Source of the DNA: Clostridia bacterium
GTDB lineage: Bacteria; Bacillota; Clostridia; Oscillospirales; CAG-272
Reading direction: 5' to 3'
Length of the DNA stretch: 64,000 nt
NCBI GenBank assembly: GCA_017556745.1
Contig: JAFYMF010000006.1
Span: 1 to 64,000 of the forward strand
The number at the start of each line of letters is the position of its first letter. The first letter of the stretch is position 1. The notes beneath the pieces are model-generated. The model did no database searches and was not told the origin of the DNA. It worked only from the letters and a program-made list of their open reading frames with translations. Both the position numbers and the translations under genes were made by a program. This document shows, piece after piece, positions 1 to 64,000 of the stretch.

Positions 1-2
1 AC

Positions 3-386
3 ATCGGAAACATTCACAAGTACGCCCGTAACGAGGACGTGCCGGAGCATACGATGTTCGTTATCACAACCGACGGACAGGAAAACGCAAGCCACCGTTA
101 CACAAGCGCGCAGGTCAAGAAGATGATAGAGCGACAGAAGGCGAAATACGGATGGGAGTTCTTGTTCATCGGAGCAAACATTGATGCCGTTGAGACTGCC
201 GCGCGGTACGGAATCAGCAAAGACAGAGCCGTGAACTATAATGCCGACGGAGAGGGCACGCAGATCCTGTATGAGTCGGTTGCGAAAGCTGTTTGTTGTG
301 TCAGAGAAGGCGTAGATATCGGTTCTGATTGGAGCGAAGAGATCAACGCTGACTATCAAAAGCGCGGAAAGAGATCTAAGAAATAA
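3..386 (+). CDS. vWA-domain protein, C-terminal part (cut by window edge)
   Basis: The reading frame is open from base 3, so the gene starts outside the window; a GTG at 39 is an internal Val, not a convincing start, as no ribosome binding site precedes it. The visible 127 residues contain a strand followed by TTDGQENAS, which resembles the second half of a von Willebrand factor A fold (the MIDAS-side TDG loop), then an amphipathic helix, a second strand (EFLFIGANIDA) and a basic tail ending KRGKRSKK. Stand-alone vWA proteins of this type are common in phages and integrative elements of Clostridia; their role is not established. A good terminator follows directly at 405. The mobile-element context is inferred from the relaxase, ParB and recombinase genes downstream. 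Confidence 0.75.
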   Translation: MGNIHKYARNEDVPEHTMFVITTDGQENASHRYTSAQVKKMIERQKAKYGWEFLFIGANIDAVETAARYGISKDRAVNYNADGEGTQILYESVAKAVCCVREGVDIGSDWSEEINADYQKRGKRSKK

Positions 387-404
387 TTAACGTAATACGA
401 TATT

Positions 405-455
405 AGCCGCTATCAAAGCGTGATTACCACGCCGCGATAGCGGCTTTTCTTTTTG
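405..455 (+). terminator. Rho-independent terminator after the vWA gene
   Basis: Ten-base perfect arms AGCCGCTATC (405-414) and GATAGCGGCT (436-445), with extra inner pairing GCGTG/CACGC, are followed by TTTCTTTTT. It ends the vWA transcript and separates it from the repeat region. Confidence 0.85.
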
Positions 456-512
456 CAAATTTTTAGAAGTGTGTCGGGTTTTAGGAGTTTCGTTGGCTAC
501 CAATTAGAGGGG

Positions 513-535
513 CTTCGTGCCAGAATGGCGCGAAG
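513..535. repeat. Copy 1 of a shared short palindrome (CTTCGTGCCA type)
   Basis: Arms CTTCGTGCCA and TGGCGCGAAG flank GAA; one position is a G-T wobble. A less perfect relative lies at about 1609-1626 (CTCGTGCCA, AGA, TGACACG) and a perfect one inside the first parB gene at 3994-4014. Confidence 0.7.
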
Positions 536-1294
536 TTTGAAAAAGGTTGCCCTTTTTAGCTTGTTTCGGCGGCTACTACTTGGAGAAGATTTTTTCGTCC
601 ATTCTTCGAAAAAGTCAATAACGAATAGTAGAGGGATGAAAACAATCTGTGAATTTTATCGAAATGGGGTGTATTTTTGCCGTTTTCGCTGGCTACCAAT
701 TGAGGGGACTTTTTCGGAAGACAAGTTTTAACGCTAATAGTAATATGAGTACTACCCCCATAATCTTCGAAAGTATAAACTTTTTGTAAAATCGCAAAAT
801 TTTAGGTTAATTTTTGTCAAAAAAGTTTCCAACTAATAAGTAGAGGAATATGCAAATAATTTGTGAATTTTGAAAAAATATGGTAGTCAAATTGCAAAAA
901 AGTAAGCAACGAATAGTAGAAAACAAAAAACTGCTCGTCAACCTTATAAATAATGCTGTTTCGCCGGCTACTACTTAGGAGGACTTTATTTTTAAGAATT
1001 TTTGGCTCAAACGATAAAAAAGTTCCCAACTAATAAGTGGGAGCATATGCAAACAATTTGTAAATTCAGCAAAAATACGTTGCTCAAATCGCAAAAAAGT
1101 AAGCAACGTATAGTGAAGGGGTATAAAATCAGTGTTTTCGCCGCCTACCACTTAGAGGGATATTTATTTCATGAAAATCGTTTGTATTTTTACAAAAAAG
1201 TTCCCAATTAAATATTGGAGGATGTGATGGGTTTCGCTCGTTCGCATCGGCTACAACTTGAAGGCATTAAAAACTTTTCGATTATTTTCAAGAT

Positions 1295-1370
1295 TCTGTG
1301 ATAGTGAAAAGTATGAAGTTGTATTTTTCAAAAGTATGTGACAGTGAAAAATGGAGGGTTGTCTTTTTGC
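1295..1370 (+). repeat. Tandem 40-bp duplication inside the repeat region
   Basis: The segment beginning TCTGTGATAGTGAAAA at 1295 recurs as TATGTGACAGTGAAAA at 1335, and both continue into a GTTGTNTTTTT tract. The two units are offset by 40 bases and lie between repeat copies X6 and X7. No coding potential is seen. Confidence 0.6.
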
Positions 1371-1642
1371 TGATTTCGCTGGCTACTACATAGAGGGTCT
1401 TTTAATTTCTCACGCAAAATTCTTTGAAAAAGTCAGCAACGAATAGTGGGAGGATGAAAACAATTTATGAATTTTTGCAAAAAGTGGCGGATTTTAGCCA
1501 TTCTCGCTGCCTACCTATTGAGGGGATATTTTTATCGCAGGACAAATTTAGCGATTTCGATTCGGTACATAAGTGAGAGACACTTGCAGGAAAGCAAGAA
1601 CATTAACCTCGTGCCAAGATGACACGAAGCGAAAAAGAGAGT

Positions 1643-1667
1643 GGTATGGGTCAAATTGACCCATACC
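1643..1667. repeat. Perfect 12-bp-arm palindrome upstream of the relaxosome genes
   Basis: Arms GGTATGGGTCAA and TTGACCCATACC with a single central A. With no T-run it is not a terminator; an odd-centred palindrome of this kind is more like a protein-binding site. It lies 135 bases before the oriT-like repeat. Confidence 0.7.
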
Positions 1668-1801
1668 AAAACGAAAATCCTCCATACATAGTGCATATGC
1701 ACACCGCCTAAGATCACGCCGCAAATCTTCACGGAAGGAGGCTGAACATAGTCTGTGGTATGGTCAAGGGCAAGAACGAGGGGATAAGTGGATTCGCCAC
1801 C

Positions 1802-1832
1802 TTACGGTATAGGGCTCTGTCCTATACTGTAA
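1802..1832. other. Candidate origin of transfer (oriT) inverted repeat
   Basis: Arms TTACGGTATAGG and CCTATACTGTAA (11 of 12 pairs plus one G-T) enclose the loop GCTCTGT. The repeat is just upstream of a ribbon-helix-helix protein and an HUH relaxase gene, which is the usual place for an oriT. The base run just after it (AACAAGCATAGCAAACGTGG) could hold the nick site, but I cannot place nic from sequence alone. Confidence 0.55.
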
Positions 1833-1941
1833 CAAGCATAGCAAACGTGGCTACGCCCGCTTGCCCGTCTTTGCTTCGGCGCAAAGACATTTTAGGGAGG
1901 CATCCCTAATACCCTCGGAAATCACAACACAGGAGGACGAT

Positions 1942-2208
1942 ATTATCGAAAACAAAAAGAAAGAAGAAGTGATCCGCTTCAAAACAACGACGGATCATAA
2001 AGCAAAAATCGAACGTGCCGCCGAGAAGCGCGGCATTACGGTATCGGAGTACCTTCGCCAATCGGTCAATTCCAAGTTGAGCCGAGAACGACCAATGGAT
2101 TGGTATCCGACTATTGAACGGCTTGAAGCTATCTGCGCGGGAGCAGACGGCGAAACGCGAGAGGCGCTGATCACTCTTATCCGTTCACTCTACAAGGGAG
2201 GCGCGTAA
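1942..2208 (+). CDS. Ribbon-helix-helix relaxosome accessory protein (MobC-like)
   Basis: Encodes about 88 residues. The N-terminal part has a single strand (EEVIRFKTTTDHKAKIERAAEK) followed by RGITVSEYLRQSVNSKL, a typical ribbon-helix-helix DNA-binding unit; the rest is helical. Such proteins bind oriT beside the relaxase. A strong AGGAGG at 1931-1936 is followed by no ATG, GTG or TTG at a useful distance; the codons at the right spacing are ATT (1942) and ATC (1945), so a rare start codon is likely. An open frame extends back to a TTG at 1861, but that N-terminus crosses the region after oriT and has no ribosome binding site. The stop overlaps the ATG of the relaxase gene by one base. Confidence 0.7.
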   Translation: MIENKKKEEVIRFKTTTDHKAKIERAAEKRGITVSEYLRQSVNSKLSRERPMDWYPTIERLEAICAGADGETREALITLIRSLYKGGA

Positions 2209-3596
2209 TGGCAGTAACGTCAATATGGGCGGTGCATCGGTCGATCAAGGATGCGCTTGATTATGCTGCAAATCCCGAAAAGACCGAGAACCCAAATGAA
2301 GAAGATCTCCGTCGCTTGATGGATTACGCCGAAAATCCCGACAAGACGGAACAGCGGTATCTGATCAGCGGTGTCAACTGCCTACCCGAACTTGCCTATG
2401 AACGTATGATGGAGACCAAGCGGCGATACGGCAAGTATGGCGGTATTGTAGCCTATCACGGCTATATGAGTTTCAAGCCCGGTGAGGTCACACCCGAGCA
2501 ATGCCACGCGCTCGGAGTGGAGCTTGCCAAGCGGTTGTGGGGCGACAAGTATGAGGTGTTGGTCGCAAGTCATAGAGACCACGAGCATCTGCATAACCAC
2601 TTTATTCTGAATAGCGTTAGCTTCAAGGACGGCGAGAAGTTTCACTGTCCGCCGTACTATCACGACATGGTTATGGCTCCTGCATCGGATAAGCTCAGTC
2701 TTGAATACAGCCTTTCGATCATTCAAAACCCGCAAAGAAAACGCGCGCCATACGTCGCGTATATGGCTGAGAAAAAAGGTAAGCCGTCTCACAGAACCCT
2801 CTTGAAGATGGACATTGACGATGCTATCGCGGATTGTATGTTGCCTACTCATTTACAGTTTGCTTTGGCAAGGCGTGGTTACACCTATCTGCGCGGGAAG
2901 GAGTACAAGCATCCTTGCGTAATAGCAAAAGGATGGAAAAGACCTGTCCGAATAGATAGTCTCGGAGAACGCTATACCGCAGAAGCAATCGAGAAGCGCA
3001 TATTGTCAAAACGAGGACTACGCGACTTGTACCGCCCTCAATATCCACCTCTTTATGAGATTTGGAAACGCCGTAAGGGATACGATCAACACAACACGGT
3101 GGAGCTTATCTTTATGATCGTGCTTGAACTGTTTGGCATCGACACAAGCTGTAAGCCGATGAATGTTGAGAATTATCAAGAACCGCTATCTCCCGCCATG
3201 CGCCAAGAGCAGATTTATTTAGAGCGTTATATGGAAACGGTCAATCTCATCAACCGCAACAATCTCGGTACTACCGAAGAAGTGCAGGAGTTCATCAACG
3301 ACAAAGAAGCGGAAATGGCTATGTTATTGTCAGCGCGTAACAAGGTCGATAACCGACGTCGTAGAGCCACAACAGAAGCGGAGAAGGACAAATGCTCCAT
3401 TAAGCGTAAGGCGATATCAAAAGAACTCAAGGCGCTTCGCCACGATATTAACTTGGCTAAGGGCATATTCCCAATGATCGAAAACCTAAAAGAAAAGCTC
3501 CGTATTGAAATGGAGCAAGAACAAGAAATGTTCCCGAGAGAAACGGGAGCGAAACCCCAACCTAAAATTAAAAGAAATGAGGACAGAAACAGATGA
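2208..3596 (+). CDS. Relaxase / mobilization nuclease (HUH family)
   Basis: The 462-residue protein matches the relaxase/mobilization nuclease family: it nicks one strand at oriT through a catalytic tyrosine and leads the strand into the recipient. The metal-binding histidine motif is visible as HRDHEHLHNH (residues 122-131), and Tyr19 (ALDYAANPEKT) is the likely nucleophile. A related segment, LMDYAENPDKTE, follows at residues 38-49 and looks like an internal duplication. The C-terminal 150 residues are charged and helical. The ATG overlaps the end of the ribbon-helix-helix gene, and the stop overlaps the next gene (ATGA), so translation is probably coupled across the cluster. No coupling protein or type IV secretion gene is in the window; these may lie to the left or be supplied in trans. 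Confidence 0.9.
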   Translation: MAVTSIWAVHRSIKDALDYAANPEKTENPNEEDLRRLMDYAENPDKTEQRYLISGVNCLPELAYERMMETKRRYGKYGGIVAYHGYMSFKPGEVTPEQCHALGVELAKRLWGDKYEVLVASHRDHEHLHNHFILNSVSFKDGEKFHCPPYYHDMVMAPASDKLSLEYSLSIIQNPQRKRAPYVAYMAEKKGKPSHRTLLKMDIDDAIADCMLPTHLQFALARRGYTYLRGKEYKHPCVIAKGWKRPVRIDSLGERYTAEAIEKRILSKRGLRDLYRPQYPPLYEIWKRRKGYDQHNTVELIFMIVLELFGIDTSCKPMNVENYQEPLSPAMRQEQIYLERYMETVNLINRNNLGTTEEVQEFINDKEAEMAMLLSARNKVDNRRRRATTEAEKDKCSIKRKAISKELKALRHDINLAKGIFPMIENLKEKLRIEMEQEQEMFPRETGAKPQPKIKRNEDRNR

Positions 3597-4495
3597 TAAA
3601 CCCTTTTGAAAACGTACACGGACACCGAAACGAGACGACCTGCGCATATGCGCTGACCAACATTTACCCGATGGAAAACCATCCCTTTAAGGTCAAGGAC
3701 GATGAGGATATGGCGGCTCTTGTAGAGAGCATTCGTCAGTACGGAGTGCTTAATCCCATTATCGTCCGCAAAAGACAGACGGGCGGCGGTTATGAGATCG
3801 TATCCGGACACAGACGATATGAGGCTTGCAAGAGGCTCAACAAGTTTGACATTCCCGTCATCGTCCGCGATCTTACCGACGAAGAAGCTATTCTTACAAT
3901 GGTAGATGCCAACCTTCAGCGAGAAAGAATACTCCCATCGGAGAAAGCCTTCGCCTACAAGATGAAAATGGACGTTCTGCGCCATCAAGGAAGTTCGTGC
4001 CAAGATGGCACGAAGCGCTCGGATGAAACTCTTGCCGAAAGCACAGACGATAGTGCCCGTCAGATTCAGAGATATATCCGCTTGACCTATCTTATCCCCG
4101 AGCTTTTGAAGATGGTGGACGAGGGTATCGTTCCGCTTACGGCAGGCGTGAACTATTCCTATATGCGCCAATTCGAGCAGTTGTCGGTATGGATGATGCT
4201 TATGGACAAGTCTATGTCGATCACGACGGATAAGACAGAAGAAATGAAGAATGCAAGTAAAACCAAGGAGCTTAACGAGGAAGATATTCGCGGATATTTC
4301 AAATGTAACGCCACCGAGTCGAAAGAAAAAGCGCCCAAGAAGCAGAGCGTGAAGTTTGCCTTTGACGAGATCTCGGACTTCTTTACCGATATGAAGCCGA
4401 AGGAGGTTAAGGACAAGATCATTGAGATTCTGTTCGCTTGGTACGACTCGCAGAAGAACCAAATAGTGGATGAAAACGGAGGTGAATCTTATTGA
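3593..4495 (+). CDS. ParB/RepB/Spo0J family protein 1
   Basis: The 300-residue protein has a ParB N-terminal domain: HPFKVKDDEDMAALVESI, then GVLNPIIVRKR, GYEIVSGHRRYEA and a LTDEEAILTMVDANLQRE segment, followed by the KorB-type helix-turn-helix around ARQIQRYIRLTYLIPELL. The SGHRR motif fits the CTP-binding box of ParB proteins. On mobile elements such proteins serve partition or regulate transfer genes. The ATG overlaps the relaxase stop. In the linker just before the helix-turn-helix the gene carries a perfect palindrome (3994-4014) encoding SSCQDGTK, and that palindrome also occurs in the upstream repeat region. A second, related parB gene follows at once. Confidence 0.9.
   Translation: MINPFENVHGHRNETTCAYALTNIYPMENHPFKVKDDEDMAALVESIRQYGVLNPIIVRKRQTGGGYEIVSGHRRYEACKRLNKFDIPVIVRDLTDEEAILTMVDANLQRERILPSEKAFAYKMKMDVLRHQGSSCQDGTKRSDETLAESTDDSARQIQRYIRLTYLIPELLKMVDEGIVPLTAGVNYSYMRQFEQLSVWMMLMDKSMSITTDKTEEMKNASKTKELNEEDIRGYFKCNATESKEKAPKKQSVKFAFDEISDFFTDMKPKEVKDKIIEILFAWYDSQKNQIVDENGGESY
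3994..4014. repeat. Perfect palindrome inside parB 1
   Basis: Arms TTCGTGCCA and TGGCACGAA with loop AGA. The same palindrome, less perfect, is at 513-535 and about 1609-1626. It could be a binding site for the ParB protein itself or a small mobile palindrome accepted in a flexible linker. Confidence 0.75.
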
Positions 4496-5344
4496 TCAAA
4501 GGAACTGACAGAAATATACCTCTTTCTGAGCTGCATCCATTTAAGGATCATCCTTACAAGGTAGAGGACAATATGGAGATGGATGCGCTGTGCGAGAGCA
4601 TCGGCAAAAGCGGTCTATTATCTCCCATTATCGTTCGACCTCGTGATGAAGGCGGTTATGAGATCATCTCGGGACACCGCCGCGTTAGAGCCTATCAGCG
4701 CCTCGGTATTAGCGAGATACCGTCTGCCGTCTGTGATATGACCGACGAAGAAGCAATCGTCGCAATGGTCGATGCTAACCTCCACAGAGATCATATCCTA
4801 CCATCTGAAAAAGCCTTCGCCTACAAAATGAAGCTCGATGCTATCAAACGCCAAGGTGAGCGCACCGATCTGACTTCTGCCCAATTTGGGCAGAGGTTGA
4901 CCTCGGTGGAAAAGATCGCCGCCGAGAGTGATGAAAGCAAATCCCAAGTGCAGAGGTATATCTGCCTCACGCGTCTTGTTCCCGAACTTCTTCAAATGGT
5001 GGATGACGGAAGAATCGCACTCACTCCTGCGGTAGAGCTTTCAAAACTTCATCGCCTCACTCAAAAGCTCATCTATGAGATCTGCGATATGGATGACCTT
5101 ACGCCGTCCTACTCGCAGACTGTCCGTATGCGAAAGCTTGCCGACGAGGGCGCACTTGGTGAGGATGCTATTCGTGAGATCATGAGCGAGGAGAAAGCTA
5201 ATCAGCGGGAGCGCATCGTGATCTATATGGACGATATACGTCAGTATTATCCCCGTAATATGCTCCCGAAGGATATTGTCGCCGACATTAAAAATCTCCT
5301 CCATAAGCGCCGTTTGGAACAAATGCGCAGAAAGGAGAATCGAG

Positions 5345-5355
<11 letters not shown>
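4492..5355 (+). CDS. ParB/RepB/Spo0J family protein 2
   Basis: A 287-residue paralogue of the preceding protein with the same layout: HPFKDHPYKVEDNMEMDALC, LLSPIIVRPRDEGGYEIISGHRR, a DEEAIVAMVDANLHRD segment and a helix-turn-helix near SQVQRYICLTRLVPELL. The start is TTG at 4492, overlapping the previous stop (TTGA) and preceded by GGAGGTG at 4479-4485. The linker before the helix-turn-helix again carries a palindrome (4876-4894), of different sequence but in the matching place. The two proteins probably have related but separate DNA targets. The last codons overlap the start of the next small gene by 11 bases. Confidence 0.9.
4876..4894. repeat. Perfect odd-centred palindrome inside parB 2
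   Basis: Arms TCTGCCCAA and TTGGGCAGA with a central T. It encodes SAQFGQ and lies at the position homologous to the palindrome in parB 1. Its CAA-N-TTG centre loosely resembles that of the palindrome at 1643-1667. Confidence 0.7.
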
Positions 5356-7307
<1,952 letters not shown>

Positions 7308-7356
7308 CAAAAGAAAAAGAGCAGAAAATCTGCTCCAAACAATCAATTATAGGCAA

Positions 7357-7398
7357 AAAAGTATCGAGTGTTCATCACTTTCGTTATGAACACTCGAT
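7357..7398 (-). terminator. Terminator of the tRNA-Leu gene
   Basis: On the minus strand, directly after the tRNA CCA, 13-base arms (one arm reads ATCGAGTGTTCAT) enclose a 10-base loop and are followed by ACTTTTTT. This is a strong Rho-independent terminator for the tRNA, and it also faces the end of the integrated element. Confidence 0.8.
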
Positions 7399-7399
7399 A

Positions 7400-7482
7400 T
7401 GGTGCGGGTGACAGGACTTGAACCTGCACGAATAAACACAAGATCCTAAATCTTGCGCGTCTGCCAATTCCGCCACACCCGC
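7400..7482 (-). tRNA. tRNA-Leu (anticodon UAG)
   Basis: The minus strand gives acceptor arms GCGGGTG and CACCCGC, a discriminator A and an encoded CCA (7400-7402). The D-arm region reads GGCGGAATTGGCAGACGCG as usual for tRNA-Leu. The anticodon stem-loop is CAAGA-TTTAGGA-TCTTG with anticodon TAG, the T-arm loop is GGTTCAAGTCC, and a short variable arm (TGTTTATTCGTG) lies between. The length of 83 fits a class II tRNA. It lies about 90 bases from the end of the recombinase gene, so it may flank the insertion site. Confidence 0.95.
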
Positions 7483-7500
7483 AATTTTGATATATGTTCG

Positions 7501-7537
7501 AATGAACACAAGCCCTGATACAGGGCTTGTGTTCATT
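7501..7537. terminator. Perfect 17-bp hairpin, probable terminator of the 11.6-7.5 kb operon
   Basis: Arms AATGAACACAAGCCCTG and its exact complement enclose ATA. It lies ten bases after the stop of the minus-strand gene that ends at 7547. A clean T-run is missing on either side (the + side has ATTATTTTT further on), so its strength is uncertain. The arm begins AATGAACAC, similar to the arm ATGAACACTCGAT of the tRNA terminator. Confidence 0.6.
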
Positions 7538-7546
7538 ATTGTACCA

Positions 7547-8704
7547 TTATTTTTCAATGTTGTCAAGCAGATATCCGAGTTTCATCCACTGTATTACTTC
7601 TTTTCCCTGTTCGACTTCGATGTTGTCCTCTGTCCACATAGTTCCATCTTCACAAGCTGACTTGTTTTCTGCTGAAAGTGCCTGCGGACAATTAGAAAAC
7701 GCCATATAGAGATCACCGCGGATACTTATCGTTTCGTGTTCAACAAAACCGTACTTTGAGAAAAGATCCAGTATCACTTCACCATTATATACGAATTTCA
7801 GCGCATTTCTGAAGTTGTGCATGCGCGGGAAGTTCTTTGTTGATTTATCGCTTTTATAGTTATAGATGAACAACGGCTTGCCGTAATATTCGATTATATC
7901 ATGACGTGACTGTACACCGTCTTCATAAATCTTTGTGGTCCAGGTCTTTCCGTTATCTTTAGATACAGTATATCCTGCATGATTTGTACCGTGATCGTCA
8001 GGGGCGGAGCGAAATGCTCCAAAGATTCCTTCAGCATTTACAAAATATCTGAACTCGTAGTTCTGCTTTTCAGGACAGATAGCAAAGGGTATCAGAATGT
8101 TATCATTTATCTTACAAAGTACAGCATAGGAATAGTCGTAATAGTTAAGAGTGACTGCAGTGTAGAACTCTCCGTTGTACGATGAAACCTTGTTTACTAT
8201 TGGTGACCAATCACTTTTTATGCCGTATCCCTTACCGGTTACATACTTACAGTATGTTGCCGCGTTAAGACGCTCGTCTCCCTCGTCGGTACGGAAAAAC
8301 ACCTCTGTTCGGGGGGAAAGGGTGTCTGCTGAAAAGTCGTAGTCTCTATAGAATACAGCGGTGTAGTCTCCGCTTCCTTGGGGGGCGGTTGCCGGTCTTG
8401 AATGATCGGTAAATACAATACGGACTTTCTTGTCACCTATCACATAGATAGCGTTGCAGAGCAGACCTCTTGACCTACCCTCCAGTACTTCTATTTTGCG
8501 GTGGCGTACGTTATGAGGCTGAGAAGGAGAGAATACGGTAAGACATATACGTCCGCCGGTTTCACCGTAGTGCTTGGCAATTCCGCTATGATATGAGACG
8601 AAAACAAGACCGTTTCCTTTGTCGTATGCTATAGCAGAGCCGCACGCCGATGTTTCTTCCAGTCCATTATTTATCTGTGTCATATCCATTCCGTCGTAGA
8701 TCAT
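7547..8704 (-). CDS. Asp-box beta-propeller protein (sialidase-like fold), function unknown
   Basis: The 385-residue soluble protein has no signal peptide or membrane segment. It carries an Asp-box, SKDNGKTWTT, in the second half, and its strand-rich repeats fit a sialidase-like beta-propeller; one Asp-box is not enough to call an enzyme. Other recognisable segments are ETSACGSAIAYDKGNGLVF near the start and VFTDHSRPATAP in the middle. It is the last gene of an operon with an M20 peptidase (27 bases upstream) and a PHP-domain protein. An acting partner in glycan or peptide breakdown is a guess from that context. The start ATG follows GTAGGGGTAAA; in-frame ATG codons six and eight codon positions in are alternatives. 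Confidence 0.7.
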   Translation of the reverse strand: MIYDGMDMTQINNGLEETSACGSAIAYDKGNGLVFVSYHSGIAKHYGETGGRICLTVFSPSQPHNVRHRKIEVLEGRSRGLLCNAIYVIGDKKVRIVFTDHSRPATAPQGSGDYTAVFYRDYDFSADTLSPRTEVFFRTDEGDERLNAATYCKYVTGKGYGIKSDWSPIVNKVSSYNGEFYTAVTLNYYDYSYAVLCKINDNILIPFAICPEKQNYEFRYFVNAEGIFGAFRSAPDDHGTNHAGYTVSKDNGKTWTTKIYEDGVQSRHDIIEYYGKPLFIYNYKSDKSTKNFPRMHNFRNALKFVYNGEVILDLFSKYGFVEHETISIRGDLYMAFSNCPQALSAENKSACEDGTMWTEDNIEVEQGKEVIQWMKLGYLLDNIEK

Positions 8705-8730
8705 AACTTTTACCCCTACAATTCTTTGGT

Positions 8731-10173
8731 TTATTTGTTTATTTCAATGTCACATTCTATAATCATATTAATGATTATTCTTACCGCGCGGAAAAACTCG
8801 TCAAGTACGATACATTCGTCTCGTCCGTGCTCCCCTCCGTGTCCCTCGGGCATCTCAAGCATTTTGTCACTTCCGTCGGGTGAGGGTGCCTTTATTCCCA
8901 AAGAGAAAGCATTTTTCAGGTGTCTGGCATAGGTACCGCCGGACAGAATATGTGCATGCTTATTAAGACCTGTGATCTCGTTATATATAGATTCCATTAT
9001 TTCTGGAATGCGGCTGTTCTTGTCTATTGAAAATCCGGGAGAGTTGGTAATCTCTGCTATACTCCATCCATTCTCGGCGAGAGTACTGTTGAGACGTGCC
9101 TCAAGATCTTCTGCCCCAAAAGATGCTCCGTAACGGATATCTATGCTTATCCTAAGCTTGCCGTCATTTACCTTTACCATGCCGTTTGCGGCAGAGAGAG
9201 GGCCGAAATCACTGTCGTCGTGCTGTATTCCAAGACCTTCTCCGTAGTAGCAGGAGAAGAACTTTGCAACGGAAGCCAGAATTTTTCTGTCATTGCCGGA
9301 AAGGGAAGGGCAGTCAGAGAGAAGCTCGGCGACCTTGGCGGCGGCATTTACAGATCCTTTTGGATAAGCGGCATGTTTAGCAACTCCGAGCGCTCTGAGA
9401 GAGAGGTTGCCGTTTTCGTCTTTTCCGAGAGAAAACTTATCGTTACCGTTTATCTTATTTTTAATTTCTGACTCGAGTGCAGGGGAATATTTAATGGTTA
9501 CATCAACCTTGTCAAGTATTATGTTAAAGGCGGAGCCACCCTTGAAATCTATAATATCTGACAGGTTGGACGTGCTTTCCGCCCACGCGTGAACAATACC
9601 CTTTTCACCGATACTGCAAGGAAAGTCGGCATCGGGGATAATGGACAGTGTGGGCATTTCTTCGTTTTCAATAAAAGCGTCTATATCCTGCATTCCGGTT
9701 TCCTCGTTTGAACCGAGGAAAGCAAGAAGAGTGCTCTTTATCGGGATATTACATTCTCTGAGCGCCCTCATTGCACAAAGAGCGGCGATTATGCCGGATT
9801 TGTTATCTGCCGAACCGCGGCCGATGAGAGTACCATCCTTGACAATGGGAGAAAAAGGCTCGGTAAAAATCCATCCGTCGCCTGCAGGGACAACATCGGA
9901 GTGACCGAAAAGTCCAATGGTTTTTTCTCCTCTTTCCCATTTTGCAAGACCGTATTTACCGTCACAAGCTATCTTGGTATCAAATCCGTCAGCACGGAAA
10001 AGCTCTGCCGATGCTCTGAGAGCACGAAGACACTCTACACCGAAGGGGGCGCCGGGGAGAGGTTCTCCCTCAACTGACGGTATTCTTATCAGTTCCATCC
10101 ACTCTTCAACTATTTTGTCTCGGTTGGCATCAAGCCAGGCAGTTATTTTTTTATCGTATTCTCTGTTTATCAT
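8731..10173 (-). CDS. M20 family dipeptidase (PepV/Sapep type)
   Basis: The 480-residue cytosolic metallopeptidase should cleave dipeptides or similar amide substrates using two zinc ions. The metal and catalytic motifs of the M20 family are present: GHSDVVPAGDGW (His91, Asp93), GRGSADNKSG (Asp123), the general-base pair EE at 157-158 in GSNEETG, and the PDADFP ligand near 181-183. A lid domain occupies roughly residues 195-380, and the C-terminal His ligand is probably in EGHGGEHGRDE. The length matches PepV-type enzymes. Ribosome binding site GAGGAAG precedes the ATG. It lies between the PHP gene and the propeller gene on the same strand. Confidence 0.9.
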   Translation of the reverse strand: MINREYDKKITAWLDANRDKIVEEWMELIRIPSVEGEPLPGAPFGVECLRALRASAELFRADGFDTKIACDGKYGLAKWERGEKTIGLFGHSDVVPAGDGWIFTEPFSPIVKDGTLIGRGSADNKSGIIAALCAMRALRECNIPIKSTLLAFLGSNEETGMQDIDAFIENEEMPTLSIIPDADFPCSIGEKGIVHAWAESTSNLSDIIDFKGGSAFNIILDKVDVTIKYSPALESEIKNKINGNDKFSLGKDENGNLSLRALGVAKHAAYPKGSVNAAAKVAELLSDCPSLSGNDRKILASVAKFFSCYYGEGLGIQHDDSDFGPLSAANGMVKVNDGKLRISIDIRYGASFGAEDLEARLNSTLAENGWSIAEITNSPGFSIDKNSRIPEIMESIYNEITGLNKHAHILSGGTYARHLKNAFSLGIKAPSPDGSDKMLEMPEGHGGEHGRDECIVLDEFFRAVRIIINMIIECDIEINK

Positions 10174-10260
10174 CAGACAGTCTTCCTCTTTTCTTTGTGT
10201 ATTCGCAGGGTGAACACTGTCTCATCAGAATAATATGGGACAATGTTATATAGAAGAAAA

Positions 10261-11634
10261 TCAAAGCAGTTCAAAATATTTTTTCAGAACTCTTTCTGTT
10301 CTTCTGCAGACAACCTCAAGCTCCTCTTTAGTGGTCTCACCGTTAATGTATGAGAACATAAGAGCTCCGTCTATTGCGGTTTCTCTGTTGTGCAGAGGGA
10401 AGTATTCTTCCATAAGAAATGCTGCATATTTCTGAAGACGGAATTCACCTACCAAACGGTATTCTGCGGAGATGGTATCTACCGCTACAGAGTAACGGTC
10501 CTTTATTGCACTGATAATGGAGGAACGCTCATTTTTCTCAGCAAAGACGATAGTGTGGCATGGGGTAACACCGCGGTTGTTTTCGGTGGAGCCGTGGCTG
10601 TCGGTAGAGCCGACGATGGGGTGAATACGTCCCTGACGGTATTCATCGTAGTAAAGCGCTGTTTGTATACCGTTTTGGTGGAAGTACATCTCTCCGCCAA
10701 GCACCTCAAATGCATCAAATGGATGCTCCTTCATCATGTGTGCGGTAAATGCTTCGGGTATCTGGAAAAGTGTCGGACGCCAGTATGGATGAGCAAAAAT
10801 TGCAAGGCCGTCGGCTTCTCTGATCTTATCAAATGCCCACAGACAGGATGCATACCACAGAGGTTCTACACCCTCGGGAAGGGGATTGTCTCCAGAGGTA
10901 AGCTTTTCTACGATGGCATCTAGCTCTTTTTTGTATTCCTCTTTTGTACATCCGTCGGGAATCACAACGTCACTGCTGAGTCTGCGCATATCGGGGTGCT
11001 TTCTTGCGTCATTGTATTTGTCATCTGTGATAAGTGAGTTTACAGAGTATAGACCACCCGCATTTACTATGTGTACTTCGTTATAGGGAAGGTGAACTTC
11101 CTCGCCGGGGAGGATGTTGAGGGATATGTTTGTATCCTGATATGCTCTTATAGCATCAAGAGATGGCTGATAATAGTGATGGTCTGTGATAACAATAAAG
11201 TCATATCCGATCTTTCTGTAGTTGGCACATACAATATCGGGAGCCTCGCCGCCGTCGGAACAGCAAGTATGTACGTGAAGATCTCCTTTAAGAGGATAAC
11301 GGCAAGCAAGATCGTGTTCAAGTGCGTAAACAGATAACTCTACTTGACTGTCGTTGCTTGAATCGAAAACGCGTACCAGATATTCTCCCTCAGATTCAGC
11401 TTTATATGTGAATTTAAGCTCACCGTTTTCGTTGGGGGTGATGTTTCCGTAACTGGTAACGTTTCCTGCGTAAAATGCGTGGTGGGGATCTCCCATGCCC
11501 AAGTGATTAACGCGGATGGTATATTCTCCTTTAAATTCAGAGTGTTTTCCCATGGATTTTACGGTGATAGTAATATCACGCTCTATCGGAAATACCTTGG
11601 GAAAGATATCATAATCGTATAGCATATTTCTCAT
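10261..11634 (-). CDS. PHP-domain metallohydrolase (CehA/McbA-like)
   Basis: The 457-residue protein has an N-terminal beta-sandwich of about 130 residues followed by a PHP domain starting LKGDLHVHTCCSDGG, which supplies metal ligands, then VITDHHYYQP, FAHPYWRP and STDSHG motifs further on. PHP domains hydrolyse phosphoester or amide bonds with a trinuclear metal site. The fusion of a sandwich domain to PHP resembles CehA/McbA-type hydrolases; the substrate is unknown. It is the first gene of its operon: AGGAG lies eight bases before the ATG and a 220-bp divergent intergenic region upstream holds an inverted repeat (11657-11679) that may be an operator. Confidence 0.8.
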   Translation of the reverse strand: MRNMLYDYDIFPKVFPIERDITITVKSMGKHSEFKGEYTIRVNHLGMGDPHHAFYAGNVTSYGNITPNENGELKFTYKAESEGEYLVRVFDSSNDSQVELSVYALEHDLACRYPLKGDLHVHTCCSDGGEAPDIVCANYRKIGYDFIVITDHHYYQPSLDAIRAYQDTNISLNILPGEEVHLPYNEVHIVNAGGLYSVNSLITDDKYNDARKHPDMRRLSSDVVIPDGCTKEEYKKELDAIVEKLTSGDNPLPEGVEPLWYASCLWAFDKIREADGLAIFAHPYWRPTLFQIPEAFTAHMMKEHPFDAFEVLGGEMYFHQNGIQTALYYDEYRQGRIHPIVGSTDSHGSTENNRGVTPCHTIVFAEKNERSSIISAIKDRYSVAVDTISAEYRLVGEFRLQKYAAFLMEEYFPLHNRETAIDGALMFSYINGETTKEELEVVCRRTERVLKKYFELL

Positions 11635-11656
11635 TTTAAAATCTCCTATTCAGTGA

Positions 11657-11679
11657 CAAACAGTATCACACACTGTTTG
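11657..11679. promoter_or_regulatory. Inverted repeat upstream of the PHP operon, possible operator
   Basis: Arms CAAACAGT and ACTGTTTG separated by seven bases, located 23 bases upstream of the PHP-gene start on the minus strand. The position suits repressor binding; no regulator gene adjoins it. Confidence 0.4.
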
Positions 11680-11799
11680 AAATGCGTGTTAAACTTAATA
11701 TATATTTTTTTTAACGTGAAGTCAAGGCTTTATCACAATATCGAATAAAAAAGTAAGATCTGTAATGTGTGACAAGTCAAATAATTTACAAATTTACTA

Positions 11800-11828
11800 T
11801 TGAATTAAATACTGATTTGTATTAAGAT
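11800..11828 (+). promoter_or_regulatory. Candidate promoter for the DUF5685-dnaJ-membrane genes
   Basis: TTGAAT, a 17-base spacer and TAAGAT (four of six matches each to the sigma-A boxes), in an AT-rich stretch 40 bases ahead of the TTG start at 11868. Confidence 0.4.
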
Positions 11829-11867
11829 ATTATTATCTATATTTGTGCCTATTTGGGAGTGTGTGTA

Positions 11868-12746
11868 TTGTTCGGCTACATCAGACCACTTGTACCTGAA
11901 TTAAAAGTAAGTGAATATGAATACTATAAAGGTGTGTACTGTGGACTTTGCCGTTCTCTTGGTAAAAATACCGGATGCGCCTCTCGTTTTGCTCTGAATT
12001 ACGACTTGGTATTTCTGGCACTTGTGCGTATGGCTGTTCTTGGAGAGGAGTATTCTTTCCGTCACCATCGGTGTGCCGTGCATCCACTTAAAAAGCGGCC
12101 GTCACTTGATGAATGCCGTACCCTGTCCTTTTGCGCTTATGCTACCTCTATGTTCACTGCGATGAAAATAAAGGATAATATGGCGGATAGCCGCGGATTT
12201 GACCGTATAGGTGCGACTCTTGCTGTCCCTTACGGTAAGTATCTCGGCAGACGTGCGAAAAAGATTGATGACATTTCGGCAAGGGTTACGGAGATTATGA
12301 CAGAGCTCAGTTCCCTTGAAAAAGAAAACTGTCCGTCAGTTGACCGCCCGGCTGATGCTTTTGGCCGTGCACTAGCCTTGATATGCAGCGGTGATACAGA
12401 TGAGGAGACATCACCGGAATATCGTATCTGTTACGATATCGGATATCATCTCGGTAGATTCATATATATTGCCGATGCGGCAGATGACTACGAGGATGAT
12501 AAAAAGAACGGCAGTTATAATCCGCTTGTTGCCTTGTATGCTGACGGGCTTTCCGAGGCGGTGAAGAAGAATCTTTATGAGGTGCTTCTTCTTGAAGCAA
12601 GAGATGTGTGCGCTTCTGCTTCACTTCTTGATTACACTAAATGCAGAAAAGTAGAGAGCATTATAAAGAATATTATTGAACTGGGGATGCCTGCGGCTGC
12701 TTGCCGAATACTTGGCATTGACCCTACAGGAGATATCGATAAATGA
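11868..12746 (+). CDS. DUF5685-type protein
   Basis: Encodes 292 residues, beginning MFGYIRPLVPELKVSEYEYYKGVYCGLCRSLG. This opening, with the CGLC pair, is the mark of the DUF5685 family as I know it. The start is TTG at 11868 behind GGGAGTG; another TTG at 11853 would add five residues. A later helix holds DAADDYEDDKK, similar to the Asp-rich motif of isoprenoid-synthase folds, but the second such motif is not evident and no enzyme activity can be claimed. Several Cys and His residues (HHRCAVH, CRTLSFC) could bind metal. The stop overlaps the J-domain gene start (ATGA), so the two are co-translated. Confidence 0.8.
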   Translation: MFGYIRPLVPELKVSEYEYYKGVYCGLCRSLGKNTGCASRFALNYDLVFLALVRMAVLGEEYSFRHHRCAVHPLKKRPSLDECRTLSFCAYATSMFTAMKIKDNMADSRGFDRIGATLAVPYGKYLGRRAKKIDDISARVTEIMTELSSLEKENCPSVDRPADAFGRALALICSGDTDEETSPEYRICYDIGYHLGRFIYIADAADDYEDDKKNGSYNPLVALYADGLSEAVKKNLYEVLLLEARDVCASASLLDYTKCRKVESIIKNIIELGMPAAACRILGIDPTGDIDK

Positions 12747-13375
12747 AAGATCCATATTCGGTCCTCGGCATTTCGCCTACGGCCACAGACGAAGAAATAA
12801 AGAAAACATACCGTGAACTTGCTCGTAAGTATCATCCCGACAGTTATCAGGGCAGTCCCCTTGCAGATCTTGCATCAGAGAAGATGAAGGAGATCAATGA
12901 GGCATACGATACCATTCAGAAACAGCGTGCCGCAGGTAACAGCGGTTCATATCAGAATGGTTCATCGTATGATGGCGGAAGCTATAGCAGCAGCAATGGC
13001 AGACAAAGTTCATTTGCTGAGGTTCGCCGTATGATCAATGGCGGACAGTATACCGCGGCGGAGAATATTCTTGATTCAACTCCCTCAGCGGGACGTGACG
13101 CGGAATGGAACTTCCTTAAGGGTTGTATATGCCTTCAGAGGGGTTGGTATGCAGATGCGCAGCGATATATTGAAACTGCCTGCTACATGGATCCTAATAA
13201 CATGGAATACCGTATCGCAAGGGAACGTATCTCCGGAAGTGCCGCCGGTTTCGGGCGCGCTTATCGCACCAGTACATCAAACGGCGGTTGTTCTACATGT
13301 GATATCTGTAGCGGTCTTATGTGTGCAGACTGTCTTTGTGAGTGCTGTGGCGGTGACTGTATATCCTGTTGCTGA
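12743..13375 (+). CDS. J-domain protein with cysteine-rich tail
   Basis: The 210-residue protein starts with a full J-domain (residues 3-65) including the HPD tripeptide at 31-33 (ARKYHPDSY), which stimulates DnaK-type ATPases. A Ser/Gly/Tyr-rich linker follows (66-90), then a helical TPR-like segment (MINGGQYTAAENILD and KGCICLQRGWYADAQRYIETA). The final 30 residues hold 11 cysteines in CxxC-like pairs, ending CCGGDCISCC, quite unlike the DnaJ zinc domain in position. It is therefore not DnaJ itself but a co-chaperone-like protein. It is coupled to the DUF5685 gene by a four-base overlap and followed by a small membrane protein. Confidence 0.85.
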   Translation: MKDPYSVLGISPTATDEEIKKTYRELARKYHPDSYQGSPLADLASEKMKEINEAYDTIQKQRAAGNSGSYQNGSSYDGGSYSSSNGRQSSFAEVRRMINGGQYTAAENILDSTPSAGRDAEWNFLKGCICLQRGWYADAQRYIETACYMDPNNMEYRIARERISGSAAGFGRAYRTSTSNGGCSTCDICSGLMCADCLCECCGGDCISCC

Positions 13376-13390
13376 AGGGAGAAAAATAAA

Positions 13391-13915
13391 TTGAAAAAGA
13401 CTAAGAAGATCGCCACCTCAGCAGTGCTTTGTGCAATGAGCGTAATAATACTGTATTTTGGTGCGGTCATAGATGTTATGTTCCTTACCATGGCGGCAGT
13501 ATGTGCTATCGTGGTGGTGTACGCGGTTATCGAGATCAGGGGATCGTATCCTTGGTTGATATACGCCGCTACCTCGATTCTGTCAATGCTTCTTTTGCCG
13601 AATAAATTGCCGGCCATTACCTATCTTGTTTTTTCAGGTATATATCCTATAATCAAGTCGTATGCAGAGCGGCTTCCGCTTATATTTGCATGGATGATAA
13701 AGATTTTGCTCTTTAACCTTTCCCTTACTGCTCTGGTGTATGTCAGCACGGGTATAATTGGGCTTGAGGATCTTACCTTTGGCTTTTCTCCGGCGGTGTA
13801 CGTTGCGGGTAATCTCATATTCTTACTGTTTGATTACGTGCTTACCAAGCTTATAACACTGTATATGTTAAAGCTCAGATCACGCTTTAAGAAGTCCGCC
13901 CATTTTAACTATTGA
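13391..13915 (+). CDS. Polytopic membrane protein, function unknown
   Basis: Encodes 174 residues with about five hydrophobic segments (ATSAVLCAMSVIILYFGAV, MFLTMAAVCAIVVVYAV, WLIYAATSILSMLLL, a segment near 95-120, and AGNLIFLLFDYVL) and a basic end (KLRSRFKKSAHF). The ATSAVLCAMSVIILY opening resembles the first helix of ECF-transporter S components and similar small membrane proteins, which makes a vitamin or cofactor uptake role thinkable but unproven. The start is TTG at 13391, 11 bases after AAGGGAG. It forms a set with the DUF5685 and J-domain genes. Confidence 0.75.
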   Translation: MKKTKKIATSAVLCAMSVIILYFGAVIDVMFLTMAAVCAIVVVYAVIEIRGSYPWLIYAATSILSMLLLPNKLPAITYLVFSGIYPIIKSYAERLPLIFAWMIKILLFNLSLTALVYVSTGIIGLEDLTFGFSPAVYVAGNLIFLLFDYVLTKLITLYMLKLRSRFKKSAHFNY

Positions 13916-13916
13916 C

Positions 13917-13946
13917 TTGACAAAGAGAGTTTCACTATAGTATAAT
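13917..13946 (+). promoter_or_regulatory. Near-consensus sigma-A promoter of the yicC housekeeping cluster
   Basis: TTGACA, an 18-base spacer and TATAAT. It begins right after the stop of the membrane-protein gene and lies about 70 bases ahead of yicC, so it probably drives the whole yicC-remA-gmk-rpoZ-priA series. Confidence 0.85.
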
Positions 13947-14017
13947 TATTATATATTAATATGGCGTTCTGTCCCTTGGAGGACGTGCGCAGGACACTGA
14001 AAGGATCACATTCCGTC

Positions 14018-14905
14018 ATGGTAAAAAGTATGACGGCCTTCGGCCGCGCTAAAGAAACTATCGGAAACAAGGAAATTACCGTAGAGATTAAGTCTGTAAA
14101 CAGCAGATATTTTGACTGCTCGGTAAGACTGCCCCGTCTTTACAGCTTTCTTGAGGATAAAATAAAGACCCATTTGACACAGAGCGGTATCGCAAGAGGT
14201 AAGGTCGAGGTGGGCGTTATGGTTGATCTTACCGCCGCATCCGGTGTTACCGTTGATCTTGACGTGCCTTATACCGAATCATATATAGCCGCACTCAAGC
14301 GCCTTTCTGCAGAGTACGGTCTCAGGGATGACATTTCTGTTATGACTGTAGCTCAAAACAGAGATATTTTCTCTGTACAGAAGCCTGAGGAGGATGCCGA
14401 AAAGGACTGGGCTGATATAAAGACTGTTCTGGATCTTGCTCTTGAGGGTTACAATGCTCAGAAAGCGGCGGAGGGTGAGCGCCTTGAGAAGGATATCCGT
14501 CAGAAGATACTTAATATCAAGGAGATTGCAGGTGAGATAGCTCTTGCCTCAGACCGCGAGATCGCCGCATACCGCGGTAAGATGGAACAGCGTATAAAGA
14601 ATATGCTTGACGGTCTCGGTGTCGAGATAGAGGAGAGCAGAATACTTACCGAGTGCGCTATCTTCGCAGATAAGGTAGCTATCGATGAGGAGCTTGTTCG
14701 TCTTGACAGCCATTTCCATTCTTTTGAGGAAATCATGGCTTCAGGCGAGCCGGTAGGAAGAAAGCTTGATTTCCTTCTTCAGGAGATCAATCGCGAGTCC
14801 AATACCATTGGTTCCAAGGTATGTGACTCTGATATTGCACGTAGAGTAGTGGATATCAAGAGCGAGCTTGAGAAAATACGTGAACAGATACAGAATATAG
14901 AATAA
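14018..14905 (+). CDS. yicC: YicC family endoribonuclease-like protein
   Basis: Encodes 295 residues beginning MVKSMTAFGRAKE, the family's standard opening, so the ATG at 14018 was chosen over an upstream open frame (13961). The N-terminal YicC domain contains IEIKSVNSRYFDCSVRLPR-like text and the C-terminal DUF1732 part ends with LDFLLQEINRESNTIGSKVCD followed by VDIKSELEKIREQIQNIE. Work on the E. coli and B. subtilis relatives places this family in RNA cleavage and turnover. AAAGGA lies 12 bases ahead. It heads the conserved yicC-remA-gmk-rpoZ cluster. Confidence 0.93.
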   Translation: MVKSMTAFGRAKETIGNKEITVEIKSVNSRYFDCSVRLPRLYSFLEDKIKTHLTQSGIARGKVEVGVMVDLTAASGVTVDLDVPYTESYIAALKRLSAEYGLRDDISVMTVAQNRDIFSVQKPEEDAEKDWADIKTVLDLALEGYNAQKAAEGERLEKDIRQKILNIKEIAGEIALASDREIAAYRGKMEQRIKNMLDGLGVEIEESRILTECAIFADKVAIDEELVRLDSHFHSFEEIMASGEPVGRKLDFLLQEINRESNTIGSKVCDSDIARRVVDIKSELEKIREQIQNIE

Positions 14906-14944
14906 CGATATAGACCGAATATCGGTATCAGAGAGAAAAAGAAA

Positions 14945-15226
14945 ATGAAATTTATCAATATTGGTTTCGGAAACATGGTGGCGGCTGAAAGAATAGTTGC
15001 CCTTGTTAGCCCCGACTCATCACCTATCAAGCGACTTATTTCAGATGCCAAGGATGATGGCAGGGTCATTGACGTAACCTGCGGAAGACGTACCCGTTCG
15101 GTTATCGTCACTGACAGCGAGCACGTTATCCTTTCCGCAATTCAGGCAGAAACCATCTCCAATCGTCTTCTTGATGACGATGCTGATACAGATGACGAGG
15201 CAGGAAGCGAGGAAGAAGATGACTGA
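14945..15226 (+). CDS. remA: RemA/DUF370 family regulator
   Basis: Encodes 93 residues. [20 protein letters not shown] and the [13 protein letters not shown] segment are characteristic of RemA, the DNA-binding activator that forms ring-shaped oligomers and controls biofilm matrix and osmoprotection genes in Bacillus subtilis. The family core ends near residue 75; the last 17 residues form an acidic tail ([17 protein letters not shown]) not typical of the short family members. Its end overlaps the gmk start by eight bases. Confidence 0.92.
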
Positions 15227-15848
15227 CAATAAAGGAAAGCTCATAGTGATATCCGGTCCCGCAGGGAGTGGAAAGGGTACGGTAGTCAAGGAGATTCTTG
15301 CACTTGATGACCGTTATTCTCTCTCGGTATCGGCAACTACTCGCACCACACGCCCCGGTGAGCTTCACGGAAGAGAATATTACTTTATCTCACGTGATGA
15401 GTTTGAGACTCGGCTTGCGGCAGGACGTATGCTTGAATACAACGTATACTGCGACGAGTATTACGGTACACCGCTGGACGAGATGGAGGCGGCACTTAGT
15501 GAGGGTAAGTATTTTATCCTTGAGATAGAGGTAAACGGTGCATCTCGTGTCAGAGAACTTTACCCCGAAGCGCTTCTCATAATGGTAACTCCCCCCGATT
15601 ACGATACCCTTGAGGCGAGGTTGCGCGGCAGAGGAACCGAAACGGAAGATGTTATACAGAGAAGACTTGCAACATCAAGAGATGAGCTTGCTCGTTTGTC
15701 TATGTTTGATCACATCCTCGTCAACGAGGACGGTAAGTTCCACGATCTCGCTGAAACTATCGTGTCTATCGTGGACGGTACACCCCACGACGAAAGCAAA
15801 GTGGAGAACAACCCCAGTTTTGCAGAAAAATTTTTCGGTAACAAATAA
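15219..15848 (+). CDS. gmk: Guanylate kinase
   Basis: The 209-residue enzyme phosphorylates GMP to GDP with ATP. The P-loop is [11 protein letters not shown], the GMP-binding part is [21 protein letters not shown] with [13 protein letters not shown], and [17 protein letters not shown] holds the lid arginines. The ATG at 15219 gives the family N-terminus ([16 protein letters not shown]) and overlaps remA; a longer frame to 15171 is only the remA shadow. Position between remA and rpoZ is conserved in Bacillota. Confidence 0.97.
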
Positions 15849-15888
15849 TCTTCCGCACGTCGGATATTAAGTGAAAGGAATAAACAAC

Positions 15889-16188
15889 ATGATCTACCCT
15901 TCAATAGATGAACTTTCTAAAGGCGGTAAGTACAACCGTTATATGCTTGTTATCGCTACCGCAAAGTGTGCCCGCATGGTAACCGACGAATACGTTACTC
16001 AGAGAGAAGAAGCAGAGCGACTTATCGCAAACAAAGAAACAGATAAGAGCCTTTCTTCCATGATACGCCGCGAGTACAGAGACGAAAAGGCAGTAAAAAA
16101 TGCTATCAACAGACTTACCAGCGGTGAGTATCGCGTAGTTGAAGAGAGCGTTCCTGAGATAGAGAGTGACGTCACCGTAAACGACTGA
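15889..16188 (+). CDS. rpoZ: RNA polymerase omega subunit
   Basis: Encodes 99 residues with MIYPSIDELSKGGKYNRYMLVIATAKCAR, matching the omega-subunit fold that clamps the beta-prime C-terminus. The C-terminal half has KAVKNAINRLTSGEYRV, as in other Clostridia. ATG 15889 follows AAAGGA at 15874-15879. In Bacillus subtilis coaBC comes next; here priA follows after 67 bases. Confidence 0.9.
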   Translation: MIYPSIDELSKGGKYNRYMLVIATAKCARMVTDEYVTQREEAERLIANKETDKSLSSMIRREYRDEKAVKNAINRLTSGEYRVVEESVPEIESDVTVND

Positions 16189-16255
16189 CAGTCTGATACG
16201 GAAGATTTGTGTTCCCACAAAAACGAGAAAGGACGGCTGAGGCCGCGCATAAAAG

Positions 16256-18775
16256 ATGCAGAGTACATCAGTATTTGTACGGCTGCTTGACGCGCCGTAC
16301 TCTCTCGACGTTCCATATAGCTATACTATACCGGAGCACCTGGCTGACGAGATAAGGACCGGTGTATTTGTTACTGTTCCGTTTGGCGGCGGTAACAGAC
16401 GGCGTGCGGCGGTAGTTGTCGGATTTTCAGACAAAACGGAACATGTATCTGAGAACGGTAAAATAATAAAACTAAAGCCCGTACTGTCGGTAACTCAGGA
16501 GCGATATGCCCTGAGCGATGAGCAGCTCGGGCTATGCTCATTTATATGCTCGACAACGCTGTGTTCATTTGGCGATGCGGTTCATGCTATACTGCCGTCT
16601 GCCGCTATGTCATCTCTTGTTGAGTTTTACTTGGCGGAGGAAAAAGTCCCACGTTCCGACAGCGGTATAGAGAGCGAGATATATGCCTATGTTAAACGTA
16701 ATTACGGCGTTACCGCGGCAGATATAAAAAAGGAATTCGGTACCGATGCCCTGGATATTATCACAGGACTTAAGAAACGTGGATATATCCGTTCCGACTT
16801 CAGGGTGAACGGACCGAAGAATGATAAATACGTAAAATATTACTCCCTTGCTATAGGTGAGGAAGAAGCATCTCTTATGGCGTCGGGCGAGTCAAAGCGG
16901 CTCCGTACCTCTAAACAGCGTGCCATAGTAGGGCATCTTCTGAATTACGGAAGAGTAGACGGAGATACATTACAGAGACAGTTGTCTGTAACCTCTGCAC
17001 AAATAAAGAATCTTTGCGAAAAAGAGATAATCAGAGAAGAAAAGGTAGAGGAATACAGAGATCCCTATCTTATGAAAAAGTCCGGGAAAAGGGAGGAGAA
17101 TATCCTCAGCTCGGAACAGGGTCGGGCGTACGCAGAGCTTGATGAGCTGTATTCCTCAAATGAGGCGCGTGCCGCATTGCTTTACGGTGTTACCGGAAGC
17201 GGCAAGACCCGGGTTATCAAGGCAATGGTCGACAGAGTGCTGAGTGACGGCAGACAGGTGATAATTCTTGTGCCGGAGATATCCCTTACTCCTCAGACTG
17301 TAGATATCTTTTGCGGTTATTACGGAGACAGAGTTACTGTTATTCACTCGTCACTTTCGGCAGGTGAACGGTACGATGCATATAAACGTATAGCAGATGG
17401 CAAGAGTGACGTTGTAATAGGAACTCGCAGTGCGGTGTTTGCACCGCTTGACCGTCTTGGTATGATCGTAATAGACGAGGAGCAGGAACACACATATAAA
17501 TCAGACTCAAACCCTAAGTACCACGCAAGAGATATTGCAAGATACAGAGCGGTAAAGCATAATGCACTTATGCTTTTGGCATCAGCCACACCGAGTATAG
17601 AGAGCTTTTACAGAGCAAAGACAGGAAAGTATAAGCTTGTTACTTTAAAAAATCGATACGGTGATGCTGTACTGCCCTCAGTTGAGATAGTTAATATGTG
17701 CCGCGAGAGCGCAGGGGGCAATTTATCACCCATGAGCGAGACTCTGATGGGTGCGGTAGCAGAGGCAAAGGACAATGGCAGACAGTCGATACTGTTTCTT
17801 AACCGAAGAGGATACAGTCACTTTGCGATGTGCCGCATGTGCGGTGAGGTTGTAGAGTGTCCGCACTGTAGCGTTTCTCTTACTTACCATACAAAAAAAG
17901 GTACCAAGGTAGCAAACAACGATATTTTGTCCCGTGCAAAAAACGGATATCTCGTCTGTCATTACTGCGGTTACAGACGTGAGGTACCTACACTGTGTCC
18001 CTCCTGCGGCTCGGAGCATATCGCTTTTCTTGGGTACGGTACTCAAAAGATAGAGAATGACCTTTCGGATATATTTAAGAGCTCATCCATACTTCGTATG
18101 GATAATGATACAACCCAGAGCAAGTTTGCCTACGAGGATATTCTCGGCAGCTTCAGAAACAAAGAGGCAGATATACTTCTCGGCACTCAGATGGTAACTA
18201 AGGGACACGATTTCCCGGAGGTTACCGTGGTTGGTGTTCTTGATGCTGACAGTACACTGCATCTTGATGATTACAGGGCAGGGGAGAAAACCTTTTCTCT
18301 TATAACTCAGGTTGTTGGTAGGGCAGGCAGAGGTAAATATCCGGGACGTGCTATAATACAGACCCATATGCCTGACAATGAGACTATACGTCTCGCGGCA
18401 GATCAGGACTATGAGGCATTTTACGAAAAAGAAATACTTTTGCGTAAAAATTATCTTTTCCCGCCATTTTGCGATATAGTGTTACTTACAGCAACAGCAG
18501 ATGACGAGATCGAACTTGGTAACGGTATGATAAGGCTTTCTGAGGGGATAAATGCCATGGTGACAGAGGAATACGCAGATACACCGATAGTTGCCTTCGG
18601 ACCCTTTGAGGCACCGATATATAAGCTTGACGGCAGATACAGAATGAGAATGGTATTTAAATGTAAGCTGAATGCCAGATCAAGAGAGCTTTTCTCACGC
18701 GTTCTCCGTCAACTGTCACATGAAATTTCAAGCAAAATAACTCTCTCGCTGGATACTAATCCATCGGGGATCTGA
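16256..18775 (+). CDS. priA: Primosomal protein N' (replication restart helicase)
   Basis: The 839-residue DEXH helicase reloads the replisome at stalled forks. The N-terminal 3'-DNA-binding domain is at 1-105, then a winged-helix segment, Walker A GVTGSGKTRV near residue 310, Walker B VIDEEQEHTYKSD, and LLASATPS (motif III). Eight zinc-binding cysteines are present in CRMCGEVVECPHCS and CHYCGYRREVPTLCPSCGS. Motifs V and VI are GTQMVTKGHDFPEV and QVVGRAGRG. The region between the first two domains is longer than in E. coli PriA, as in other Clostridia. A strong ribosome binding site is not obvious (GGACGGCTGAGG lies 12-25 bases upstream). Confidence 0.96.
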   Translation: MQSTSVFVRLLDAPYSLDVPYSYTIPEHLADEIRTGVFVTVPFGGGNRRRAAVVVGFSDKTEHVSENGKIIKLKPVLSVTQERYALSDEQLGLCSFICSTTLCSFGDAVHAILPSAAMSSLVEFYLAEEKVPRSDSGIESEIYAYVKRNYGVTAADIKKEFGTDALDIITGLKKRGYIRSDFRVNGPKNDKYVKYYSLAIGEEEASLMASGESKRLRTSKQRAIVGHLLNYGRVDGDTLQRQLSVTSAQIKNLCEKEIIREEKVEEYRDPYLMKKSGKREENILSSEQGRAYAELDELYSSNEARAALLYGVTGSGKTRVIKAMVDRVLSDGRQVIILVPEISLTPQTVDIFCGYYGDRVTVIHSSLSAGERYDAYKRIADGKSDVVIGTRSAVFAPLDRLGMIVIDEEQEHTYKSDSNPKYHARDIARYRAVKHNALMLLASATPSIESFYRAKTGKYKLVTLKNRYGDAVLPSVEIVNMCRESAGGNLSPMSETLMGAVAEAKDNGRQSILFLNRRGYSHFAMCRMCGEVVECPHCSVSLTYHTKKGTKVANNDILSRAKNGYLVCHYCGYRREVPTLCPSCGSEHIAFLGYGTQKIENDLSDIFKSSSILRMDNDTTQSKFAYEDILGSFRNKEADILLGTQMVTKGHDFPEVTVVGVLDADSTLHLDDYRAGEKTFSLITQVVGRAGRGKYPGRAIIQTHMPDNETIRLAADQDYEAFYEKEILLRKNYLFPPFCDIVLLTATADDEIELGNGMIRLSEGINAMVTEEYADTPIVAFGPFEAPIYKLDGRYRMRMVFKCKLNARSRELFSRVLRQLSHEISSKITLSLDTNPSGI

Positions 18776-18802
18776 TATTAGATTTTATTTAGGAGAAAGA
18801 TT

Positions 18803-19270
18803 ATGGCTATACTCAATATACTCAAAGAGGGCGATCCTGTCCTTCGTAAAAGATCTCGCGAGGTAGAGGAGATTACCCCCAGAATAAAGACTCTTATAGA
18901 CGATATGGTAGAGACTCTTCACCGTGCCAACGGGTGCGGACTTGCCGCGCCTCAGGTAGGTATACTTCGTCGTGTGGTGATTGTTGAAACCGAGCCCGGT
19001 GTTATCTACAAGATGATCAATCCTGAGATAATTGCTATGTCCGGTAATCAGGAAGAGGCAGAGGGTTGTCTCTCTATCCCCGGCAAGTGGGGAATAACCA
19101 AGCGTCCTGCTAAGGTAACCGTAAGAGCTACCGGCATCGACGGCAGAAAATTTGAGATTACCGGAGAAGGACTCCTCGCAAGAGCCTTCTGCCACGAGCT
19201 TGATCATCTTGACGGAAAGCTCTTTACTGACTGTACTGTCAGAATGCTTGATCCTGATGAGGTAGAATAA
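18803..19270 (+). CDS. def: Peptide deformylase
   Basis: The 155-residue metal enzyme removes the formyl group from nascent N-termini. All three family motifs are intact: GCGLAAPQVG (residues 44-53), EGCLSIPG with metal ligand Cys89, and CHELDHLDG with ligands His131 and His135 and catalytic Glu132. GGAGAAAG precedes the ATG. It adjoins fmt (one base between stop and start), pairing formylation and deformylation. Confidence 0.97.
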   Translation: MAILNILKEGDPVLRKRSREVEEITPRIKTLIDDMVETLHRANGCGLAAPQVGILRRVVIVETEPGVIYKMINPEIIAMSGNQEEAEGCLSIPGKWGITKRPAKVTVRATGIDGRKFEITGEGLLARAFCHELDHLDGKLFTDCTVRMLDPDEVE

Positions 19271-19271
19271 A

Positions 19272-20204
19272 GTGAAAATACTTTTTATGGGTACGCCGGA
19301 TTTTGCGGCGGAGATACTTAAGGTGTTAAATGAGAGGGAAGAGGTCGCAGCGGTATTTACCCAGCCCGGTAAACCCAAGGGTAGGGGCCACAATATTGTA
19401 CCAAGTGTTGTAGAGCAGCTTGCCACAGAGCTTGGTATACCCTGCTATACTCCCGCTACTCTTCGTGACGGAAGTGCTCTTGAGCTTATCCGTGAGATAG
19501 ATCCCGAACTTTCTGTAGTAGTAGCTTACGGTAAGATACTTCCCACCGATATACTTGACTGTCCTAAATACGGCTCTGTCAATATCCACGCGTCTCTTCT
19601 CCCCCGCTGGAGAGGTGCCGCTCCTATTCAGCGGTCAATTATAGCAGGTGACAAGGAGACCGGTGTTACAACCATGATGATGGATGCCGGACTTGATACC
19701 GGTGATATGCTTGTTACCGAGAGGGTGGATATCCTCCCCGATGATGACTTCGGTACTCTCCACGATAAGCTGGTCGAGGCAGGAATCAAAGCGATACTTG
19801 AAACGATAGAAAGAATTAAGAACGGTACTCTTGTGAGGACTCCTCAGCCTGCGGATGGAGTCACCTATGCCGAAAAAATAGAAAAGGCTGATGCCATAAT
19901 AGATTTTGCGGCTTCTAGAGAGGAGCTGCTGAATAAGATAAGGGGGCTTTCTCCCTTCCCTATGGCAGTAACCAAGCTTAATGGTAAGCTTCTTAAAATA
20001 GCATCTGCCGCGGCCTCCGATAAGAAAACTTCAGCCGTACCGGGCACGGTTATATCAAGCGGTAAGGACGGTATATTTGTTGCTGTTTCTGACGGTGTTA
20101 TTGAACTTAAAGAAGTGGTTCCCGAGGGTAAGAGAAAGATGAGTGCTGATGAATTTGCCCGCGGTCACAGCAGACTTGAGGGAGAGGTACTTTCATGGCA
20201 GTAA
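19272..20204 (+). CDS. fmt: Methionyl-tRNA formyltransferase
   Basis: The 310-residue enzyme transfers formyl from 10-formyl-THF to Met-tRNAi. The catalytic-domain signature is MKILFMGTPDFAAEIL at the N-terminus, the active-site run NIHASLLPRWRGAAPIQR contains Asn and His, and DAGLDTGDM supplies Asp. The C-terminal OB domain spans about 205-310. The start is GTG at 19272 directly after the def stop, so translation is likely coupled. The end overlaps rsmB by 10 bases. Confidence 0.96.
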   Translation: MKILFMGTPDFAAEILKVLNEREEVAAVFTQPGKPKGRGHNIVPSVVEQLATELGIPCYTPATLRDGSALELIREIDPELSVVVAYGKILPTDILDCPKYGSVNIHASLLPRWRGAAPIQRSIIAGDKETGVTTMMMDAGLDTGDMLVTERVDILPDDDFGTLHDKLVEAGIKAILETIERIKNGTLVRTPQPADGVTYAEKIEKADAIIDFAASREELLNKIRGLSPFPMAVTKLNGKLLKIASAAASDKKTSAVPGTVISSGKDGIFVAVSDGVIELKEVVPEGKRKMSADEFARGHSRLEGEVLSWQ

Positions 20205-21523
20205 AAGGAAAGGTCAATGTAAGAGATGCTATCGTCAATTCTCTTATGCGTACCACAAGTGGCTCTAAGTTTTCAAACCTGGAGCTTGATTCTGCTTTGA
20301 AGAAATACGACCTGTCACAGAAGGACAGAGCACTTTTTACCGCGATATATTATGGTGTAATTGAAAGACGGCTTACTCTTGACAAAATAATAGGTAAGCT
20401 TTCTTCACGATCTATAGAAAAAATTGACCCGCGTACTCTTGAGATACTCAGAGTGGCACTGTATCAGCTTCGTTTTATGGATAGAATTCCGGCTCACGCG
20501 GCTGTGTCAAGCGCGGTTGACCTCACACACAAGGGTGGAACCGATTCCTTCGTTAATGCGGTGCTCAGAGCTTATCTTCGTGATCCCGATGTGTTTGAGG
20601 GCGAGAAGATGGGTTTTAGCGGTTCTGAATTGTTGTCATATAAATATTCTGTACCTGTATGGCTTATTGAAAGCTGGACAAAGGATTACGGGTTTCAAAC
20701 TGCCGAGAAAATCGCAGCAGAGTCCTGCTCCCGTCCTACCGTAACACTGAGGGTCAATACCATTACTTCCTCGAGAGAGGATATCTGCCGTGAGCTTGTC
20801 GCGTCAGGAATAGAGTATGAGTTGGTAGACGGATGTGACAGTGCGGTTAAGCTTCTTTCATCCTGTCCTCTTGAGGAAATAGCGCCTCTTACGGACGGTA
20901 GAGCCTATGTACAGGATATGGCATCTCAATATGCATCTGCGGTTCTTGATCCGGTACCGGGCGAAACAGTATTTGACGTATGTGCCTGTCCGGGCGGAAA
21001 GAGCTTTTCCGCCGCCATGCACATGGAGAACAAGGGACGTGTTCTTTCATTTGATCTGCATCGCAGTAAGCTTTCCCTTATTGATAAGGGAGCAGAAAAG
21101 CTTGGAATAAATATTATAGAAACCTTTGAGAGGGACGGCAGAGTGTTCGCAGAGGAATACGATGGTATTGCTGACAGAATAATTTGCGACGTGCCTTGTT
21201 CGGGACTTGGTGTTATATCAAAGAAGCCGGAGATCAGATATAAGGATCCCGGTGAACTTAGCCGTCTTCCTGAGATACAGAGTGCCATTCTCGAGAACTG
21301 TTCGCGGTATCTCAAGATAGGTGGAATTCTTGTATACTCCACCTGTACAATTAGCCGTGCTGAGAACGATGACGTCTACGATAGGTTTATCTCATCTACC
21401 GACTGCTTTGAAGCTGTTGATTTCGAGGTGGGAGGTCACTGTTCTGCAGGGGGAAAACTGACTCTTTTCCCATTTGACGGAACAGACGGATTTTTTATTT
21501 CAAAAATAAAACGTGTAAAATAG
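20195..21523 (+). CDS. rsmB: 16S rRNA (cytosine-967 C5)-methyltransferase
   Basis: The 442-residue protein has an N-terminal NusB-like RNA-binding domain (1-140) and a C-terminal Rossmann methyltransferase. SAM motif I is VFDVCACPGGKSF; the two catalytic cysteines are in CDVPCSGLGVISKKPEIRYK and VYSTCTISRAEND. It overlaps fmt by 10 bases. Many Clostridia have a zinc protease gene between fmt and rsmB; that gene is absent here. Confidence 0.95.
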   Translation: MAVKGKVNVRDAIVNSLMRTTSGSKFSNLELDSALKKYDLSQKDRALFTAIYYGVIERRLTLDKIIGKLSSRSIEKIDPRTLEILRVALYQLRFMDRIPAHAAVSSAVDLTHKGGTDSFVNAVLRAYLRDPDVFEGEKMGFSGSELLSYKYSVPVWLIESWTKDYGFQTAEKIAAESCSRPTVTLRVNTITSSREDICRELVASGIEYELVDGCDSAVKLLSSCPLEEIAPLTDGRAYVQDMASQYASAVLDPVPGETVFDVCACPGGKSFSAAMHMENKGRVLSFDLHRSKLSLIDKGAEKLGINIIETFERDGRVFAEEYDGIADRIICDVPCSGLGVISKKPEIRYKDPGELSRLPEIQSAILENCSRYLKIGGILVYSTCTISRAENDDVYDRFISSTDCFEAVDFEVGGHCSAGGKLTLFPFDGTDGFFISKIKRVK

Positions 21524-21531
21524 GATAGAAT

Positions 21532-22581
21532 ATGGGCAAAACAGATATACTCGGATTACTTCCGGATGAGCTTTCGGATTTCCTCGTCTCTATAGGAGAG
21601 CCGAAATACCGTGGAGCACAGCTTTACGGTTGGCTTATGAAGGGCAGAGAATTCGAAGAAATGACCAACCTTCCGCGCTCTCTCAGAGAAAAACTCTCTG
21701 AACATGCTGAACTCAGACTTCCCAAGGTGGAAAAAAAGCTTGTGTCTGCTATTGACGGAACTGTAAAATATCTCTTTAAGTTAATAGACGGAGAATGTGT
21801 CGAGAGTGTCGTAATGCGTTATGAACACGGTATCTCAATATGTATATCCTCAGAGGTTGGGTGTCCCATGGGATGTGTATTCTGTGCTTCAACCATCGGC
21901 GGCAAGGTACGAAATCTTACAGCCTCTGAGATGCTTGGACAGATAATAGTCGCATCACGTGATATAGATGAGCGAATATCAAATGTGGTCATGATGGGAA
22001 TTGGCGAGCCTCTTGATAACTATGATAATACCATAAGGTTCTTAAAACTTGTAAATGAGGAAAAGGGGCTTAACATAGGTTACAGACATATATCTCTGTC
22101 TACTTGTGGGGTAGTGCCAATGATAGACAGACTCAGAGAGGAAAATCTGCCTATAACTCTGTCTATCTCCCTTCATGCGGCAGAGGACGAGGCTCGTTCT
22201 GCTATTATGCCTATAAACAGAAAATATCCTCTTTCAGAGCTCATGACTGCCTGCAGAAGATATTTTGATGACAGTGGCAGACGTATATCCTTTGAATACA
22301 CTCTTATCAGAGGTAAGAATGATTCCGAGCGGGATGCGGATACTCTTATCCGCCTGCTCAAAAAATATTTTACTGATAAGGGTAAGCTTGTTCCCCTTCA
22401 TGTAAATCTTATTCCTGTCAACGAGGTAAAGGGGAGGGACTTTTCCCGCTCGGACAAAGCGGCAGTAGAAAAATTTTCAGGAATTCTTAATTCTAAAGGG
22501 GTTAACGCTACTGTGAGACGTCGTCTCGGAGCGGATATAAACGCCTCTTGCGGACAGCTCAGACGAGAGTCACGTAGCTGA
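21532..22581 (+). CDS. rlmN: 23S rRNA A2503 / tRNA A37 C2-methyltransferase (radical SAM)
   Basis: The 349-residue enzyme has the radical-SAM cluster motif CPMGCVFC (Cys111, 115, 118), the GIGEPLDNYDN and SLHAAEDEARS segments, and the methyl-carrying cysteine near the end in ADINASCGQLR (Cys340). It follows rsmB after eight bases, so the two rRNA modifiers are co-expressed. Confidence 0.97.
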   Translation: MGKTDILGLLPDELSDFLVSIGEPKYRGAQLYGWLMKGREFEEMTNLPRSLREKLSEHAELRLPKVEKKLVSAIDGTVKYLFKLIDGECVESVVMRYEHGISICISSEVGCPMGCVFCASTIGGKVRNLTASEMLGQIIVASRDIDERISNVVMMGIGEPLDNYDNTIRFLKLVNEEKGLNIGYRHISLSTCGVVPMIDRLREENLPITLSISLHAAEDEARSAIMPINRKYPLSELMTACRRYFDDSGRRISFEYTLIRGKNDSERDADTLIRLLKKYFTDKGKLVPLHVNLIPVNEVKGRDFSRSDKAAVEKFSGILNSKGVNATVRRRLGADINASCGQLRRESRS

Positions 22582-22661
22582 CAGAAAATGAATTTAACAT
22601 ATATTCTTTAAATGTTAATATATTTTTATTATAATGTAATTTGGTAGAAAGTATTTTATCC

Positions 22662-22722
22662 GTGTCGGACAGCTTGTTCGGCACGAGTCTCTCGGAAAGG
22701 AGACGGTCGGGTTGTCCGACCG
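22662..22722 (+). promoter_or_regulatory. Three consecutive hairpins in the leader of the prpC gene
   Basis: Hairpin 1 is GTGTCGGAC (22662-22670) with GTTCGGCAC (22676-22684), two wobbles; hairpin 2 is GTCTCT (22687-22692) with GGAGAC (22699-22704); hairpin 3 is CGGTCGG (22704-22710) with CCGACCG (22716-22722). GTCGGACA (22664-22671) can instead pair exactly with TGTCCGAC (22713-22720), giving an alternative closed structure. The only Shine-Dalgarno-like run, GGAAAGGAGAC, lies inside hairpin 2. There is no T-run, so this is not a plain terminator. Confidence 0.55.
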
Positions 22723-22737
22723 CCGGTATGCTTCAAC

Positions 22738-23511
22738 ATGATTACCTATTTCGGAAAAAGTGATATCGGAAAGAAACGTAGTAATAATCAGGACACCTTT
22801 GAGATAAGAGATCTTTCCTCGGGTGTTTTTATTGCTGTGGTTTGCGACGGAATGGGCGGTGCCCATGGCGGTAAGGAAGCCTCTACAACGGCATCATCTG
22901 TGTTTGTTTCCTGCATAGAAGAAAAGATGAAATATGCCGAACTTGACGGAGCAAACTCCCTTACCGGTGCTGATGTTTCAAAAATTCTGACTGCTGCCGC
23001 ATCTGCTGCTAATGATGCTGTGTATCAGAGGGCAAAAGAGAACGAAGCACTCAGTGGAATGGGTACAACTTTGGTTGCAGTACTGGTTTACGACGGATGT
23101 CTGTATACAGCAAACATAGGCGACAGCCGTGTATATGTTGCCGATAAGGATCATATAGAGCAGGTCACCCATGATCATTCATATGTTCAGTATCTTGTTG
23201 ATATGGGTGTAATGACCGAAGAGGAAGCAAAAATTGCTCCTAACAGAAATATAATTACCCGTGCAGTGGGAATAGAAAAGGATGTTGAAACTGATGTATC
23301 GACTGTGTCTGTTTCCGCTGATAAGGCCGGTGAAACAATGGTCTTGATTTGTTCCGACGGTTTATCAGGACCTCTCGAAGAAGCGGAGATACACGGTATC
23401 CTCACAAACAGTGATGAAATAGAGAAACAAACAGAAGCACTTATTGCCGCCGCAAACGAAAAGAGCGGAAGCGATAATATCACTGCAGTACTCATCAAAC
23501 CATTCGCTTAA
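22738..23511 (+). CDS. prpC: PP2C-family Ser/Thr protein phosphatase
   Basis: The 257-residue phosphatase has the PP2C motifs KKRSNNQDTFEI, VCDGMGGAHGG, GMGTTLVAVL, ANIGDSRVYV, TRAVG and GSDNITAVLI, with Asp metal ligands in the second and last. It reverses phosphorylation by the PASTA kinase encoded next. The ATG at 22738 has no close ribosome binding site (GGTATGCTTCAAC precedes it), which is unusual in this window; the upstream hairpins may matter for initiation. Confidence 0.95.
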   Translation: MITYFGKSDIGKKRSNNQDTFEIRDLSSGVFIAVVCDGMGGAHGGKEASTTASSVFVSCIEEKMKYAELDGANSLTGADVSKILTAAASAANDAVYQRAKENEALSGMGTTLVAVLVYDGCLYTANIGDSRVYVADKDHIEQVTHDHSYVQYLVDMGVMTEEEAKIAPNRNIITRAVGIEKDVETDVSTVSVSADKAGETMVLICSDGLSGPLEEAEIHGILTNSDEIEKQTEALIAAANEKSGSDNITAVLIKPFA

Positions 23512-23559
23512 AGTGATAAAGATTTTTCTGTAAAAAACAATAGGAGATTCGGGTACACA

Positions 23560-25239
23560 GTGCCCGACGAAAATATAATGGATGCTTTTTCAAAATATAT
23601 CGGTCTTACCTTTGATAATAGGTATAAGATAGTAAAGATCATAGGCGTCGGCGGAATGGCAGTGGTATTTGAGGCTACTGATCTTATTCAGAAGAGAAAA
23701 GTAGCAGTCAAGATGCTCAGAGACGAGTTTTCGAAGGACATTCAGTCGGTAAAGCGTTTTATTAACGAGTCCAAAGCTGTATCAATGCTTTCCCACCCTA
23801 ACATAGTAAAAATTTACGATGTATCTGTTAAGGAAGATCTTAAATACATTGTAATGGAGCATATAAACGGAATAACCCTGAAGAATTATATGGATCAGAA
23901 GGGTACCTTGTCGGTAAGAGAGACCTTTGCTTTTACCGAGCAGATACTCAAGGCTCTTGATCATGCTCATTCAAAGGGTATAATACACAGGGATATAAAG
24001 CCCCACAACATTATGCTTCTCGAAAACGGAATAATCAAGGTTACCGATTTCGGAATAGCTAAGCTGCCCAACGCTGAGACGGTGACAATGACCGATAAAG
24101 CTATAGGTACAGTATATTATATCAGTCCGGAGCAGGCAAGCGGTAAAAAGATAGATCAACGAAGCGACCTTTATTCCCTTGGTGTACTTATGTACGAGAT
24201 GTTGGCGGGTAAACTTCCTTTTGTGGCGGACAGCCCTGTATCTGTTGCTCTTAAACAGATCAACGATACTGCGGAACCCATACGAAACATCAATCCCCGT
24301 ATTCCTCGTAGCCTTGAGCAGGTGGTAGAGTATACTATGGAAAAGGATCCCGAGCTCCGTTTTCAGAATGCGGGACAGATGCTTAAATTTCTTCTCAAGG
24401 TAAAGGCTAATCCTAATATTGTATTCAAGAGCAATCCCAACAAGACCAAGGACAAGGAAGAATGTTCAAGCGGATCAATGTTCCCGATAATAATGGGAGT
24501 TGCTTCAGCTTTTCTTTTGGTGCTTATAACTACAGGTGCTATTATCATATCGAACCTTCTTCAGGCTGAAAATGATAGTAATGCCGCCCATGAAATAGAG
24601 ATCATCTCGGTTCAGGGACAGCTTTACACCGAAGAGCTTAAAAATAAACTTGAAGAGGAAAATTATAACGTTATAGAAAAATACGAATATAACGAAAAGG
24701 CACCTCAGAATCAGATAATCAGTCAGAATCCACTTCCGGGCGAGACAAGAAAGCTGGCTAACTCAAAGGAAAAATGTGATATAACAATAACGATCAGTAA
24801 CGGTACCAAGACCTTTATGATTGAGGACTATAAGATACAGGATTATCGCGAGGTACAGAACCGTATCAAAAGCTTGGGTGTCAGAGTAAAGATAGAGAAG
24901 CAGTACCATGATACTATTCTTATGGATTATGTTATAGAGACCAATCCGCCTGCCGGAACTCTTGTTAAGAGCAGTATGGATACCGTGGTAACTATATATG
25001 TTAGCCAGGGACAGAAAATAGAATATGTTATGGTGCCTGATTTCGTCGGAAAGACCGAAGGAGAGGCAATGGCATTATTGATAGAGTCTCAGCTTGCTCT
25101 TGGAAAAACAAACTATAGAAAGTCTCAGAAGCCGGTCGGTACTATTCTTGAGCAGAGTCTTACTCCCGCATCAAGCGTTGTTAAGGGGATTACCTCTGTT
25201 GACTTCGTAATAAGCGGCGGTCCTGACTACAAGGAATAA
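23560..25239 (+). CDS. prkC: PASTA-domain Ser/Thr protein kinase
   Basis: The 559-residue membrane kinase has an N-terminal catalytic domain (about 20-280): glycine loop IGVGGMAVVFEA, Lys in VAVKMLRDEF, HRDIKPHNIML catalytic loop, DFGIA and GTVYYISPEQASG activation segment. One membrane helix (about 309-331, GVASAFLLVLITTGAIIISNLL) leads to three extracellular PASTA repeats ending near 557; the third is the clearest (VPDFVGKTEGEAMALL). In relatives the PASTA part senses peptidoglycan fragments and the kinase controls cell wall growth and spore germination. The start is GTG 23560 behind TAGGAG; ATG 23578 is a possible alternative. It is paired with prpC. Confidence 0.95.
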   Translation: MPDENIMDAFSKYIGLTFDNRYKIVKIIGVGGMAVVFEATDLIQKRKVAVKMLRDEFSKDIQSVKRFINESKAVSMLSHPNIVKIYDVSVKEDLKYIVMEHINGITLKNYMDQKGTLSVRETFAFTEQILKALDHAHSKGIIHRDIKPHNIMLLENGIIKVTDFGIAKLPNAETVTMTDKAIGTVYYISPEQASGKKIDQRSDLYSLGVLMYEMLAGKLPFVADSPVSVALKQINDTAEPIRNINPRIPRSLEQVVEYTMEKDPELRFQNAGQMLKFLLKVKANPNIVFKSNPNKTKDKEECSSGSMFPIIMGVASAFLLVLITTGAIIISNLLQAENDSNAAHEIEIISVQGQLYTEELKNKLEEENYNVIEKYEYNEKAPQNQIISQNPLPGETRKLANSKEKCDITITISNGTKTFMIEDYKIQDYREVQNRIKSLGVRVKIEKQYHDTILMDYVIETNPPAGTLVKSSMDTVVTIYVSQGQKIEYVMVPDFVGKTEGEAMALLIESQLALGKTNYRKSQKPVGTILEQSLTPASSVVKGITSVDFVISGGPDYKE

Positions 25240-25258
25240 CAAAAAGAGAAAAACTTAT

Positions 25259-26203
25259 ATGGTTGAAAAGAACGGAATCATAATAAAGGGAGTGGGCGGT
25301 CTTTATACCGTCCTCATTCCCGATGAGGGAATATATATTCCCTCAAGAGCAAGAGGAATATTCAGACATAAGGATATTACCCCACAGGTAGGGGACCGAG
25401 TTGCTGTTGAATACGATGACAGTAAAGATGTTCCGTCTGACGGTGTAATAAACGATATACTTGACCGCAGAAATGTACTTATCCGTCCGCCGATAGCTAA
25501 TCTTGATACTCTTTTCGTAGTATTATCGGTTTCAAAACCGGTAACCATTACCGAGACAGCAGATAAGCTTATCGCTGCGGCCGAGCATTACAGTACAGAG
25601 CCGATAATCATTATAACCAAGAAGAATCTTGATCCCGATGAGGCATCACGTCTTGAAGGAATATACAAAAAAGCAGGTTTTACTGTTTTTCTTACCGACA
25701 GTCATGACGGAGAGGGAATAGACGAGGTTCGTGACTACATCATCGGTACTGCAGGTAACGGTATATCTGCCTTTGCCGGTGCGTCAGGAGCAGGAAAGAC
25801 CACTATCTTTAATACCCTTTTCCCGGGACTGACTCTGAAAACAGGAACAGTCAGTCACAAGACCGGACGCGGACGACATACCACCCGTGCGGTAGAGCTT
25901 TATCCGCTCAGGGAGCTTGGGTATCCCGATTCCCCGGGATTTCTTGCAGATACTCCGGGGTTCAGTGCTTTGGATTTCCTGCATTTTGACTTTTTTGAGC
26001 TTGACGAGCTCCCCCTTAATTTCAGGGAATTTAACCGTTATATAGGGGAATGTAAATATAAAAAATGTACCCATCTTTGTGAGGACGGGTGCAGTATAGT
26101 AAAGGCGGTAGAAAGCGGAGATATATCCCTTAGCCGCCATGACAGCTACAGAGCGATGTATGCGGAACTTAAACAGAGGAAGCCATGGGAGAGAAAAAAC
26201 TAA
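25259..26203 (+). CDS. rsgA: Ribosome small-subunit-dependent GTPase
   Basis: The 314-residue circularly permuted GTPase helps 30S maturation. An N-terminal OB-fold (to about 70) is followed by G4 (ITKKNLD), G1 (GASGAGKTTIFN), the G3 region DTPGFSALD, and a zinc-binding end CKYKKCTHLCEDGC. The order G4-G1-G3 is the permutation signature. It follows prkC by 19 bases and overlaps thiN by 19 bases; rpe, found between them in B. subtilis, is missing. Confidence 0.96.
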   Translation: MVEKNGIIIKGVGGLYTVLIPDEGIYIPSRARGIFRHKDITPQVGDRVAVEYDDSKDVPSDGVINDILDRRNVLIRPPIANLDTLFVVLSVSKPVTITETADKLIAAAEHYSTEPIIIITKKNLDPDEASRLEGIYKKAGFTVFLTDSHDGEGIDEVRDYIIGTAGNGISAFAGASGAGKTTIFNTLFPGLTLKTGTVSHKTGRGRHTTRAVELYPLRELGYPDSPGFLADTPGFSALDFLHFDFFELDELPLNFREFNRYIGECKYKKCTHLCEDGCSIVKAVESGDISLSRHDSYRAMYAELKQRKPWERKN

Positions 26204-26829
26204 AAAAAGCATATATATATACCGGTGGCGAAAGTTACGGTGCTCTGTTGCCAATTCCACCCTGTGATGCTTTAATCATTGCCGCTGACAGTGGCTACGA
26301 TCTTGCCGACGGTTGCGGTGTTATTCCAAGTCTGTTGGTCGGAGACATGGATTCCATTGAATCAAAGTATATCCCCGACACGGTAGAGATTATAAAGGTA
26401 AAGGCAGAGAAGGACGAGACCGATACTATGCTTGCCGTCGACCTGGCACTTTCTCGCGGTGCTGAGGAAATATATATTTTCGGCGGACTTGGCGGCAGAG
26501 TAGATCACGGACTGTCTAATATATATCTTCTTGAATATATCCATTCGAGAGGGGCTGTGGGATATATTTCTGACGGAAAAAACTGTGTCAGATATCTGCG
26601 TAACGGAAGTATGAAAATTCACTGTGACAGTTATAAATACTTTTCTCTCATAAGCCTTGATGCGGTATCTTACGGAGTTACCGTGGATGGCGGCAAGTAT
26701 CCTCTTTGTGGGGCAGAGCTCAGACGAGAGAGACAGTATGCTGTCAGTAACGAGTTTTTATCTGAGACAGATGATGTAACCGTTAATGTAGAAAACGGTA
26801 CGCTTCTTGTAATAACCCATCACTGCTGA
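26185..26829 (+). CDS. thiN: Thiamine pyrophosphokinase
   Basis: The 214-residue enzyme transfers pyrophosphate from ATP to thiamine to make the cofactor. Family features are IIAADSGYDLADGCGVIPSLLVGDMDS, KDETDTMLAVDLAL and FGGLGGRVDHGLSNIYLL. The C-terminal thiamine-binding part is present (SLDAVSYGVTVDGGKYPL). The ATG at 26185 overlaps rsgA. It is followed by spoVM as in Bacillus subtilis. Confidence 0.93.
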   Translation: MGEKKLKKAYIYTGGESYGALLPIPPCDALIIAADSGYDLADGCGVIPSLLVGDMDSIESKYIPDTVEIIKVKAEKDETDTMLAVDLALSRGAEEIYIFGGLGGRVDHGLSNIYLLEYIHSRGAVGYISDGKNCVRYLRNGSMKIHCDSYKYFSLISLDAVSYGVTVDGGKYPLCGAELRRERQYAVSNEFLSETDDVTVNVENGTLLVITHHC

Positions 26830-26897
26830 ACAAAAAAACAGAGATAGCATATACTTAAAACGAGAAACTATAAGCAAGGTAAGGAAGGGTATGTGCT

Positions 26898-26975
26898 ATG
26901 AAAATAGTTGTGGTAAAATCACCGAAGCTGCTGATTCCTTTTTTGAGGCGGCTCTTCGGAATTTCAAAAGGTTGA
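26898..26975 (+). CDS. spoVM: Stage V sporulation protein M (SpoVM)
   Basis: This 25-codon gene encodes MKIVVVKSPKLLIPFL followed by RRLFGISKG, an amphipathic helix like B. subtilis SpoVM, the peptide that recognises the convex forespore surface and anchors the coat ATPase SpoIVA. Pro9 and the basic C-terminal half are conserved in position; the usual glycine pair near 13-14 is replaced by Ile-Pro. AAGGAAGGG lies eight bases before the ATG. Its place directly after thiN, as in B. subtilis, makes the call much stronger than sequence alone. A strong terminator follows at once. It implies an endospore-forming lineage. Confidence 0.88.
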   Translation: MKIVVVKSPKLLIPFLRRLFGISKG

Positions 26976-27016
26976 AAAATCCGCCGTATCTTTTGCTTAA
27001 GATACGGCGGATTTTT
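26975..27016. terminator. Strong bidirectional terminator between spoVM and gatB
   Basis: Eighteen-base perfect arms (core ATCCGCCGTATCTT) enclose TTGCTT; the A-run before and T-run after make it work on both strands. It ends the housekeeping cluster (+) and the gatCAB operon (-). Confidence 0.93.
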
Positions 27017-27017
27017 A

Positions 27018-28436
27018 TTATAATATTTTTTCTGCTTCGTCGTTTAGAATTACCGGATCAGCTCGTCCCTTGGATATAGCCATTGCTCGTCCGATAATGC
27101 TCTTAATTGCGGCTTTTTTGCCATTTTTGTAGTCACTGACAGCTTTCGGCAACTCTTTTACTGCAGTGTCAAGCAGCTCCCTGATTTTTTCTTTGTCCCG
27201 AATCATACCGAGGTTATCGCGAGTGACAATTTCGGCAGGTGACATTCCATCCTCTGCGGTACAGCGGGAGATAAGTAACTTTGCGGTACCGTTGTTTATT
27301 TCCCCCGCACTTAAAAGGTCTGTTATCTCCGCAAGATGAGATGGAGAAACGATCGGTTCATTTTCACCTAACTTCGGAAGTATCTCACCGATAAACAGAT
27401 TTGTAAGTGTTTTTTTGTTTTGGGTAAGTGTTACAGCGGTATTATAATATTCGGATGCCGCAGGGGACTCGGCAATAAGCTCGGCATCGTCTTGTGACAG
27501 AGAATACTCGCTGCAGTATCTTGCAATTTTTGCATCCGGCAGTTCAGGAAGTGTGGCGGCGAGAGAACAAATAAGCTCGTCACTGACTGTCAGACGGGGA
27601 AGGTCGGGGTCAGCAAAGAAACGGTAATCTCTCTGCCCCTCTTTACTTCTCATAGAAAAGGTTTTTCCCGAATTTTCGTCGTATCGCCTGGTCTCGCGAA
27701 CTATCTCACCACCTGCGAGAATAGTGTCTACCTGTCGCTTGAATTCATATTCTACCGCACGTCCTGCATGATTTATGGAATTAAGGTTTTTTATCTCGGT
27801 TCGCGTGGTAAAGGAAGTATCCCCGACCTCTCTTACCGAAACATTTATATCTGCACGCATTGAACCTTCATTCATTTTGCAGTCGGATACCCCTGTTGAG
27901 ACTAATATGGTTCTCAGCTTTCTGAGATAGCTTTTTACTTCCTCAGCAGTATGCATACAGGGACGTGATACTATCTCGATAAGGGGTACTCCCGCGCGGT
28001 TAAAATCTATTAATGTTTCACCGTCGCGGTGTATCAGCTTGCCGGCATCCTCCTCTATGTGTATTCTTTCAATACCTATATTCAGAAGTTGTCCGTCTTC
28101 ATCTGTTATGTTAAGATGACCGTCGTAAAGAAGAGGAATATCATACTGAGATATTTGATACCCCTTAGGCAGGTCGGGATAGAAGTAATTCTTTCTGTCA
28201 TGTCCCGAGGATTTATTTACAGTACAGTTTAGGGCAAGACCTGCAGTTATAGCATATTCAACTACCTTTCGGTTTAATGTAGGCAGTGCGCCGGGCATAC
28301 CTGTACATACAGGACAGGTGTGACTGTTAGCTTCACCACCGTAGGCGGTAGAGCAGGAGCAGAATATCTTACTGGCAGTACTGAGCTCACAGTGAACTTC
28401 AAGCCCTATTACCGCCTCATATCCCTTATATATCAT
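27018..28436 (-). CDS. gatB: Asp-tRNA(Asn)/Glu-tRNA(Gln) amidotransferase subunit B
   Basis: The 472-residue subunit binds and phosphorylates the mischarged tRNA. The opening MIYKGYEAVIGLEVHCEL is the family start, followed by zinc cysteines in FCSCSTAYGG and HTCPVCTGMPG, and HDRKNYFYPDLPKGYQISQYD. The C-terminal YqeY-like tail domain is complete. ATG 28436 was chosen because AAAGGCGG precedes it, rather than the GTG at 28454. The start overlaps gatA by 11 bases. GatCAB implies that this organism makes Gln-tRNA and/or Asn-tRNA by transamidation. Confidence 0.96.
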   Translation of the reverse strand: MIYKGYEAVIGLEVHCELSTASKIFCSCSTAYGGEANSHTCPVCTGMPGALPTLNRKVVEYAITAGLALNCTVNKSSGHDRKNYFYPDLPKGYQISQYDIPLLYDGHLNITDEDGQLLNIGIERIHIEEDAGKLIHRDGETLIDFNRAGVPLIEIVSRPCMHTAEEVKSYLRKLRTILVSTGVSDCKMNEGSMRADINVSVREVGDTSFTTRTEIKNLNSINHAGRAVEYEFKRQVDTILAGGEIVRETRRYDENSGKTFSMRSKEGQRDYRFFADPDLPRLTVSDELICSLAATLPELPDAKIARYCSEYSLSQDDAELIAESPAASEYYNTAVTLTQNKKTLTNLFIGEILPKLGENEPIVSPSHLAEITDLLSAGEINNGTAKLLISRCTAEDGMSPAEIVTRDNLGMIRDKEKIRELLDTAVKELPKAVSDYKNGKKAAIKSIIGRAMAISKGRADPVILNDEAEKIL

Positions 28437-29904
28437 TCTCACACCGCCTTTCACTATTTTTTATCTCATTTTCAAGAGCATAGGCAGATTGGTATACTGT
28501 TAATTCCTCTCGGAATCTGCCGATTATCTCAATGCCTATCTGAAGACCGGTACTCGCATCCTTGCATACAGGCATACTTATGGCGGGCAGTCCTGCGAGA
28601 CTTGCATAAACAGTAAAGATATCTTCGGAATATCTTGCAGACGGTTCTGTCTTGTACTTTCCGATGTGGTATGGAAGACCGGGAGATACAGGAGTAATTA
28701 TTACATCGCAAGCAGAAAATAATTTGTCAAAATCTTGTTTGATAGCTTCTCTTGTGAACAATGCCTTTTTGTAGTATCTGTCAGACATCTCTCGTGAGAG
28801 AAGAAATGTGCCAAGTAATATTCTTCTCTTTACCTCATCCCCGAAACCAATACTTCTGCTTTTTTTGTAAAGCTCATCAATAGACAGACAATCCTCTGCT
28901 CTTGTGCCAAAACGTATCCCGTCATATCTTGCCAGATTGGAGGATGCCTCAGCACTTGAGATTGCGTAGTAAGCGGCAAGGGTAAGGGCAGGGTCGGGAA
29001 GTTCAATGTCAATGATTTTACATCCCATACCCGAGAACAAATTTATCGCCGACATAACGGCATTTTTTATCTTTTTGTCAGTGTGGGACTCGATAAGGGA
29101 GAAAGGAATACCTATTCGCATTCCCTTAACTGAACCGTTTTCAATTTTATCGACTACAGTCTCAGCGCATCCTCTCATGGAGGTAGAATCTTTAGGGTCA
29201 TGTCCGGCTATTGCGTCGTATACAGCAGCATTTGATATAACGTCTCGTGTTATAGGGCCAACCGTATCAAGAGATGATGCAAAGGCAATAAGTCCGTATC
29301 TTGATACCCGTCCGTAGCTTGGCTTCATTCCCACAACACCGCAGTAAGAGGCAGGCTGACGGATGGATCCTCCGGTATCACTGCCAAGGGCATAAGGGAC
29401 AAGACCGGATGCAACTGCAGCGGCACTGCCGCCCGAGCTTCCGCCCGGGACTCTTGCTGTATCAAGAGGATTTTTGGTAATCCCAAAGGCAGAGTTTTCG
29501 CATGATGATCCCATTCCAAATTCGTCCATATTTGTCTTGCCGATAATAACTGCTCCATGTTTCTTCAGCTTCATTACCGCCTCTGCACTGTAAGGCGGAA
29601 CAAAATTTTGAAGAAGCCTTGACGCGCAGGTGGTTTTTATCCCCTCGGTACATAGATTATCCTTTATTGCTACGGGAATTCCGACAAGTGGATGAAGCTT
29701 TTCCGAAGATGATGACAAAATATCTTCATCGATCCATGATGCTGTTTTTATTGCTGATTCTTCAGATACGGTAATAAAAGCACCAAGCTCGTGATCTTTT
29801 TCTTTTATTTTTTTTATATAGTTCTCTGTCAACTCAAGGGATGATATTTCTCTCTTATGGATGAGCTGAGACAACTCTTTTAATGTCATAGATGTATATT
29901 CCAT
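28426..29904 (-). CDS. gatA: Asp-tRNA(Asn)/Glu-tRNA(Gln) amidotransferase subunit A
   Basis: The 492-residue amidase subunit releases ammonia from glutamine. The Ser-cisSer-Lys triad is visible as Lys in GIPVAIKDNLC, and the two serines in PGGSSGGSAAAVASG and GSDTGGSIRQPASYCG. The ATG at 29904 (MEYTSMTLKELS) has GAGGAAACC ahead; a longer frame to 30006 overlaps gatC. It lies ten bases after gatC. Confidence 0.96.
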   Translation of the reverse strand: MEYTSMTLKELSQLIHKREISSLELTENYIKKIKEKDHELGAFITVSEESAIKTASWIDEDILSSSSEKLHPLVGIPVAIKDNLCTEGIKTTCASRLLQNFVPPYSAEAVMKLKKHGAVIIGKTNMDEFGMGSSCENSAFGITKNPLDTARVPGGSSGGSAAAVASGLVPYALGSDTGGSIRQPASYCGVVGMKPSYGRVSRYGLIAFASSLDTVGPITRDVISNAAVYDAIAGHDPKDSTSMRGCAETVVDKIENGSVKGMRIGIPFSLIESHTDKKIKNAVMSAINLFSGMGCKIIDIELPDPALTLAAYYAISSAEASSNLARYDGIRFGTRAEDCLSIDELYKKSRSIGFGDEVKRRILLGTFLLSREMSDRYYKKALFTREAIKQDFDKLFSACDVIITPVSPGLPYHIGKYKTEPSARYSEDIFTVYASLAGLPAISMPVCKDASTGLQIGIEIIGRFREELTVYQSAYALENEIKNSERRCENDI

Positions 29905-29914
29905 TCTGGTTTCC

Positions 29915-30208
29915 TCACTCAACCGTTCTCGGCACACGGATGTAACCGTCGGTGTGCTCCGGGGCGGATGACAAAAAACTTTCTGCCTCACAGTAGGGCA
30001 GTGCAATATCCTCTCTCATAACAGTGTCTTCTTCGCACTCTGTTATAGCTTCGGCGGTAGAAACAGAGTCAAGAGGACTCAGAATATTAAGAAGACCTTC
30101 TATATCGCGCACAAGCTCATCGTCTGCCTCGGGCGGCATAAGCATAGAAAATTCACATAATTCTTCTATCATATCTTTATCTATTTTTAAAGGTTCTTTT
30201 TCTTTCAT
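29915..30208 (-). CDS. gatC: Asp-tRNA(Asn)/Glu-tRNA(Gln) amidotransferase subunit C
   Basis: The 97-residue protein is the small stabilising subunit that wraps between GatA and GatB. It is poorly conserved, but the length, the helical start (KIDKDMIEELCEFSMLMPP), the ILSPLDSVSTAEA segment and the acidic run ending VMREDIALPYCE are as expected, and it directly precedes gatA. ATG 30208 follows GAGGATAAT. The longer open frame to 30301 is not supported. Confidence 0.88.
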   Translation of the reverse strand: MKEKEPLKIDKDMIEELCEFSMLMPPEADDELVRDIEGLLNILSPLDSVSTAEAITECEEDTVMREDIALPYCEAESFLSSAPEHTDGYIRVPRTVE

Positions 30209-30244
30209 ATTATCCTCGTATGTACATATTCCGTATATATACTG

Positions 30245-30281
30245 TCGCCCCACTGCTCCGCAAAACGGATCAGAGGGGCGA
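30245..30281 (-). terminator. GC-rich hairpin between ruvX and gatC
   Basis: TCGCCCC and GGGGCGA close a stem with inner pairs CTG/CAG and TCCG/CGGA around an AAAA-type loop. There is no T-run on the minus strand, so it may weaken rather than stop read-through into gatC, or protect the ruvX mRNA end. Confidence 0.5.
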
Positions 30282-30284
30282 TGA

Positions 30285-30710
30285 TTATTTACGGCGGTCA
30301 AGATAGTTCTGGAGTATGATCTCGGCAGACAGAGTATCCACAGCGGCCTTTCTCTTTTTGCCTCGGGTATCGGTAAGGTTCATTATTCTGTGGGCGGCGG
30401 CGGTTGTAAGCCTCTCATCAAGAAGTTCAACCGGAAGTCCGGAAACAGTTTTTAATTCCTCGGCGAATTCTCTTGCGTGCGCACCTCTGTCGCCCTCGGT
30501 ACCGTTCATGTTTATGGGGAGACCTACAACGAAAAGGGTTACATCATGTTTTTTACCCTCCTCGGCAACAAGACGGGCAGTGGTTTTAAGGTCCTTACAT
30601 CTTATAGAGCCGGCACCTGAAGCGAGAAAACCCGTGGGGTCGGATACAGAAAGACCGGTACGTACATCACCGAAATCCACACCCATTATTCTTCCTTTAA
30701 TTTCAGACAT
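30285..30710 (-). CDS. ruvX: Holliday junction resolvase-like / pre-16S rRNA nuclease YqgF
   Basis: The 141-residue RNase H-fold protein has the catalytic Asp in IMGVDFGDVRTGLSVSD, VGLPINMNGTEG and the ELLDERLTT and AAVDTLSAEIILQNYL segments with the remaining acidic residues. It matures 16S rRNA ends in relatives. ATG 30710 has CGGAGGAAG ahead. It overlaps the end of the PfkB gene by eight bases. Confidence 0.93.
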   Translation of the reverse strand: MSEIKGRIMGVDFGDVRTGLSVSDPTGFLASGAGSIRCKDLKTTARLVAEEGKKHDVTLFVVGLPINMNGTEGDRGAHAREFAEELKTVSGLPVELLDERLTTAAAHRIMNLTDTRGKKRKAAVDTLSAEIILQNYLDRRK

Positions 30711-31644
30711 TACTTCCTCCGTTGATGAATACGTTGACTTCATTTACAGACGGTATTGAATCTATACCGCCCTTTTTGGAAATTACAAGAGAAGCTACTG
30801 CGCTGGCATACTTAACTGCATATACTGTATCCGCGGATGCGGTATATTGCCATGCAAGTGCGGCAGAAAATGCATCTCCTGCAGCAGTCATATCTACAAT
30901 CTCACTGTTGTATGTGGGGATTATCTTATAATATGTGTTGTCATAAATGAAAGCTCCTCGTGTACCAAGCTTTATAACGTAGTGATTTGCCTTTACTATG
31001 GATGAAAGAGCAAGAGATGCTTTCAAACAGTTATCTGCAGATGTAGGCTCTATTCCGGTAATATCCTCTGCTTTCTTTGCATCAGTTATAAATATATCCA
31101 CCGGACCGTATTTTGCGATCTGATCTATAGCCGCATTTGATACCGCAGGGGAAGAATCAACGACTATCGGGATATTTTGCTTTTTTGCAAATTTTACGGC
31201 AGTCCCTACAGAGACAGCGGGAACGTCAAGCTGAAGGAAAACTGAATCGGGATACGTGGTGAAAGCTTCCTCTGTCTCCTCTGCAGTGAGGGTGGCAGAG
31301 GCACCGGGAAAACGAATACGTCGCATACCCCCGGATTCTTCACTTACCACAATGGCAAAATCGGTGGGGCGGGAGCGGGACGGCGTAAGGAAACGTGTGT
31401 CGATCCCATAACGCATAAAGGACTGCTTCAGTCTTGCCCCCTCGGTATCATTTCCGGTTTTACCACAGAATAGAGTGTCAGCACCAAGCCGTGAAAAGGT
31501 GACGGCGGCCACAGCACCGCATCCGCCGGGACGGTATTCTCTTTTTCCACTGTCAAGGAGCTCTTCTCCTTTTTCGGGGAACCTTGATACGTCAAGACAA
31601 AAATCAGCCTGAACAGATCCGATTACAAGAATACGCGGTTTCAT
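30703..31644 (-). CDS. PfkB-family sugar kinase (ribokinase-like)
   Basis: Encodes 313 residues. The N-terminal ILVIGSVQADFCLDVSRFPEKGEEL and RPGGCGAVAAVTFSRLGA, and the C-terminal DMTAAGDAFSAALAW with the catalytic Asp, place it in the ribokinase/PfkB family. The usual TGAGD is TAAGD. The substrate cannot be read from the sequence; ribose or a nucleoside is possible. GGAGGTGGC precedes the ATG and a promoter is predicted 35 bases upstream. It is the first gene of a likely operon with ruvX and gatCAB. Confidence 0.88.
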   Translation of the reverse strand: MKPRILVIGSVQADFCLDVSRFPEKGEELLDSGKREYRPGGCGAVAAVTFSRLGADTLFCGKTGNDTEGARLKQSFMRYGIDTRFLTPSRSRPTDFAIVVSEESGGMRRIRFPGASATLTAEETEEAFTTYPDSVFLQLDVPAVSVGTAVKFAKKQNIPIVVDSSPAVSNAAIDQIAKYGPVDIFITDAKKAEDITGIEPTSADNCLKASLALSSIVKANHYVIKLGTRGAFIYDNTYYKIIPTYNSEIVDMTAAGDAFSAALAWQYTASADTVYAVKYASAVASLVISKKGGIDSIPSVNEVNVFINGGSNV

Positions 31645-31676
31645 TTAGCGCCACCTCCATACATTTATACATCTCA

Positions 31677-31705
31677 ATTATAACGCATAACAAAAAAATA
31701 ATCAA
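31677..31705 (-). promoter_or_regulatory. Candidate promoter of the pfkB-ruvX-gatCAB operon
   Basis: On the minus strand TTGATT (31705-31700), a 17-base spacer and TATAAT (31682-31677), upstream of the PfkB gene. Confidence 0.65.
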
Positions 31706-31739
31706 TATGGTATTTTACAGAATGCGACAGCTTTTTTCT

Positions 31740-32330
31740 TTATTCTGCTTCCGTAGACGGCATTTCACCTACTTCCCTTTCGGTACTGTCCTCAGCTCCG
31801 CCGTATATTCTAAAAAAACAGTTGTCGTTTACCTGAGCATTACTGTCATATTTCGCTCCTTCAATATGCAGATATTTTGCCGATGCAAATTGGTACGTGC
31901 TTAGCTTTCTGTCAAGGGCATCGTTGGTATGTGCTGATACCAAATAGTCGTCACGAGTGATTCCGGTAACGAGAAGAGTGTGATATAGATCTCCGCCGGC
32001 ATCGGCAAGCTGTACTACGTCACCCGGAAGTAAATCAATGGATGATACTTCACTGCAGTACGGTCCTATACCTCTGTTGTTTATCATAAAATCATAAAAG
32101 AATTCTACACCTGTCCATGCAGGACTTCTGTCATTTATCGATCTGTAATACCAACCGTAATCAGGTGTGAAATTCATTTCACAGCATCCTGCGTAAATAC
32201 ACTGGGACACGAAGTTGGTACAGTCTCCGCCAAATCCTTTAAAGTCGAAGAAAAGGGGATTTCTTGACAGAGCCCATCTTTTTGCATAGGCTACGGCAAA
32301 TTCTCTGTTATATTCCTTTGTCAGAAGCAT
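31740..32330 (-). CDS. Putative amidase-domain protein (NlpC/P60-like fold)
   Basis: The 196-residue protein contains GFGGDCTNFVSQCIYAGC near residue 36 and a later HTLLVTG plus VSAHTNDALDRKL, the Cys and His expected of the putative amidase domain (Amidase_6) seen in many spore- or wall-related Clostridia proteins. No signal peptide is visible, so it may act in the cytosol or forespore. ATG 32330 follows GGAGGG; a longer frame to 32378 reaches the terminator before it. It stands alone between two terminator or promoter regions. Confidence 0.82.
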   Translation of the reverse strand: MLLTKEYNREFAVAYAKRWALSRNPLFFDFKGFGGDCTNFVSQCIYAGCCEMNFTPDYGWYYRSINDRSPAWTGVEFFYDFMINNRGIGPYCSEVSSIDLLPGDVVQLADAGGDLYHTLLVTGITRDDYLVSAHTNDALDRKLSTYQFASAKYLHIEGAKYDSNAQVNDNCFFRIYGGAEDSTEREVGEMPSTEAE

Positions 32331-32364
32331 GTAACCCTCCGAAAAAATAGTATTTAGTAAAATA

Positions 32365-32400
32365 ATATGCGCCCCCACTTTTTTAGGTGAGGGCGCATAT
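32365..32400 (-). terminator. Terminator after the GT2 gene
   Basis: Fourteen-base arms (ATATGCGCCC as the outer part; one C-A mismatch) with loop TTTTTTAG, followed on the minus strand by TTATTTTACT. Confidence 0.75.
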
Positions 32401-32406
32401 AAAATA

Positions 32407-33708
32407 TTACTTTTTGGAGTCGATATCAGCGTTTTTCTCGCTGCTTTCCTTTTTTAGATCATCAACGGTAATGCTGACTGAGTGCTTGATAGGTTTCCAT
32501 TCAACCTTCTTAAAGAGAGCACATATACCGATAGGAACGTAGGTAAACAGGAATATTGGGAAAGTAAAGGTATATTTTATCTTTTCTGCTTTCGTTGCAC
32601 CTATATTGTTCCACTCGGTTATTACAGTAACAAGACCGAAGGAGTAGATGAACAGATAGAAGATAAACAGGAAGAGTAGTGACTGCAGGCACACTGCTGC
32701 TACAGGCCACATACCCGCACCGAGAAGGAATGCGTTTACTACCTTAATACCGAAACAAATAAGGGTGGTAGCAGTAACAAAGATAGCTGGGAAAATTGTC
32801 ATAAGAATATCGTAACAGGAGAAGCTACCCTTGGTAACGGCAGTGGTAAACAGCTTCCAACCATAGTGCCAAACTACCTGATAGAAACCCTTTGCCCAGC
32901 GCATTCTTTGACGCCACGACTGGACAAATGATACAGGCTGCTCATCATAGAGCACAGCACGTGCGCTGTAACCGATCTTCTCACCCTTGATAACACTTGC
33001 AGCTGTAAACTGTATGTCCTCGGTAAGAAGGTGGTAAGGCCAACCGTTATTCTCTTCAACTATATCACGGCGGATAAGGAATCCGGTACCTGATATTGCA
33101 CAGCTTGTTCCAAGCTGCATTCTTGCATTATTAAGATACTCTGCCTCGCGGAGGAACCACAGGGAATATCCGGCTGATATCCAGTTTGAACCGTAATTCT
33201 TGGAGTTACGGTAACTGGTTATAACTCTGTATCCCTTGTTGAAGGTGCGGTTCATCTGGTATACGTAGTCGGGGTCCAAAAGATTGTCCGCATCGAGAAT
33301 GATATATCCCTCGCAGAAATCGTCTGTTTTGAGGAGATCTGTGAAGAGGTAGTTCAGCGCATATCCCTTACCGACTTCTTTGTCGTTAAACCTTTCGTAT
33401 ACGATAGCCCCCATATTGCGGCATATCTCAGCGGTACTGTCGGTACAGTTATCAGCGATAACGTATACACGGATAAGCTCCCCCGGATAATTTTGCTTGT
33501 GAATACTGTCTATCAGATGACCGATGACAGATTCCTCATTTCTTGCGGAGATAACTATGCCAAAACGGTGAAGCTCCCCTACATCAGCAGTTTCCGGCTT
33601 CGCTCTTTTTCCCACGAAGAGCATGTAGAGAATATAAACTATTTGATAAGAATAACACAACGTCATAAACAGGAAAAGAGCGATCTCTATTACTTGTATC
33701 GCAAACAT
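32407..33708 (-). CDS. Membrane GT2-family glycosyltransferase
   Basis: The 433-residue enzyme has an N-terminal membrane helix (about 3-33), a cytosolic GT-A domain and three or so C-terminal helices (about 290-405). The catalytic motifs are complete: VISARNEE, DAD at 139-141, TED at 229-231 and QRMRW at 267-271. The QxxRW box is typical of processive or polysaccharide-forming GT2 enzymes such as hyaluronan- or poly-GlcNAc-synthase relatives. The Lys/Glu-rich end (SSEKNADIDSKK) is cytosolic. It is a single-gene unit with its own consensus promoter and terminator. The polymer made is unknown. Confidence 0.88.
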   Translation of the reverse strand: MFAIQVIEIALFLFMTLCYSYQIVYILYMLFVGKRAKPETADVGELHRFGIVISARNEESVIGHLIDSIHKQNYPGELIRVYVIADNCTDSTAEICRNMGAIVYERFNDKEVGKGYALNYLFTDLLKTDDFCEGYIILDADNLLDPDYVYQMNRTFNKGYRVITSYRNSKNYGSNWISAGYSLWFLREAEYLNNARMQLGTSCAISGTGFLIRRDIVEENNGWPYHLLTEDIQFTAASVIKGEKIGYSARAVLYDEQPVSFVQSWRQRMRWAKGFYQVVWHYGWKLFTTAVTKGSFSCYDILMTIFPAIFVTATTLICFGIKVVNAFLLGAGMWPVAAVCLQSLLFLFIFYLFIYSFGLVTVITEWNNIGATKAEKIKYTFTFPIFLFTYVPIGICALFKKVEWKPIKHSVSITVDDLKKESSEKNADIDSKK

Positions 33709-33765
33709 AATCGATTACGCTGCCTTTCTGCATTCAGTAATGCATTTATATGTCATAACCAATTC

Positions 33766-33794
33766 ATTATACAATATAGTGAATGCATTGTCAA
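33766..33794 (-). promoter_or_regulatory. Perfect consensus sigma-A promoter of the GT2 gene
   Basis: On the minus strand TTGACA (33794-33789), exactly 17 bases, then TATAAT (33771-33766). It lies 58 bases upstream of the glycosyltransferase start. Confidence 0.9.
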
Positions 33795-33851
33795 GGTGTG
33801 AAAAATTAAGAACGAGTTAATTATAGGTCGATTTATGGCGTGTGAGGTAAT

Positions 33852-36800
33852 TTATAATTCAATTACGTCACCCAGACACAGAGAGTAGATAAGTAACCTG
33901 TCAACCTTACGTTCCATTATCTCTTCTATTGCCTTTTTGTAGTAACTGAGCTGTCGGCCGTGGCGGCTTTTGAGACAAGCCTCAGCGGAACTGCGGTATG
34001 ATAGCTGGCTTTTGGTAAGTCTGTCGGTCTTATAGTCTACAAGGATCAACTCGTCTGTTTTTGAAATAAAGAAACAGTCGATAACACCCTGAACAAGCAG
34101 CTTTTCCGAGTTTAGCTTTTCCTTTTGCACTTCATCTTCGGTAAACAAAGAAGAATCAAAGAAAATATTAAACCGTTGTTCACGCCATATCTCTTTTGCA
34201 TCCATCATCTCTTTGAAAAGTGGTGAATCAACAAAACGTGATATCTCGTCACGTCGAACCAGATCGCGCATTTCCCCGGTAAGAAATCCAAGGGACACCA
34301 AACGATGGAGCTCGTTATCCACCCCATTGTCCCGGAGGTTCTCAAAGTCACAGAACTGCATGAAAACATGAGTTGCTGTTCCCGATTCTGCGGCGAAACC
34401 GCTTTCTCCTCCAAGGAACTGAGGAAGAGAAGCAAGGGCAGGAATATCGCTTTCCGTGTCAGAGTAATCTGTCTCAGTCTCCGCATCAAGCATGTCGGGA
34501 TAGAGACGTGAGACCGATACTTTGGCAGGAAGATTTTTCAGGTGATCGTATCTGTAACCTGACGATAATCTGTCCTTTAGAATACTTATCACACGAGCCG
34601 TCTCGCTTGGATCAGGAGTAACATCATTATTCCTCTGATCTTCGTCACTGTTGTTTCTATCATTATTTCCGTGGGTATATACCGATATTCTGAAGCATTC
34701 GTCAGCATTGCGTATGCCTTTTTCACTGTGGTATAGCTTGACTGCGGGAAGAACGGTATCTATATAACTGTTAAGGTGAAGAATACTGTATTTGTCAAGG
34801 AATTTGGCATCAAGTTCTGCCGTGTCAAGTCGTTTCTCCGGGTCGGATACGGTCGCTGTAACAAACAGCCTTTCTCTTGCGCGGGTGAATGCAACGTAGA
34901 GAATACGAAGCTCCTCCTCACGCGCCTTCTTTTTCATGCGGTTTACTACAGCTCGGTGAGCTTGAGTATCCGCAACGGCAAAGTGGTCTTTTATTCTTAG
35001 CTTCATAGCTATGCCAAGATCAATGTCAAATACCATTGACGATCTTGTATCAAGATCGGAATATCGTTTTCCGCATCCAACCACAAAGCAAATCGGGAAC
35101 TCAAGTCCCTTTGAGGAGTGTATAGACATTATCTTAACGGCGTTGTCCTTACCGTCACCAAATTCCGGAGAGGATACCTTGGCATCAGTTTCAATAAGTC
35201 CGTTCACGTAGTTTATAAAGCTGTAAAGACCTCTGTATCCCCCTGCTTCGTATTCTCTTGCATACTCATGCAGAGCCAGCAGATTTGCACGTCGTTCGGT
35301 ATAGAAGCCTCCGTCATGTCCCATTTCGAGGAGTGCCATTATACCGCACTCGCGGTAAAGCCGCCATATCAGTCTGTCAGCGGTTGAGCCCTCGGACATT
35401 CTGCGGTATTTTTTTAGCTCCGACAAAAGAAAACTTACTTTTTCCCTTAATTCCGGGTCTTCACCTGCCTCTGAATATTCGACAAGAGAATCGAACAGGG
35501 ATATTCCTTTTTGAGATACGGTATTGCGTATTCTTACAGTGTCGTCCAGAGTAAAGGCAAATACCGGTGACATCATAACACCAAGTAGGTGAACGTCCTG
35601 CCTGGGGTTATCTATGGCAGTAAGAAGACATAGCATTAGTAATATTTCGGGGTTTTCAAAAAGCTGCTTGCGTTCCTTGTTCTGCACCGGAATACTGTAG
35701 GTGGTCAGAGCTTCTTCGTATTTTATGGCGTAATCTTTTATCCCTCGGGTGATTATAGCTATATCTCCGGGGAGGATCGGTGTTCCGTCCGATTTTACTC
35801 CGTTTGTCAGAAGTTCCCTTATCTTTTGGGCAACGCAGACTGCTTCCGGAAGATGTCCATTGTCGTAACTTATATCTTCTTCCCCTTCGGCGTCACCGTC
35901 AATAAGGAGGATCTCTACGGTTTCCCGTGAGGTATCACCGCCGTTTTTTGCACAAACCAATCTGTCACTGTCTCGATAATCCATGGATTCGCCGGCCTTT
36001 TTCCACAGTGTATCGAAAACTGCGTTTGAAAAGTCGATTACACTTCTGTCAGAACGGAAATTCTCGCTCATGAAAATAACCCGTCCATGGTCATCGGTGT
36101 CCGAAAAACGACGTCTGTAGTCAGCAAAGATATCCGGCATAGCACCTCTAAAACCGTAGATACTCTGTTTAATATCTCCAACCATAAATCTGTTGTCTTT
36201 CTTCGAGACCGCTGAGAATATCTTGTCCTGCAGGGCATTTACATCCTGATACTCGTCAATGTATATTTCGTCAAAACCTTCTGCCAGTGATTTCGCAAGC
36301 TCGCTTTTCTCACCATTTTCAAGGTACAGAAGACTGTGTGCCATATATTCCATATCTGAGTAATCGATAGCACTGAGTCTGCGTTTTGCCTCGCCGTATC
36401 TTCTGTAATATTCGTTTATAAAGCCGTTTGCCGCGTAGCATATATCGGCACTTCGTGCGCAGTCACAGCGAAAAGCTTCGGCACTTCCGTAAAAGAACGG
36501 GATTATTCGTTCCTTCATCTGTTTTTTAAAACGATCTCTAAGCTCTCTGTATTCGTCACATTCCGGTGATCTGAGCTCTGCTTTGACCGACGGTATCTTT
36601 TCATATACTGCGCCGTTTACCACTGTTCTTGCAGCGTCAAACCCTTTTTTGATTGACTCAAGTATTTCATCAATTAAAGCAAGGTCACCTTTGATAGGTG
36701 TTAAGTATTTCTTTTCGTAATCGTCTCCGCTGGTAAAAATATTTCTGTAGTGAAGAAATATTTCTCTGTAGTATCGGCAGAATTCGATCAGTTCTTCTTT

Positions 36801-37472
36801 TATCTCTTCTCCATAGGGGTTATCACCTGAAAATGGATCTGTTTTTGCCGCAAGTAAGTATACGTCTCCGGAATGGGAGAAATAACTGTCCTTATCAAGA
36901 AGACTTGAAAGCTTGCCGGTGATGTTCAGGAAAAGCTCAATTATTGCGTTGTCATCTCTGTCGTCACCTGAAGAAAAGCAATCTCTGAATTCTGTGAATG
37001 AAACGGGGGAGGATGGATTTATTCTGTCCCACTCAGTTTCATAACAGTCCGAGATGAGTTGATCCATAGTGTTTCTTTTAAGGATCTTTTCTTCCGCATC
37101 GTCAAGAGTACGGAACTTAGCGGGAAGTCCTACCTTATCAAAGTTGGGACGAATTATATCAAGACAAAAGCTGTGTATGGTACATATCTTAGCACTTTCA
37201 AGAAGATACAGCTGACGGCGCAATGCAGGGGCCTCAGCAGATGCCGCTTCAAGTGCCTTTTCTATTCTTTCCTTTAACTCTGCTACCGCTGCACGGGTAA
37301 AGGTAACTATAAGCATACGGGATATATCCCCACGTCCTGAGAGCAGGGCGGTGATTATTCTTCGGGTAAGTGTTGCGGTCTTTCCGGAGCCTGCCGCCGC
37401 AGATACTAAGAGAGAGGTACCTGTGGTTTCAATGGCCTCTATTTGTGCATCAGTCCATTTTACGCTTGCCAT
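33852..37472 (-). CDS. addA: ATP-dependent helicase/nuclease subunit A
   Basis: The 1206-residue UvrD-like helicase and nuclease processes double-strand breaks together with AddB. Walker A is SAAAGSGKT (24-32), motif II is IDEYQDVNALQ, followed by GDIKQSIYGFRG; MSIHSSKGLEFPICFVVG and VAFTRARERL are motifs V and VI. The C-terminal RecB-type nuclease is intact (ILVDYKTDRL). AAAGGAGGT precedes the ATG. It follows addB by 18 bases in one operon. Confidence 0.96.
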   Translation of the reverse strand: MASVKWTDAQIEAIETTGTSLLVSAAAGSGKTATLTRRIITALLSGRGDISRMLIVTFTRAAVAELKERIEKALEAASAEAPALRRQLYLLESAKICTIHSFCLDIIRPNFDKVGLPAKFRTLDDAEEKILKRNTMDQLISDCYETEWDRINPSSPVSFTEFRDCFSSGDDRDDNAIIELFLNITGKLSSLLDKDSYFSHSGDVYLLAAKTDPFSGDNPYGEEIKEELIEFCRYYREIFLHYRNIFTSGDDYEKKYLTPIKGDLALIDEILESIKKGFDAARTVVNGAVYEKIPSVKAELRSPECDEYRELRDRFKKQMKERIIPFFYGSAEAFRCDCARSADICYAANGFINEYYRRYGEAKRRLSAIDYSDMEYMAHSLLYLENGEKSELAKSLAEGFDEIYIDEYQDVNALQDKIFSAVSKKDNRFMVGDIKQSIYGFRGAMPDIFADYRRRFSDTDDHGRVIFMSENFRSDRSVIDFSNAVFDTLWKKAGESMDYRDSDRLVCAKNGGDTSRETVEILLIDGDAEGEEDISYDNGHLPEAVCVAQKIRELLTNGVKSDGTPILPGDIAIITRGIKDYAIKYEEALTTYSIPVQNKERKQLFENPEILLMLCLLTAIDNPRQDVHLLGVMMSPVFAFTLDDTVRIRNTVSQKGISLFDSLVEYSEAGEDPELREKVSFLLSELKKYRRMSEGSTADRLIWRLYRECGIMALLEMGHDGGFYTERRANLLALHEYAREYEAGGYRGLYSFINYVNGLIETDAKVSSPEFGDGKDNAVKIMSIHSSKGLEFPICFVVGCGKRYSDLDTRSSMVFDIDLGIAMKLRIKDHFAVADTQAHRAVVNRMKKKAREEELRILYVAFTRARERLFVTATVSDPEKRLDTAELDAKFLDKYSILHLNSYIDTVLPAVKLYHSEKGIRNADECFRISVYTHGNNDRNNSDEDQRNNDVTPDPSETARVISILKDRLSSGYRYDHLKNLPAKVSVSRLYPDMLDAETETDYSDTESDIPALASLPQFLGGESGFAAESGTATHVFMQFCDFENLRDNGVDNELHRLVSLGFLTGEMRDLVRRDEISRFVDSPLFKEMMDAKEIWREQRFNIFFDSSLFTEDEVQKEKLNSEKLLVQGVIDCFFISKTDELILVDYKTDRLTKSQLSYRSSAEACLKSRHGRQLSYYKKAIEEIMERKVDRLLIYSLCLGDVIEL

Positions 37473-37490
37473 ATCAGAGATACCTCCTTT

Positions 37491-40400
37491 TTACACATTT
37501 CTGTTTCTGCGGCAGATCGGGTACATATCACAGTACGCACATCTGGGGCTGTTTTTACCGTTTGAGAACACTGTTTTCGGCTTTGCATCAGCGGCACCGC
37601 TTTTGATCTCTTCACCGATGTTTGTAACGGTCTCTTTTATAGATGAGAATAACTGGCCGAATTTTTCAAGAGAAGCAATGTTTGTTTCGGATGCAAAAGA
37701 AATACCGTCTTTTTTTAACTTGACAGGAATAAATCTTCCCTCAAGCTCCTTGTCCATGGCTCTCAGTATCTCATGATCGTCAAGAAACAGTCCGGAACGC
37801 TTTATCGCATCCTGTTCTCTTGTTTCAAGTGAGTCGATATCCTCACTTGAATTGAGATTTATCTTAGGCGGTCTCGCTTCAAAATATAGGATTCCTGCGG
37901 GTACTACCGTATCTGACCCAAGCTGGGAGAGAAGTTCTTTCGACGGTGATTTCCACACAGAGAACAAATACAGAAGAAGCTGAAGATTGATCCCGTCGGC
38001 AACGTCAGAGAGGGAAAAATCCTTTTTACCTGTTTTATAGTCAACTATTCTGATATAAGCCTTTCCGTCCTTAGTATAGCTGTCTATTCGGTCCGCAATG
38101 CCGGAAAGAGATATGCTTGAGCCGTCTGACAAGCCAAATGAGAGGGCAGGTGATTCGCTTGACATACCGAAACGGTATTCAAAGAACTTCGGTGAAAAGT
38201 CTGACTGGGCAAATTCCTCTCTCAGCTCACGTACCAGAAGTGTCGCTGTGGCTTTTAATCGAGAGAACAACCCGGCTATCCTTGCGGATGACAGCTTTTC
38301 CTTTGGGCAGATCTTGGTTATATATTCTTCAACTACCTCGTCTATCTCCTCACCTGTGTTCAGTGCGCGCTCAAGAATACCGTGCATAAGTGTGCCCACG
38401 TCAGCGCGGTCAAATGCCTTCCGCTTAGGGTCAAGACCGAGTACATAATTACAGTAGTATGAGAACTTGCAGGAGATAAATGTTTCAAGTCTTGACTGGG
38501 TAAGGGACATTTTGTGGGGGAACAAGGCTTTTGCGGTATCTTCATCTATAGAACAGTCCTCAAGTACAAGAGGATAGTCCCTTCCAAGTATTTTTATTAT
38601 TCTGTCATCTGAAAGAACTTCTTTTATTGCGGCGGATATGGCTGAAGTCTCAGAAAGAGACGGAAGCATATCTCTCATCTCCTCAGGACTGTAGAGCAGA
38701 TCAAGAATTGATTCGGGTGCTCTGTCAGCTGAGAGGGAGGGAAACATCTTAAGTACATTTTCAATACCGATAGAGGGGGATGATCCGCCCGATGGAGATA
38801 CTGTATATGAAAGGGTAAGACTCTGTGTGGGAAGCGCGGCTGCTCTCTGGAAATAAAAAAGTTCGTCGGAAAGGTATTCCTCTCGGTTACCTCTCATAAC
38901 TATACCGCATCCCTCAAGGCTTACCTTTTCGTCATCTGAGAAAATACTGTTGCCCACTACCGCCGCAGGGAACACACCTCTTTCACATCCTATGAGATAA
39001 GCTGTTTTGATACCTCTTGCGCGAAGTGCGGATGCAGAACCTACTGTCACGGCATCAGCACTTTGCGGTATAGTGCCTACAGAGCTTTCTCCAAGGATAA
39101 GAGAAAGCAAGGTTGTAAGTTCCGCTATATCTACCTGTCTGTCGCCGCATACTGCGTTGAGTCTGTCAAGAGCATCGACTATAATGTTCCAAAGCTGTGC
39201 GTTTTCCGACGCCTCTCTGAGACGCCCCTCCTCACGGTCAGTCTCTATGCGTTTTTCAAGAGCACCTCGCATATCTACCGCCGTTAGAAATTCAAATATT
39301 CCGCGGCAGGCATCCTTTACAGCAGGGCGGTGAGAAAGACTTTCCCAAAGGGCAAGAAGCGGCAGGCGTATCTTATCCTTGGATTCGTTAAGCCGTGAAA
39401 GAAGCAGAGCATCCTGTTCTGTCATTTCCTCCCTCAGTCCTGCGGGGTTCATTGACCATCCTATATCTCCGTAAAATCCTGAACCGCTTATATTCCATTT
39501 TTCACTGTAAAGAGAGAGCTCGTCACATCTGTCCTGATCAAGCCCTGCGAGAGAGGTTTTGATATATGTGAGCAGATCCTCACGTTTCCAGCCGAAACGC
39601 AATACAGATAAAGCACAGAAGATCATCTTTACCGGAGCCTTTGACATAATGTCCGAACGCCGAGACATGAAGAATGGAATGGCAAATTTGTCGAGCATTG
39701 CATCAATAATGCCCTCGTAGCTGCCAATATCTCTGGCGATTATTGCTATTTCCTTGTACCTGAGACCTTCTTCCGACACAAGACGGCAGATGTCCGCGGC
39801 TATCCTTTCAGCTTCGAAATATTTATCTGTTGACTCAATGAGCTTTATTCCCTCGGGTTCTTTTTCGTATACCGCACCGCTATTAAGCCAGATATTATCG
39901 TTTAAGAATTTCAGTGCATCAACTGATTCTAGGCAACTTTCTTCAAGGAACATCTCTTTGTATTCAGAGGATGATCTTCTTGCCATTGCGCGAAGAAGGG
40001 AAGCGGTCTTATAGCTTTTTTTGTACTGTGGGGAGGCAGGAATATTTTCTTCCAGTCCTCCACTGTCACATGTAAGGGAAACTGTACATTTATCCGCTTG
40101 TCTTATCACGGAATTTATTACCGAAAGCTGAGGGGAGGTAAAGTCAGTAAAAGAGTCTATGTATACCTGTGTACCACGGAAAAAGTCTTTTTCTTCCAGT
40201 ACAGCGGCAAGCTTGGTAACGTCATCCCCGGGAGCTGTACCGACGGATTCAGAAAGACCGCGGTATACCGAGGTTATGAGAGCAAGATCTCTGAGCTTTC
40301 CGCCAAGGACAGGGTCTGAGTTTTCTGCAGCCTCGCTTAACATTTCGGGTGTAATACCGTTTAGTCTCAGCTCATCTGTTGCAGATAACATGAGAGAAAT

Positions 40401-40742
40401 AAAGGAACTGTCAGACGGTACCGATCGCATAGATGACAGCTCACCTATCTCGGAAAGTGTTCTCCACATAAGGCAGGCGCGCATTCCTGCCGTAAGATAT
40501 TTATGTGATATGCCGCCGTACTTTCTCAGTGCTCGGTTAGCAAGGCGAGTGAAATTAAGTACCTCAAAGTGCAGCTGTGCGGACGGAGGCAGAAAGGAGG
40601 TGAATTCCGACTCGACGTCAAGAGCCGCCTGTTCCGGCACAATGAGAAAAACGGTTTTCTTATCCTCTATATCTTTTTTTATCATTTCCCGAATAACGGA
40701 AGATTTTCCACTGCCGGGAATACCTAAAATAAGCTCAAGCAT
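37491..40742 (-). CDS. addB: ATP-dependent nuclease subunit B
   Basis: The 1083-residue partner of AddA has an inactivated helicase fold with a P-loop GIPGSGKSS (7-15) and a C-terminal nuclease (RIVDYKTGKKDF). Iron-sulfur cysteines are visible: SCKFSYYCNYVLG in the middle and CAYCDMYPICRRN at the end, forming the 4Fe-4S staple. The ATG at 40742 follows AAAGGGGGAG; a frame to 40763 overlaps the upstream gene further. It overlaps the QueG-like gene by eight bases. Confidence 0.95.
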   Translation of the reverse strand: MLELILGIPGSGKSSVIREMIKKDIEDKKTVFLIVPEQAALDVESEFTSFLPPSAQLHFEVLNFTRLANRALRKYGGISHKYLTAGMRACLMWRTLSEIGELSSMRSVPSDSSFISLMLSATDELRLNGITPEMLSEAAENSDPVLGGKLRDLALITSVYRGLSESVGTAPGDDVTKLAAVLEEKDFFRGTQVYIDSFTDFTSPQLSVINSVIRQADKCTVSLTCDSGGLEENIPASPQYKKSYKTASLLRAMARRSSSEYKEMFLEESCLESVDALKFLNDNIWLNSGAVYEKEPEGIKLIESTDKYFEAERIAADICRLVSEEGLRYKEIAIIARDIGSYEGIIDAMLDKFAIPFFMSRRSDIMSKAPVKMIFCALSVLRFGWKREDLLTYIKTSLAGLDQDRCDELSLYSEKWNISGSGFYGDIGWSMNPAGLREEMTEQDALLLSRLNESKDKIRLPLLALWESLSHRPAVKDACRGIFEFLTAVDMRGALEKRIETDREEGRLREASENAQLWNIIVDALDRLNAVCGDRQVDIAELTTLLSLILGESSVGTIPQSADAVTVGSASALRARGIKTAYLIGCERGVFPAAVVGNSIFSDDEKVSLEGCGIVMRGNREEYLSDELFYFQRAAALPTQSLTLSYTVSPSGGSSPSIGIENVLKMFPSLSADRAPESILDLLYSPEEMRDMLPSLSETSAISAAIKEVLSDDRIIKILGRDYPLVLEDCSIDEDTAKALFPHKMSLTQSRLETFISCKFSYYCNYVLGLDPKRKAFDRADVGTLMHGILERALNTGEEIDEVVEEYITKICPKEKLSSARIAGLFSRLKATATLLVRELREEFAQSDFSPKFFEYRFGMSSESPALSFGLSDGSSISLSGIADRIDSYTKDGKAYIRIVDYKTGKKDFSLSDVADGINLQLLLYLFSVWKSPSKELLSQLGSDTVVPAGILYFEARPPKINLNSSEDIDSLETREQDAIKRSGLFLDDHEILRAMDKELEGRFIPVKLKKDGISFASETNIASLEKFGQLFSSIKETVTNIGEEIKSGAADAKPKTVFSNGKNSPRCAYCDMYPICRRNRNV

Positions 40743-41565
40743 TCTGCTCCCCCTTTCTATCAATTATTTCTATGTTTCTTATAACTGTTTCTCTTTTCCT
40801 CCAGGAGTATGCCCTTGCGGCAAAGTCACTGTCGGACATTTCTTCGATGATATTTCGGCTCAGATAAGGGATTCTCTCCTCTCTGAAAAATCCGATCTTT
40901 GTTTCCGCTATGTTTTTGTTGTATGGACATACACTTTGGCAAATATCGCATCCCCAGACAGAGCCGGTTTTTATTATCAGATTTTCTTCGTCTTTAGTGA
41001 GAACACCTTTTTTCTGGGTTATGGCTGACAGACATCCTGTAGTCTTACTGTCCATATCTCCGGGACAAGCTCGTCTGCATGCACCGCAGTGAATACATTC
41101 TGTTTTGTCTGTTACCTTATCGAATATACCGAATTTACTGCAAGGCATATCTGTATATATTCCACCGATAAAAAGATAACTGCCGAGTATAGGGGAGATA
41201 AACAGACCGTTGTCCCCCATCATACCAAGTCCGGCCTTTACTGCAGCATCTACCTCGTTTATCGGAGCGTTATCTGCGGCTGATCTGAATACATATTCCG
41301 GATAGTCCAGAGAGAGTGTGGCGGTCAGTCTTTCGCCAAGATAAGAAAAATACAGGTGATAGTCCCTTGGAACAGCATATATAGAGAGATTTTTTTCTTC
41401 ACCCGATACGTAGTAGGGGATGAGGATAATAAGCGCGCTTCCGTTTTCATCTATCCCCATTTGTGTAAGCTTACGGTTATATATTATTTTCGTTTCTCGG
41501 AGAGGGATGGGCGCGAAAAAGTCTATTCCTTCTGATGACAGCAGATCTTTATATGTGTAACTCAT
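40735..41565 (-). CDS. QueG-like protein with double 4Fe-4S cluster domain
   Basis: The 276-residue protein has two clusters, CIHCGACRRACPG and CDICQSVCPYN with an extra Cys in TTGCLSA. The middle DNAPINEVDAAVKAGLGMMGDNGLFISPILGSYLFIGGIYTD resembles the active region of epoxyqueuosine reductase. The protein is shorter than QueG (about 310-380 residues) and lacks the HEAT-like tail, so a true QueG role is uncertain. GAGGAGGGG precedes the ATG. It leads the addB-addA operon. Confidence 0.82.
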   Translation of the reverse strand: MSYTYKDLLSSEGIDFFAPIPLRETKIIYNRKLTQMGIDENGSALIILIPYYVSGEEKNLSIYAVPRDYHLYFSYLGERLTATLSLDYPEYVFRSAADNAPINEVDAAVKAGLGMMGDNGLFISPILGSYLFIGGIYTDMPCSKFGIFDKVTDKTECIHCGACRRACPGDMDSKTTGCLSAITQKKGVLTKDEENLIIKTGSVWGCDICQSVCPYNKNIAETKIGFFREERIPYLSRNIIEEMSDSDFAARAYSWRKRETVIRNIEIIDRKGEQNA

Positions 41566-41679
41566 TTTCTCCCCTCCTCAACATTTTATTTTATAAAATA
41601 AGTATATCAAAAAAATGTTCAAAACACAACAGTAACGGGTAAGTAAAAAAACAAGATGAGGAAAAATAGATCAATCCTC

Positions 41680-41708
41680 TTTTCAAGACGAGAGTTTTGT
41701 GGTATAAT
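41680..41708 (+). promoter_or_regulatory. Promoter of the topoisomerase B gene
   Basis: TTTTCA, a 17-base spacer and TATAAT, 65 bases ahead of the ATG at 41773. Confidence 0.7.
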
Positions 41709-41772
41709 GTATATAGGGTAATTTTGGTATATGAGATCGGTTGCCCAAATAACATTCGGAGGGATTGTCCCA

Positions 41773-43770
41773 ATGGCTGAAAAGACCCGTAAAAAGGTTG
41801 AATATAATGATCAGAGTATATCTATGCTTAAAGGTGCTGACAGAGTCAGACTTCGTCCCGCGGTAATATTCGGTTCGGACGGACTTGAGGGTTGTGAGCA
41901 TTCGTTCTTTGAGATTCTTTCCAACTCTGTTGACGAGGCAAGAGAGGGATACGGAGACGTCATAGATATAACTGTATTTTCCGACAATTCCATACAGATA
42001 GAGGACCACGGCCGAGGTGTACCCATGGGGTACAATGAGGCTGAGGGCAGATATAACTGGGAACTTATATATTGCGAGCTCTATGCAGGCGGTAAGTATA
42101 ATAATAACGAGGAGTCCGCATACGAGTACTCTCTCGGTCTCAACGGCCTTGGTGCCTGTGCTACCCAGTACAGTTCCGCGTTCATGCACGTTTATTCCTA
42201 TGACGGACAGAACTGCTCCGAGATGCATTTTGAGAAGGGCGAGCCGAAGAGTGAGCTTACCGTTACACCTTTGCGCAAAAAACGTACCGGTACGGTGGTA
42301 CACTGGCTTCCCGACCTTGAGGTGTTCACCGATATAAATATTCCCTACGACTTTTTTACCGAGCTTCTCCGCCGTCAGTCGGTAGTTAACGCGGGAATAA
42401 AATTTGCCCTTCATTATGAAGACGAAAACGGCGACTTTATTGATACCGAGTACGAATATAAGAACGGTATAATTGACTATATCACCGAGCAGGCAGGGGA
42501 GAAGACTCTTACTCCTCCGGTATACTGGGAAAAGGAGACCAGAGGCCGCGACCGTGACGATAAGGATGATTACAAGCTGAAGATGCAGGTAGCATTCTGT
42601 GCCTCAAACAGTGTTAAGATGCTTGAGTATTATCACAACTCCAGCCATCTGGAGCACGGCGGTTCTCCCGACAGAGCGGTAAAGACCGCCTTCGTATTTG
42701 CCCTTGACAAATATATGAAGGCTACCGGTAAGTATAATAAAAACGAGTCCAAGATCACATTCGTTGACGTTGAGGACTGTCTTGTACTTGTTACCAATAG
42801 CTATTCCACTCAGACCTCATACGCAAACCAGACCAAAAAGGCGATAACCAATACCTTTATAGCCGAGGCAATGACCGCATTCCTCAAGGAACAGCTTGAG
42901 ATCTTCTTTGCGGAAAATCCCATGGCGGCAGAGGCTTTTGCAAATCAGGTACTGATAAATAAAAGAAGCCGTGAGCGTGCGGAGAGCACACGAATAGACA
43001 TTAAGAAGAAGCTGGTCGGCACAATGGACATAACCAACCGTGTTGAGAAATTCGTTGGATGCCGAAGCCGCGATCCCGAGCTTTGCGAACTTTATATTGT
43101 TGAGGGTGATTCTGCGCTTACCTCGGTCAAGTTGGCAAGAAATGCCGATTTCCAGGCGGTTATACCGGTAAGAGGTAAAACCCTTAACTGTCTCAAGTGC
43201 GGCTATGACAGGATCTTTAAGAGCGATATTATCGTTGATTTGCTCCGCGTTATCGGATGCGGCGTTGAGATAAACGGAAAGATAAAGGGCGATCTTGCTG
43301 CCTTTGATCTTGATGCACTCCGCTGGTCAAAGATAATCCTTTGTACCGATGCGGACGAGGACGGCTTCCAGATCCGTACTCTTCTTCTCACTATGTTTTA
43401 TAGGCTTCTTCCTACCCTTATCAAGGAGGGAAGAATATATATAGCGGAATCTCCTTTGTTTGAAATAACCGCAAAGGATGAAACTCTTTTTGCCTATAAC
43501 GAGTTTGAAAAGGCAGAGATAACCAAACGTCTTGAATCTGAGGGTAAAAAGTATACTCTTCAGCGATCCAAGGGACTTGGTGAGAACGAACCCGAAATGA
43601 TGAAGCTTACCACCATGGATCCCGCAACCCGACGTCTTATCAGGATCAATCCCTGTGATGCGGAGGCGACCGACAGAATATTCGATATCCTTCTTGGCGA
43701 CAACCTTCCCGCAAGAAAAGACTTTATTGCAGAGCACGGCAGTGAGTACGTTGCCGCGGCAGATATATAA
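41773..43770 (+). CDS. Type IIA topoisomerase ATPase subunit (GyrB/ParE family)
   Basis: The 665-residue subunit has the GHKL ATPase (EILSNSVDEAREG, EDHGRGVPMG, LGLNGLGACATQYS), the transducer and a TOPRIM domain with EGDSALTSVKLARN, PVRGKTLNCLKC and CTDADEDGFQIRTL metal residues. The ATPase motifs differ from standard GyrB (for example LSLGLNGLGA for the usual GGLHGVGA), so this is a divergent second B subunit rather than the main gyrase. ATG 41773 follows CGGAGGG. No A subunit lies next to it: a terminator and an opposing gene follow. ParE is the likely role, but this cannot be settled without the A partner. Confidence 0.92.
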   Translation: MAEKTRKKVEYNDQSISMLKGADRVRLRPAVIFGSDGLEGCEHSFFEILSNSVDEAREGYGDVIDITVFSDNSIQIEDHGRGVPMGYNEAEGRYNWELIYCELYAGGKYNNNEESAYEYSLGLNGLGACATQYSSAFMHVYSYDGQNCSEMHFEKGEPKSELTVTPLRKKRTGTVVHWLPDLEVFTDINIPYDFFTELLRRQSVVNAGIKFALHYEDENGDFIDTEYEYKNGIIDYITEQAGEKTLTPPVYWEKETRGRDRDDKDDYKLKMQVAFCASNSVKMLEYYHNSSHLEHGGSPDRAVKTAFVFALDKYMKATGKYNKNESKITFVDVEDCLVLVTNSYSTQTSYANQTKKAITNTFIAEAMTAFLKEQLEIFFAENPMAAEAFANQVLINKRSRERAESTRIDIKKKLVGTMDITNRVEKFVGCRSRDPELCELYIVEGDSALTSVKLARNADFQAVIPVRGKTLNCLKCGYDRIFKSDIIVDLLRVIGCGVEINGKIKGDLAAFDLDALRWSKIILCTDADEDGFQIRTLLLTMFYRLLPTLIKEGRIYIAESPLFEITAKDETLFAYNEFEKAEITKRLESEGKKYTLQRSKGLGENEPEMMKLTTMDPATRRLIRINPCDAEATDRIFDILLGDNLPARKDFIAEHGSEYVAAADI

Positions 43771-43828
43771 ATCAGAAAAAATGCCGTACATGACCTTAAC
43801 TTAATCAAAGTCCCAAAAGAACAGATAT

Positions 43829-43868
43829 CCCCCGCCAATCTCGTTTGAGAATGGCGGGGGTGTCTTTT
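43829..43868 (+). terminator. Terminator after the topoisomerase gene
   Basis: CCCCCGCCA and TGGCGGGGG arms with inner CTC/GAG pairing around GTTT, followed by TGTCTTTTT. Confidence 0.92.
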
Positions 43869-43883
43869 TGTTTCGTAAAATGC

Positions 43884-46800
43884 TTATTTCTTATTTTCGT
43901 CCATCAGTTTCTTTGCGCGTTCGATGTATTCCTTGAATCTTTCTTCATTGCGTACCGGGTTGAACCATTCCCAGCCGCGCGGCGCTGTCATGCCGTAGTA
44001 CATATTATCCGCACTCGGGTGGAACAGATAATCATAATCGAGCGGTTCTCTTGTTCCGTCGGGAAGTTCAATGACACCTTTACCTTTAATCAACTTGATG
44101 CCGCCGTAGATCAAAGGATTGCCAATCTCCAGGGCCTCGCCGTCAGGAATCTCTGCCCATTTCGGATAGAGTTCAAACGCGCGTTCAAGATAGCAGTATC
44201 CTTCCTCTTTGGTTTCGGGTGTATCGCATCCGAACAGTGCACACGCAGCAGCAAAATGCGCACGCCAGTATCGACCAAGCCATGCACGCGGGATCTCTCC
44301 GCCTTCTGCCAGAAATTCTACCATGCGGATATGGTACTTGCCCCATTCCGCTGCTTTTTCGGGCGCCGCCCAGTTGCGGTTGTCCCTGCCGAGGAAATGG
44401 CACAGGATGCGGAAGTTATTCACATCATGACGCAGGCGGCTTTCGTTGTGCTTCCCCTGATCCCAGAGCTGTTCTTCGATATGTTCATCCTGAATCGCTC
44501 CATACTGGGTAATCGGCGGCGGAAGATTGCGGATACCGGTCGCATCCTTGAAAATGACAATATTGTCGTCATCATCCGCCACATAGGTGTATTCCACACC
44601 GCCGACAAATCCGTCCGTCAGATCAAGCGCATCGTATCTGCGTACAAGTCCGTCTGCCATTGGCATGAATCCATCACCTGTGCCTGCGTAGGAAGTCAGC
44701 TCATAGACTGCTGTTCTCGCACCTTCGCAGTATTCGTTTTCCGTGCGGACGATACCGATGCCATCGGCAAAATAGTATACCTTCTTACCGCCGCGGTAGG
44801 CAAGACCGTCCTTCAAGCCTTCAATCTCCATCGATAGCTTTAGGCAGTTTTCAAATGTACCAGCTTTTGTGGTAATGCTTCCTCCATCCTCGCAGGTGAT
44901 ACGTGTTCTGACCGCATCTCCGTAATGATCATATTCCACCGTCGGAGCCGCACCGATTCTCCATTCGTCCGACCAGATGCAGTTTGCCGCATCCTGCAGA
45001 ATGCCGTAAATATCGTTGTAAAGAAGCGGTGTATCAGGCTCTCCCATGCCGCCAATGCTCTTGAGTTCAAACGACCAACGGTGATTGTGTGTAAAACTAA
45101 GCCTGCCATTTTTTTCGTATATGGCATATTTTGAAAAGGAATTCCAGTGTCCTGTATAACCACTGTCGGGTGTTTCCCCGCCAATGATCCGTCGGGCAAC
45201 GGATACTGCGGCTTTTGTGTGTGCCTTTTCCATGGGCGTTTGTGCCAACGCTTCCACCTTTTCAAGCGGAACGGAAATATCACCAAGTTTCCCTTCGCCA
45301 TTTTCGTAGATCCAGTATTCGTTACGGATCTCTTGAATCATATCAATCCAACTATTCTTATCATAACGGAATCGCTCTGCGAAATCTCTGGATGCAAGCA
45401 TTACCGTCTCATCATCCGCGTGGGTAACGGTAATGACAAGCTCAGAAACAAGAGCGTCATGATCGTACGTGTCCGCGTATTCCCACGTGTTGCCGGCCGC
45501 CAACGGAAGCAGTCCTTTTCCGCTGACGATTTTATAGGACTTTAGCAGCCGTACGTCGGTCAGGTCATCTACCGTGCGCTCGTATTTTACAATGCCGACA
45601 CCGGATTTGTACCAGACCTTGTTAACACAGTAACCGCTGTATTCAGCAAACAAACTGGTAATCCAAAGCTGACAGCCATCAAAAATGCCGCAGGGAGCTT
45701 CTACCGTTTCACCGGATGCGGCAAAGGTTAGTGTTGTACCGTCAGTACCTATCTTCGTCTCACCCACTGTCATCGTTTCATCAAAGAACCGGCCGTCACA
45801 GCGGGAGATGTTGTAAAAAAGATCAGGAAGCTGTCTGTCAATGGAGTTCATATAACCTTCGCTGTACGATTCCTGCTTCCAGTGTCGCAGACTACCGTTA
45901 ATTCTGCGTAGTTCATCGGCTGAAGCATTGTTCAGATACCGTTTACTGTTCTTATCGCGGTATCCCTCTTCCATCTTTTTTTCCACATCGCGTGCATATA
46001 CCGTTAGCGCATAGTATCTGTCTGCCGGTGTGAGAAGCGACTGTACCTTGTCAAATGCAGCCCAGCCGTTCTCCGTCTGTCCGTCACGGAAATACTGATA
46101 CCCCAGCCAGAACCATTCTCTTGCCAACGTACGTGTAAGCCCCGTTTTTTGGAGAAGTGGGATCTGCTTGTCGCGAATGAAGTCGATCTTCGCACTGCCC
46201 CAGACTTTGCTGTCCTCACGTGTGACGATAAATTCCATTACGTCATCGTTTTTACCCTTGATTGCCGCATCACGTATTCTTGCAAACAAAGCGTCGTTTT
46301 TATCACCCGGTAGCCACCACCAGCCTCGCATCAGCACATCTGCCAGTGCGTGATATTTGCTGTCTGATTCAGGCAGCTCTTCCACGTCACGAAGGACATC
46401 TTTGTATATGATCTCAAAGCCGCTTTTGTCGTTTTTCAGCTGCCAAAGCTTGAGTTCTTCAACCTTTTTCATGACTCTTTGTACCAACGTGTCATAATAT
46501 GTTTCGTTCATTGCACAAAGCTCCTTTCTTATTCGCTTTCTGCCATCATGGAGCTGCCGTTTGACGGTTCCCTCGGAAATGCGCATTCTATCCGCGATCT
46601 CCGCAACGGAAAGACCCTCGAAATAGTGGAGTTGAATGATGTTTCCCACCTTTTCCGGTAACTCCGCAAGACTTTTATAGAGCTCCTCTTTTTCCTCGGA
46701 GAATTCATACAGCTTGGCTGGGTTTGTTTTCGGGTCATCTGCGATATCGGCGTTTTTAAGCAGATCGAAATCAATGAAACTGCGGTATCTCATAACTGTG

Positions 46801-47057
46801 TTCAGTGCACAGTTTTTTGCAATACGGCAAACCCATGCGCCGAATTTGTCCGTCTGCTTGAGTGTATTCAGCTTTATCCATGCGGTAACAAACGCATCCT
46901 GTGTAACGTCCTCTGCCATGAAGCGACTGCGGGTGATCTGCATTGCCGATGCGATGACAGCGTTCTGATAACGAAGTACCAGCTTTTCAAAAGCTGATTG
47001 ATCTCCTGCCAACGTCAGCATGACCAATGTTTCATCGGTATAATTGTGATTTTGCAA
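43884..47057 (-). CDS. ECF sigma factor fused to a giant C-terminal extension
   Basis: A single uninterrupted frame of 1057 residues. Residues 10-90 are sigma-70 region 2 (AEDVTQDAFVTAWIKLNTL, DKFGAWVCRIAKN) and 122-182 are region 4 (LAELPEKVGNIIQLHYFEGLSVAEIADRM, then EGTVKRQLHDGRKRIRKEL). The remaining 870 residues have no membrane helix or signal peptide. About 190-400 look helical and TPR-like. A module repeats twice: at 450-527 and again at 724-808, each with an xxGxFxxC segment (CGIFDGCQ, AGTFENCLK), a GVGIV/GIGIV segment followed by R/K-x-E, and a LPLAAGNTWEY/MPMADGLVRRY segment. The tail (900-970) is again TPR-like. The repeated module resembles domains common in secreted lipoproteins. 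Start TTG follows AAAGGAG by eight bases. The gene stands alone. Confidence 0.9.
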   Translation of the reverse strand: MQNHNYTDETLVMLTLAGDQSAFEKLVLRYQNAVIASAMQITRSRFMAEDVTQDAFVTAWIKLNTLKQTDKFGAWVCRIAKNCALNTVMRYRSFIDFDLLKNADIADDPKTNPAKLYEFSEEKEELYKSLAELPEKVGNIIQLHYFEGLSVAEIADRMRISEGTVKRQLHDGRKRIRKELCAMNETYYDTLVQRVMKKVEELKLWQLKNDKSGFEIIYKDVLRDVEELPESDSKYHALADVLMRGWWWLPGDKNDALFARIRDAAIKGKNDDVMEFIVTREDSKVWGSAKIDFIRDKQIPLLQKTGLTRTLAREWFWLGYQYFRDGQTENGWAAFDKVQSLLTPADRYYALTVYARDVEKKMEEGYRDKNSKRYLNNASADELRRINGSLRHWKQESYSEGYMNSIDRQLPDLFYNISRCDGRFFDETMTVGETKIGTDGTTLTFAASGETVEAPCGIFDGCQLWITSLFAEYSGYCVNKVWYKSGVGIVKYERTVDDLTDVRLLKSYKIVSGKGLLPLAAGNTWEYADTYDHDALVSELVITVTHADDETVMLASRDFAERFRYDKNSWIDMIQEIRNEYWIYENGEGKLGDISVPLEKVEALAQTPMEKAHTKAAVSVARRIIGGETPDSGYTGHWNSFSKYAIYEKNGRLSFTHNHRWSFELKSIGGMGEPDTPLLYNDIYGILQDAANCIWSDEWRIGAAPTVEYDHYGDAVRTRITCEDGGSITTKAGTFENCLKLSMEIEGLKDGLAYRGGKKVYYFADGIGIVRTENEYCEGARTAVYELTSYAGTGDGFMPMADGLVRRYDALDLTDGFVGGVEYTYVADDDDNIVIFKDATGIRNLPPPITQYGAIQDEHIEEQLWDQGKHNESRLRHDVNNFRILCHFLGRDNRNWAAPEKAAEWGKYHIRMVEFLAEGGEIPRAWLGRYWRAHFAAACALFGCDTPETKEEGYCYLERAFELYPKWAEIPDGEALEIGNPLIYGGIKLIKGKGVIELPDGTREPLDYDYLFHPSADNMYYGMTAPRGWEWFNPVRNEERFKEYIERAKKLMDENKK

Positions 47058-47232
47058 TATGCATTCTCCTTTCGCAATCCTATGAAAATTTTCATTTTTT
47101 TAAGCGCTTGCCTTATAGACACAAATCAGAAAAAAAGGTTGTGCTGATTTCAAAAAAAAAATTGAAAAAATTCTGTACGGTAAAGTCAAAGAATGTAAGC
47201 AAGTCTTTACAGAGCTTTGACACCAAGATAAA

Positions 47233-47261
47233 AACCGCAAATCTGCTGATCTGCGGTTTCA
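47233..47261 (-). terminator. Terminator after the S66 peptidase gene
   Basis: AAACCGCA and TGCGGTTT arms with further ATC/GAT pairing; on the minus strand a TTTTTATCTT run follows. It separates the upstream operon from the sigma-fusion gene. Confidence 0.75.
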
Positions 47262-47280
47262 CTTAATGTCACTAAGGTTT

Positions 47281-48195
47281 TTACTTAATAAAATCCGAAA
47301 TATACGTTATTTTACCGTTATCTACTTCTACTTCTGCACCAATTGGTAGTATAGCGGTTACTATAGCGTGTCCGAAGCTGTTACACTTGACTATCGGGAA
47401 GGAATATTCTTTTGTGTAGTCAAGCACCCAGTCCTCGACCTGGGGATATTCTACACCGTCCTTTTGTAAACCGTGATTGTATCCGATAATTATACCGTTT
47501 ATCTTATCAAAAACTCCGTTTTGCTTATACTGTGTGAGAAGATACTGACATTTATTGTGGGGACAGGATAGATTTTCAAGTGCAAGAACTACGCCGTTCA
47601 TGTCGGGAATAAAGTCAGTGCCGAAAAGATGGGTTATTGTATTCATATTCGTACCGATAAGAGTACCGTGCATCTTACCCTCGCGTACAACCGTCATTTC
47701 GCAGTTTTTAAAACTGTCAACATTCGCATTCATAACAGCATCTATGAAGATAGAATACTGTCCGTTTTCGCATTTTTCACCACCGAAGTCAAGGAAGTTA
47801 GGACCGCTGAAGCTTACAAGTCCGGATTTTTTATAAAGAGCTACAAGAAGTGCGGTTACATTACTGTATCCCATGACTATCTTGGGGTGTTTTTTTATCT
47901 CCTCATAGTCAAGTAAGTCAAGGAAAGTGTTACAAGTGTCTCCGCCTGTGATGCAAATAATAGCCTTGACCTCGTCGTCAAGGAACATGTTCATCATATC
48001 TTCTGCCTTTTGGTAACGTGTTCCTACACTTCCGTGGTCATCCTCAAAAATGTGGTTGCCTCTTTTTATCTTAAAGCCTTGCTCCGTCAGAAAACGCTCT
48101 GCCGCGTAAAAAGTATCAATACCGTCACCGGTAATACTGTTTGACACACCGGTAACTCCGATAGTGTCGCCGAATTTCAGCTTTTTTGCTAACAT
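47281..48195 (-). CDS. S66-family peptidase (LD-carboxypeptidase/MccF-like)
   Basis: The 304-residue cytosolic Ser peptidase has the nucleophile in VMGYSNVTAL, Glu in VLALENL and the His near CNSFGHAIV. Relatives trim murein tetrapeptides (LdcA) or cleave toxic acyl-nucleotide peptides (MccF). The general length fits both groups; choice between them is not possible here. AAGGAGGAC precedes the ATG. It is the last gene of a minus-strand operon with the PPOX-fold and nitroreductase genes. Confidence 0.85.
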   Translation of the reverse strand: MLAKKLKFGDTIGVTGVSNSITGDGIDTFYAAERFLTEQGFKIKRGNHIFEDDHGSVGTRYQKAEDMMNMFLDDEVKAIICITGGDTCNTFLDLLDYEEIKKHPKIVMGYSNVTALLVALYKKSGLVSFSGPNFLDFGGEKCENGQYSIFIDAVMNANVDSFKNCEMTVVREGKMHGTLIGTNMNTITHLFGTDFIPDMNGVVLALENLSCPHNKCQYLLTQYKQNGVFDKINGIIIGYNHGLQKDGVEYPQVEDWVLDYTKEYSFPIVKCNSFGHAIVTAILPIGAEVEVDNGKITYISDFIK

Positions 48196-48196
48196 T

Positions 48197-48697
48197 TTAT
48201 TGTCCTCCTTTTTCGGGGACGGGACGACGCTTTGCGGTGTAGTCTACTGCAGATATTTTTATTACACTTACTACCGCGGCCATTCTGTCCTCAAAATTAA
48301 AATCCTTACCGGTCTGCGTTTTCATAAGTATTGACAGTGCCTTTTTCTTTTCTTCCATGTCATCGATTATCTCAGCATTTCCTTTACCCATAAGAGATGT
48401 ATATGCGGTGCCGTACTGACATGCGTAGTTACCCTCAAATGCGGTTATATCACATTCCATTGCGAAGAATACCTTTGGATTTTCTCTCAGTACATCAAGC
48501 TTTCTGCCCTTGGTTGCACCGTGAAGATACAGAGTGATTTTTCCATTTTCCATGGTATATCCGTAATTCATCGGTACTACATACGGCTCGTCCCCATCAA
48601 TCATACCAATATGTACGATCATTGCTCTGTCGAGTATCTTTTTGATTTCGCTTATATTGGTGATCTCAAGCTCACGTCTGGTTATTCCTCGCTTCAT
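48197..48697 (-). CDS. Pyridoxamine 5'-phosphate oxidase-fold protein (NimA-like)
   Basis: The 166-residue flavin-binding split-barrel protein has VVPMNYGYTMENGKITLYLHGATKGRKLDVLRENPKVFF, the mark of the NimA/general-stress FMN group, with VHIGMIDGDEPY ahead of it. Such proteins bind FMN or heme; some reduce nitroimidazoles. Start ATG 48697 overlaps the nitroreductase stop (TGATG) and AAAGGA lies 11 bases upstream; GTG 48700 adds one residue. Confidence 0.85.
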   Translation of the reverse strand: MKRGITRRELEITNISEIKKILDRAMIVHIGMIDGDEPYVVPMNYGYTMENGKITLYLHGATKGRKLDVLRENPKVFFAMECDITAFEGNYACQYGTAYTSLMGKGNAEIIDDMEEKKKALSILMKTQTGKDFNFEDRMAAVVSVIKISAVDYTAKRRPVPEKGGQ

Positions 48698-49437
48698 CAC
48701 TCGACACCGTCCTTTGTATATTCCTTTACGTATTCACTTACCGATCTTGTCATCTCGCGGGAAAAATCGGAATTATATTTTCTTTCACAGAATGCTTTTA
48801 ACTTCACAGGGTAATTTTCTTCACCCATGGAGTATTTTAACATACCTCTGAGATATTCACTGTCCATTTCGGGATAACCGTTTTCCGATACGATATATTT
48901 AAGATCGGCACGATGAGGTTTTTCTCTTTCTTTTTGTTTTTCAGTGGGATAACCGAATACCAGCATAGCCGCAGGGAAAACGTAGTCGGGCAGTTCCAGA
49001 ATATCTTTCTGTACCTCACGGTTTTCCATGATATCACCAATATAACAAGAACCTATGCCCAGACTGTGAGCCGCTACAACTGCATTCTGTGCGGCTATAT
49101 TTGCATCGCTTACGGAAATGAAAAGATCACCGAGGCCAATATCTCTCGGCTCGCATCCACCGTCGCAAAAGGCTTTGTACCATTTGAGGGGATCGGCACA
49201 GAATATCATAACCATTTTAGCCTTTTCTATAAAGGGTTGATGGTCGCAGGACTCGGCAAGTCTTGCCTTTTTCTCGGCAGATGTCACGTCGATAATAGTA
49301 TATAACTGCTGATTCCCCGCAGTGGGTGCTTCGGTCGCCGCTCTGAGTATCAGCTCCTTGTCTTCAGGTGATATCTCTTTATCTTCAAATACCCGTACCG
49401 ATTTTCTTTCAAACAACTGTTTTATCGTTTCGTTCAT
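48697..49437 (-). CDS. Nitroreductase-family flavoprotein
   Basis: The 246-residue FMN enzyme starts MNETIKQLFERKSVRVFEDKEIS, with the SVR phosphate-binding segment, ATEAPTAGNQQLYTII and HSLGIGSCYIGDI. A long C-terminal helix is followed by DFSREMTRSVSEYVKEY. It fits the family of NAD(P)H-dependent nitro/flavin reductases (NfsA-like); natural substrates are unknown. ATG 49437 follows GGGAGATAA. The start overlaps the upstream membrane gene by 29 bases. Confidence 0.9.
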   Translation of the reverse strand: MNETIKQLFERKSVRVFEDKEISPEDKELILRAATEAPTAGNQQLYTIIDVTSAEKKARLAESCDHQPFIEKAKMVMIFCADPLKWYKAFCDGGCEPRDIGLGDLFISVSDANIAAQNAVVAAHSLGIGSCYIGDIMENREVQKDILELPDYVFPAAMLVFGYPTEKQKEREKPHRADLKYIVSENGYPEMDSEYLRGMLKYSMGEENYPVKLKAFCERKYNSDFSREMTRSVSEYVKEYTKDGVE

Positions 49438-50035
49438 TTTTATCTCCCGATATTTCAGACGGCATTTTTGTGCCATCCTTTTTCTGTATTCGTTCTATCA
49501 GACGCATAATGATGGGTCGGTTGTATCTCTGTACTACTATGAACTGTCCGTCAAAGAGCATTGCCAAAGCAGCAGTTATAACGAAGGCCGGCCAGCATCC
49601 CCACAAAAGGATGAACGCAAGGCTGGCTATCGAAATTATCTCATTTATCCAGTGGTCTCTCTCTGATTTTGCCATAGTAACGGCGAGCTGCCGGGGAGTG
49701 CGGCTTTTAAAATCGTATGATGCCGGGTCAAAGGTAAGCACCTTGTCCTTCCATTTTCGCACCATAAGGAACTTGTAGAGTCTGTCTTCAAAGATCCTCT
49801 TGCGGTAAAATCCGCCGTTTGGATCGATGGGTATTCGTTTTGCTATCTCACCGAACAGTATCCGCAGACCGAAATGATAAAGTATCATAAATGAGGTGAT
49901 GCCCACCCACAAAATGACGTCATTTCCTGCGGCCTTACTGTAATAAAGGAAAAAGCAAACTGCCGTAGTAAGAGCGGTCACTATCATCGTTCCGTACATG
50001 AATAAAGCCGGACCGCTGAGCTTAGTTCTTTTCAT
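49409..50035 (-). CDS. Small membrane protein, CrtO-like acyltransferase candidate
   Basis: Encodes 208 residues with two N-terminal helices (ALFMYGTMIVTALTTAVCFFLYY, NDVILWVGITSFMILYHFG) and two in the second half (IISIASLAFILLWGCWPAFVITAALAMLF). The segments RKWKDKVLTFDPASYD and DGQFIVVQRYNRPIIMRL resemble glycosyl-4,4'-diaponeurosporenoate acyltransferase (CrtO) proteins, yet no carotenoid genes are nearby, so the role is open. The charged tail (KKDGTKMPSEISGDK) is cytosolic. It lies 20 bases after the GNAT gene. Confidence 0.7.
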   Translation of the reverse strand: MKRTKLSGPALFMYGTMIVTALTTAVCFFLYYSKAAGNDVILWVGITSFMILYHFGLRILFGEIAKRIPIDPNGGFYRKRIFEDRLYKFLMVRKWKDKVLTFDPASYDFKSRTPRQLAVTMAKSERDHWINEIISIASLAFILLWGCWPAFVITAALAMLFDGQFIVVQRYNRPIIMRLIERIQKKDGTKMPSEISGDKNERNDKTVV

Positions 50036-50054
50036 AGCTGTGTCCTTTTATGTA

Positions 50055-50654
50055 TTATTCATCGGCACTGTCTGCAAGTGCGCGATAGTCTTCCACGCGG
50101 TAAAGATCTTTCAGTACTTCTATCGCATTTTGATATTCATTGGGTTTACCCGAGAAACTGTCTGTCTTCTGAAGCCTGAACCCAAGGGAGTGATAGAGCA
50201 GTATTGCTTTATAGCTGTGGGGCTGTGTGTGGAGATAAACTGTGTCAATTCCTTTTTTTGCGAATATATTCATTACCGCAACCGCAAGTGCTCGGCCGAG
50301 ACCGTTTCCTCGGTGATTTCGGTCAACTACAAGCCACTGCAGTGCGGCGGTGATTTTTCCGTCCTGCTCCTTTACTTCGGCAATACATGAACCTATTGCC
50401 TCACCGCTCGGCGAAAGAAGAAACAATATGTTTTCGTATGGCAAAACTCCACCGAGATAACTGCCGCAAAAACGTCTTTCCGCCGCTTCCGACGTATCAA
50501 AATCACCGATAGCTACCTCAAGGCGTGCCCAGTCTTTTTCTCTGCCTTCGGTATATGGGACTATACTGTAACCATCGGGAAGAACAACCTCTCTTTTGGT
50601 ATAGCCACGGCATTTCATTATTATATGGTAAAAGGGAATAGCATTCTCAGACAT
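50055..50654 (-). CDS. GNAT-family N-acetyltransferase
   Basis: The 199-residue protein has the acetyl-CoA-binding run LQWLVVDRNHRGNGLGRALAVAVMNIFAKKG and the HSYKAILLYHSLGFRL segment of GNAT enzymes. The first 60 residues are unusual for a minimal GNAT and may hold the substrate site. ATG 50654 is preceded by GGGAGT; ATG 50669 is a possible longer start. The acceptor is unknown. Confidence 0.88.
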   Translation of the reverse strand: MSENAIPFYHIIMKCRGYTKREVVLPDGYSIVPYTEGREKDWARLEVAIGDFDTSEAAERRFCGSYLGGVLPYENILFLLSPSGEAIGSCIAEVKEQDGKITAALQWLVVDRNHRGNGLGRALAVAVMNIFAKKGIDTVYLHTQPHSYKAILLYHSLGFRLQKTDSFSGKPNEYQNAIEVLKDLYRVEDYRALADSADE

Positions 50655-50670
50655 ACGGTTGACTCCCATC

Positions 50671-50781
50671 TTAATTTATTTCAGCGATGACTCTGCAGGG
50701 AAGACCGCTGATCCCCGTACAGTTTAACGGATAGGTGTGAATGACAGCATCCCCACCTTCATTTCTTGTCCTACCTATAAT
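50671..50781 (-). pseudogene. Remnant of a cyclase-family hydrolase gene (C-terminal end only)
   Basis: After the stop of the methyltransferase gene the same frame stays open for 36 codons and reads IGRTRNEGGDAVIHTYPLNC then TGISGLPCRVIAEIN before TAA. The GLPCRVIA ending and HTYPLN segment look like the C-terminus of cyclase-family (kynurenine formamidase-type) proteins. There is no start or ribosome binding site and the rest of the gene is missing, so this is read as a fragment left by a deletion that brought the methyltransferase gene next to the GNAT gene. Confidence 0.5.
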
Positions 50782-51447
50782 TCACCAGATAAACGGAATG
50801 AGTCTGTATTTTACTTTTTCTTTATATTCGGCGTATCCGTTGAGCTCGTGTGTCAGCACCTTTTCCTCGTTTAGTATCCGTATAACGATTACAAGCGGAT
50901 AAAAGGCAAATGGGATAAGACCGAAGTACGAGCCGAGAATTATCGGCATCGGCAAAAACATAAACAGAGTTGCAAGATACATGGGATGTCTGACAATTCC
51001 GTACGTACCGGTGGAGATTACCTTTTGTCCCTCCTGTACCTCAATTGTGCGGGATAGGTATGCATTTTCTGCCATAACTTTTGCATATAGCCCATAGCCG
51101 AAAAGAAAGAGAAGTGATGCGGTTACCGTTCCCCACATAGGAATCTGAGACCACGCGAATCTGTGGTCAAGTGCACTTACAATAAATCCCGCGGGGAAGA
51201 TAAGGCCGGAGAGGGTAAGAACACCCTTTTGAGTACTTTCTTTTTCCCTTCCGTTAAGTCGCTTTTTCAGCAGCTCCGGGGATTTTATTAAAAGTACTAT
51301 TCCCATTATCAGCATGGGGATAAAGAGAAGAGACAAGAACAACCATCCTCCGGGATATGAAAAACCACCTGCAGGCAGAAATAAAAGTATACCGATGGCA
51401 ACGAGCCCCACCGTGAATTTTACCAGTGCACTGAGCATCAATTTCAT
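50782..51447 (-). CDS. Isoprenylcysteine carboxyl-methyltransferase-family membrane protein
   Basis: The 221-residue protein has about five membrane helices and the conserved end GIVRHPMYLATLFMF and NEEKVLTHELNGYAEYKEKVKYRLIPFIW of the ICMT/PEMT-like family, where the RHPxY and EE residues bind SAM. ATG 51447 follows GAGGAG. The acceptor lipid or protein is unknown. It has a terminator upstream at 51486 and a gene remnant downstream in frame. Confidence 0.85.
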   Translation of the reverse strand: MKLMLSALVKFTVGLVAIGILLFLPAGGFSYPGGWLFLSLLFIPMLIMGIVLLIKSPELLKKRLNGREKESTQKGVLTLSGLIFPAGFIVSALDHRFAWSQIPMWGTVTASLLFLFGYGLYAKVMAENAYLSRTIEVQEGQKVISTGTYGIVRHPMYLATLFMFLPMPIILGSYFGLIPFAFYPLVIVIRILNEEKVLTHELNGYAEYKEKVKYRLIPFIW

Positions 51448-51485
51448 TCTTATTCTCCTCGATGATATAAATGCGTAAAGGTAAA

Positions 51486-51520
51486 TCAAGTTCCCCTATT
51501 TTAAAAACAGGGGAACTTGA
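51486..51520 (-). terminator. Terminator after glycyl radical enzyme 1
   Basis: Perfect 12-base arms TCAAGTTCCCCT and AGGGGAACTTGA with an 11-base loop, right after the GRE1 stop; on the minus strand TTTACC follows. Confidence 0.8.
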
Positions 51521-51527
51521 AAATTAC

Positions 51528-53843
51528 TTATACTGTGTAACGGCTGATTATCTCGTTTTGCGCGTTAGAATTAAGCTGAACGAACTGAATACTGAAACCA
51601 CCGATTCTGACGATAAGGTTACCGTGACGTTCTGGATGCTCCTTTGCATCCAGCAGATCCTCAAGATTAGCTGTGGTTATCTGTGCCATCTGACCGCCGG
51701 TCATCAGATAATCCTTCATGGTTGCAGCAACACTTGCTCGGAGCTCAGGGGTGGAGAGCAGCTTCTGGGTGAGAACAACGTTAAGAGTGGTTCCGCCTAC
51801 ACCCTTTTCAAGAGGAAGCTTTGCTACAGAGCGGAGCATAGCGGAAACACCGCTCTTATCGGCACCCGGACGAGGACCGATAGAGTTACCGAGAGGCTCA
51901 CCCTTAAAGCGTCCGTCAGGAAGAGCACCGGTTGAACGTCCAAGACTTATACCGCCGCCAAGAAGGGAACAAGCACCGGTGAAAACATCACCGCGTACAG
52001 ACTTGTATTTTGCGATTTCGTCCCAGAACAGGTTAAGAACACGTACTGCCATAGCATCGGCATCTTCATTGTCGTTACCGAACTTGGGAGCCATGTTGAG
52101 AAGCATCTGGCGCTCTTTTTCATATCCCTCAAAATTAGCATCAAGTGCGGCAATGAGGGTTTCCTTGGAAATCTTCTTCTCGTCGAATACCAGTTTCTTA
52201 ATAGCTACAAGTGAGTCGGAGGCTGCCGCAAGACCTGCGGTCTCGACTACACCGAAGTTGTATATAGGTCCGCCTGCATCGTGGGGAATACCCTTTTCAA
52301 GACATCCGTCTGTAAATATACCCTTAACCAGCTTTGCGTGGTTTGCGGCGCGGATCTCCTGACCTTTATTACAGAGATCAACAAACTTCTCGGTATGGAA
52401 CTTTATAACAGACTCAAATGCCGCAAAGAGATCCTCGAAGGTCTCATACTCCACAAAATCAGGGATCTTCGGTTCAGGCATTACATAGTCTGAATTGGTG
52501 CATTTTCCGCCGTGAATAGCATATTCAAGGGCACGAACGATATTGAACACACCGTCCTCACAACCGAAGTTACTTTTTCCGGGAATTTCTATTTCCTGAC
52601 ATCCAAGCATGGAGTAGTCACGCGCATCCTCAAGAGTAACGCCGATTCTTGTGAGTGCGGGAACAACGTTCTCGTCACTTACAACAGTGGGGTCGGACAT
52701 ACCCTCGGACCAGATAGTGGTAATGAGATCAAGGAGCTCATCGGGTGAATCCTTGTGAATACGTACAGATATTCTGGGGTGAGTATCATGTATGGTTCTG
52801 ATGGTCTGAAGCATCAGATAGGTAACGTCATTGGTAGAGTCCTCTCCGGTCTTGGGATTAACTCCGGAGATGGTTATATTGTGAGAACCGTTTTCCCATA
52901 CCTTGAGGATAAGGGATACGATAGAATCTTCCGGAGAAACAACGTCACCGTTTTCAACTGACTTCTTATAATACGGGTAGAGATACTGGTCGGCACGACC
53001 GATACAGTCAACCCAGTCCCAAAGACAGAGTGCCCAGGTAAGCTGAACTGCCTGATAGAGTGTTTCGGGCTTTTTATGTGCAACAAATGCACAGTTATCG
53101 GCAATCTTCTCATAGTATGTCTTCTGCAGAGTATCCTGTTCTTCCTCTGCAAGGCGGCGAGCCTCGTCAGCATATGCCTCGAGCCAAGCGGACATACCGC
53201 GAACGATTATGCGGTATGCCTCGTAGGTATTCTGGGTTTCATCGTCCTGTGAATTGATAACGGCATACTTGTTGATCTTCTCTATCATTCCATCAAGACC
53301 GTTATCAAGAAGGGTGTAGTAATTTGGAACGGTGTGACCCTGATAACCGCCTGCGGAATACAGGGAATCATTATCAACATGCTGGTAGAATTCTTTTCCG
53401 TATATCTTTTCACCGTGATCGTCAATGTGATTCATGTCAAGAGGGGTCATTCTTGCATGCAGTGCCAATCCCTCTTCCTTGGTGAGCCCGAATTTTTCAG
53501 GGGAATACTTATATGGGAAAGGACCCTTTATACCCCATGAAAAATGCTCAAGACTCTGATAGATCGGACGGGTGATACCGACGATGGCTTCATTCTTGAA
53601 TATCATCTTGGGTGTAACCATCCAGCTTTCTACAATAGAATTCGCAAGATTGATCACATAAGGTGTACCGGTATTTTTTGTGAATATTTCGCGGAAGGGA
53701 TCAAGGTCGTTCGTAGATGCAGGACTGACAGCAGTGTCCTCTCTGTCACGGTTTTCGTGAAGACGGGGGAGAACTTCATTATATGTCTCATTTATTCTTG
53801 TGGAAAAAACAAGTTTTTCCTCTGTGGATTTGTAATTTTTCAT
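51528..53843 (-). CDS. Glycyl radical enzyme, pyruvate formate-lyase family (GRE1)
   Basis: The 771-residue enzyme has the glycyl radical motif VRIGGFSIQFVQLN near the end (Gly749 by alignment to RVxGY) and the active-site cysteine Cys415 in DYSMLGCQEIEIPGKSNFG. The C-x-E arrangement (Cys415, Glu417) is that of dehydratase/lyase-type enzymes (glycerol dehydratase, choline lyase, 4-hydroxyproline dehydratase), not the CC of pyruvate formate-lyase. The motif after it (IEIPGKSNFG) differs from the usual EPQ-type sequence, so the substrate cannot be assigned. Radical chemistry of this kind is O2-sensitive. It is the third gene of an operon after the activase and GRE2, with CAGGAGG before the ATG. 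Confidence 0.9.
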   Translation of the reverse strand: MKNYKSTEEKLVFSTRINETYNEVLPRLHENRDREDTAVSPASTNDLDPFREIFTKNTGTPYVINLANSIVESWMVTPKMIFKNEAIVGITRPIYQSLEHFSWGIKGPFPYKYSPEKFGLTKEEGLALHARMTPLDMNHIDDHGEKIYGKEFYQHVDNDSLYSAGGYQGHTVPNYYTLLDNGLDGMIEKINKYAVINSQDDETQNTYEAYRIIVRGMSAWLEAYADEARRLAEEEQDTLQKTYYEKIADNCAFVAHKKPETLYQAVQLTWALCLWDWVDCIGRADQYLYPYYKKSVENGDVVSPEDSIVSLILKVWENGSHNITISGVNPKTGEDSTNDVTYLMLQTIRTIHDTHPRISVRIHKDSPDELLDLITTIWSEGMSDPTVVSDENVVPALTRIGVTLEDARDYSMLGCQEIEIPGKSNFGCEDGVFNIVRALEYAIHGGKCTNSDYVMPEPKIPDFVEYETFEDLFAAFESVIKFHTEKFVDLCNKGQEIRAANHAKLVKGIFTDGCLEKGIPHDAGGPIYNFGVVETAGLAAASDSLVAIKKLVFDEKKISKETLIAALDANFEGYEKERQMLLNMAPKFGNDNEDADAMAVRVLNLFWDEIAKYKSVRGDVFTGACSLLGGGISLGRSTGALPDGRFKGEPLGNSIGPRPGADKSGVSAMLRSVAKLPLEKGVGGTTLNVVLTQKLLSTPELRASVAATMKDYLMTGGQMAQITTANLEDLLDAKEHPERHGNLIVRIGGFSIQFVQLNSNAQNEIISRYTV

Positions 53844-53891
53844 TGTACACCTCCTGGGGATGTTTACTTTTTGTCTGTTCCTGGTGTTACT

Positions 53892-56216
53892 TTAGGCGGA
53901 GTAACGGCTGATTATTTCGTCCTGAGATGTCTCATTAAGCTGAACGAACTGTATACTGAAACCGCCTATTCTGACGATGAGGTTTCCGTGACGCTCGGGA
54001 TGTACCTTCGCATCAAGCAGATCCTCAAGATTAGCTGTAGTTATCTGTGCCATCTGACCGCCGTTCATAAGATAGTCCTTTACGGTAGCGGCTACATTCT
54101 TACGGAGCTCAGGGGTAGATAACAATCTTTGGGTGAGAACCACATTAAGAGTGGTTCCTCCTACACCCTTTTCAAGGGGAAGCTTTGCTACAGAGCGGAG
54201 CATAGCGGAAACACCGCTCTTATCAGCACCGGGACGGGGGCCCATGGAGTTACCGAGGGGTTCTCCCTTAAAACGTCCGTCGGGAAGAGCGCTTGTGGAC
54301 CAGCCGTATCTTATGCCCTCCTCAAGAAGAGAACATGCACCGGTAAATACGTCTCCTCTTACAGATTTATATTTTGCTATCTCATCCCAGAAAAGGTTAA
54401 GAACCTTTACTGCCATTTCATCTGCTTCGTCATTGTCATTTCCGAACTTGGGAGCCATGTTGAGAAGCATCTGGCGCTCCTTCTCATATCCCTCGAAGTT
54501 AGCTGCCATAGCCGCGGCGAGGGTTTCCTTGGATATCTTCTTCTCCTCAAATACAAGCTTTTTGATTGCCACGAGAGAGTCTGAAACAGCCGAGATACCC
54601 GCAGTCTCGATAACACCGTAGTTATATATAGGACCGCCGCAGTCGTGGGGGATACCCTTTTCAAGACAACCGTCTGTGAATATACCCTTAACCAACTTTG
54701 CGTGGTTTGCGCCGCGAATTTCCTGACCAAGATTACAGAGGGTTATGAAATGCTCTGTATAGTATGATAAAAGTTTTGCGAAGGTGTCGTACAGCTCGTC
54801 AAATGACTCATATTCTGTAAGATATTTTGCCGCGGGAGCCGCCTCACCACCAAGAATAAAGTCGTATTTAGGACTCTTTCCTGCGTAAAGTGCGTATTCG
54901 AATACTGCGGCAACGTTAAAGGATCCGTCCTCGCAACCGAAGTTACTCTTTCCGGGAATTTCAATTTCCTGGCAACCAAGCATGGTATAGTCGCGTGCAT
55001 CTTCTATCGGAACACCGATCCTCATAAGTGCCGGAATAACATTCTCGTCACTTACAACAGTAGGGTCAGACATTCCCTCAGACCAGATCTTGGTAATAAG
55101 CTCCATAATACAGTCGGGAGTTTCCTTGTGGATTCTCACCGATACTCTGGGGTGAGTATCGTGTATGGTACGGATGGTCTGAAGTATGAGGTAAGTCAGA
55201 TCGTTTGATGCATCACTGCCGTCAACGGGCTTTACACCTGCAATGGTAATATTATGAACTCCGTTTTCCCATGTCTTGAGAATAAGAGAGGTTATCGATT
55301 CTTCGGGAGACACTACGTCACCGTTTTTCATTGAGTATTCGTAGTAGGGGAGCAGATACTGGTCTGTACGGCCGATGCAGTCAACCCAGTCCCAAAGGCT
55401 GAGTGTCCATACCAGCTGAACTGCTTGGTAGAGAGTCACAGGTTTCTTGTGCGCAACAAATGCGCAGTTGTCGGCTATATCTGTATAGTATTTTTTCTGT
55501 GTCTCGTCACTTTCCCCAGAGGCAAGGCGAAGTGCTTCATCAGCGTATGCTTCAAGCCAAGCAGACATGCCACGAATGATTATGCGGTATGCCTCGTAGG
55601 TGTTCTGAGTTTCATCGTCCTGTGCATTGATAGCGGCATACTTGTCGATCTTTTCCATCATTCCGTCAAGGCCGTTATCAAGGAGAGTGTAGTAGTTGGG
55701 AACGGTGTGCCCCTGATATCCGCCTGCGGTGAACAGTCCGTCTCCCCATGTGCGGTCAAAGCCTCGTTCACCGAAAATCTCGATTCCTTTTTTGCCTATA
55801 TGATGACCGCCAAGAGGCTCCATGCGGCGGGTAAGCTCATTCGCTTCTTCCTGAGAAAGTCCGAATTCATCGGGATGATCCTGAGCATGCTCTGCATTGA
55901 GTATACCCCATGAAAAGTGCTCTTTTACGGCATAATCAGGTCGGGTAATTCCTACTATTGCTTCATTTTTGAATATGAGTTTTGGAGTTATCATCCATGA
56001 ATGTACTATTGCGTGTGCAAGAGTGGTAACGTACGGTTCATTCTTACGGAGGATAAAGGTTTCTACAAACGGATTCTTGCCGTTTGTATCGACTGGACTG
56101 GTTTCTGTTCCCTCTCTGTCGCGGTTGCCTTTTACCCGTGTAAGCACCTCTTCGTAGGTGTTTTTTATTCTATCTGTAAAAATCAGTTTTTCTTCAGTAC
56201 TTTTGTAGTTGTTCAT
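53892..56216 (-). CDS. Glycyl radical enzyme, pyruvate formate-lyase family (GRE2)
   Basis: The 774-residue paralogue of GRE1 has Cys415/Glu417 in DYTMLGCQEIEIPGKSNFG and Gly752 in VRIGGFSIQFVQLN. The first 430 residues align to GRE1 without gaps, and the C-terminal 250 are almost the same; differences cluster at about 100-160 (LNAEHAQDHPDEFG against PFPYKYSPEKFG) and 450-480, which may shape the substrate pocket. Another difference is CSLLEEGIRYGWSTSALP here against CSLLGGGISLGRSTGALP in GRE1. GGAGG precedes the ATG. It follows the activase gene and precedes GRE1 by 48 bases. Confidence 0.9.
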   Translation of the reverse strand: MNNYKSTEEKLIFTDRIKNTYEEVLTRVKGNRDREGTETSPVDTNGKNPFVETFILRKNEPYVTTLAHAIVHSWMITPKLIFKNEAIVGITRPDYAVKEHFSWGILNAEHAQDHPDEFGLSQEEANELTRRMEPLGGHHIGKKGIEIFGERGFDRTWGDGLFTAGGYQGHTVPNYYTLLDNGLDGMMEKIDKYAAINAQDDETQNTYEAYRIIIRGMSAWLEAYADEALRLASGESDETQKKYYTDIADNCAFVAHKKPVTLYQAVQLVWTLSLWDWVDCIGRTDQYLLPYYEYSMKNGDVVSPEESITSLILKTWENGVHNITIAGVKPVDGSDASNDLTYLILQTIRTIHDTHPRVSVRIHKETPDCIMELITKIWSEGMSDPTVVSDENVIPALMRIGVPIEDARDYTMLGCQEIEIPGKSNFGCEDGSFNVAAVFEYALYAGKSPKYDFILGGEAAPAAKYLTEYESFDELYDTFAKLLSYYTEHFITLCNLGQEIRGANHAKLVKGIFTDGCLEKGIPHDCGGPIYNYGVIETAGISAVSDSLVAIKKLVFEEKKISKETLAAAMAANFEGYEKERQMLLNMAPKFGNDNDEADEMAVKVLNLFWDEIAKYKSVRGDVFTGACSLLEEGIRYGWSTSALPDGRFKGEPLGNSMGPRPGADKSGVSAMLRSVAKLPLEKGVGGTTLNVVLTQRLLSTPELRKNVAATVKDYLMNGGQMAQITTANLEDLLDAKVHPERHGNLIVRIGGFSIQFVQLNETSQDEIISRYSA

Positions 56217-56252
56217 TGTGTAACCTCCATGTTTGGGGGAAATGTTAACATC

Positions 56253-57149
56253 TTAGCTTATAATACAGCTTTTTCCTGATATTTTTTCTATGGTCTCACA
56301 GTAAGAAAGCATGATATCCTTTTGTGGTACTTCTGTATCAAAAAGTTCTGTGATACCAAGCTTCTCTGCTTTGGTTTTACCGAGACGGTGGAAGGGCTCA
56401 AGATGTATAGCTTTAACTGAGGAATGCTCTCCTGCCGTTTTTGCAATACCTGTTATGTGTTCGTCAGTTTGATTTTGCCCCGGAACAATGGGACAACGCA
56501 GTGTGACGTTGGCATCAAGAGAATCAAGAAGAGAAAGATTGTTAAGTATTACTGTGCTTGGTACACCGCAAAGACGACGATGCTCTTCATCTCCTGTTGC
56601 CTTATAATCGTAATAGAAATAGTCGGTGTATTTTGCTACATTGGCAATGACTTCCTTTGAAGCATAGCCGCTGGTCTCAATACATGTGTTTATTCCTTTT
56701 TCTCGGGCGGCCCTAAGTAGTGCGACAGCAAAATCCCCTTGGTATAACGGTTCTCCGCCGGAAAGGGTGATTCCGCCTCCGCTTTCTCGGTAAAGACTTT
56801 CGTCACGCATGACTTCGTTCATTATTTCGTCCACAGTCATTTCCTTGCCTGCAAGGGAAAGGGAACCGGTTGGACAACCGTCGGCACACTTACCGCAACC
56901 CTCACACACTGCGCGGTTATATCCGTGCATTCCGTCTTGGATGAGATGTCCGTTAGAACAGATACAGGAACATTCTCCGCACCCAATACATCTTGTGGGA
57001 TCGAACATTATTTGAGGCTTTTTTTCAAGTCCCTCCGGGTTGTGACACCATATGCATCTGAGTGGACATCCTTTGAAAAAAACTACCGTTCTCACTCCCG
57101 GACCGTCAAACAAAGAGAAACGCTGAATATTAAATATAGTACCTGTCAT
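56253..57149 (-). CDS. Glycyl radical enzyme activating enzyme (radical SAM)
   Basis: The 298-residue enzyme starts MTGTIFNIQRFSLFDGPGVRT, has the radical-SAM cluster CPLRCIWC, then two ferredoxin-type clusters (CIGCGECSCIC, CEGCGKCADGC) as in dehydratase-type activases, and SGGGITLSGGEPLYQ and CIETSGYA segments. The two extra clusters again separate it from the pyruvate formate-lyase activase PflA, which lacks them. ATG 57149 follows GGGAGGATC; a frame to 57173 has no site. As it is the only activase here, it presumably serves both GRE1 and GRE2. Confidence 0.93.
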   Translation of the reverse strand: MTGTIFNIQRFSLFDGPGVRTVVFFKGCPLRCIWCHNPEGLEKKPQIMFDPTRCIGCGECSCICSNGHLIQDGMHGYNRAVCEGCGKCADGCPTGSLSLAGKEMTVDEIMNEVMRDESLYRESGGGITLSGGEPLYQGDFAVALLRAAREKGINTCIETSGYASKEVIANVAKYTDYFYYDYKATGDEEHRRLCGVPSTVILNNLSLLDSLDANVTLRCPIVPGQNQTDEHITGIAKTAGEHSSVKAIHLEPFHRLGKTKAEKLGITELFDTEVPQKDIMLSYCETIEKISGKSCIIS

Positions 57150-57490
57150 AGATCCTCCCTGTGCCGGTGGCAAGAAATAAAAATGGTAAGAAGGTAATAT
57201 CCTTCTATTATAAATTTACCATAGTTTACAGTACAATTCAAGAGAATTTTACAAAAAATATTTATATAAATATAACAATTTTTCCCCACAAATATCAGAG
57301 CGATTTATTGTTTCGAATCACCTATAAAAATATGTGCTGTTTAGGTGATATGAAGCATAATTTAATAGAAGAAAATTTCTGTTAATGCAGAAAATATTCC
57401 CATCTGAAAGGCATGATATATTTCTCAAAAAGTTTTTTTATGATAATCAATGGCTGATATTAACGGTAAAAACAGTGCCTTGATAAAAAA
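57150..57490. other. Gene-free 0.34 kb region upstream of the GRE operon
   Basis: AT-rich DNA with no believable gene. It holds the activase promoter (57207-57236), and an inverted repeat TCACCTA/TAGGTGA about 90 bases further upstream (around 57315-57352) that could be an operator. The rest shows nothing that I can identify. Confidence 0.6.
57207..57236 (-). promoter_or_regulatory. Promoter of the glycyl radical enzyme operon
   Basis: On the minus strand TTGTAC (57236-57231), an 18-base spacer and TATAAT (57212-57207), about 58 bases upstream of the activase ATG. Confidence 0.7.
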
Positions 57491-57525
57491 CAGTAAAAGC
57501 GGAGCAAAATACTCCGCTTTTACTG
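57491..57525 (-). terminator. Terminator of the FecBCD-type operon
   Basis: Perfect 14-base arms (CAGTAAAAGCGGAG) with a seven-base loop; on the minus strand TTTTTTATC follows. Confidence 0.92.
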
Positions 57526-57553
57526 TATGACAAATTTTTTACAGCTTAACACT

Positions 57554-58069
57554 TTATAGAAGAGAAAGTTCTTTACAAAAACGGCTGTCTACAATTCGGT
57601 ATGCCGGACGTTCATTATTTCGGTACCTTTCGCTGTGGTGTATCGGTGGCATACCGATTTTTTTGTATTCATTTAAGTAAATTTCCCATTCCTCTATCGT
57701 AAACTCTGTATTTACAGAAGCAAGCATTTGTTCTGCTGTTTTTAAATATTCGGCAAATTTCTCCTTTGCATCCCCCTCTACCTTAAAGGATGCCTCAAAC
57801 ATACTGAACAACCATTCGATCGGCAAATCTTTGGCTTTCCAGGCAGAAAGATTAACACGGCATACATTATCTGAAATTTGCTCGTACAAATCTCCGCTTT
57901 TGGGGGTAATCTCAGAATATTCCTTCATCAAATAATTTCGAGCTTTCTCAATGTCTGTCAGCAGATGCTCTGCACCGTGAGCCGCTTGATAGCAAAGCTT
58001 CACTACGTCCTGGGGCTGCATGGAGGGATGCTTTTTTAGTTGCTCGGTAAGATATGTTTTAAAACCCAT
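57554..58069 (-). CDS. Conserved-looking protein of unknown function in the ABC operon
   Basis: Encodes 171 residues, helical, soluble, without a signal peptide. The N-terminal part (LKKHPSMQPQDVVKLCYQAAHGAEHLLTD) and the C-terminal part (IGMPPIHHSERYRNNERPAYRIVD) have closely spaced conserved-type residues (His, Tyr, Arg), which suggests an enzyme or binding protein, but I do not recognise the family. It starts 37 bases after the binding-protein gene, with AAGGAT ahead of the ATG, and closes the operon before a strong terminator. Confidence 0.75.
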   Translation of the reverse strand: MGFKTYLTEQLKKHPSMQPQDVVKLCYQAAHGAEHLLTDIEKARNYLMKEYSEITPKSGDLYEQISDNVCRVNLSAWKAKDLPIEWLFSMFEASFKVEGDAKEKFAEYLKTAEQMLASVNTEFTIEEWEIYLNEYKKIGMPPIHHSERYRNNERPAYRIVDSRFCKELSLL

Positions 58070-58106
58070 ATTAATACTATCCTTACTGCATTATGCTTGA
58101 CGCTGA

Positions 58107-59270
58107 TCAGCTGAAGAAGGTAGCGGTATCAATTTTTTGATAACCGCCAAAGCTGGACGGATATGCAAAAATTTCTTCTGCTATTTCACATCCAAGGAAC
58201 ATTTTACAAATTTCGTTTGCCTTTTCAGTAATGTCGATATCCTCGAACAAATCGGGATAGACGGTTTTGGCAACAAACCAGGTGTTGATCAAAGCAATCT
58301 CATAATTTGTGTAGTACGCATTGTAAGCCATCTGAAGATACACTTCCCCCTCATTCCAAGCCTTACAGGTATCAAACATGGTGTTGTCATCCCGGTACAG
58401 AGGAATAATGTTCTTGACGGCGGCGGCGTCTATGATCATAATATCGATCTTATCGCCCAGATCAACGAATTTTTCAGCTTCAATTGATTGAATGTCGGGG
58501 GAGGCCAGTTCTGAAACAGCATTCTTTACATTGGCGATTTCAAACGGAATATAGTTCTGTGCTGTCATCAGATGGTTTGTTGTTCCCCAGTTACCAAGAC
58601 CGCAGATGTAAACGGAAGGCTTGTCTTCCTCGGAAACGGGTTTTGTACGGGATGTGATTTCAGTAGCTTCTTTCTCGATGAAGGTAATCAGTCGGGTGGC
58701 TTTTTCTTCTTTATCAAAGATTGTTCCGAGTAATGACATAGAACTTAAGAAAGAATTATCAAACACACCGTTTTTACCGGATCTTAAAGTAATGACAGGA
58801 ACACCGATCTGTTCCTGAAGAGCATTTGCTTTCTCTACGTCTTCGTATTCGGAAATAACGATATCTGGGTTACAGGAGAGGATCTTCTCAGCTTCGGCAG
58901 TCTGAGCCATGGGACCTCCAACACCGCAGGAGGGTAACTTACTGAAAGCATCACTGTATGCAATCAGATAAGGACGGGCAACAGAGTCAAACATCTTTGG
59001 CCTCTCGGCAAGTGTGATATTATCAATATCTTCTACAGCACACAGCAGATCGGTACTGCCGATATAGCTGTACATCCGAAGTGCGCCGGCACCGATACAT
59101 ACAACTCTCTTGTAACTGCCGGGGGTAATGGTGACCTCTCGGCCAATCATATCTGTGACAGTGATCGATCCTAAAGAGTCTGATTTCTCGTCACTTTTAT
59201 TACTGCAGGCGCACAGTGAGAGTATTGTGACAAGTACCATTAGCAGTGCTGAAATTTTCTTCATATACAT
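58107..59270 (-). CDS. FecB/BtuF-type ABC substrate-binding lipoprotein
   Basis: The 387-residue protein has a lipoprotein signal (KKISALLMVLVTILSLCAC, lipobox LCAC with Cys22) and a two-lobe binding fold of the Fe-siderophore/cobalamin class, opening VTDMIGREVTITPGSYKRVVCIG. EAEKILSCNPDIVISEYEDVEKA is the inter-lobe segment. It is the extracellular ligand receptor for the ATPase and permease upstream. The ligand (siderophore, heme, cobalamin or another metal complex) cannot be read. GGAGG sits nine bases before the first ATG. The start overlaps the ATPase gene by ten bases. Confidence 0.88.
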   Translation of the reverse strand: MYMKKISALLMVLVTILSLCACSNKSDEKSDSLGSITVTDMIGREVTITPGSYKRVVCIGAGALRMYSYIGSTDLLCAVEDIDNITLAERPKMFDSVARPYLIAYSDAFSKLPSCGVGGPMAQTAEAEKILSCNPDIVISEYEDVEKANALQEQIGVPVITLRSGKNGVFDNSFLSSMSLLGTIFDKEEKATRLITFIEKEATEITSRTKPVSEEDKPSVYICGLGNWGTTNHLMTAQNYIPFEIANVKNAVSELASPDIQSIEAEKFVDLGDKIDIMIIDAAAVKNIIPLYRDDNTMFDTCKAWNEGEVYLQMAYNAYYTNYEIALINTWFVAKTVYPDLFEDIDITEKANEICKMFLGCEIAEEIFAYPSSFGGYQKIDTATFFS

Positions 59271-60031
59271 TTACCGGTTCCTCCAATAATAATTTTTTGG
59301 TTTTCGATCTTGGCAATTCTGACATTTACGTCAAATGTTTCTTTGATCGAAATTTCATTTACAGCATCTGCTCCTCCGCTGTGACATATCACACCGCTTT
59401 TCAGAAAGAAAAATTTATCTCCAAAGGACAATGCTTGATTCAGATCGTGAATGGAGCTGAGAATGGCGATGTTTTTCTCGCGCGCCAGTTTTTTTGCTTC
59501 CTCGATGATGAGTCCCTCATTGGCAATATCCAGGTTTCCTGTAGGCTCGTCAAATATCAACAGCTTCGGCTCTTGCGCCATGGCACGGGCGATGGCAACC
59601 TTTTGCCTTTCGCCGCCGGAAAGCTGTTCTACGGAACGCATGGCATAACTTTCAAGGTTCATATCAGCAAGTATTCTCTCAACGGCTTCATAGTCTGCCG
59701 TACTTGCCTTTATGCCAAAATAGGATATTCTACCCATAAGCACGGAATCAAATACAGTCAATGCACCGAAGTGAATGTTTTGTGGAACATAGGCAATAAG
59801 TCGTGCTCTTTCCTGCCTTTTCATTTTCAGCAGATCTTTTCCGTTAAGATAGATAGTCCCACCCTTAGGGGACAGGATCCCCAAGATGTTTTTTAGAAGT
59901 GTTGTTTTGCCCGAGCCGTTCTTACCCAGCAGAATGCCGACCTCTCCGGCATTAAGCTCAAGATTAATATCCTTTAAAATCGGCGGTGTACGTTTGCTGT
60001 AACGGAAGGAAAGATTATCTATTCTTATCAT
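59261..60031 (-). CDS. FecE/BtuD-type ABC transporter ATPase
   Basis: The 256-residue ATPase has Walker A GKNGSGKTTLLKN, Q-loop VPQN, signature LSGGERQKVAIARAMA, Walker B LLIFDEPTGNLD and H-loop SSIHDLNQ. It energises the importer. The coding end overlaps the binding-protein gene and the start overlaps the permease gene by four bases. Confidence 0.93.
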   Translation of the reverse strand: MIRIDNLSFRYSKRTPPILKDINLELNAGEVGILLGKNGSGKTTLLKNILGILSPKGGTIYLNGKDLLKMKRQERARLIAYVPQNIHFGALTVFDSVLMGRISYFGIKASTADYEAVERILADMNLESYAMRSVEQLSGGERQKVAIARAMAQEPKLLIFDEPTGNLDIANEGLIIEEAKKLAREKNIAILSSIHDLNQALSFGDKFFFLKSGVICHSGGADAVNEISIKETFDVNVRIAKIENQKIIIGGTGKCI

Positions 60032-61092
60032 GGATGATTCTCCTTCCGGGAAAAAATGACAGCGATAAAGAACGGCGCACCAAGCAGGGATGTGATTGCA
60101 CCTACCGGCAGTGCAGAACCGTTACCGATACTCCGCGACAGTGTATCTGCCATGAGAAGCAGCATACTTCCGCTTATTGCCGACATAGGCACGGTAAAAC
60201 GGTGATCATGTCCGAGCAATTTCTTGGTTATATGGGGACAGATAATTCCCACAAAACCGATAACTCCCAAAAAGGAAACACACACGGCGGTGATCACAGA
60301 GGCAATCAGCATGGAGAAAAATCTCAGCATATCTACGTTAACTCCCATACTCCGAGCAGTTGCCTCACCGCTCAGCAGAACATTAAAACGCCAGGACATG
60401 GTCTGAAAGAAGATTGTTCCGATGGCGACAACGACAAGCATGATGACGACCGTTTTGTAGGAGGCTCTCCCAAGATCTCCGAAGCTCCAGACTACTGCGG
60501 CTGAGAGACCTACGTCTGTTGCGTAATACTGAAGTATGGTAGTCGCTGCCGTCCATACAGAACCTACTGCAATTCCGGCAAGTACTACAACATTCGGCGA
60601 GAATGCCCGAATCTTACACAAACTCAAAATCAGCAGAATGGATGCAGTAGAGAAGAGAAAAGCCATCAGACTTGTGGAATAGGGATTTGTACCTACAGTG
60701 TAGCTTGTCAAATTATTGCCGGTGGACAGAAAACCACCTGCAAAGGCAATAATGGAAAGATTAGCACCGAATACAGCCGCATTGGATACACCAAGTGTTG
60801 ATGGGGATGCCATAGAGTTATTCAGCGTTGTCTGCATGATCAGACCGGAGACGGAAAGTCCTGCTCCGGCAATAATAGCCGCCAGTACTCTTGGAATGCG
60901 GATCTTCCAGATAATCCGTTCATGACCGTCTGTACCGTTTAGCATCAGCGCATTCAGTGCTTCTCCGATCGTCATATCTGACGAACCGACAAACATACAT
61001 ACAGCGGCCATTATAATCATCGCTGTAAGTATAATTAGAATCAGAACGATCGATTTTCTGTTTTTTCTTTTAATTTCTACCTGAGTATTCAT
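60028..61092 (-). CDS. FecCD-type ABC transporter permease
   Basis: The 354-residue permease has the FecCD features RIPRVLAAIIAGAGLSVSGLIMQTTLNN, ASPSTLGVSNAAVFGA and near the end LGVIGFVGIICPHITKKLLGHDHRFTVP, spread over about ten membrane helices. ATG 61092 (MNTQVEIKRKNRKS) gives a normal short cytosolic N-terminus but has only CGAAAG ahead. The frame is open to 61185, and ATG 61152 would place the leader hairpin inside the coding part; I prefer 61092. Confidence 0.85.
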   Translation of the reverse strand: MNTQVEIKRKNRKSIVLILIILTAMIIMAAVCMFVGSSDMTIGEALNALMLNGTDGHERIIWKIRIPRVLAAIIAGAGLSVSGLIMQTTLNNSMASPSTLGVSNAAVFGANLSIIAFAGGFLSTGNNLTSYTVGTNPYSTSLMAFLFSTASILLILSLCKIRAFSPNVVVLAGIAVGSVWTAATTILQYYATDVGLSAAVVWSFGDLGRASYKTVVIMLVVVAIGTIFFQTMSWRFNVLLSGEATARSMGVNVDMLRFFSMLIASVITAVCVSFLGVIGFVGIICPHITKKLLGHDHRFTVPMSAISGSMLLLMADTLSRSIGNGSALPVGAITSLLGAPFFIAVIFSRKENHP

Positions 61093-61233
61093 CTTTCGAA
61101 TATATAAAAAGGCTGCTATACCCATCTTCTGACAGATAACGACAGCCTTCATGACCTTTATTATAGTTATATATTTGCAGGACAAAACGTATCGGCTTCT
61201 GCCGATTTAAGCCGAGTAGGCTCGGCTGTACCA
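61093..61233 (-). promoter_or_regulatory. Structured leader of the FecCD operon, possible attenuator
   Basis: From the predicted start at about 61233 the minus-strand leader shows AGCCGAG/CTCGGCT (loop CCTA), then ATCGGC/GCCGAT (loop AGAA), and later a long stem closed by GGCTG and CAGCC with an inner TTATCT/AGATGG stem, followed by TTTTTATATATT, a terminator-like end just before the permease start. This is the layout of a transcription attenuator. It does not contain the B12 box of cobalamin riboswitches, and I do not recognise a known class. Confidence 0.5.
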
Positions 61234-61239
61234 GAGTGT

Positions 61240-61268
61240 ATTATAACATGAATTGTGTGTGTTTTCAA
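61240..61268 (-). promoter_or_regulatory. Consensus promoter of the FecCD operon
   Basis: On the minus strand TTGAAA (61268-61263), 17 bases, TATAAT (61245-61240). It overlaps the last codons of the DUF3842 gene, so the transporter can be transcribed apart from that gene. Confidence 0.8.
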
Positions 61269-61681
61269 GATTTCTTTGAAAGTATTTCCCGAATCTTTAT
61301 GATACAGTCATCGATAATTGCAGATGTGTTGATTCTGTCAACTCCGGCGATGTAATTACAGCACAAGTTCATTGGTAAGAGAATACGTACAGCGGTACTT
61401 TGTCCTACTGCCAGAGCCATATTTGGTGTAATTTCCCCCCACAGAGAATCGGCAATTACAATACCTATCGGGCCAATAATAATGTCTGCGGTGCGGCAAC
61501 CGACTATAACGGCATTTTCCCCTGTTGCGGTACGGTCAGCTCCTGCTTTCAGCATTGCTTGTGTGGCAAGTGCATTAGTACCTACAGCTGTTATGGTGTG
61601 TTCGGAAAATGATTTTTTTATATTCTCTACAAGCTGGCGGCCAACCCCGCCGCCTTGCCCATCTATGATCAAAATATTCAT
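61265..61681 (-). CDS. DUF3842 family protein
   Basis: The 138-residue protein has a Rossmann-like start (MNILIIDGQGGGVGRQLVE) and NMALAVGQSTAVRILLPMNLCCNYIAGV, which I recognise as DUF3842. The family has no assigned function; the nucleotide-binding-like start suggests a regulator or small enzyme. AAAAGGAG precedes the ATG. Its end carries the promoter of the adjacent importer operon. Confidence 0.82.
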   Translation of the reverse strand: MNILIIDGQGGGVGRQLVENIKKSFSEHTITAVGTNALATQAMLKAGADRTATGENAVIVGCRTADIIIGPIGIVIADSLWGEITPNMALAVGQSTAVRILLPMNLCCNYIAGVDRINTSAIIDDCIIKIREILSKKS

Positions 61682-61711
61682 ATTCTTCTCCTTTTCGGTT
61701 TACCGTGTTTG

Positions 61712-61753
61712 CCGGAGTGATTACTCCGGAGTGATTACTCCGGAGTGTTTACG
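61712..61753. repeat. Three tandem 14-bp palindromic repeats
   Basis: CCGGAGTGATTACT at 61712-61725 and 61726-61739, then CCGGAGTGTTTACG at 61740-61753. Each unit contains the small hairpin GGAGT/ACTCC around GATT. The array lies between the rlmD-like gene end and the DUF3842 start on the minus strand, 31 bases upstream of that start, where regulator binding could act on DUF3842. Confidence 0.8.
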
Positions 61754-61763
61754 CACAAATGTG

Positions 61764-63146
61764 TTATCTTACACTGACCTTTGACAGTAAACATACCGAC
61801 TCCACATGCCCGGTCCCGGGGAACATATCTACCGGTGTTACAGAGCTTGTATCATATCCAAGTTCTCTGAGAATTACGATATCTCTTGCAAGTGTATCGG
61901 GATTACAGGATATATATACTATACGTTCCGGTGCGTGCTGAGCTACCGCGGTAAGCAGTTCTCTTGTACAACCCTTTCTCGGAGGGTCAAGGATAATAAC
62001 AGATGCGTAAAAATCATCACCGAGCGCACGCTTTGCCGCAGAGAAGAGTCCTTCTCCGTCAGCGGCGTCAGCCACCGTGAACTGTGCGTTTGTAATTCCG
62101 TTTTTACCGGCGTTGTATCTCGCGTTTTCTATTGCATCGGGAACAATGTCTACACCGAACAGACGTTTTACCCTGTGCGCCATCGAAAGGCCTATGGTTC
62201 CTGCTCCGCAGAATAGGTCAAGGAGTGTTTCTTCTCCCGAGAGTCCTGCCTTGTCTGCGGCAATGGAATACAGCTTTTCTGCCACATTTCTGTTTACCTG
62301 ATAAAATGATGCAGGAGAAAGCCTGAGATTAAGACCGCACATGGTGTCTTCAAGATATTCTGCTCCCCACAGGGTACGATAAGAATCGCCCAAAATAACA
62401 TTGGTATTTCTTGTGTTTGTATTTACCGAAATGCCGGATATCTCAGGCACTGCATCGGTAAAATGTTTTACAAAACCATCTTCATCAGGCAGTTTATTTC
62501 CGTTTATTACCACGCACATAGAAATACTCTCGGTTTGTGAGGTGCGCAGATACAAATGACGTACAAGCCCTGTGCCACTGTTTTCGTCGTACACTGATAT
62601 GGAATTGTTCTTCACATAGTCGCGAAACAAAAGGGAGATACGTGTGAATATCTCAGGGAGCTGCAGGCAGTCGTCAATGTCTATAACGTCGTGGGATTTC
62701 TGTGAGAAAAAGCCGATGTTTATATTACCGTCCTTGTCTTTTGACAGAGGATACTGTGCCTTATTTCTATATCTGTCGGATTTTGTGTCTGTTACGGTTT
62801 CCTCTACCGAAATGTCGCTGATGCCTGCACGGCGCAGAGAGGATATAACGGTGTTTCTCTTTATCTCAAGCTCGTAGTCGCGGGAAATATTTCTGTATAT
62901 ACATCCGCCGCATCTTTTGTGGTAACGGCAATTTCTTTCCGTGGTTCTGTAGGGCGACGGGGAGAGTATTTCCTCTATTCTGGCAACGGCATAGCTTTTT
63001 GTCACCTTGATTATCTTACCGATGACGGTGTCCCCTGTAACTCCACCGGGGACAAAAACAGCGAAGCCGTCCGAATGGGCGACTCCGTTGCCTAAATTAT
63101 TCATATCTTCTATTTTCAACTCTATGAGAGTGTTTTTCTTCATCAT
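61764..63146 (-). CDS. 23S rRNA (uracil-C5)-methyltransferase RlmD/RumA family
   Basis: The 460-residue enzyme has a TRAM domain (ELKIEDMNNLGNGVAHSDGFAVFVPGGV), a 4Fe-4S motif CRYHKRCGGC, SAM motif LDLFCGAGTIGLSMA, ILDPPRKGC and the catalytic Cys in YISCNPDTLARD. In Bacillota such enzymes (RlmCD) modify U747 and/or U1939. The ATG pair at 63146 overlaps the PHP gene stop (ATGA), without a clear ribosome binding site, so translation is coupled. Confidence 0.92.
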   Translation of the reverse strand: MMKKNTLIELKIEDMNNLGNGVAHSDGFAVFVPGGVTGDTVIGKIIKVTKSYAVARIEEILSPSPYRTTERNCRYHKRCGGCIYRNISRDYELEIKRNTVISSLRRAGISDISVEETVTDTKSDRYRNKAQYPLSKDKDGNINIGFFSQKSHDVIDIDDCLQLPEIFTRISLLFRDYVKNNSISVYDENSGTGLVRHLYLRTSQTESISMCVVINGNKLPDEDGFVKHFTDAVPEISGISVNTNTRNTNVILGDSYRTLWGAEYLEDTMCGLNLRLSPASFYQVNRNVAEKLYSIAADKAGLSGEETLLDLFCGAGTIGLSMAHRVKRLFGVDIVPDAIENARYNAGKNGITNAQFTVADAADGEGLFSAAKRALGDDFYASVIILDPPRKGCTRELLTAVAQHAPERIVYISCNPDTLARDIVILRELGYDTSSVTPVDMFPGTGHVESVCLLSKVSVR

Positions 63147-63883
63147 AAATTAAAGAGAGCGGCGCGAGCCCTTTCCTTTTCTTCTTTACGGCGAGCGAGG
63201 AATGAAGCCATTCTTTCCTCGTCTGCGTTTATTATAAGCTCCTCGGGGAAATTTCTTTCCTCAAGCATCTTAATAACATGTGAGAATTTTCCGATACGTT
63301 CGGTATCGTGTGCATCACTGGTCACGACACACTCTATCTCCATTTCCTTACAGAGATCCATTATTTTACCGCAGGATTCGAACTTTTCGTATCCAAGCAT
63401 AGACCAGTTGTTGAACTCAATAAGTTTTCTGTTTTCCTTGACAGCCTTAAGCACAGGGATGGGGTCGTAATTATATCTCAGATCTCTTGCTATGTGGCCG
63501 AGACAGTCAACACCGGGATTCTCAGCAGAAGCTACAAGAGATTCGGTATAGTCGGGATATTTATATTTTATTGCCGCTTCGTGAAGGCTGGCAATTACGA
63601 AATCCAATCTGAGTAGGTCGGTGGCGGCAAAATCAAGACCACCTTTTAAGTCTCTGATATCTGCTTCTACTCCGGCGAGGAAGGTAATATCTTCATATTT
63701 GCGTCGTCTGTTCCCCATGTAAAAGCTTACCGGAGTACCTTTGTCATGCATGGGTCCGTGATTTGTGGTTGCAAAGAATTTAATACCCTTTTCTTTTGCT
63801 GTCGCGACCTCTTCGTCAATAGATGAATAGGCGTGGTCACAGTATTCATTTGAGTGTGTATGAAGCTCTGCTATTATTTTCAA
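63143..63883 (-). CDS. PHP-domain phosphatase (YcdX-like)
   Basis: The 246-residue protein has the PHP metal motifs ELHTHSNEYCDHAYSS, TTNHGPMHD, LAGVEADI, ASLHEAA, CLGHIAR and VTSDAHDTE, giving a trinuclear site. The order fits the YcdX group, phosphatases of unknown physiological substrate; histidinol-phosphatase (HisK) is a less likely alternative since HisK is larger. The start is TTG at 63883, nine bases after AAGGAAGG. It leads into rlmD. Confidence 0.88.
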   Translation of the reverse strand: MKIIAELHTHSNEYCDHAYSSIDEEVATAKEKGIKFFATTNHGPMHDKGTPVSFYMGNRRRKYEDITFLAGVEADIRDLKGGLDFAATDLLRLDFVIASLHEAAIKYKYPDYTESLVASAENPGVDCLGHIARDLRYNYDPIPVLKAVKENRKLIEFNNWSMLGYEKFESCGKIMDLCKEMEIECVVTSDAHDTERIGKFSHVIKMLEERNFPEELIINADEERMASFLARRKEEKERARAALFNL

Positions 63884-63917
63884 GGGACTATACCTTCCTT
63901 ACAGTTAAATTTAATTT

Positions 63918-63955
63918 GGTCGATAGCAGCCCCGAGGTTGGGACTGCTATCGACC
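63918..63955. other. Perfect 12-bp hairpin near the window end
   Basis: GGTCGATAGCAG and CTGCTATCGACC with an inner GC-rich loop (CCCCGAGGTTGGGA) that can partly pair. No T-run on either strand within a few bases. It could be the terminator of a gene outside the window or part of a small RNA. Confidence 0.5.
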
Positions 63956-64000
63956 GTTGATCTTGAGTTTTATTTATAGAAAATTACTGCTGTTTGCTGT

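Follow-up and report, generated by a model that had tools for sequence, protein, structure and literature searches.

SpoVM of Bacillus subtilis is a peptide of 26 amino acids in which Lys2, Ile6 and Ile15 are required residues. Pro9 is, according to the legend of Fig. 1 in PMC5607322, the sole fully conserved residue in the published SpoVM alignment, and the accessible part of a review (PMC12004969) states that this proline keeps the N-terminus flexible, the P9A substitution leading to a longer helix and to the loss of curvature sensing. The same part of the review describes prolines tested at positions 7-13 in the P9A background, a set that leaves position 14 outside. The gene is controlled by SigE in C. 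difficile (PMC5607322) and, as stated in the available text of PMC517825, in B. subtilis. Promoters of SigE and SigK share the -10 box and differ in the -35 element, which is ATA for SigE and AC for SigK, and in B. subtilis a Gln or an Arg at one position of the sigma factor chooses the -35 base; SigE can in addition recognise some of the SigK promoters (PMC517825). The motifs published for C. difficile contain the same ATA (SigE) and AC (SigK), and in this bacterium dpaA is controlled by SigK, and spoIIIAA and spoIVA by SigE, as far as the portion of PMC3789822 at hand reports. The spoVM gene of C. difficile is cotranscribed with an upstream gene, CD25622, which encodes 50 residues of unknown function and has been thought to be limited to Peptostreptococcaceae, according to the accessible part of PMC5607322, the only publication found in a literature search for CD25622 and the spoVM operon.

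The window analysed here, a stretch of 64,000 nucleotides from a Clostridia bacterium, holds a short gene at 26898-26975 whose translation on the forward strand is MKIVVVKSPKLLIPFLRRLFGISKG, followed by a stop codon. An earlier note on this DNA had named it spoVM, and on the evidence of its sequence it is a genuine spoVM, the call being borne out by the ribosome-binding site, a family match, peptide conservation, the hallmark residue Pro9 and the gene context. Like its C. difficile counterpart, the product is a small peptide with Pro9, and it shares with B. subtilis SpoVM the length (25 residues here), Lys2, the hydrophobic-basic pattern and the place after thiN. It differs in having Val6 and Phe15, hydrophobic substitutes that are frequent in the order, and Ile13-Pro14 where B. 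subtilis-type SpoVM has Gly13-Gly14.

Table 1. Features of the spoVM locus in the window
Feature	Coordinates	Strand	Remarks
rsgA, ribosome small subunit-dependent GTPase	25259..26203	+	TIGR00157 179.5 bits, cut-off 100
thiN, thiamine diphosphokinase	26185..26829	+	TIGR01378 143.1 bits, cut-off 76.4; upstream neighbour
Predicted SigK-type promoter, AC-N16-CATATACT	26830..26855	+	-35 AC directly after the thiN stop
Ribosome-binding site, AAGGAAGGG	26881..26889	+	8 nt before the spoVM ATG
spoVM	26898..26975	+	25 codons and stop; conserved Pro9, clade-typical Pro14
18-bp inverted repeat, 6-nt loop	26975..27016	+	right after the spoVM stop; read from sequence

The best match of the peptide is the NCBIfam model NF033436 (SpoVM_broad), which covers residues 1-24 with an E value of 2.5e-6 and 27.4 bits, under the curated cut-off of 31 bits; a Pfam search of the peptide returned no match. 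Across the class, 95 of 291 genomes match NF033436 and just nine of those 95 exceed the cut-off, and we treat the cut-off as a limit of this model and not as a trait that defines SpoVM. With a score under the cut-off, automatic annotation would likely miss the gene, in line with the remark of the earlier note that gene finders easily overlook it. A chance ORF was ruled out by the conservation of the peptide together with the codon differences from a genus mate, which in 25 codons comprise eight synonymous changes and two Arg-to-Lys replacements. An overlapping ORF of 62 amino acids (26891-27079) was rejected as the true gene, since it has no family match in NCBIfam or Pfam.

Of 245 genomes searched in the order, 165 gave a SpoVM peptide match (E<=1), and so did 150 of 196 genomes of the window's family (E<=10), one of the family matches fetched (L183) not being SpoVM. 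The peptides compared below derive from 146 loci of the 150 matching family genomes and from 89 loci fetched from the 149 matching genomes of other families of the order; these last are mostly the best-scoring matches, so that this set is biased toward the query. Fifteen records (L031 and L057-L070) were dropped before the peptides were counted, and seven of the 235 loci failed the peptide filter, six for extra N-terminal residues and one (L183) for not being SpoVM, leaving 228 peptides that, the window's included, share the basic-hydrophobic pattern. The six longer family peptides (L052, L077, L135, L141, L148 and L167) carry their additional residues before the conserved Lys-Ile/Val, one residue in five of them and at least three in L052.

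The gene order rsgA-thiN-spoVM, with 68 nt between the end of thiN (26829) and spoVM, agrees with the earlier observation that the gene lies after thiN as in B. subtilis. The genes rsgA and thiN are adjacent, with ends overlapping at 26185-26203; in contrast to B. subtilis, the locus has neither an rpe gene between the two nor an adjacent rpmB gene. The inverted repeat after spoVM would be a probable terminator shared with the convergent gatB, which lies downstream of the hairpin on the opposite strand and was named from its translation alone; a terminator scan listed none at the spoVM locus. Among the 228 loci, thiN is found upstream on the same strand in 57 (35 of 139 in the family and 22 of 89 elsewhere in the order) and rsgA without thiN in a further 54 (39 and 15, respectively); in the remaining half, spoVM is located elsewhere or its neighbours were not recognised. 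Of 19 genomes from other families that match SpoIVA, six (G199, G121, G145, G013, G070 and G054) have spoVM and spoIVA no more than about 2 kb apart; the window's genome has the two genes on different contigs.

The window's genome (95% complete) is that of an endospore former, as it carries Spo0A (270 bits), SpoIVA (669.3 bits, cut-off 459.9) and the sporulation sigma factors. SigG and SigE each exceed one of two NCBIfam cut-offs, SigK is full length with 250.1 bits against a cut-off of 252, and SigF is full length with 242.5 bits against 321. Matches to SpoIIIAA (188 bits) and DpaA (146 bits) are both below the curated cut-offs. SpoIVA is also present in 161 of the 196 family genomes. The endospore-forming ancestry proposed by the earlier note thus finds support in the very genes it had suggested searching for (spoIVA, spo0A and sigF, the last under its cut-off), and neither an absence of sporulation genes nor a poor conservation of the peptide in sister species was observed.

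One departure from the described systems concerns the promoter. Contrary to B. subtilis spoVM, under SigE, the window's gene is preceded by a sequence of SigK type, since at 26830-26855 it shows an AC -35 element and a CATANNNT -10 box at the expected distance of 16-17 nt. The genus mate (L032) has the same AC, spacing and -10 box as the window, and a different spacer sequence. A CATANNNT box appears within 130 nt before spoVM in 105 of the 139 family loci and in 120 of all 228 (23 expected), and in an alignment of 90 family sites on this box, 65 have AC at a distance of 16 or 17 nt before it. At this same place in the window, a sigma-70 scan calls TGAACA-N17-TATACT (9/12). Nevertheless, a sigma-A promoter was rejected as an improbable cause of the motif: TA is preceded by CA in 94 of 139 sites, although the search did not ask for CA, and the bases before AC are A or C in 92% of 91 K-type sites and TTG in only one of the 91. 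Ten of the 91 have at least five of the six letters of TTGACA, and 12 of the 139 family units contain a strong sigma-A-like site. The sigma factors of the genome show the expected residues at the position that chooses the -35 base, SigE reading GISQSY and SigK reading GISRSY.

Sites were counted within 300 nt upstream as K-type (AC-N16/17-CATANNNT) or E-type (ATA-N15-17-CATANNNT), the upstream regions of dpaA, spoIIIAA and spoIVA being taken from the start of the profile match and not from the start codon. In the window's family, K-type sites precede spoVM in 94 of 138 loci (2.9 expected) and dpaA in 18 of 29 (1.5 expected; one of 30 upstream regions was too short and was dropped), and are absent from the SigE controls spoIIIAA (0/30, 1.1 expected) and spoIVA (0/15, 0.8 expected), dpaA and spoIIIAA having been identified by matches below curated cut-offs. 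E-type sites show the opposite distribution, with 6/138 at spoVM (2.6 expected), 1/29 at dpaA, 7/30 at spoIIIAA and 7/15 at spoIVA. In the 15 family genomes from which both genes were fetched, a K-type site is present before spoVM in all 15 (within 90 nt in 12) and before spoIVA in none; with a looser E-type spacing, three of these 15 spoVM regions hold an E-type site too. The window's own genome has no recognisable site of either type before spoIVA (L031) or spoIIIAA (L441), so that the contrast between spoVM and the controls rests on its relatives. Elsewhere in the order, K-type sites precede spoVM in 30 of 89 loci (1.2 expected) and spoIVA in 2 of 15, the counts for E-type sites being 3 of 89 and 0 of 15, respectively. 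Outside the order, spoVM shows K-type sites in 7 of 20 loci of the class and 0 of 7 of another phylum (E-type, 1/20 and 0/7). Among best-scoring outgroup loci with Bacillus-type spoVM, K-type sites occur in 2 of 16 and E-type sites in 1 of 16, a rarity of the E-type pattern that stands although SigE control is known there. Together, these data suggest that spoVM in the window's family has a SigK-type promoter and would be switched on later than in textbook bacteria.

Where the K-type site is farther from spoVM, the space is often filled by a conserved ORF of about 50 codons (examples are L256:5905-6060, in a named relative, and L085, L103 and L023). In 99 of 228 loci, a profile of this small protein matches immediately before spoVM, with a median gap of 16 nt and a maximum of 253; these comprise 35 of the 139 family loci and 64 of the 89 from other families of the order. 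In the family, this gene never occurs together with a K-type site at 120 nt or less from spoVM: of the 139 loci, 69 have only the site, 35 only the small gene, 35 neither and none both. Outside the family, a site so close to spoVM is found in just 7 of 89 loci. The K-type site stands instead before the small gene in 50 of the 99 loci (1.3 expected), including 27 of 64 outside the family. We infer that a single promoter would serve the small gene-spoVM unit and that the small gene is absent from this unit in the window's lineage; the best profile match in the window has an E value of 0.52, which amounts to none.

The small protein has the core GxGIL..LP..G, and its sequence points to a membrane protein; an AlphaFold model (seven sequences, mean pLDDT 76, pTM 0.37) predicts two helices with a turn at a proline. 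In nine close pairs, synonymous changes exceed other codon changes, from 24 against 2 down to 2 against 1. Five members scanned against Pfam and NCBIfam gave no match better than E 0.03. In 58 loci of the class and phylum, a few of which belong to the same order, the profile yielded 23 hits with E<=0.05; in 109 loci surrounding other genes of sporulation it yielded none with E<=1e-3. In having a gene for about 50 residues before spoVM, many of these units resemble CD25622-spoVM of C. difficile, which is published as SigE-controlled and has the small upstream gene that the window lacks.

According to these data, the spoVM gene of this endospore-forming clostridium is most probably functional, and its product would arrive late, under a SigK-type promoter, and would secure a SpoIVA basement already in place. 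In the proposed mechanism, the peptide would be made in the mother cell and would lie in the outer membrane of the forespore, its flexible N-terminal part with Pro9 being followed by a short amphipathic helix that would begin near Pro14. It is predicted to contact SpoIVA and, arriving after engulfment, would secure the existing basement rather than nucleate it as in B. subtilis. The late arrival is favoured because the spoVM promoter is of SigK type and those of spoIVA in the family are of SigE type or unrecognisable.

It is also possible, if rather doubtful, that this is an ordinary SpoVM made early, by SigE or by read-through from thiN, which nucleates SpoIVA and in which Pro14 is a neutral mark of the lineage. 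SigE control is the rule reported for B. subtilis and C. difficile in the accessible parts of PMC517825 and PMC5607322, SigE can read some SigK promoters (PMC517825), and thiN ends close by. However, the E-type pattern is near background at spoVM of the family, and it is present at spoIVA and spoIIIAA, where SigE sites would be expected.

The distribution of Pro14 bears on whether it is such a neutral mark. The earlier note had described Ile-Pro in place of the usual glycines; Ile13-Pro14 is real, but only Gly14 is usual in the order, whose peptides vary at position 13 and, three families apart, mostly have Gly at position 14. Nor does Pro14 distinguish this peptide, being a family trait: it is found in 125 of 139 peptides of the window's family (f1), in 3 of 3 and 5 of 5 of two other families (f6 and f20), in 1 of 9 of another (f23), and in none of the remaining 72 of the order. 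When the six peptides with a longer N-terminus, all of which carry the equivalent proline, are counted, the figure for f1 is 131 of 145. Outside the order it occurs in 0 of 43 peptides, drawn from the best-scoring 30 loci of each search, 8 of 58 loci having yielded no peptide. The alignment of clostridial SpoVM peptides that had been proposed as a check therefore depicts a conserved peptide with a clade-typical Pro14.

In a tree of 50 SpoIVA proteins, a branch with support 89/76 separates f1 from the rest, the families with mostly Gly14 form one clade (100/99), and f6 and f20 lie in between; eight changes between Pro14 and other residues are needed. Since Pro14 was not seen outside the order, we infer that it arose mainly once, arose separately in f23, and was lost several times within f1. 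These repeated changes fit a weak constraint, as expected of a neutral residue, but its retention in so many f1 peptides argues against neutrality.

A query with an RsgA alignment retrieved 80 named loci, 33 of them with spoVM nearby and 27 of these with Pro14; a single-protein RsgA scan of the named genomes found nothing. The named relatives are mostly metagenome assemblies labelled "Clostridia bacterium", with some "Oscillospiraceae bacterium" and "Ruminococcus sp.", and many come from herbivore guts.

As for the action of Pro14, the earlier note proposed that it would bend the helix. A Pro14-bearing relative of 34 residues, modelled from its single sequence (mean pLDDT 75, pTM 0.36), is predicted to be helical over residues 13-33, which places Pro14 in the first helical turn, and proline is tolerated in the first turn of a helix. 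Pro14 thus probably marks the start of a shortened helix and not a bend in its middle. The hydrophobic moment of residues 11-22 of the window's peptide is unremarkable (0.52, reached by 8.5% of shuffles), and the means for 134 Pro14 peptides (0.574) and 76 Gly14 peptides (0.621) are not clearly separated. Building on the bend proposed in the earlier note, one might suppose that Pro14 puts a kink in the membrane-bound helix and alters curvature sensing, perhaps to suit a differently sized forespore, but this is unlikely. In its favour, the P9A data in the available part of PMC12004969 indicate that the position of a proline controls curvature sensing by SpoVM, and two species of genus g6 have Arg9 and retain Pro14 (L173 and L174). 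Against it stands the model, of moderate confidence, with Pro14 at the helix start. Moreover, Pro9 is missing from five of the 228 peptides and the other three, with Asn9 (L179), Ser9 (L229) and His9 (L250), lack Pro14, so that a Pro9/Pro14 swap is no rule. Ser9 also occurs in two more peptides of the order, from the outgroup set (L421 and L422).

That spoVM is decaying and disused is very improbable: its loss is mild and largely tolerated in C. difficile, according to the accessible part of PMC5607322, and 46 of 196 family genomes have no match, but 23 of these 46 are less than 90% complete or more than 5% contaminated, so that some misses may reflect incomplete genomes, and in the genus mate the promoter sequence is kept and the codon changes are synonymous or conservative.

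Returning to a late-arriving SpoVM, a more specific version for the family as a whole is quite possible and is offered tentatively: SpoVM of f1 may have moved from SigE to SigK control and, with or instead of the hairpin protein of about 50 residues, may fasten the finished basement, Pro14 shortening its helix.

SpoVM is a model for how a tiny protein finds a curved membrane, and is commonly presented as acting early in the assembly of the coat. A family whose SpoVM contains another helix-breaking residue and whose spoVM promoter looks late would provide natural variants for testing the requirements of curvature sensing, and would let one ask if coat assembly that starts with SpoVM is peculiar to Bacillus. 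What deserves the attention of specialists is the predicted late promoter together with the companion gene, and the putative upstream membrane protein family is a concrete candidate for an undescribed part of sporulation.

Follow-up and report, generated by a model that had tools for sequence, protein, structure and literature searches.

A gene in the window, a stretch of 64,000 nucleotides from Clostridia bacterium GCA_017556745.1 (contig JAFYMF010000006.1, positions 1-64,000), encodes an ECF sigma factor fused to a very large soluble tail that combines a TPR-like stack, tandem DUF3108-like beta modules, and a module shared with XRE-type regulators. The source is an uncultured gut Clostridia-type bacterium with a genome of 2.43 Mb. 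The protein belongs to a known kind, the ECFs with a C-terminal regulatory extension, and its tail differs in size and composition from those reported in the literature searched. We consider the chances slightly better than even that it is a self-contained, autoregulated soluble ECF with a tail that takes the role of an anti-sigma factor and senses a ligand, probably a hydrophobic one. To an earlier, sequence-only reading of this DNA we add the XRE-type module at the C-terminus, the common promoter and the palindrome at its start site, a paralogue, and the finding that the family is confined to one order in the genomes searched. The positions of the features are listed in Table 1.

Table 1. 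Features of the fusion gene and its upstream region (positions in the window).
Feature	Position	Strand	Remark
ECF sigma factor fusion gene	43884..47057	-	single uninterrupted ORF, 1057 codons/aa, TTG start
Sigma region 2 (residues 8-97)	46767..47036	-	Pfam PF04542; model
Sigma region 4 (residues 113-182)	46512..46721	-	Pfam PF08281; model
TPR-like helical stack (residues 186-366)	45960..46502	-	profile, model
First DUF3108-like beta module (residues 372-516)	45510..45944	-	profile, repeat comparison, model
Second DUF3108-like beta module with helical insert (residues 517-798)	44664..45509	-	PF21347; profile match 4fvs/3fzx
Partial third repeat, three strands (residues 799-846)	44520..44663	-	model strands 805-844
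C-terminal module (residues 848-1056)	43890..44516	-	also C-terminal in XRE/HTH_3 regulators
Ribosome binding site AGGAG	47066..47070	-	from sequence; 8 nt upstream of TTG
Second palindrome ATGAAAATTTTCAT	47082..47095	.	in leader
Start-site palindrome AAGCGCTT	47102..47109	.	perfect palindrome near expected transcription start
ECF-type promoter CAACCTTTTTTTCTGATTTGTGTCTAT	47115..47141	-	AACC 47140-47137, GTCT 47120-47117
Terminator-like hairpin AAACCGCA..TGCGGTTTTTAT	47229..47259	-	after upstream gene; by eye

The earlier reading had allowed that a frameshift or contig error might have joined two genes. Homologues in many genomes are colinear and open, and GC3 is uniform over the whole reading frame (0.50-0.56). 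These results ruled out the artefact and indicate that the fusion is genuine. No membrane helix or hydrophobic segment was found in the 1057-residue protein, in which the highest 19-residue hydropathy was 0.98, and the N-terminus is occupied by sigma region 2, not by the signal peptide and lipobox of DUF3108_like exported lipoproteins. The absence of a signal peptide and membrane helix noted from the sequence was thus borne out, and we infer that the protein is cytosolic. An Rfam scan of positions 43600-47400 gave no match at the gathering threshold.

Pfam analysis of the full protein detected Sigma70_r2 at residues 26-90 and Sigma70_r4_2 at residues 124-176. The modelled region 2 was superposed on region 2 of E. 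coli sigmaE (4lup_A) with Z 13.4 (91 residues aligned, rmsd 2.1), and the modelled region 4 on 2h27_D with Z 10.6 (69 aligned, rmsd 1.5). Regions 2 and 4 are therefore complete, as had been claimed from the sequence, and region 3 is absent, as in ECF (group 4) sigma factors. The layout described earlier also held, with small corrections to its boundaries: region 4 ends near residue 180 and the extension comprises approximately 875 residues. Two predicted models gave the domain layout with good confidence. The first, of the whole layout (mean pLDDT 86, pTM 0.71), contained sigma2, an ill-determined linker, sigma4, the TPR-like stack, two beta modules, the partial third repeat, and a helical C-terminal module. 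Confidence was low for the linker between sigma2 and sigma4 and for the junction with the tail, so that contacts between the tail and the sigma domains cannot be read from the model.

The profile of residues 186-366 matched TPRs of designed consensus sequence (E 2e-40) and gave a weak match to NprR, and helices spanned residues 214-363 in the predicted model, in agreement with the TPR-like helices recognized earlier. The modelled stack aligned with NprR (5dbk_A) over residues 181-342 (Z 9.8, 156 aligned, rmsd 4.9). The fusion has the repeat fold alone in common with NprR and other RRNPP-type TPR regulators, a family-level sequence match being absent.

Most of the tail consists of a tandem of DUF3108-like beta modules, probably of YmcC/LolA type, spanning residues ~372-846. 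DUF3108_like (PF21347) was found at residues 726-774 with 32.9 bits, above the curated Pfam cut-off of 27, and was matched by 31 of 31 family members at E <= 0.01. Comparison of the profiles of residues 366-516 and 517-798 revealed a repeat over 97 columns (98.5% probability, E 4e-15), in which CGIFDGCQ..SGVGIVKYER was paired with AGTFENCLK..DGIGIVRTEN. These first two motif pairs of the repeated module proposed from the sequence were thus confirmed, but the third pair, LPLAAGNTWEYA/MPMADGLVRRYD, is seen by eye and is not significant by profile (E 0.1). Residues 799-846 also resemble residues 517-565 by eye, a likeness that was not significant in the profile comparison.

The beta-module profile further matched two solved structures, the Parabacteroides 'putative lipoprotein' 4fvs (E 7e-6) and the Bacteroides 'putative exported protein' 3fzx (E 5e-5). 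Both matches take in the AGTF-C and GVGIVR motifs, which upholds the earlier impression of a pattern typical of secreted or lipid-anchored proteins. The model of residues 361-850, containing the beta pair, had a pLDDT of 92.5 and a pTM of 0.88. Fold matches to solved relatives were modest overall (Z 4.6-5.8), including those to 3fzx (Z 5.2, 116 aligned, rmsd 4.0) and to LolA3 9tp6_B (Z 5.8, 145 aligned, rmsd 4.3), and the weak structural neighbours included Ups1, PR-10, and LolA-like hollow folds. The predicted structure therefore places the modules, modestly, among YmcC-like and LolA-like proteins. DUF3108_like/DUF3108 exported lipoproteins with the YmcC-like fold (4fvs, 3fzx) share the AGTF-C..GVGIVR pattern and probably a barrel-like beta fold with the fusion protein, whereas the copy described here is duplicated, carries a helical insert, is fused to a sigma factor, and is probably cytosolic.

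At least 26 extended ECF groups have been reviewed, with extensions of ~70 to 400 residues, and ECFs that lack anti-sigma factors and carry C-terminal extensions are controlled by their fused tails (PMC8999054). The protein described here is like these ECFs in that sigma2 and sigma4 are followed in frame by a conserved soluble C-terminal domain and no anti-sigma gene adjoins; it differs in its tail of ~875 residues, made up of TPR, tandem DUF3108-like, and XRE-shared modules. The extension had been called far larger than those known, and it indeed exceeds the reported maximum of 400 residues (PMC8999054). Neither an ECF group with this tail nor a DUF3108- or LolA-type sigma fusion is reported in the literature searched, outside which the 2021 ECF re-classification lies, and the earlier suggestion that the extension might be a common domain of a characterised ECF subgroup found no such group there. 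When Pfam was searched with the full protein, hits up to E of 1 included no SnoaL family, that is, no C-terminal domain of the ECF41/ECF56 type.

By analogy with these tail-controlled ECFs, the tail may gate the sigma domains when a ligand is bound in the beta modules. The large C-terminal tail would stand in for an anti-sigma factor, with the TPR-like stack connecting it to sigma4. The tandem YmcC/LolA-type modules would bind an intracellular ligand, probably hydrophobic, and binding would alter the packing of the tail on the sigma domains and thereby set their access to core RNA polymerase. If this is true, the range of ECFs with built-in control reaches tails over twice as large as those given in the review, and modules of exported lipoproteins have been recruited for cytosolic signalling.

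The tail might instead be a platform for a protein partner encoded elsewhere, with the TPR stack and the beta modules binding this partner and the partner doing the sensing, as proposed for ECF42. The TPR-like stack adjoins sigma4, and ECF42 proteins, which have TPR tails of ~200 residues, are thought to act through protein partners (PMC8999054). However, beta modules related to exported lipoproteins make up the bulk of the tail, of which the TPR-like stack behind sigma4 is a minor fraction, and a conserved neighbour is absent. ECF42 is also marked by a YCII-domain neighbour; the 34 loci of the present fusion were compared for recurrence of neighbour families, and none recurs in a partner-like way. 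We regard the partner platform as rather unlikely.

The genes next to the fusion were named by inspection. A topoisomerase B-like gene is convergent with it and an LD-carboxypeptidase-like gene lies upstream. The terminator-like hairpin after the latter, which the scan did not flag since its loop is longer than 8, separates the upstream gene from the sigma gene, suggesting that the sigma gene is its own transcription unit. No anti-sigma gene adjoins it, and no partner-like recurrent neighbour family was detected among 34 loci; the earlier statement that no anti-sigma gene is adjacent therefore applies to the window locus and across these loci. The loci therefore give no indication of an anti-sigma factor linked to the fusion gene. 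The commonest neighbour family was an ABC-transporter ATPase group (7 of 34 loci), and XRE-type regulators neighboured the fusion gene in 3 of 34.

Upstream of the gene, an ECF-type promoter of the layout CAACCTTTT-N12-GTCT was found. With a fixed relaxed pattern it was present in 47 of 60 homologues, compared with a mean of 0.8 and a maximum of 3 in shuffles, so that the comparison of upstream motifs proposed earlier revealed a common promoter. Sigma2 and sigma4 would form holoenzyme at CAACCTTTT-N12/13-GTCT promoters, the gene's own included. The presence of this promoter before the gene itself suggests, from the sequence, that the protein switches itself on (positive autoregulation). In the divergent members L045 and L046 the -10 has become GCACTT, which is what co-evolution of sigma factor and promoter would produce.

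In the bacterium's own 2.43-Mb genome, the stricter pattern matched before the fusion gene and its paralogue only. A looser pattern added the gene of a 575-aa ECF fusion and one site inside a coding region, so that all intergenic matches lay in front of large ECF fusion genes, namely those of the window, the paralogue, and the 575-aa protein. This search found no convincing target promoter other than those of sigma genes. The sigma domain might mainly set the level of the protein, with a regulon of one, while the tail does the work, for instance by buffering or carrying a hydrophobic compound in the cytosol. The strict searches, which gave sigma fusion genes with the other match inside a coding region, fit this reading; however, the search pattern was the gene's own promoter, and target promoters may be weaker. 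To our knowledge, there is no precedent for a sigma factor with a regulon of one, and we consider this reading very unlikely. In other genomes, candidate sites were seen before membrane or lipoprotein genes at L151, L154, and L155, but as single cases they were left out of account. The genome of L155 lacks a close homologue of the fusion; there (1153-1240), a CAACCTTTTTTGCCTTTTTACGTCTTT site lies in front of a gene for a DUF4349 lipoprotein.

Members of the 575-aa fusion family, whose sigma domain is only ~25% identical to that of the window gene, share its promoter and carry a separate dyad, GAAAGCTTTC. Because so distant an ECF fusion shares the promoter, another sigma factor could drive all these promoters. 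One sigma factor of the cell would then read every CAACCTTTT..GTCT promoter and drive several large ECF fusions, and the dyads would provide gene-specific control by repressors. The occurrence of one promoter before the window gene, the paralogue, and the 575-aa fusion, with a separate dyad for each family, is consistent with such a network. On the other hand, promoter and gene stay together in many genera, and the divergent -10 in divergent members fits self-recognition; we consider the network unlikely. The 575-aa family comprises L010 1049-2773 (contig C8 of the own genome) and L169-L178, with an extra base at the dyad centre in two members. By inspection, L012 833-2476 encodes an ECF sigma factor whose extension seemingly has a membrane segment and Asp/Cys-rich repeats (DLDGDCYCDDC etc.). 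The own genome contained 25 Sigma70_r2 matches, several of them in frames of 458-1071 aa, indicating that the lineage commonly carries large ECF fusions.

A perfect palindrome of at least 6 bp, centred 11-13 nt past GTCT, was present in 38 of 55 promoters. As a control, three-position windows from 27 nt before GTCT to 5 nt after it held 0-4 palindromes. The cores vary by lineage (AAGCGCTT, GCAGCTGC, TGAAAGCTTTCA, CAGATGCATCTG, GGTACC, and others) and changed at least 14 times on the tree with the symmetry kept. A dyad of constant symmetry and changing sequence suggests a candidate site for a symmetric protein dimer. In the autoregulated reading that we prefer, it would be the probable site of a dimeric repressor curbing the positive loop. 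The AACC..GTCT promoter with the start-site dyad would be a directly testable layout, usable to find other members. A further reading appears rather improbable: an anti-sigma-free sigma factor would have lipoprotein-type barrel modules as its cytosolic sensor and its own promoter as its main or only one, and its dyad, constant in symmetry and changing in sequence, would be a gene-private operator, so that the several ECF fusions of one cell could form separately addressable self-loops.

Two other causes of the palindrome were considered. An RNA hairpin is disfavoured in our judgement, as the palindromes are symmetric right through their centre and some have cores of only 6-8 nt. Host restriction sites were rejected, as the window shows no strong avoidance of AGCGCT (6 occurrences against 7.2 expected). 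Many long-form homologues have leader palindromes of varying sequence in roughly the position of the second palindrome here, and in the upstream regions of L024-L102 a second palindrome often lies 15-18 nt beyond the start-site palindrome. A palindrome on the -35 side, at offset -42 to -40, was seen in 20 of 55 upstream regions; A/T-rich runs such as AAATTT may account for it.

The last part of the protein, residues 848-1056, is homologous to the C-terminal half of XRE/HTH_3 regulators of 380-400 aa from the same bacteria. These regulators differ from the fusion in that their DNA-binding part is HTH_3, not sigma, and their upstream regions look sigmaA-like. A PDB sequence search with this module gave no match. 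The module is missing from short-form homologues, and the long form (~1050 aa) is one clade with support of 98/98 in a tree of the shared part, indicating, most simply, a single gain. In the long-form clade, which would have acquired it a single time, the module would serve as an extra part for sensing or oligomerisation. Its exchange with one-component XRE repressors links two kinds of regulator. In one genome (L024), an XRE regulator carrying the module is encoded directly upstream of the fusion gene. In the XRE regulators L053, L056, L058, and L059, a palindrome (AGGTGCGCACCT or similar) lies just past the sigmaA-like -10.

The search for the same fusion in other genomes, proposed earlier, covered 97 relatives and revealed homologues that are colinear over their full length, with 25-62% identity; they occur in many genera of one order. 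Approximately 34 loci were found in the species-level genome collection, mostly in Oscillospiraceae or Clostridia MAGs, many of them from herbivore gut. The beta modules were present in 32 of 245 genomes sampled from the order (20 of 127 genera, several families), in frames nearly always of ~850-1150 residues. Among the few shorter frames were one disrupted copy and a 596-aa sigma fusion of simpler build that has just one such module, and the beta pair is almost exclusive to long sigma fusions in these 245 genomes. A single-sequence search of 398 phylum-wide genomes gave no match except in the window's own genome. In the genomes searched, the fusion family is thus confined to a single order. 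A second copy in the own genome is probably split over two contig ends, C7 and C32. At L206, a sigma gene (288 aa) and a tail gene (566 aa) overlap; this looks like a copy-specific frameshift and was rejected as a natural two-gene form.

Elsewhere in the window, two similar tandem genes (51528-56216; 771 and 774 aa) resemble glycyl radical enzymes of the pyruvate formate-lyase type. Positions 2208-7307 contain a relaxase-like gene, two ParB-like genes, and a serine-recombinase-like gene in series, which probably constitute an integrated mobile element.
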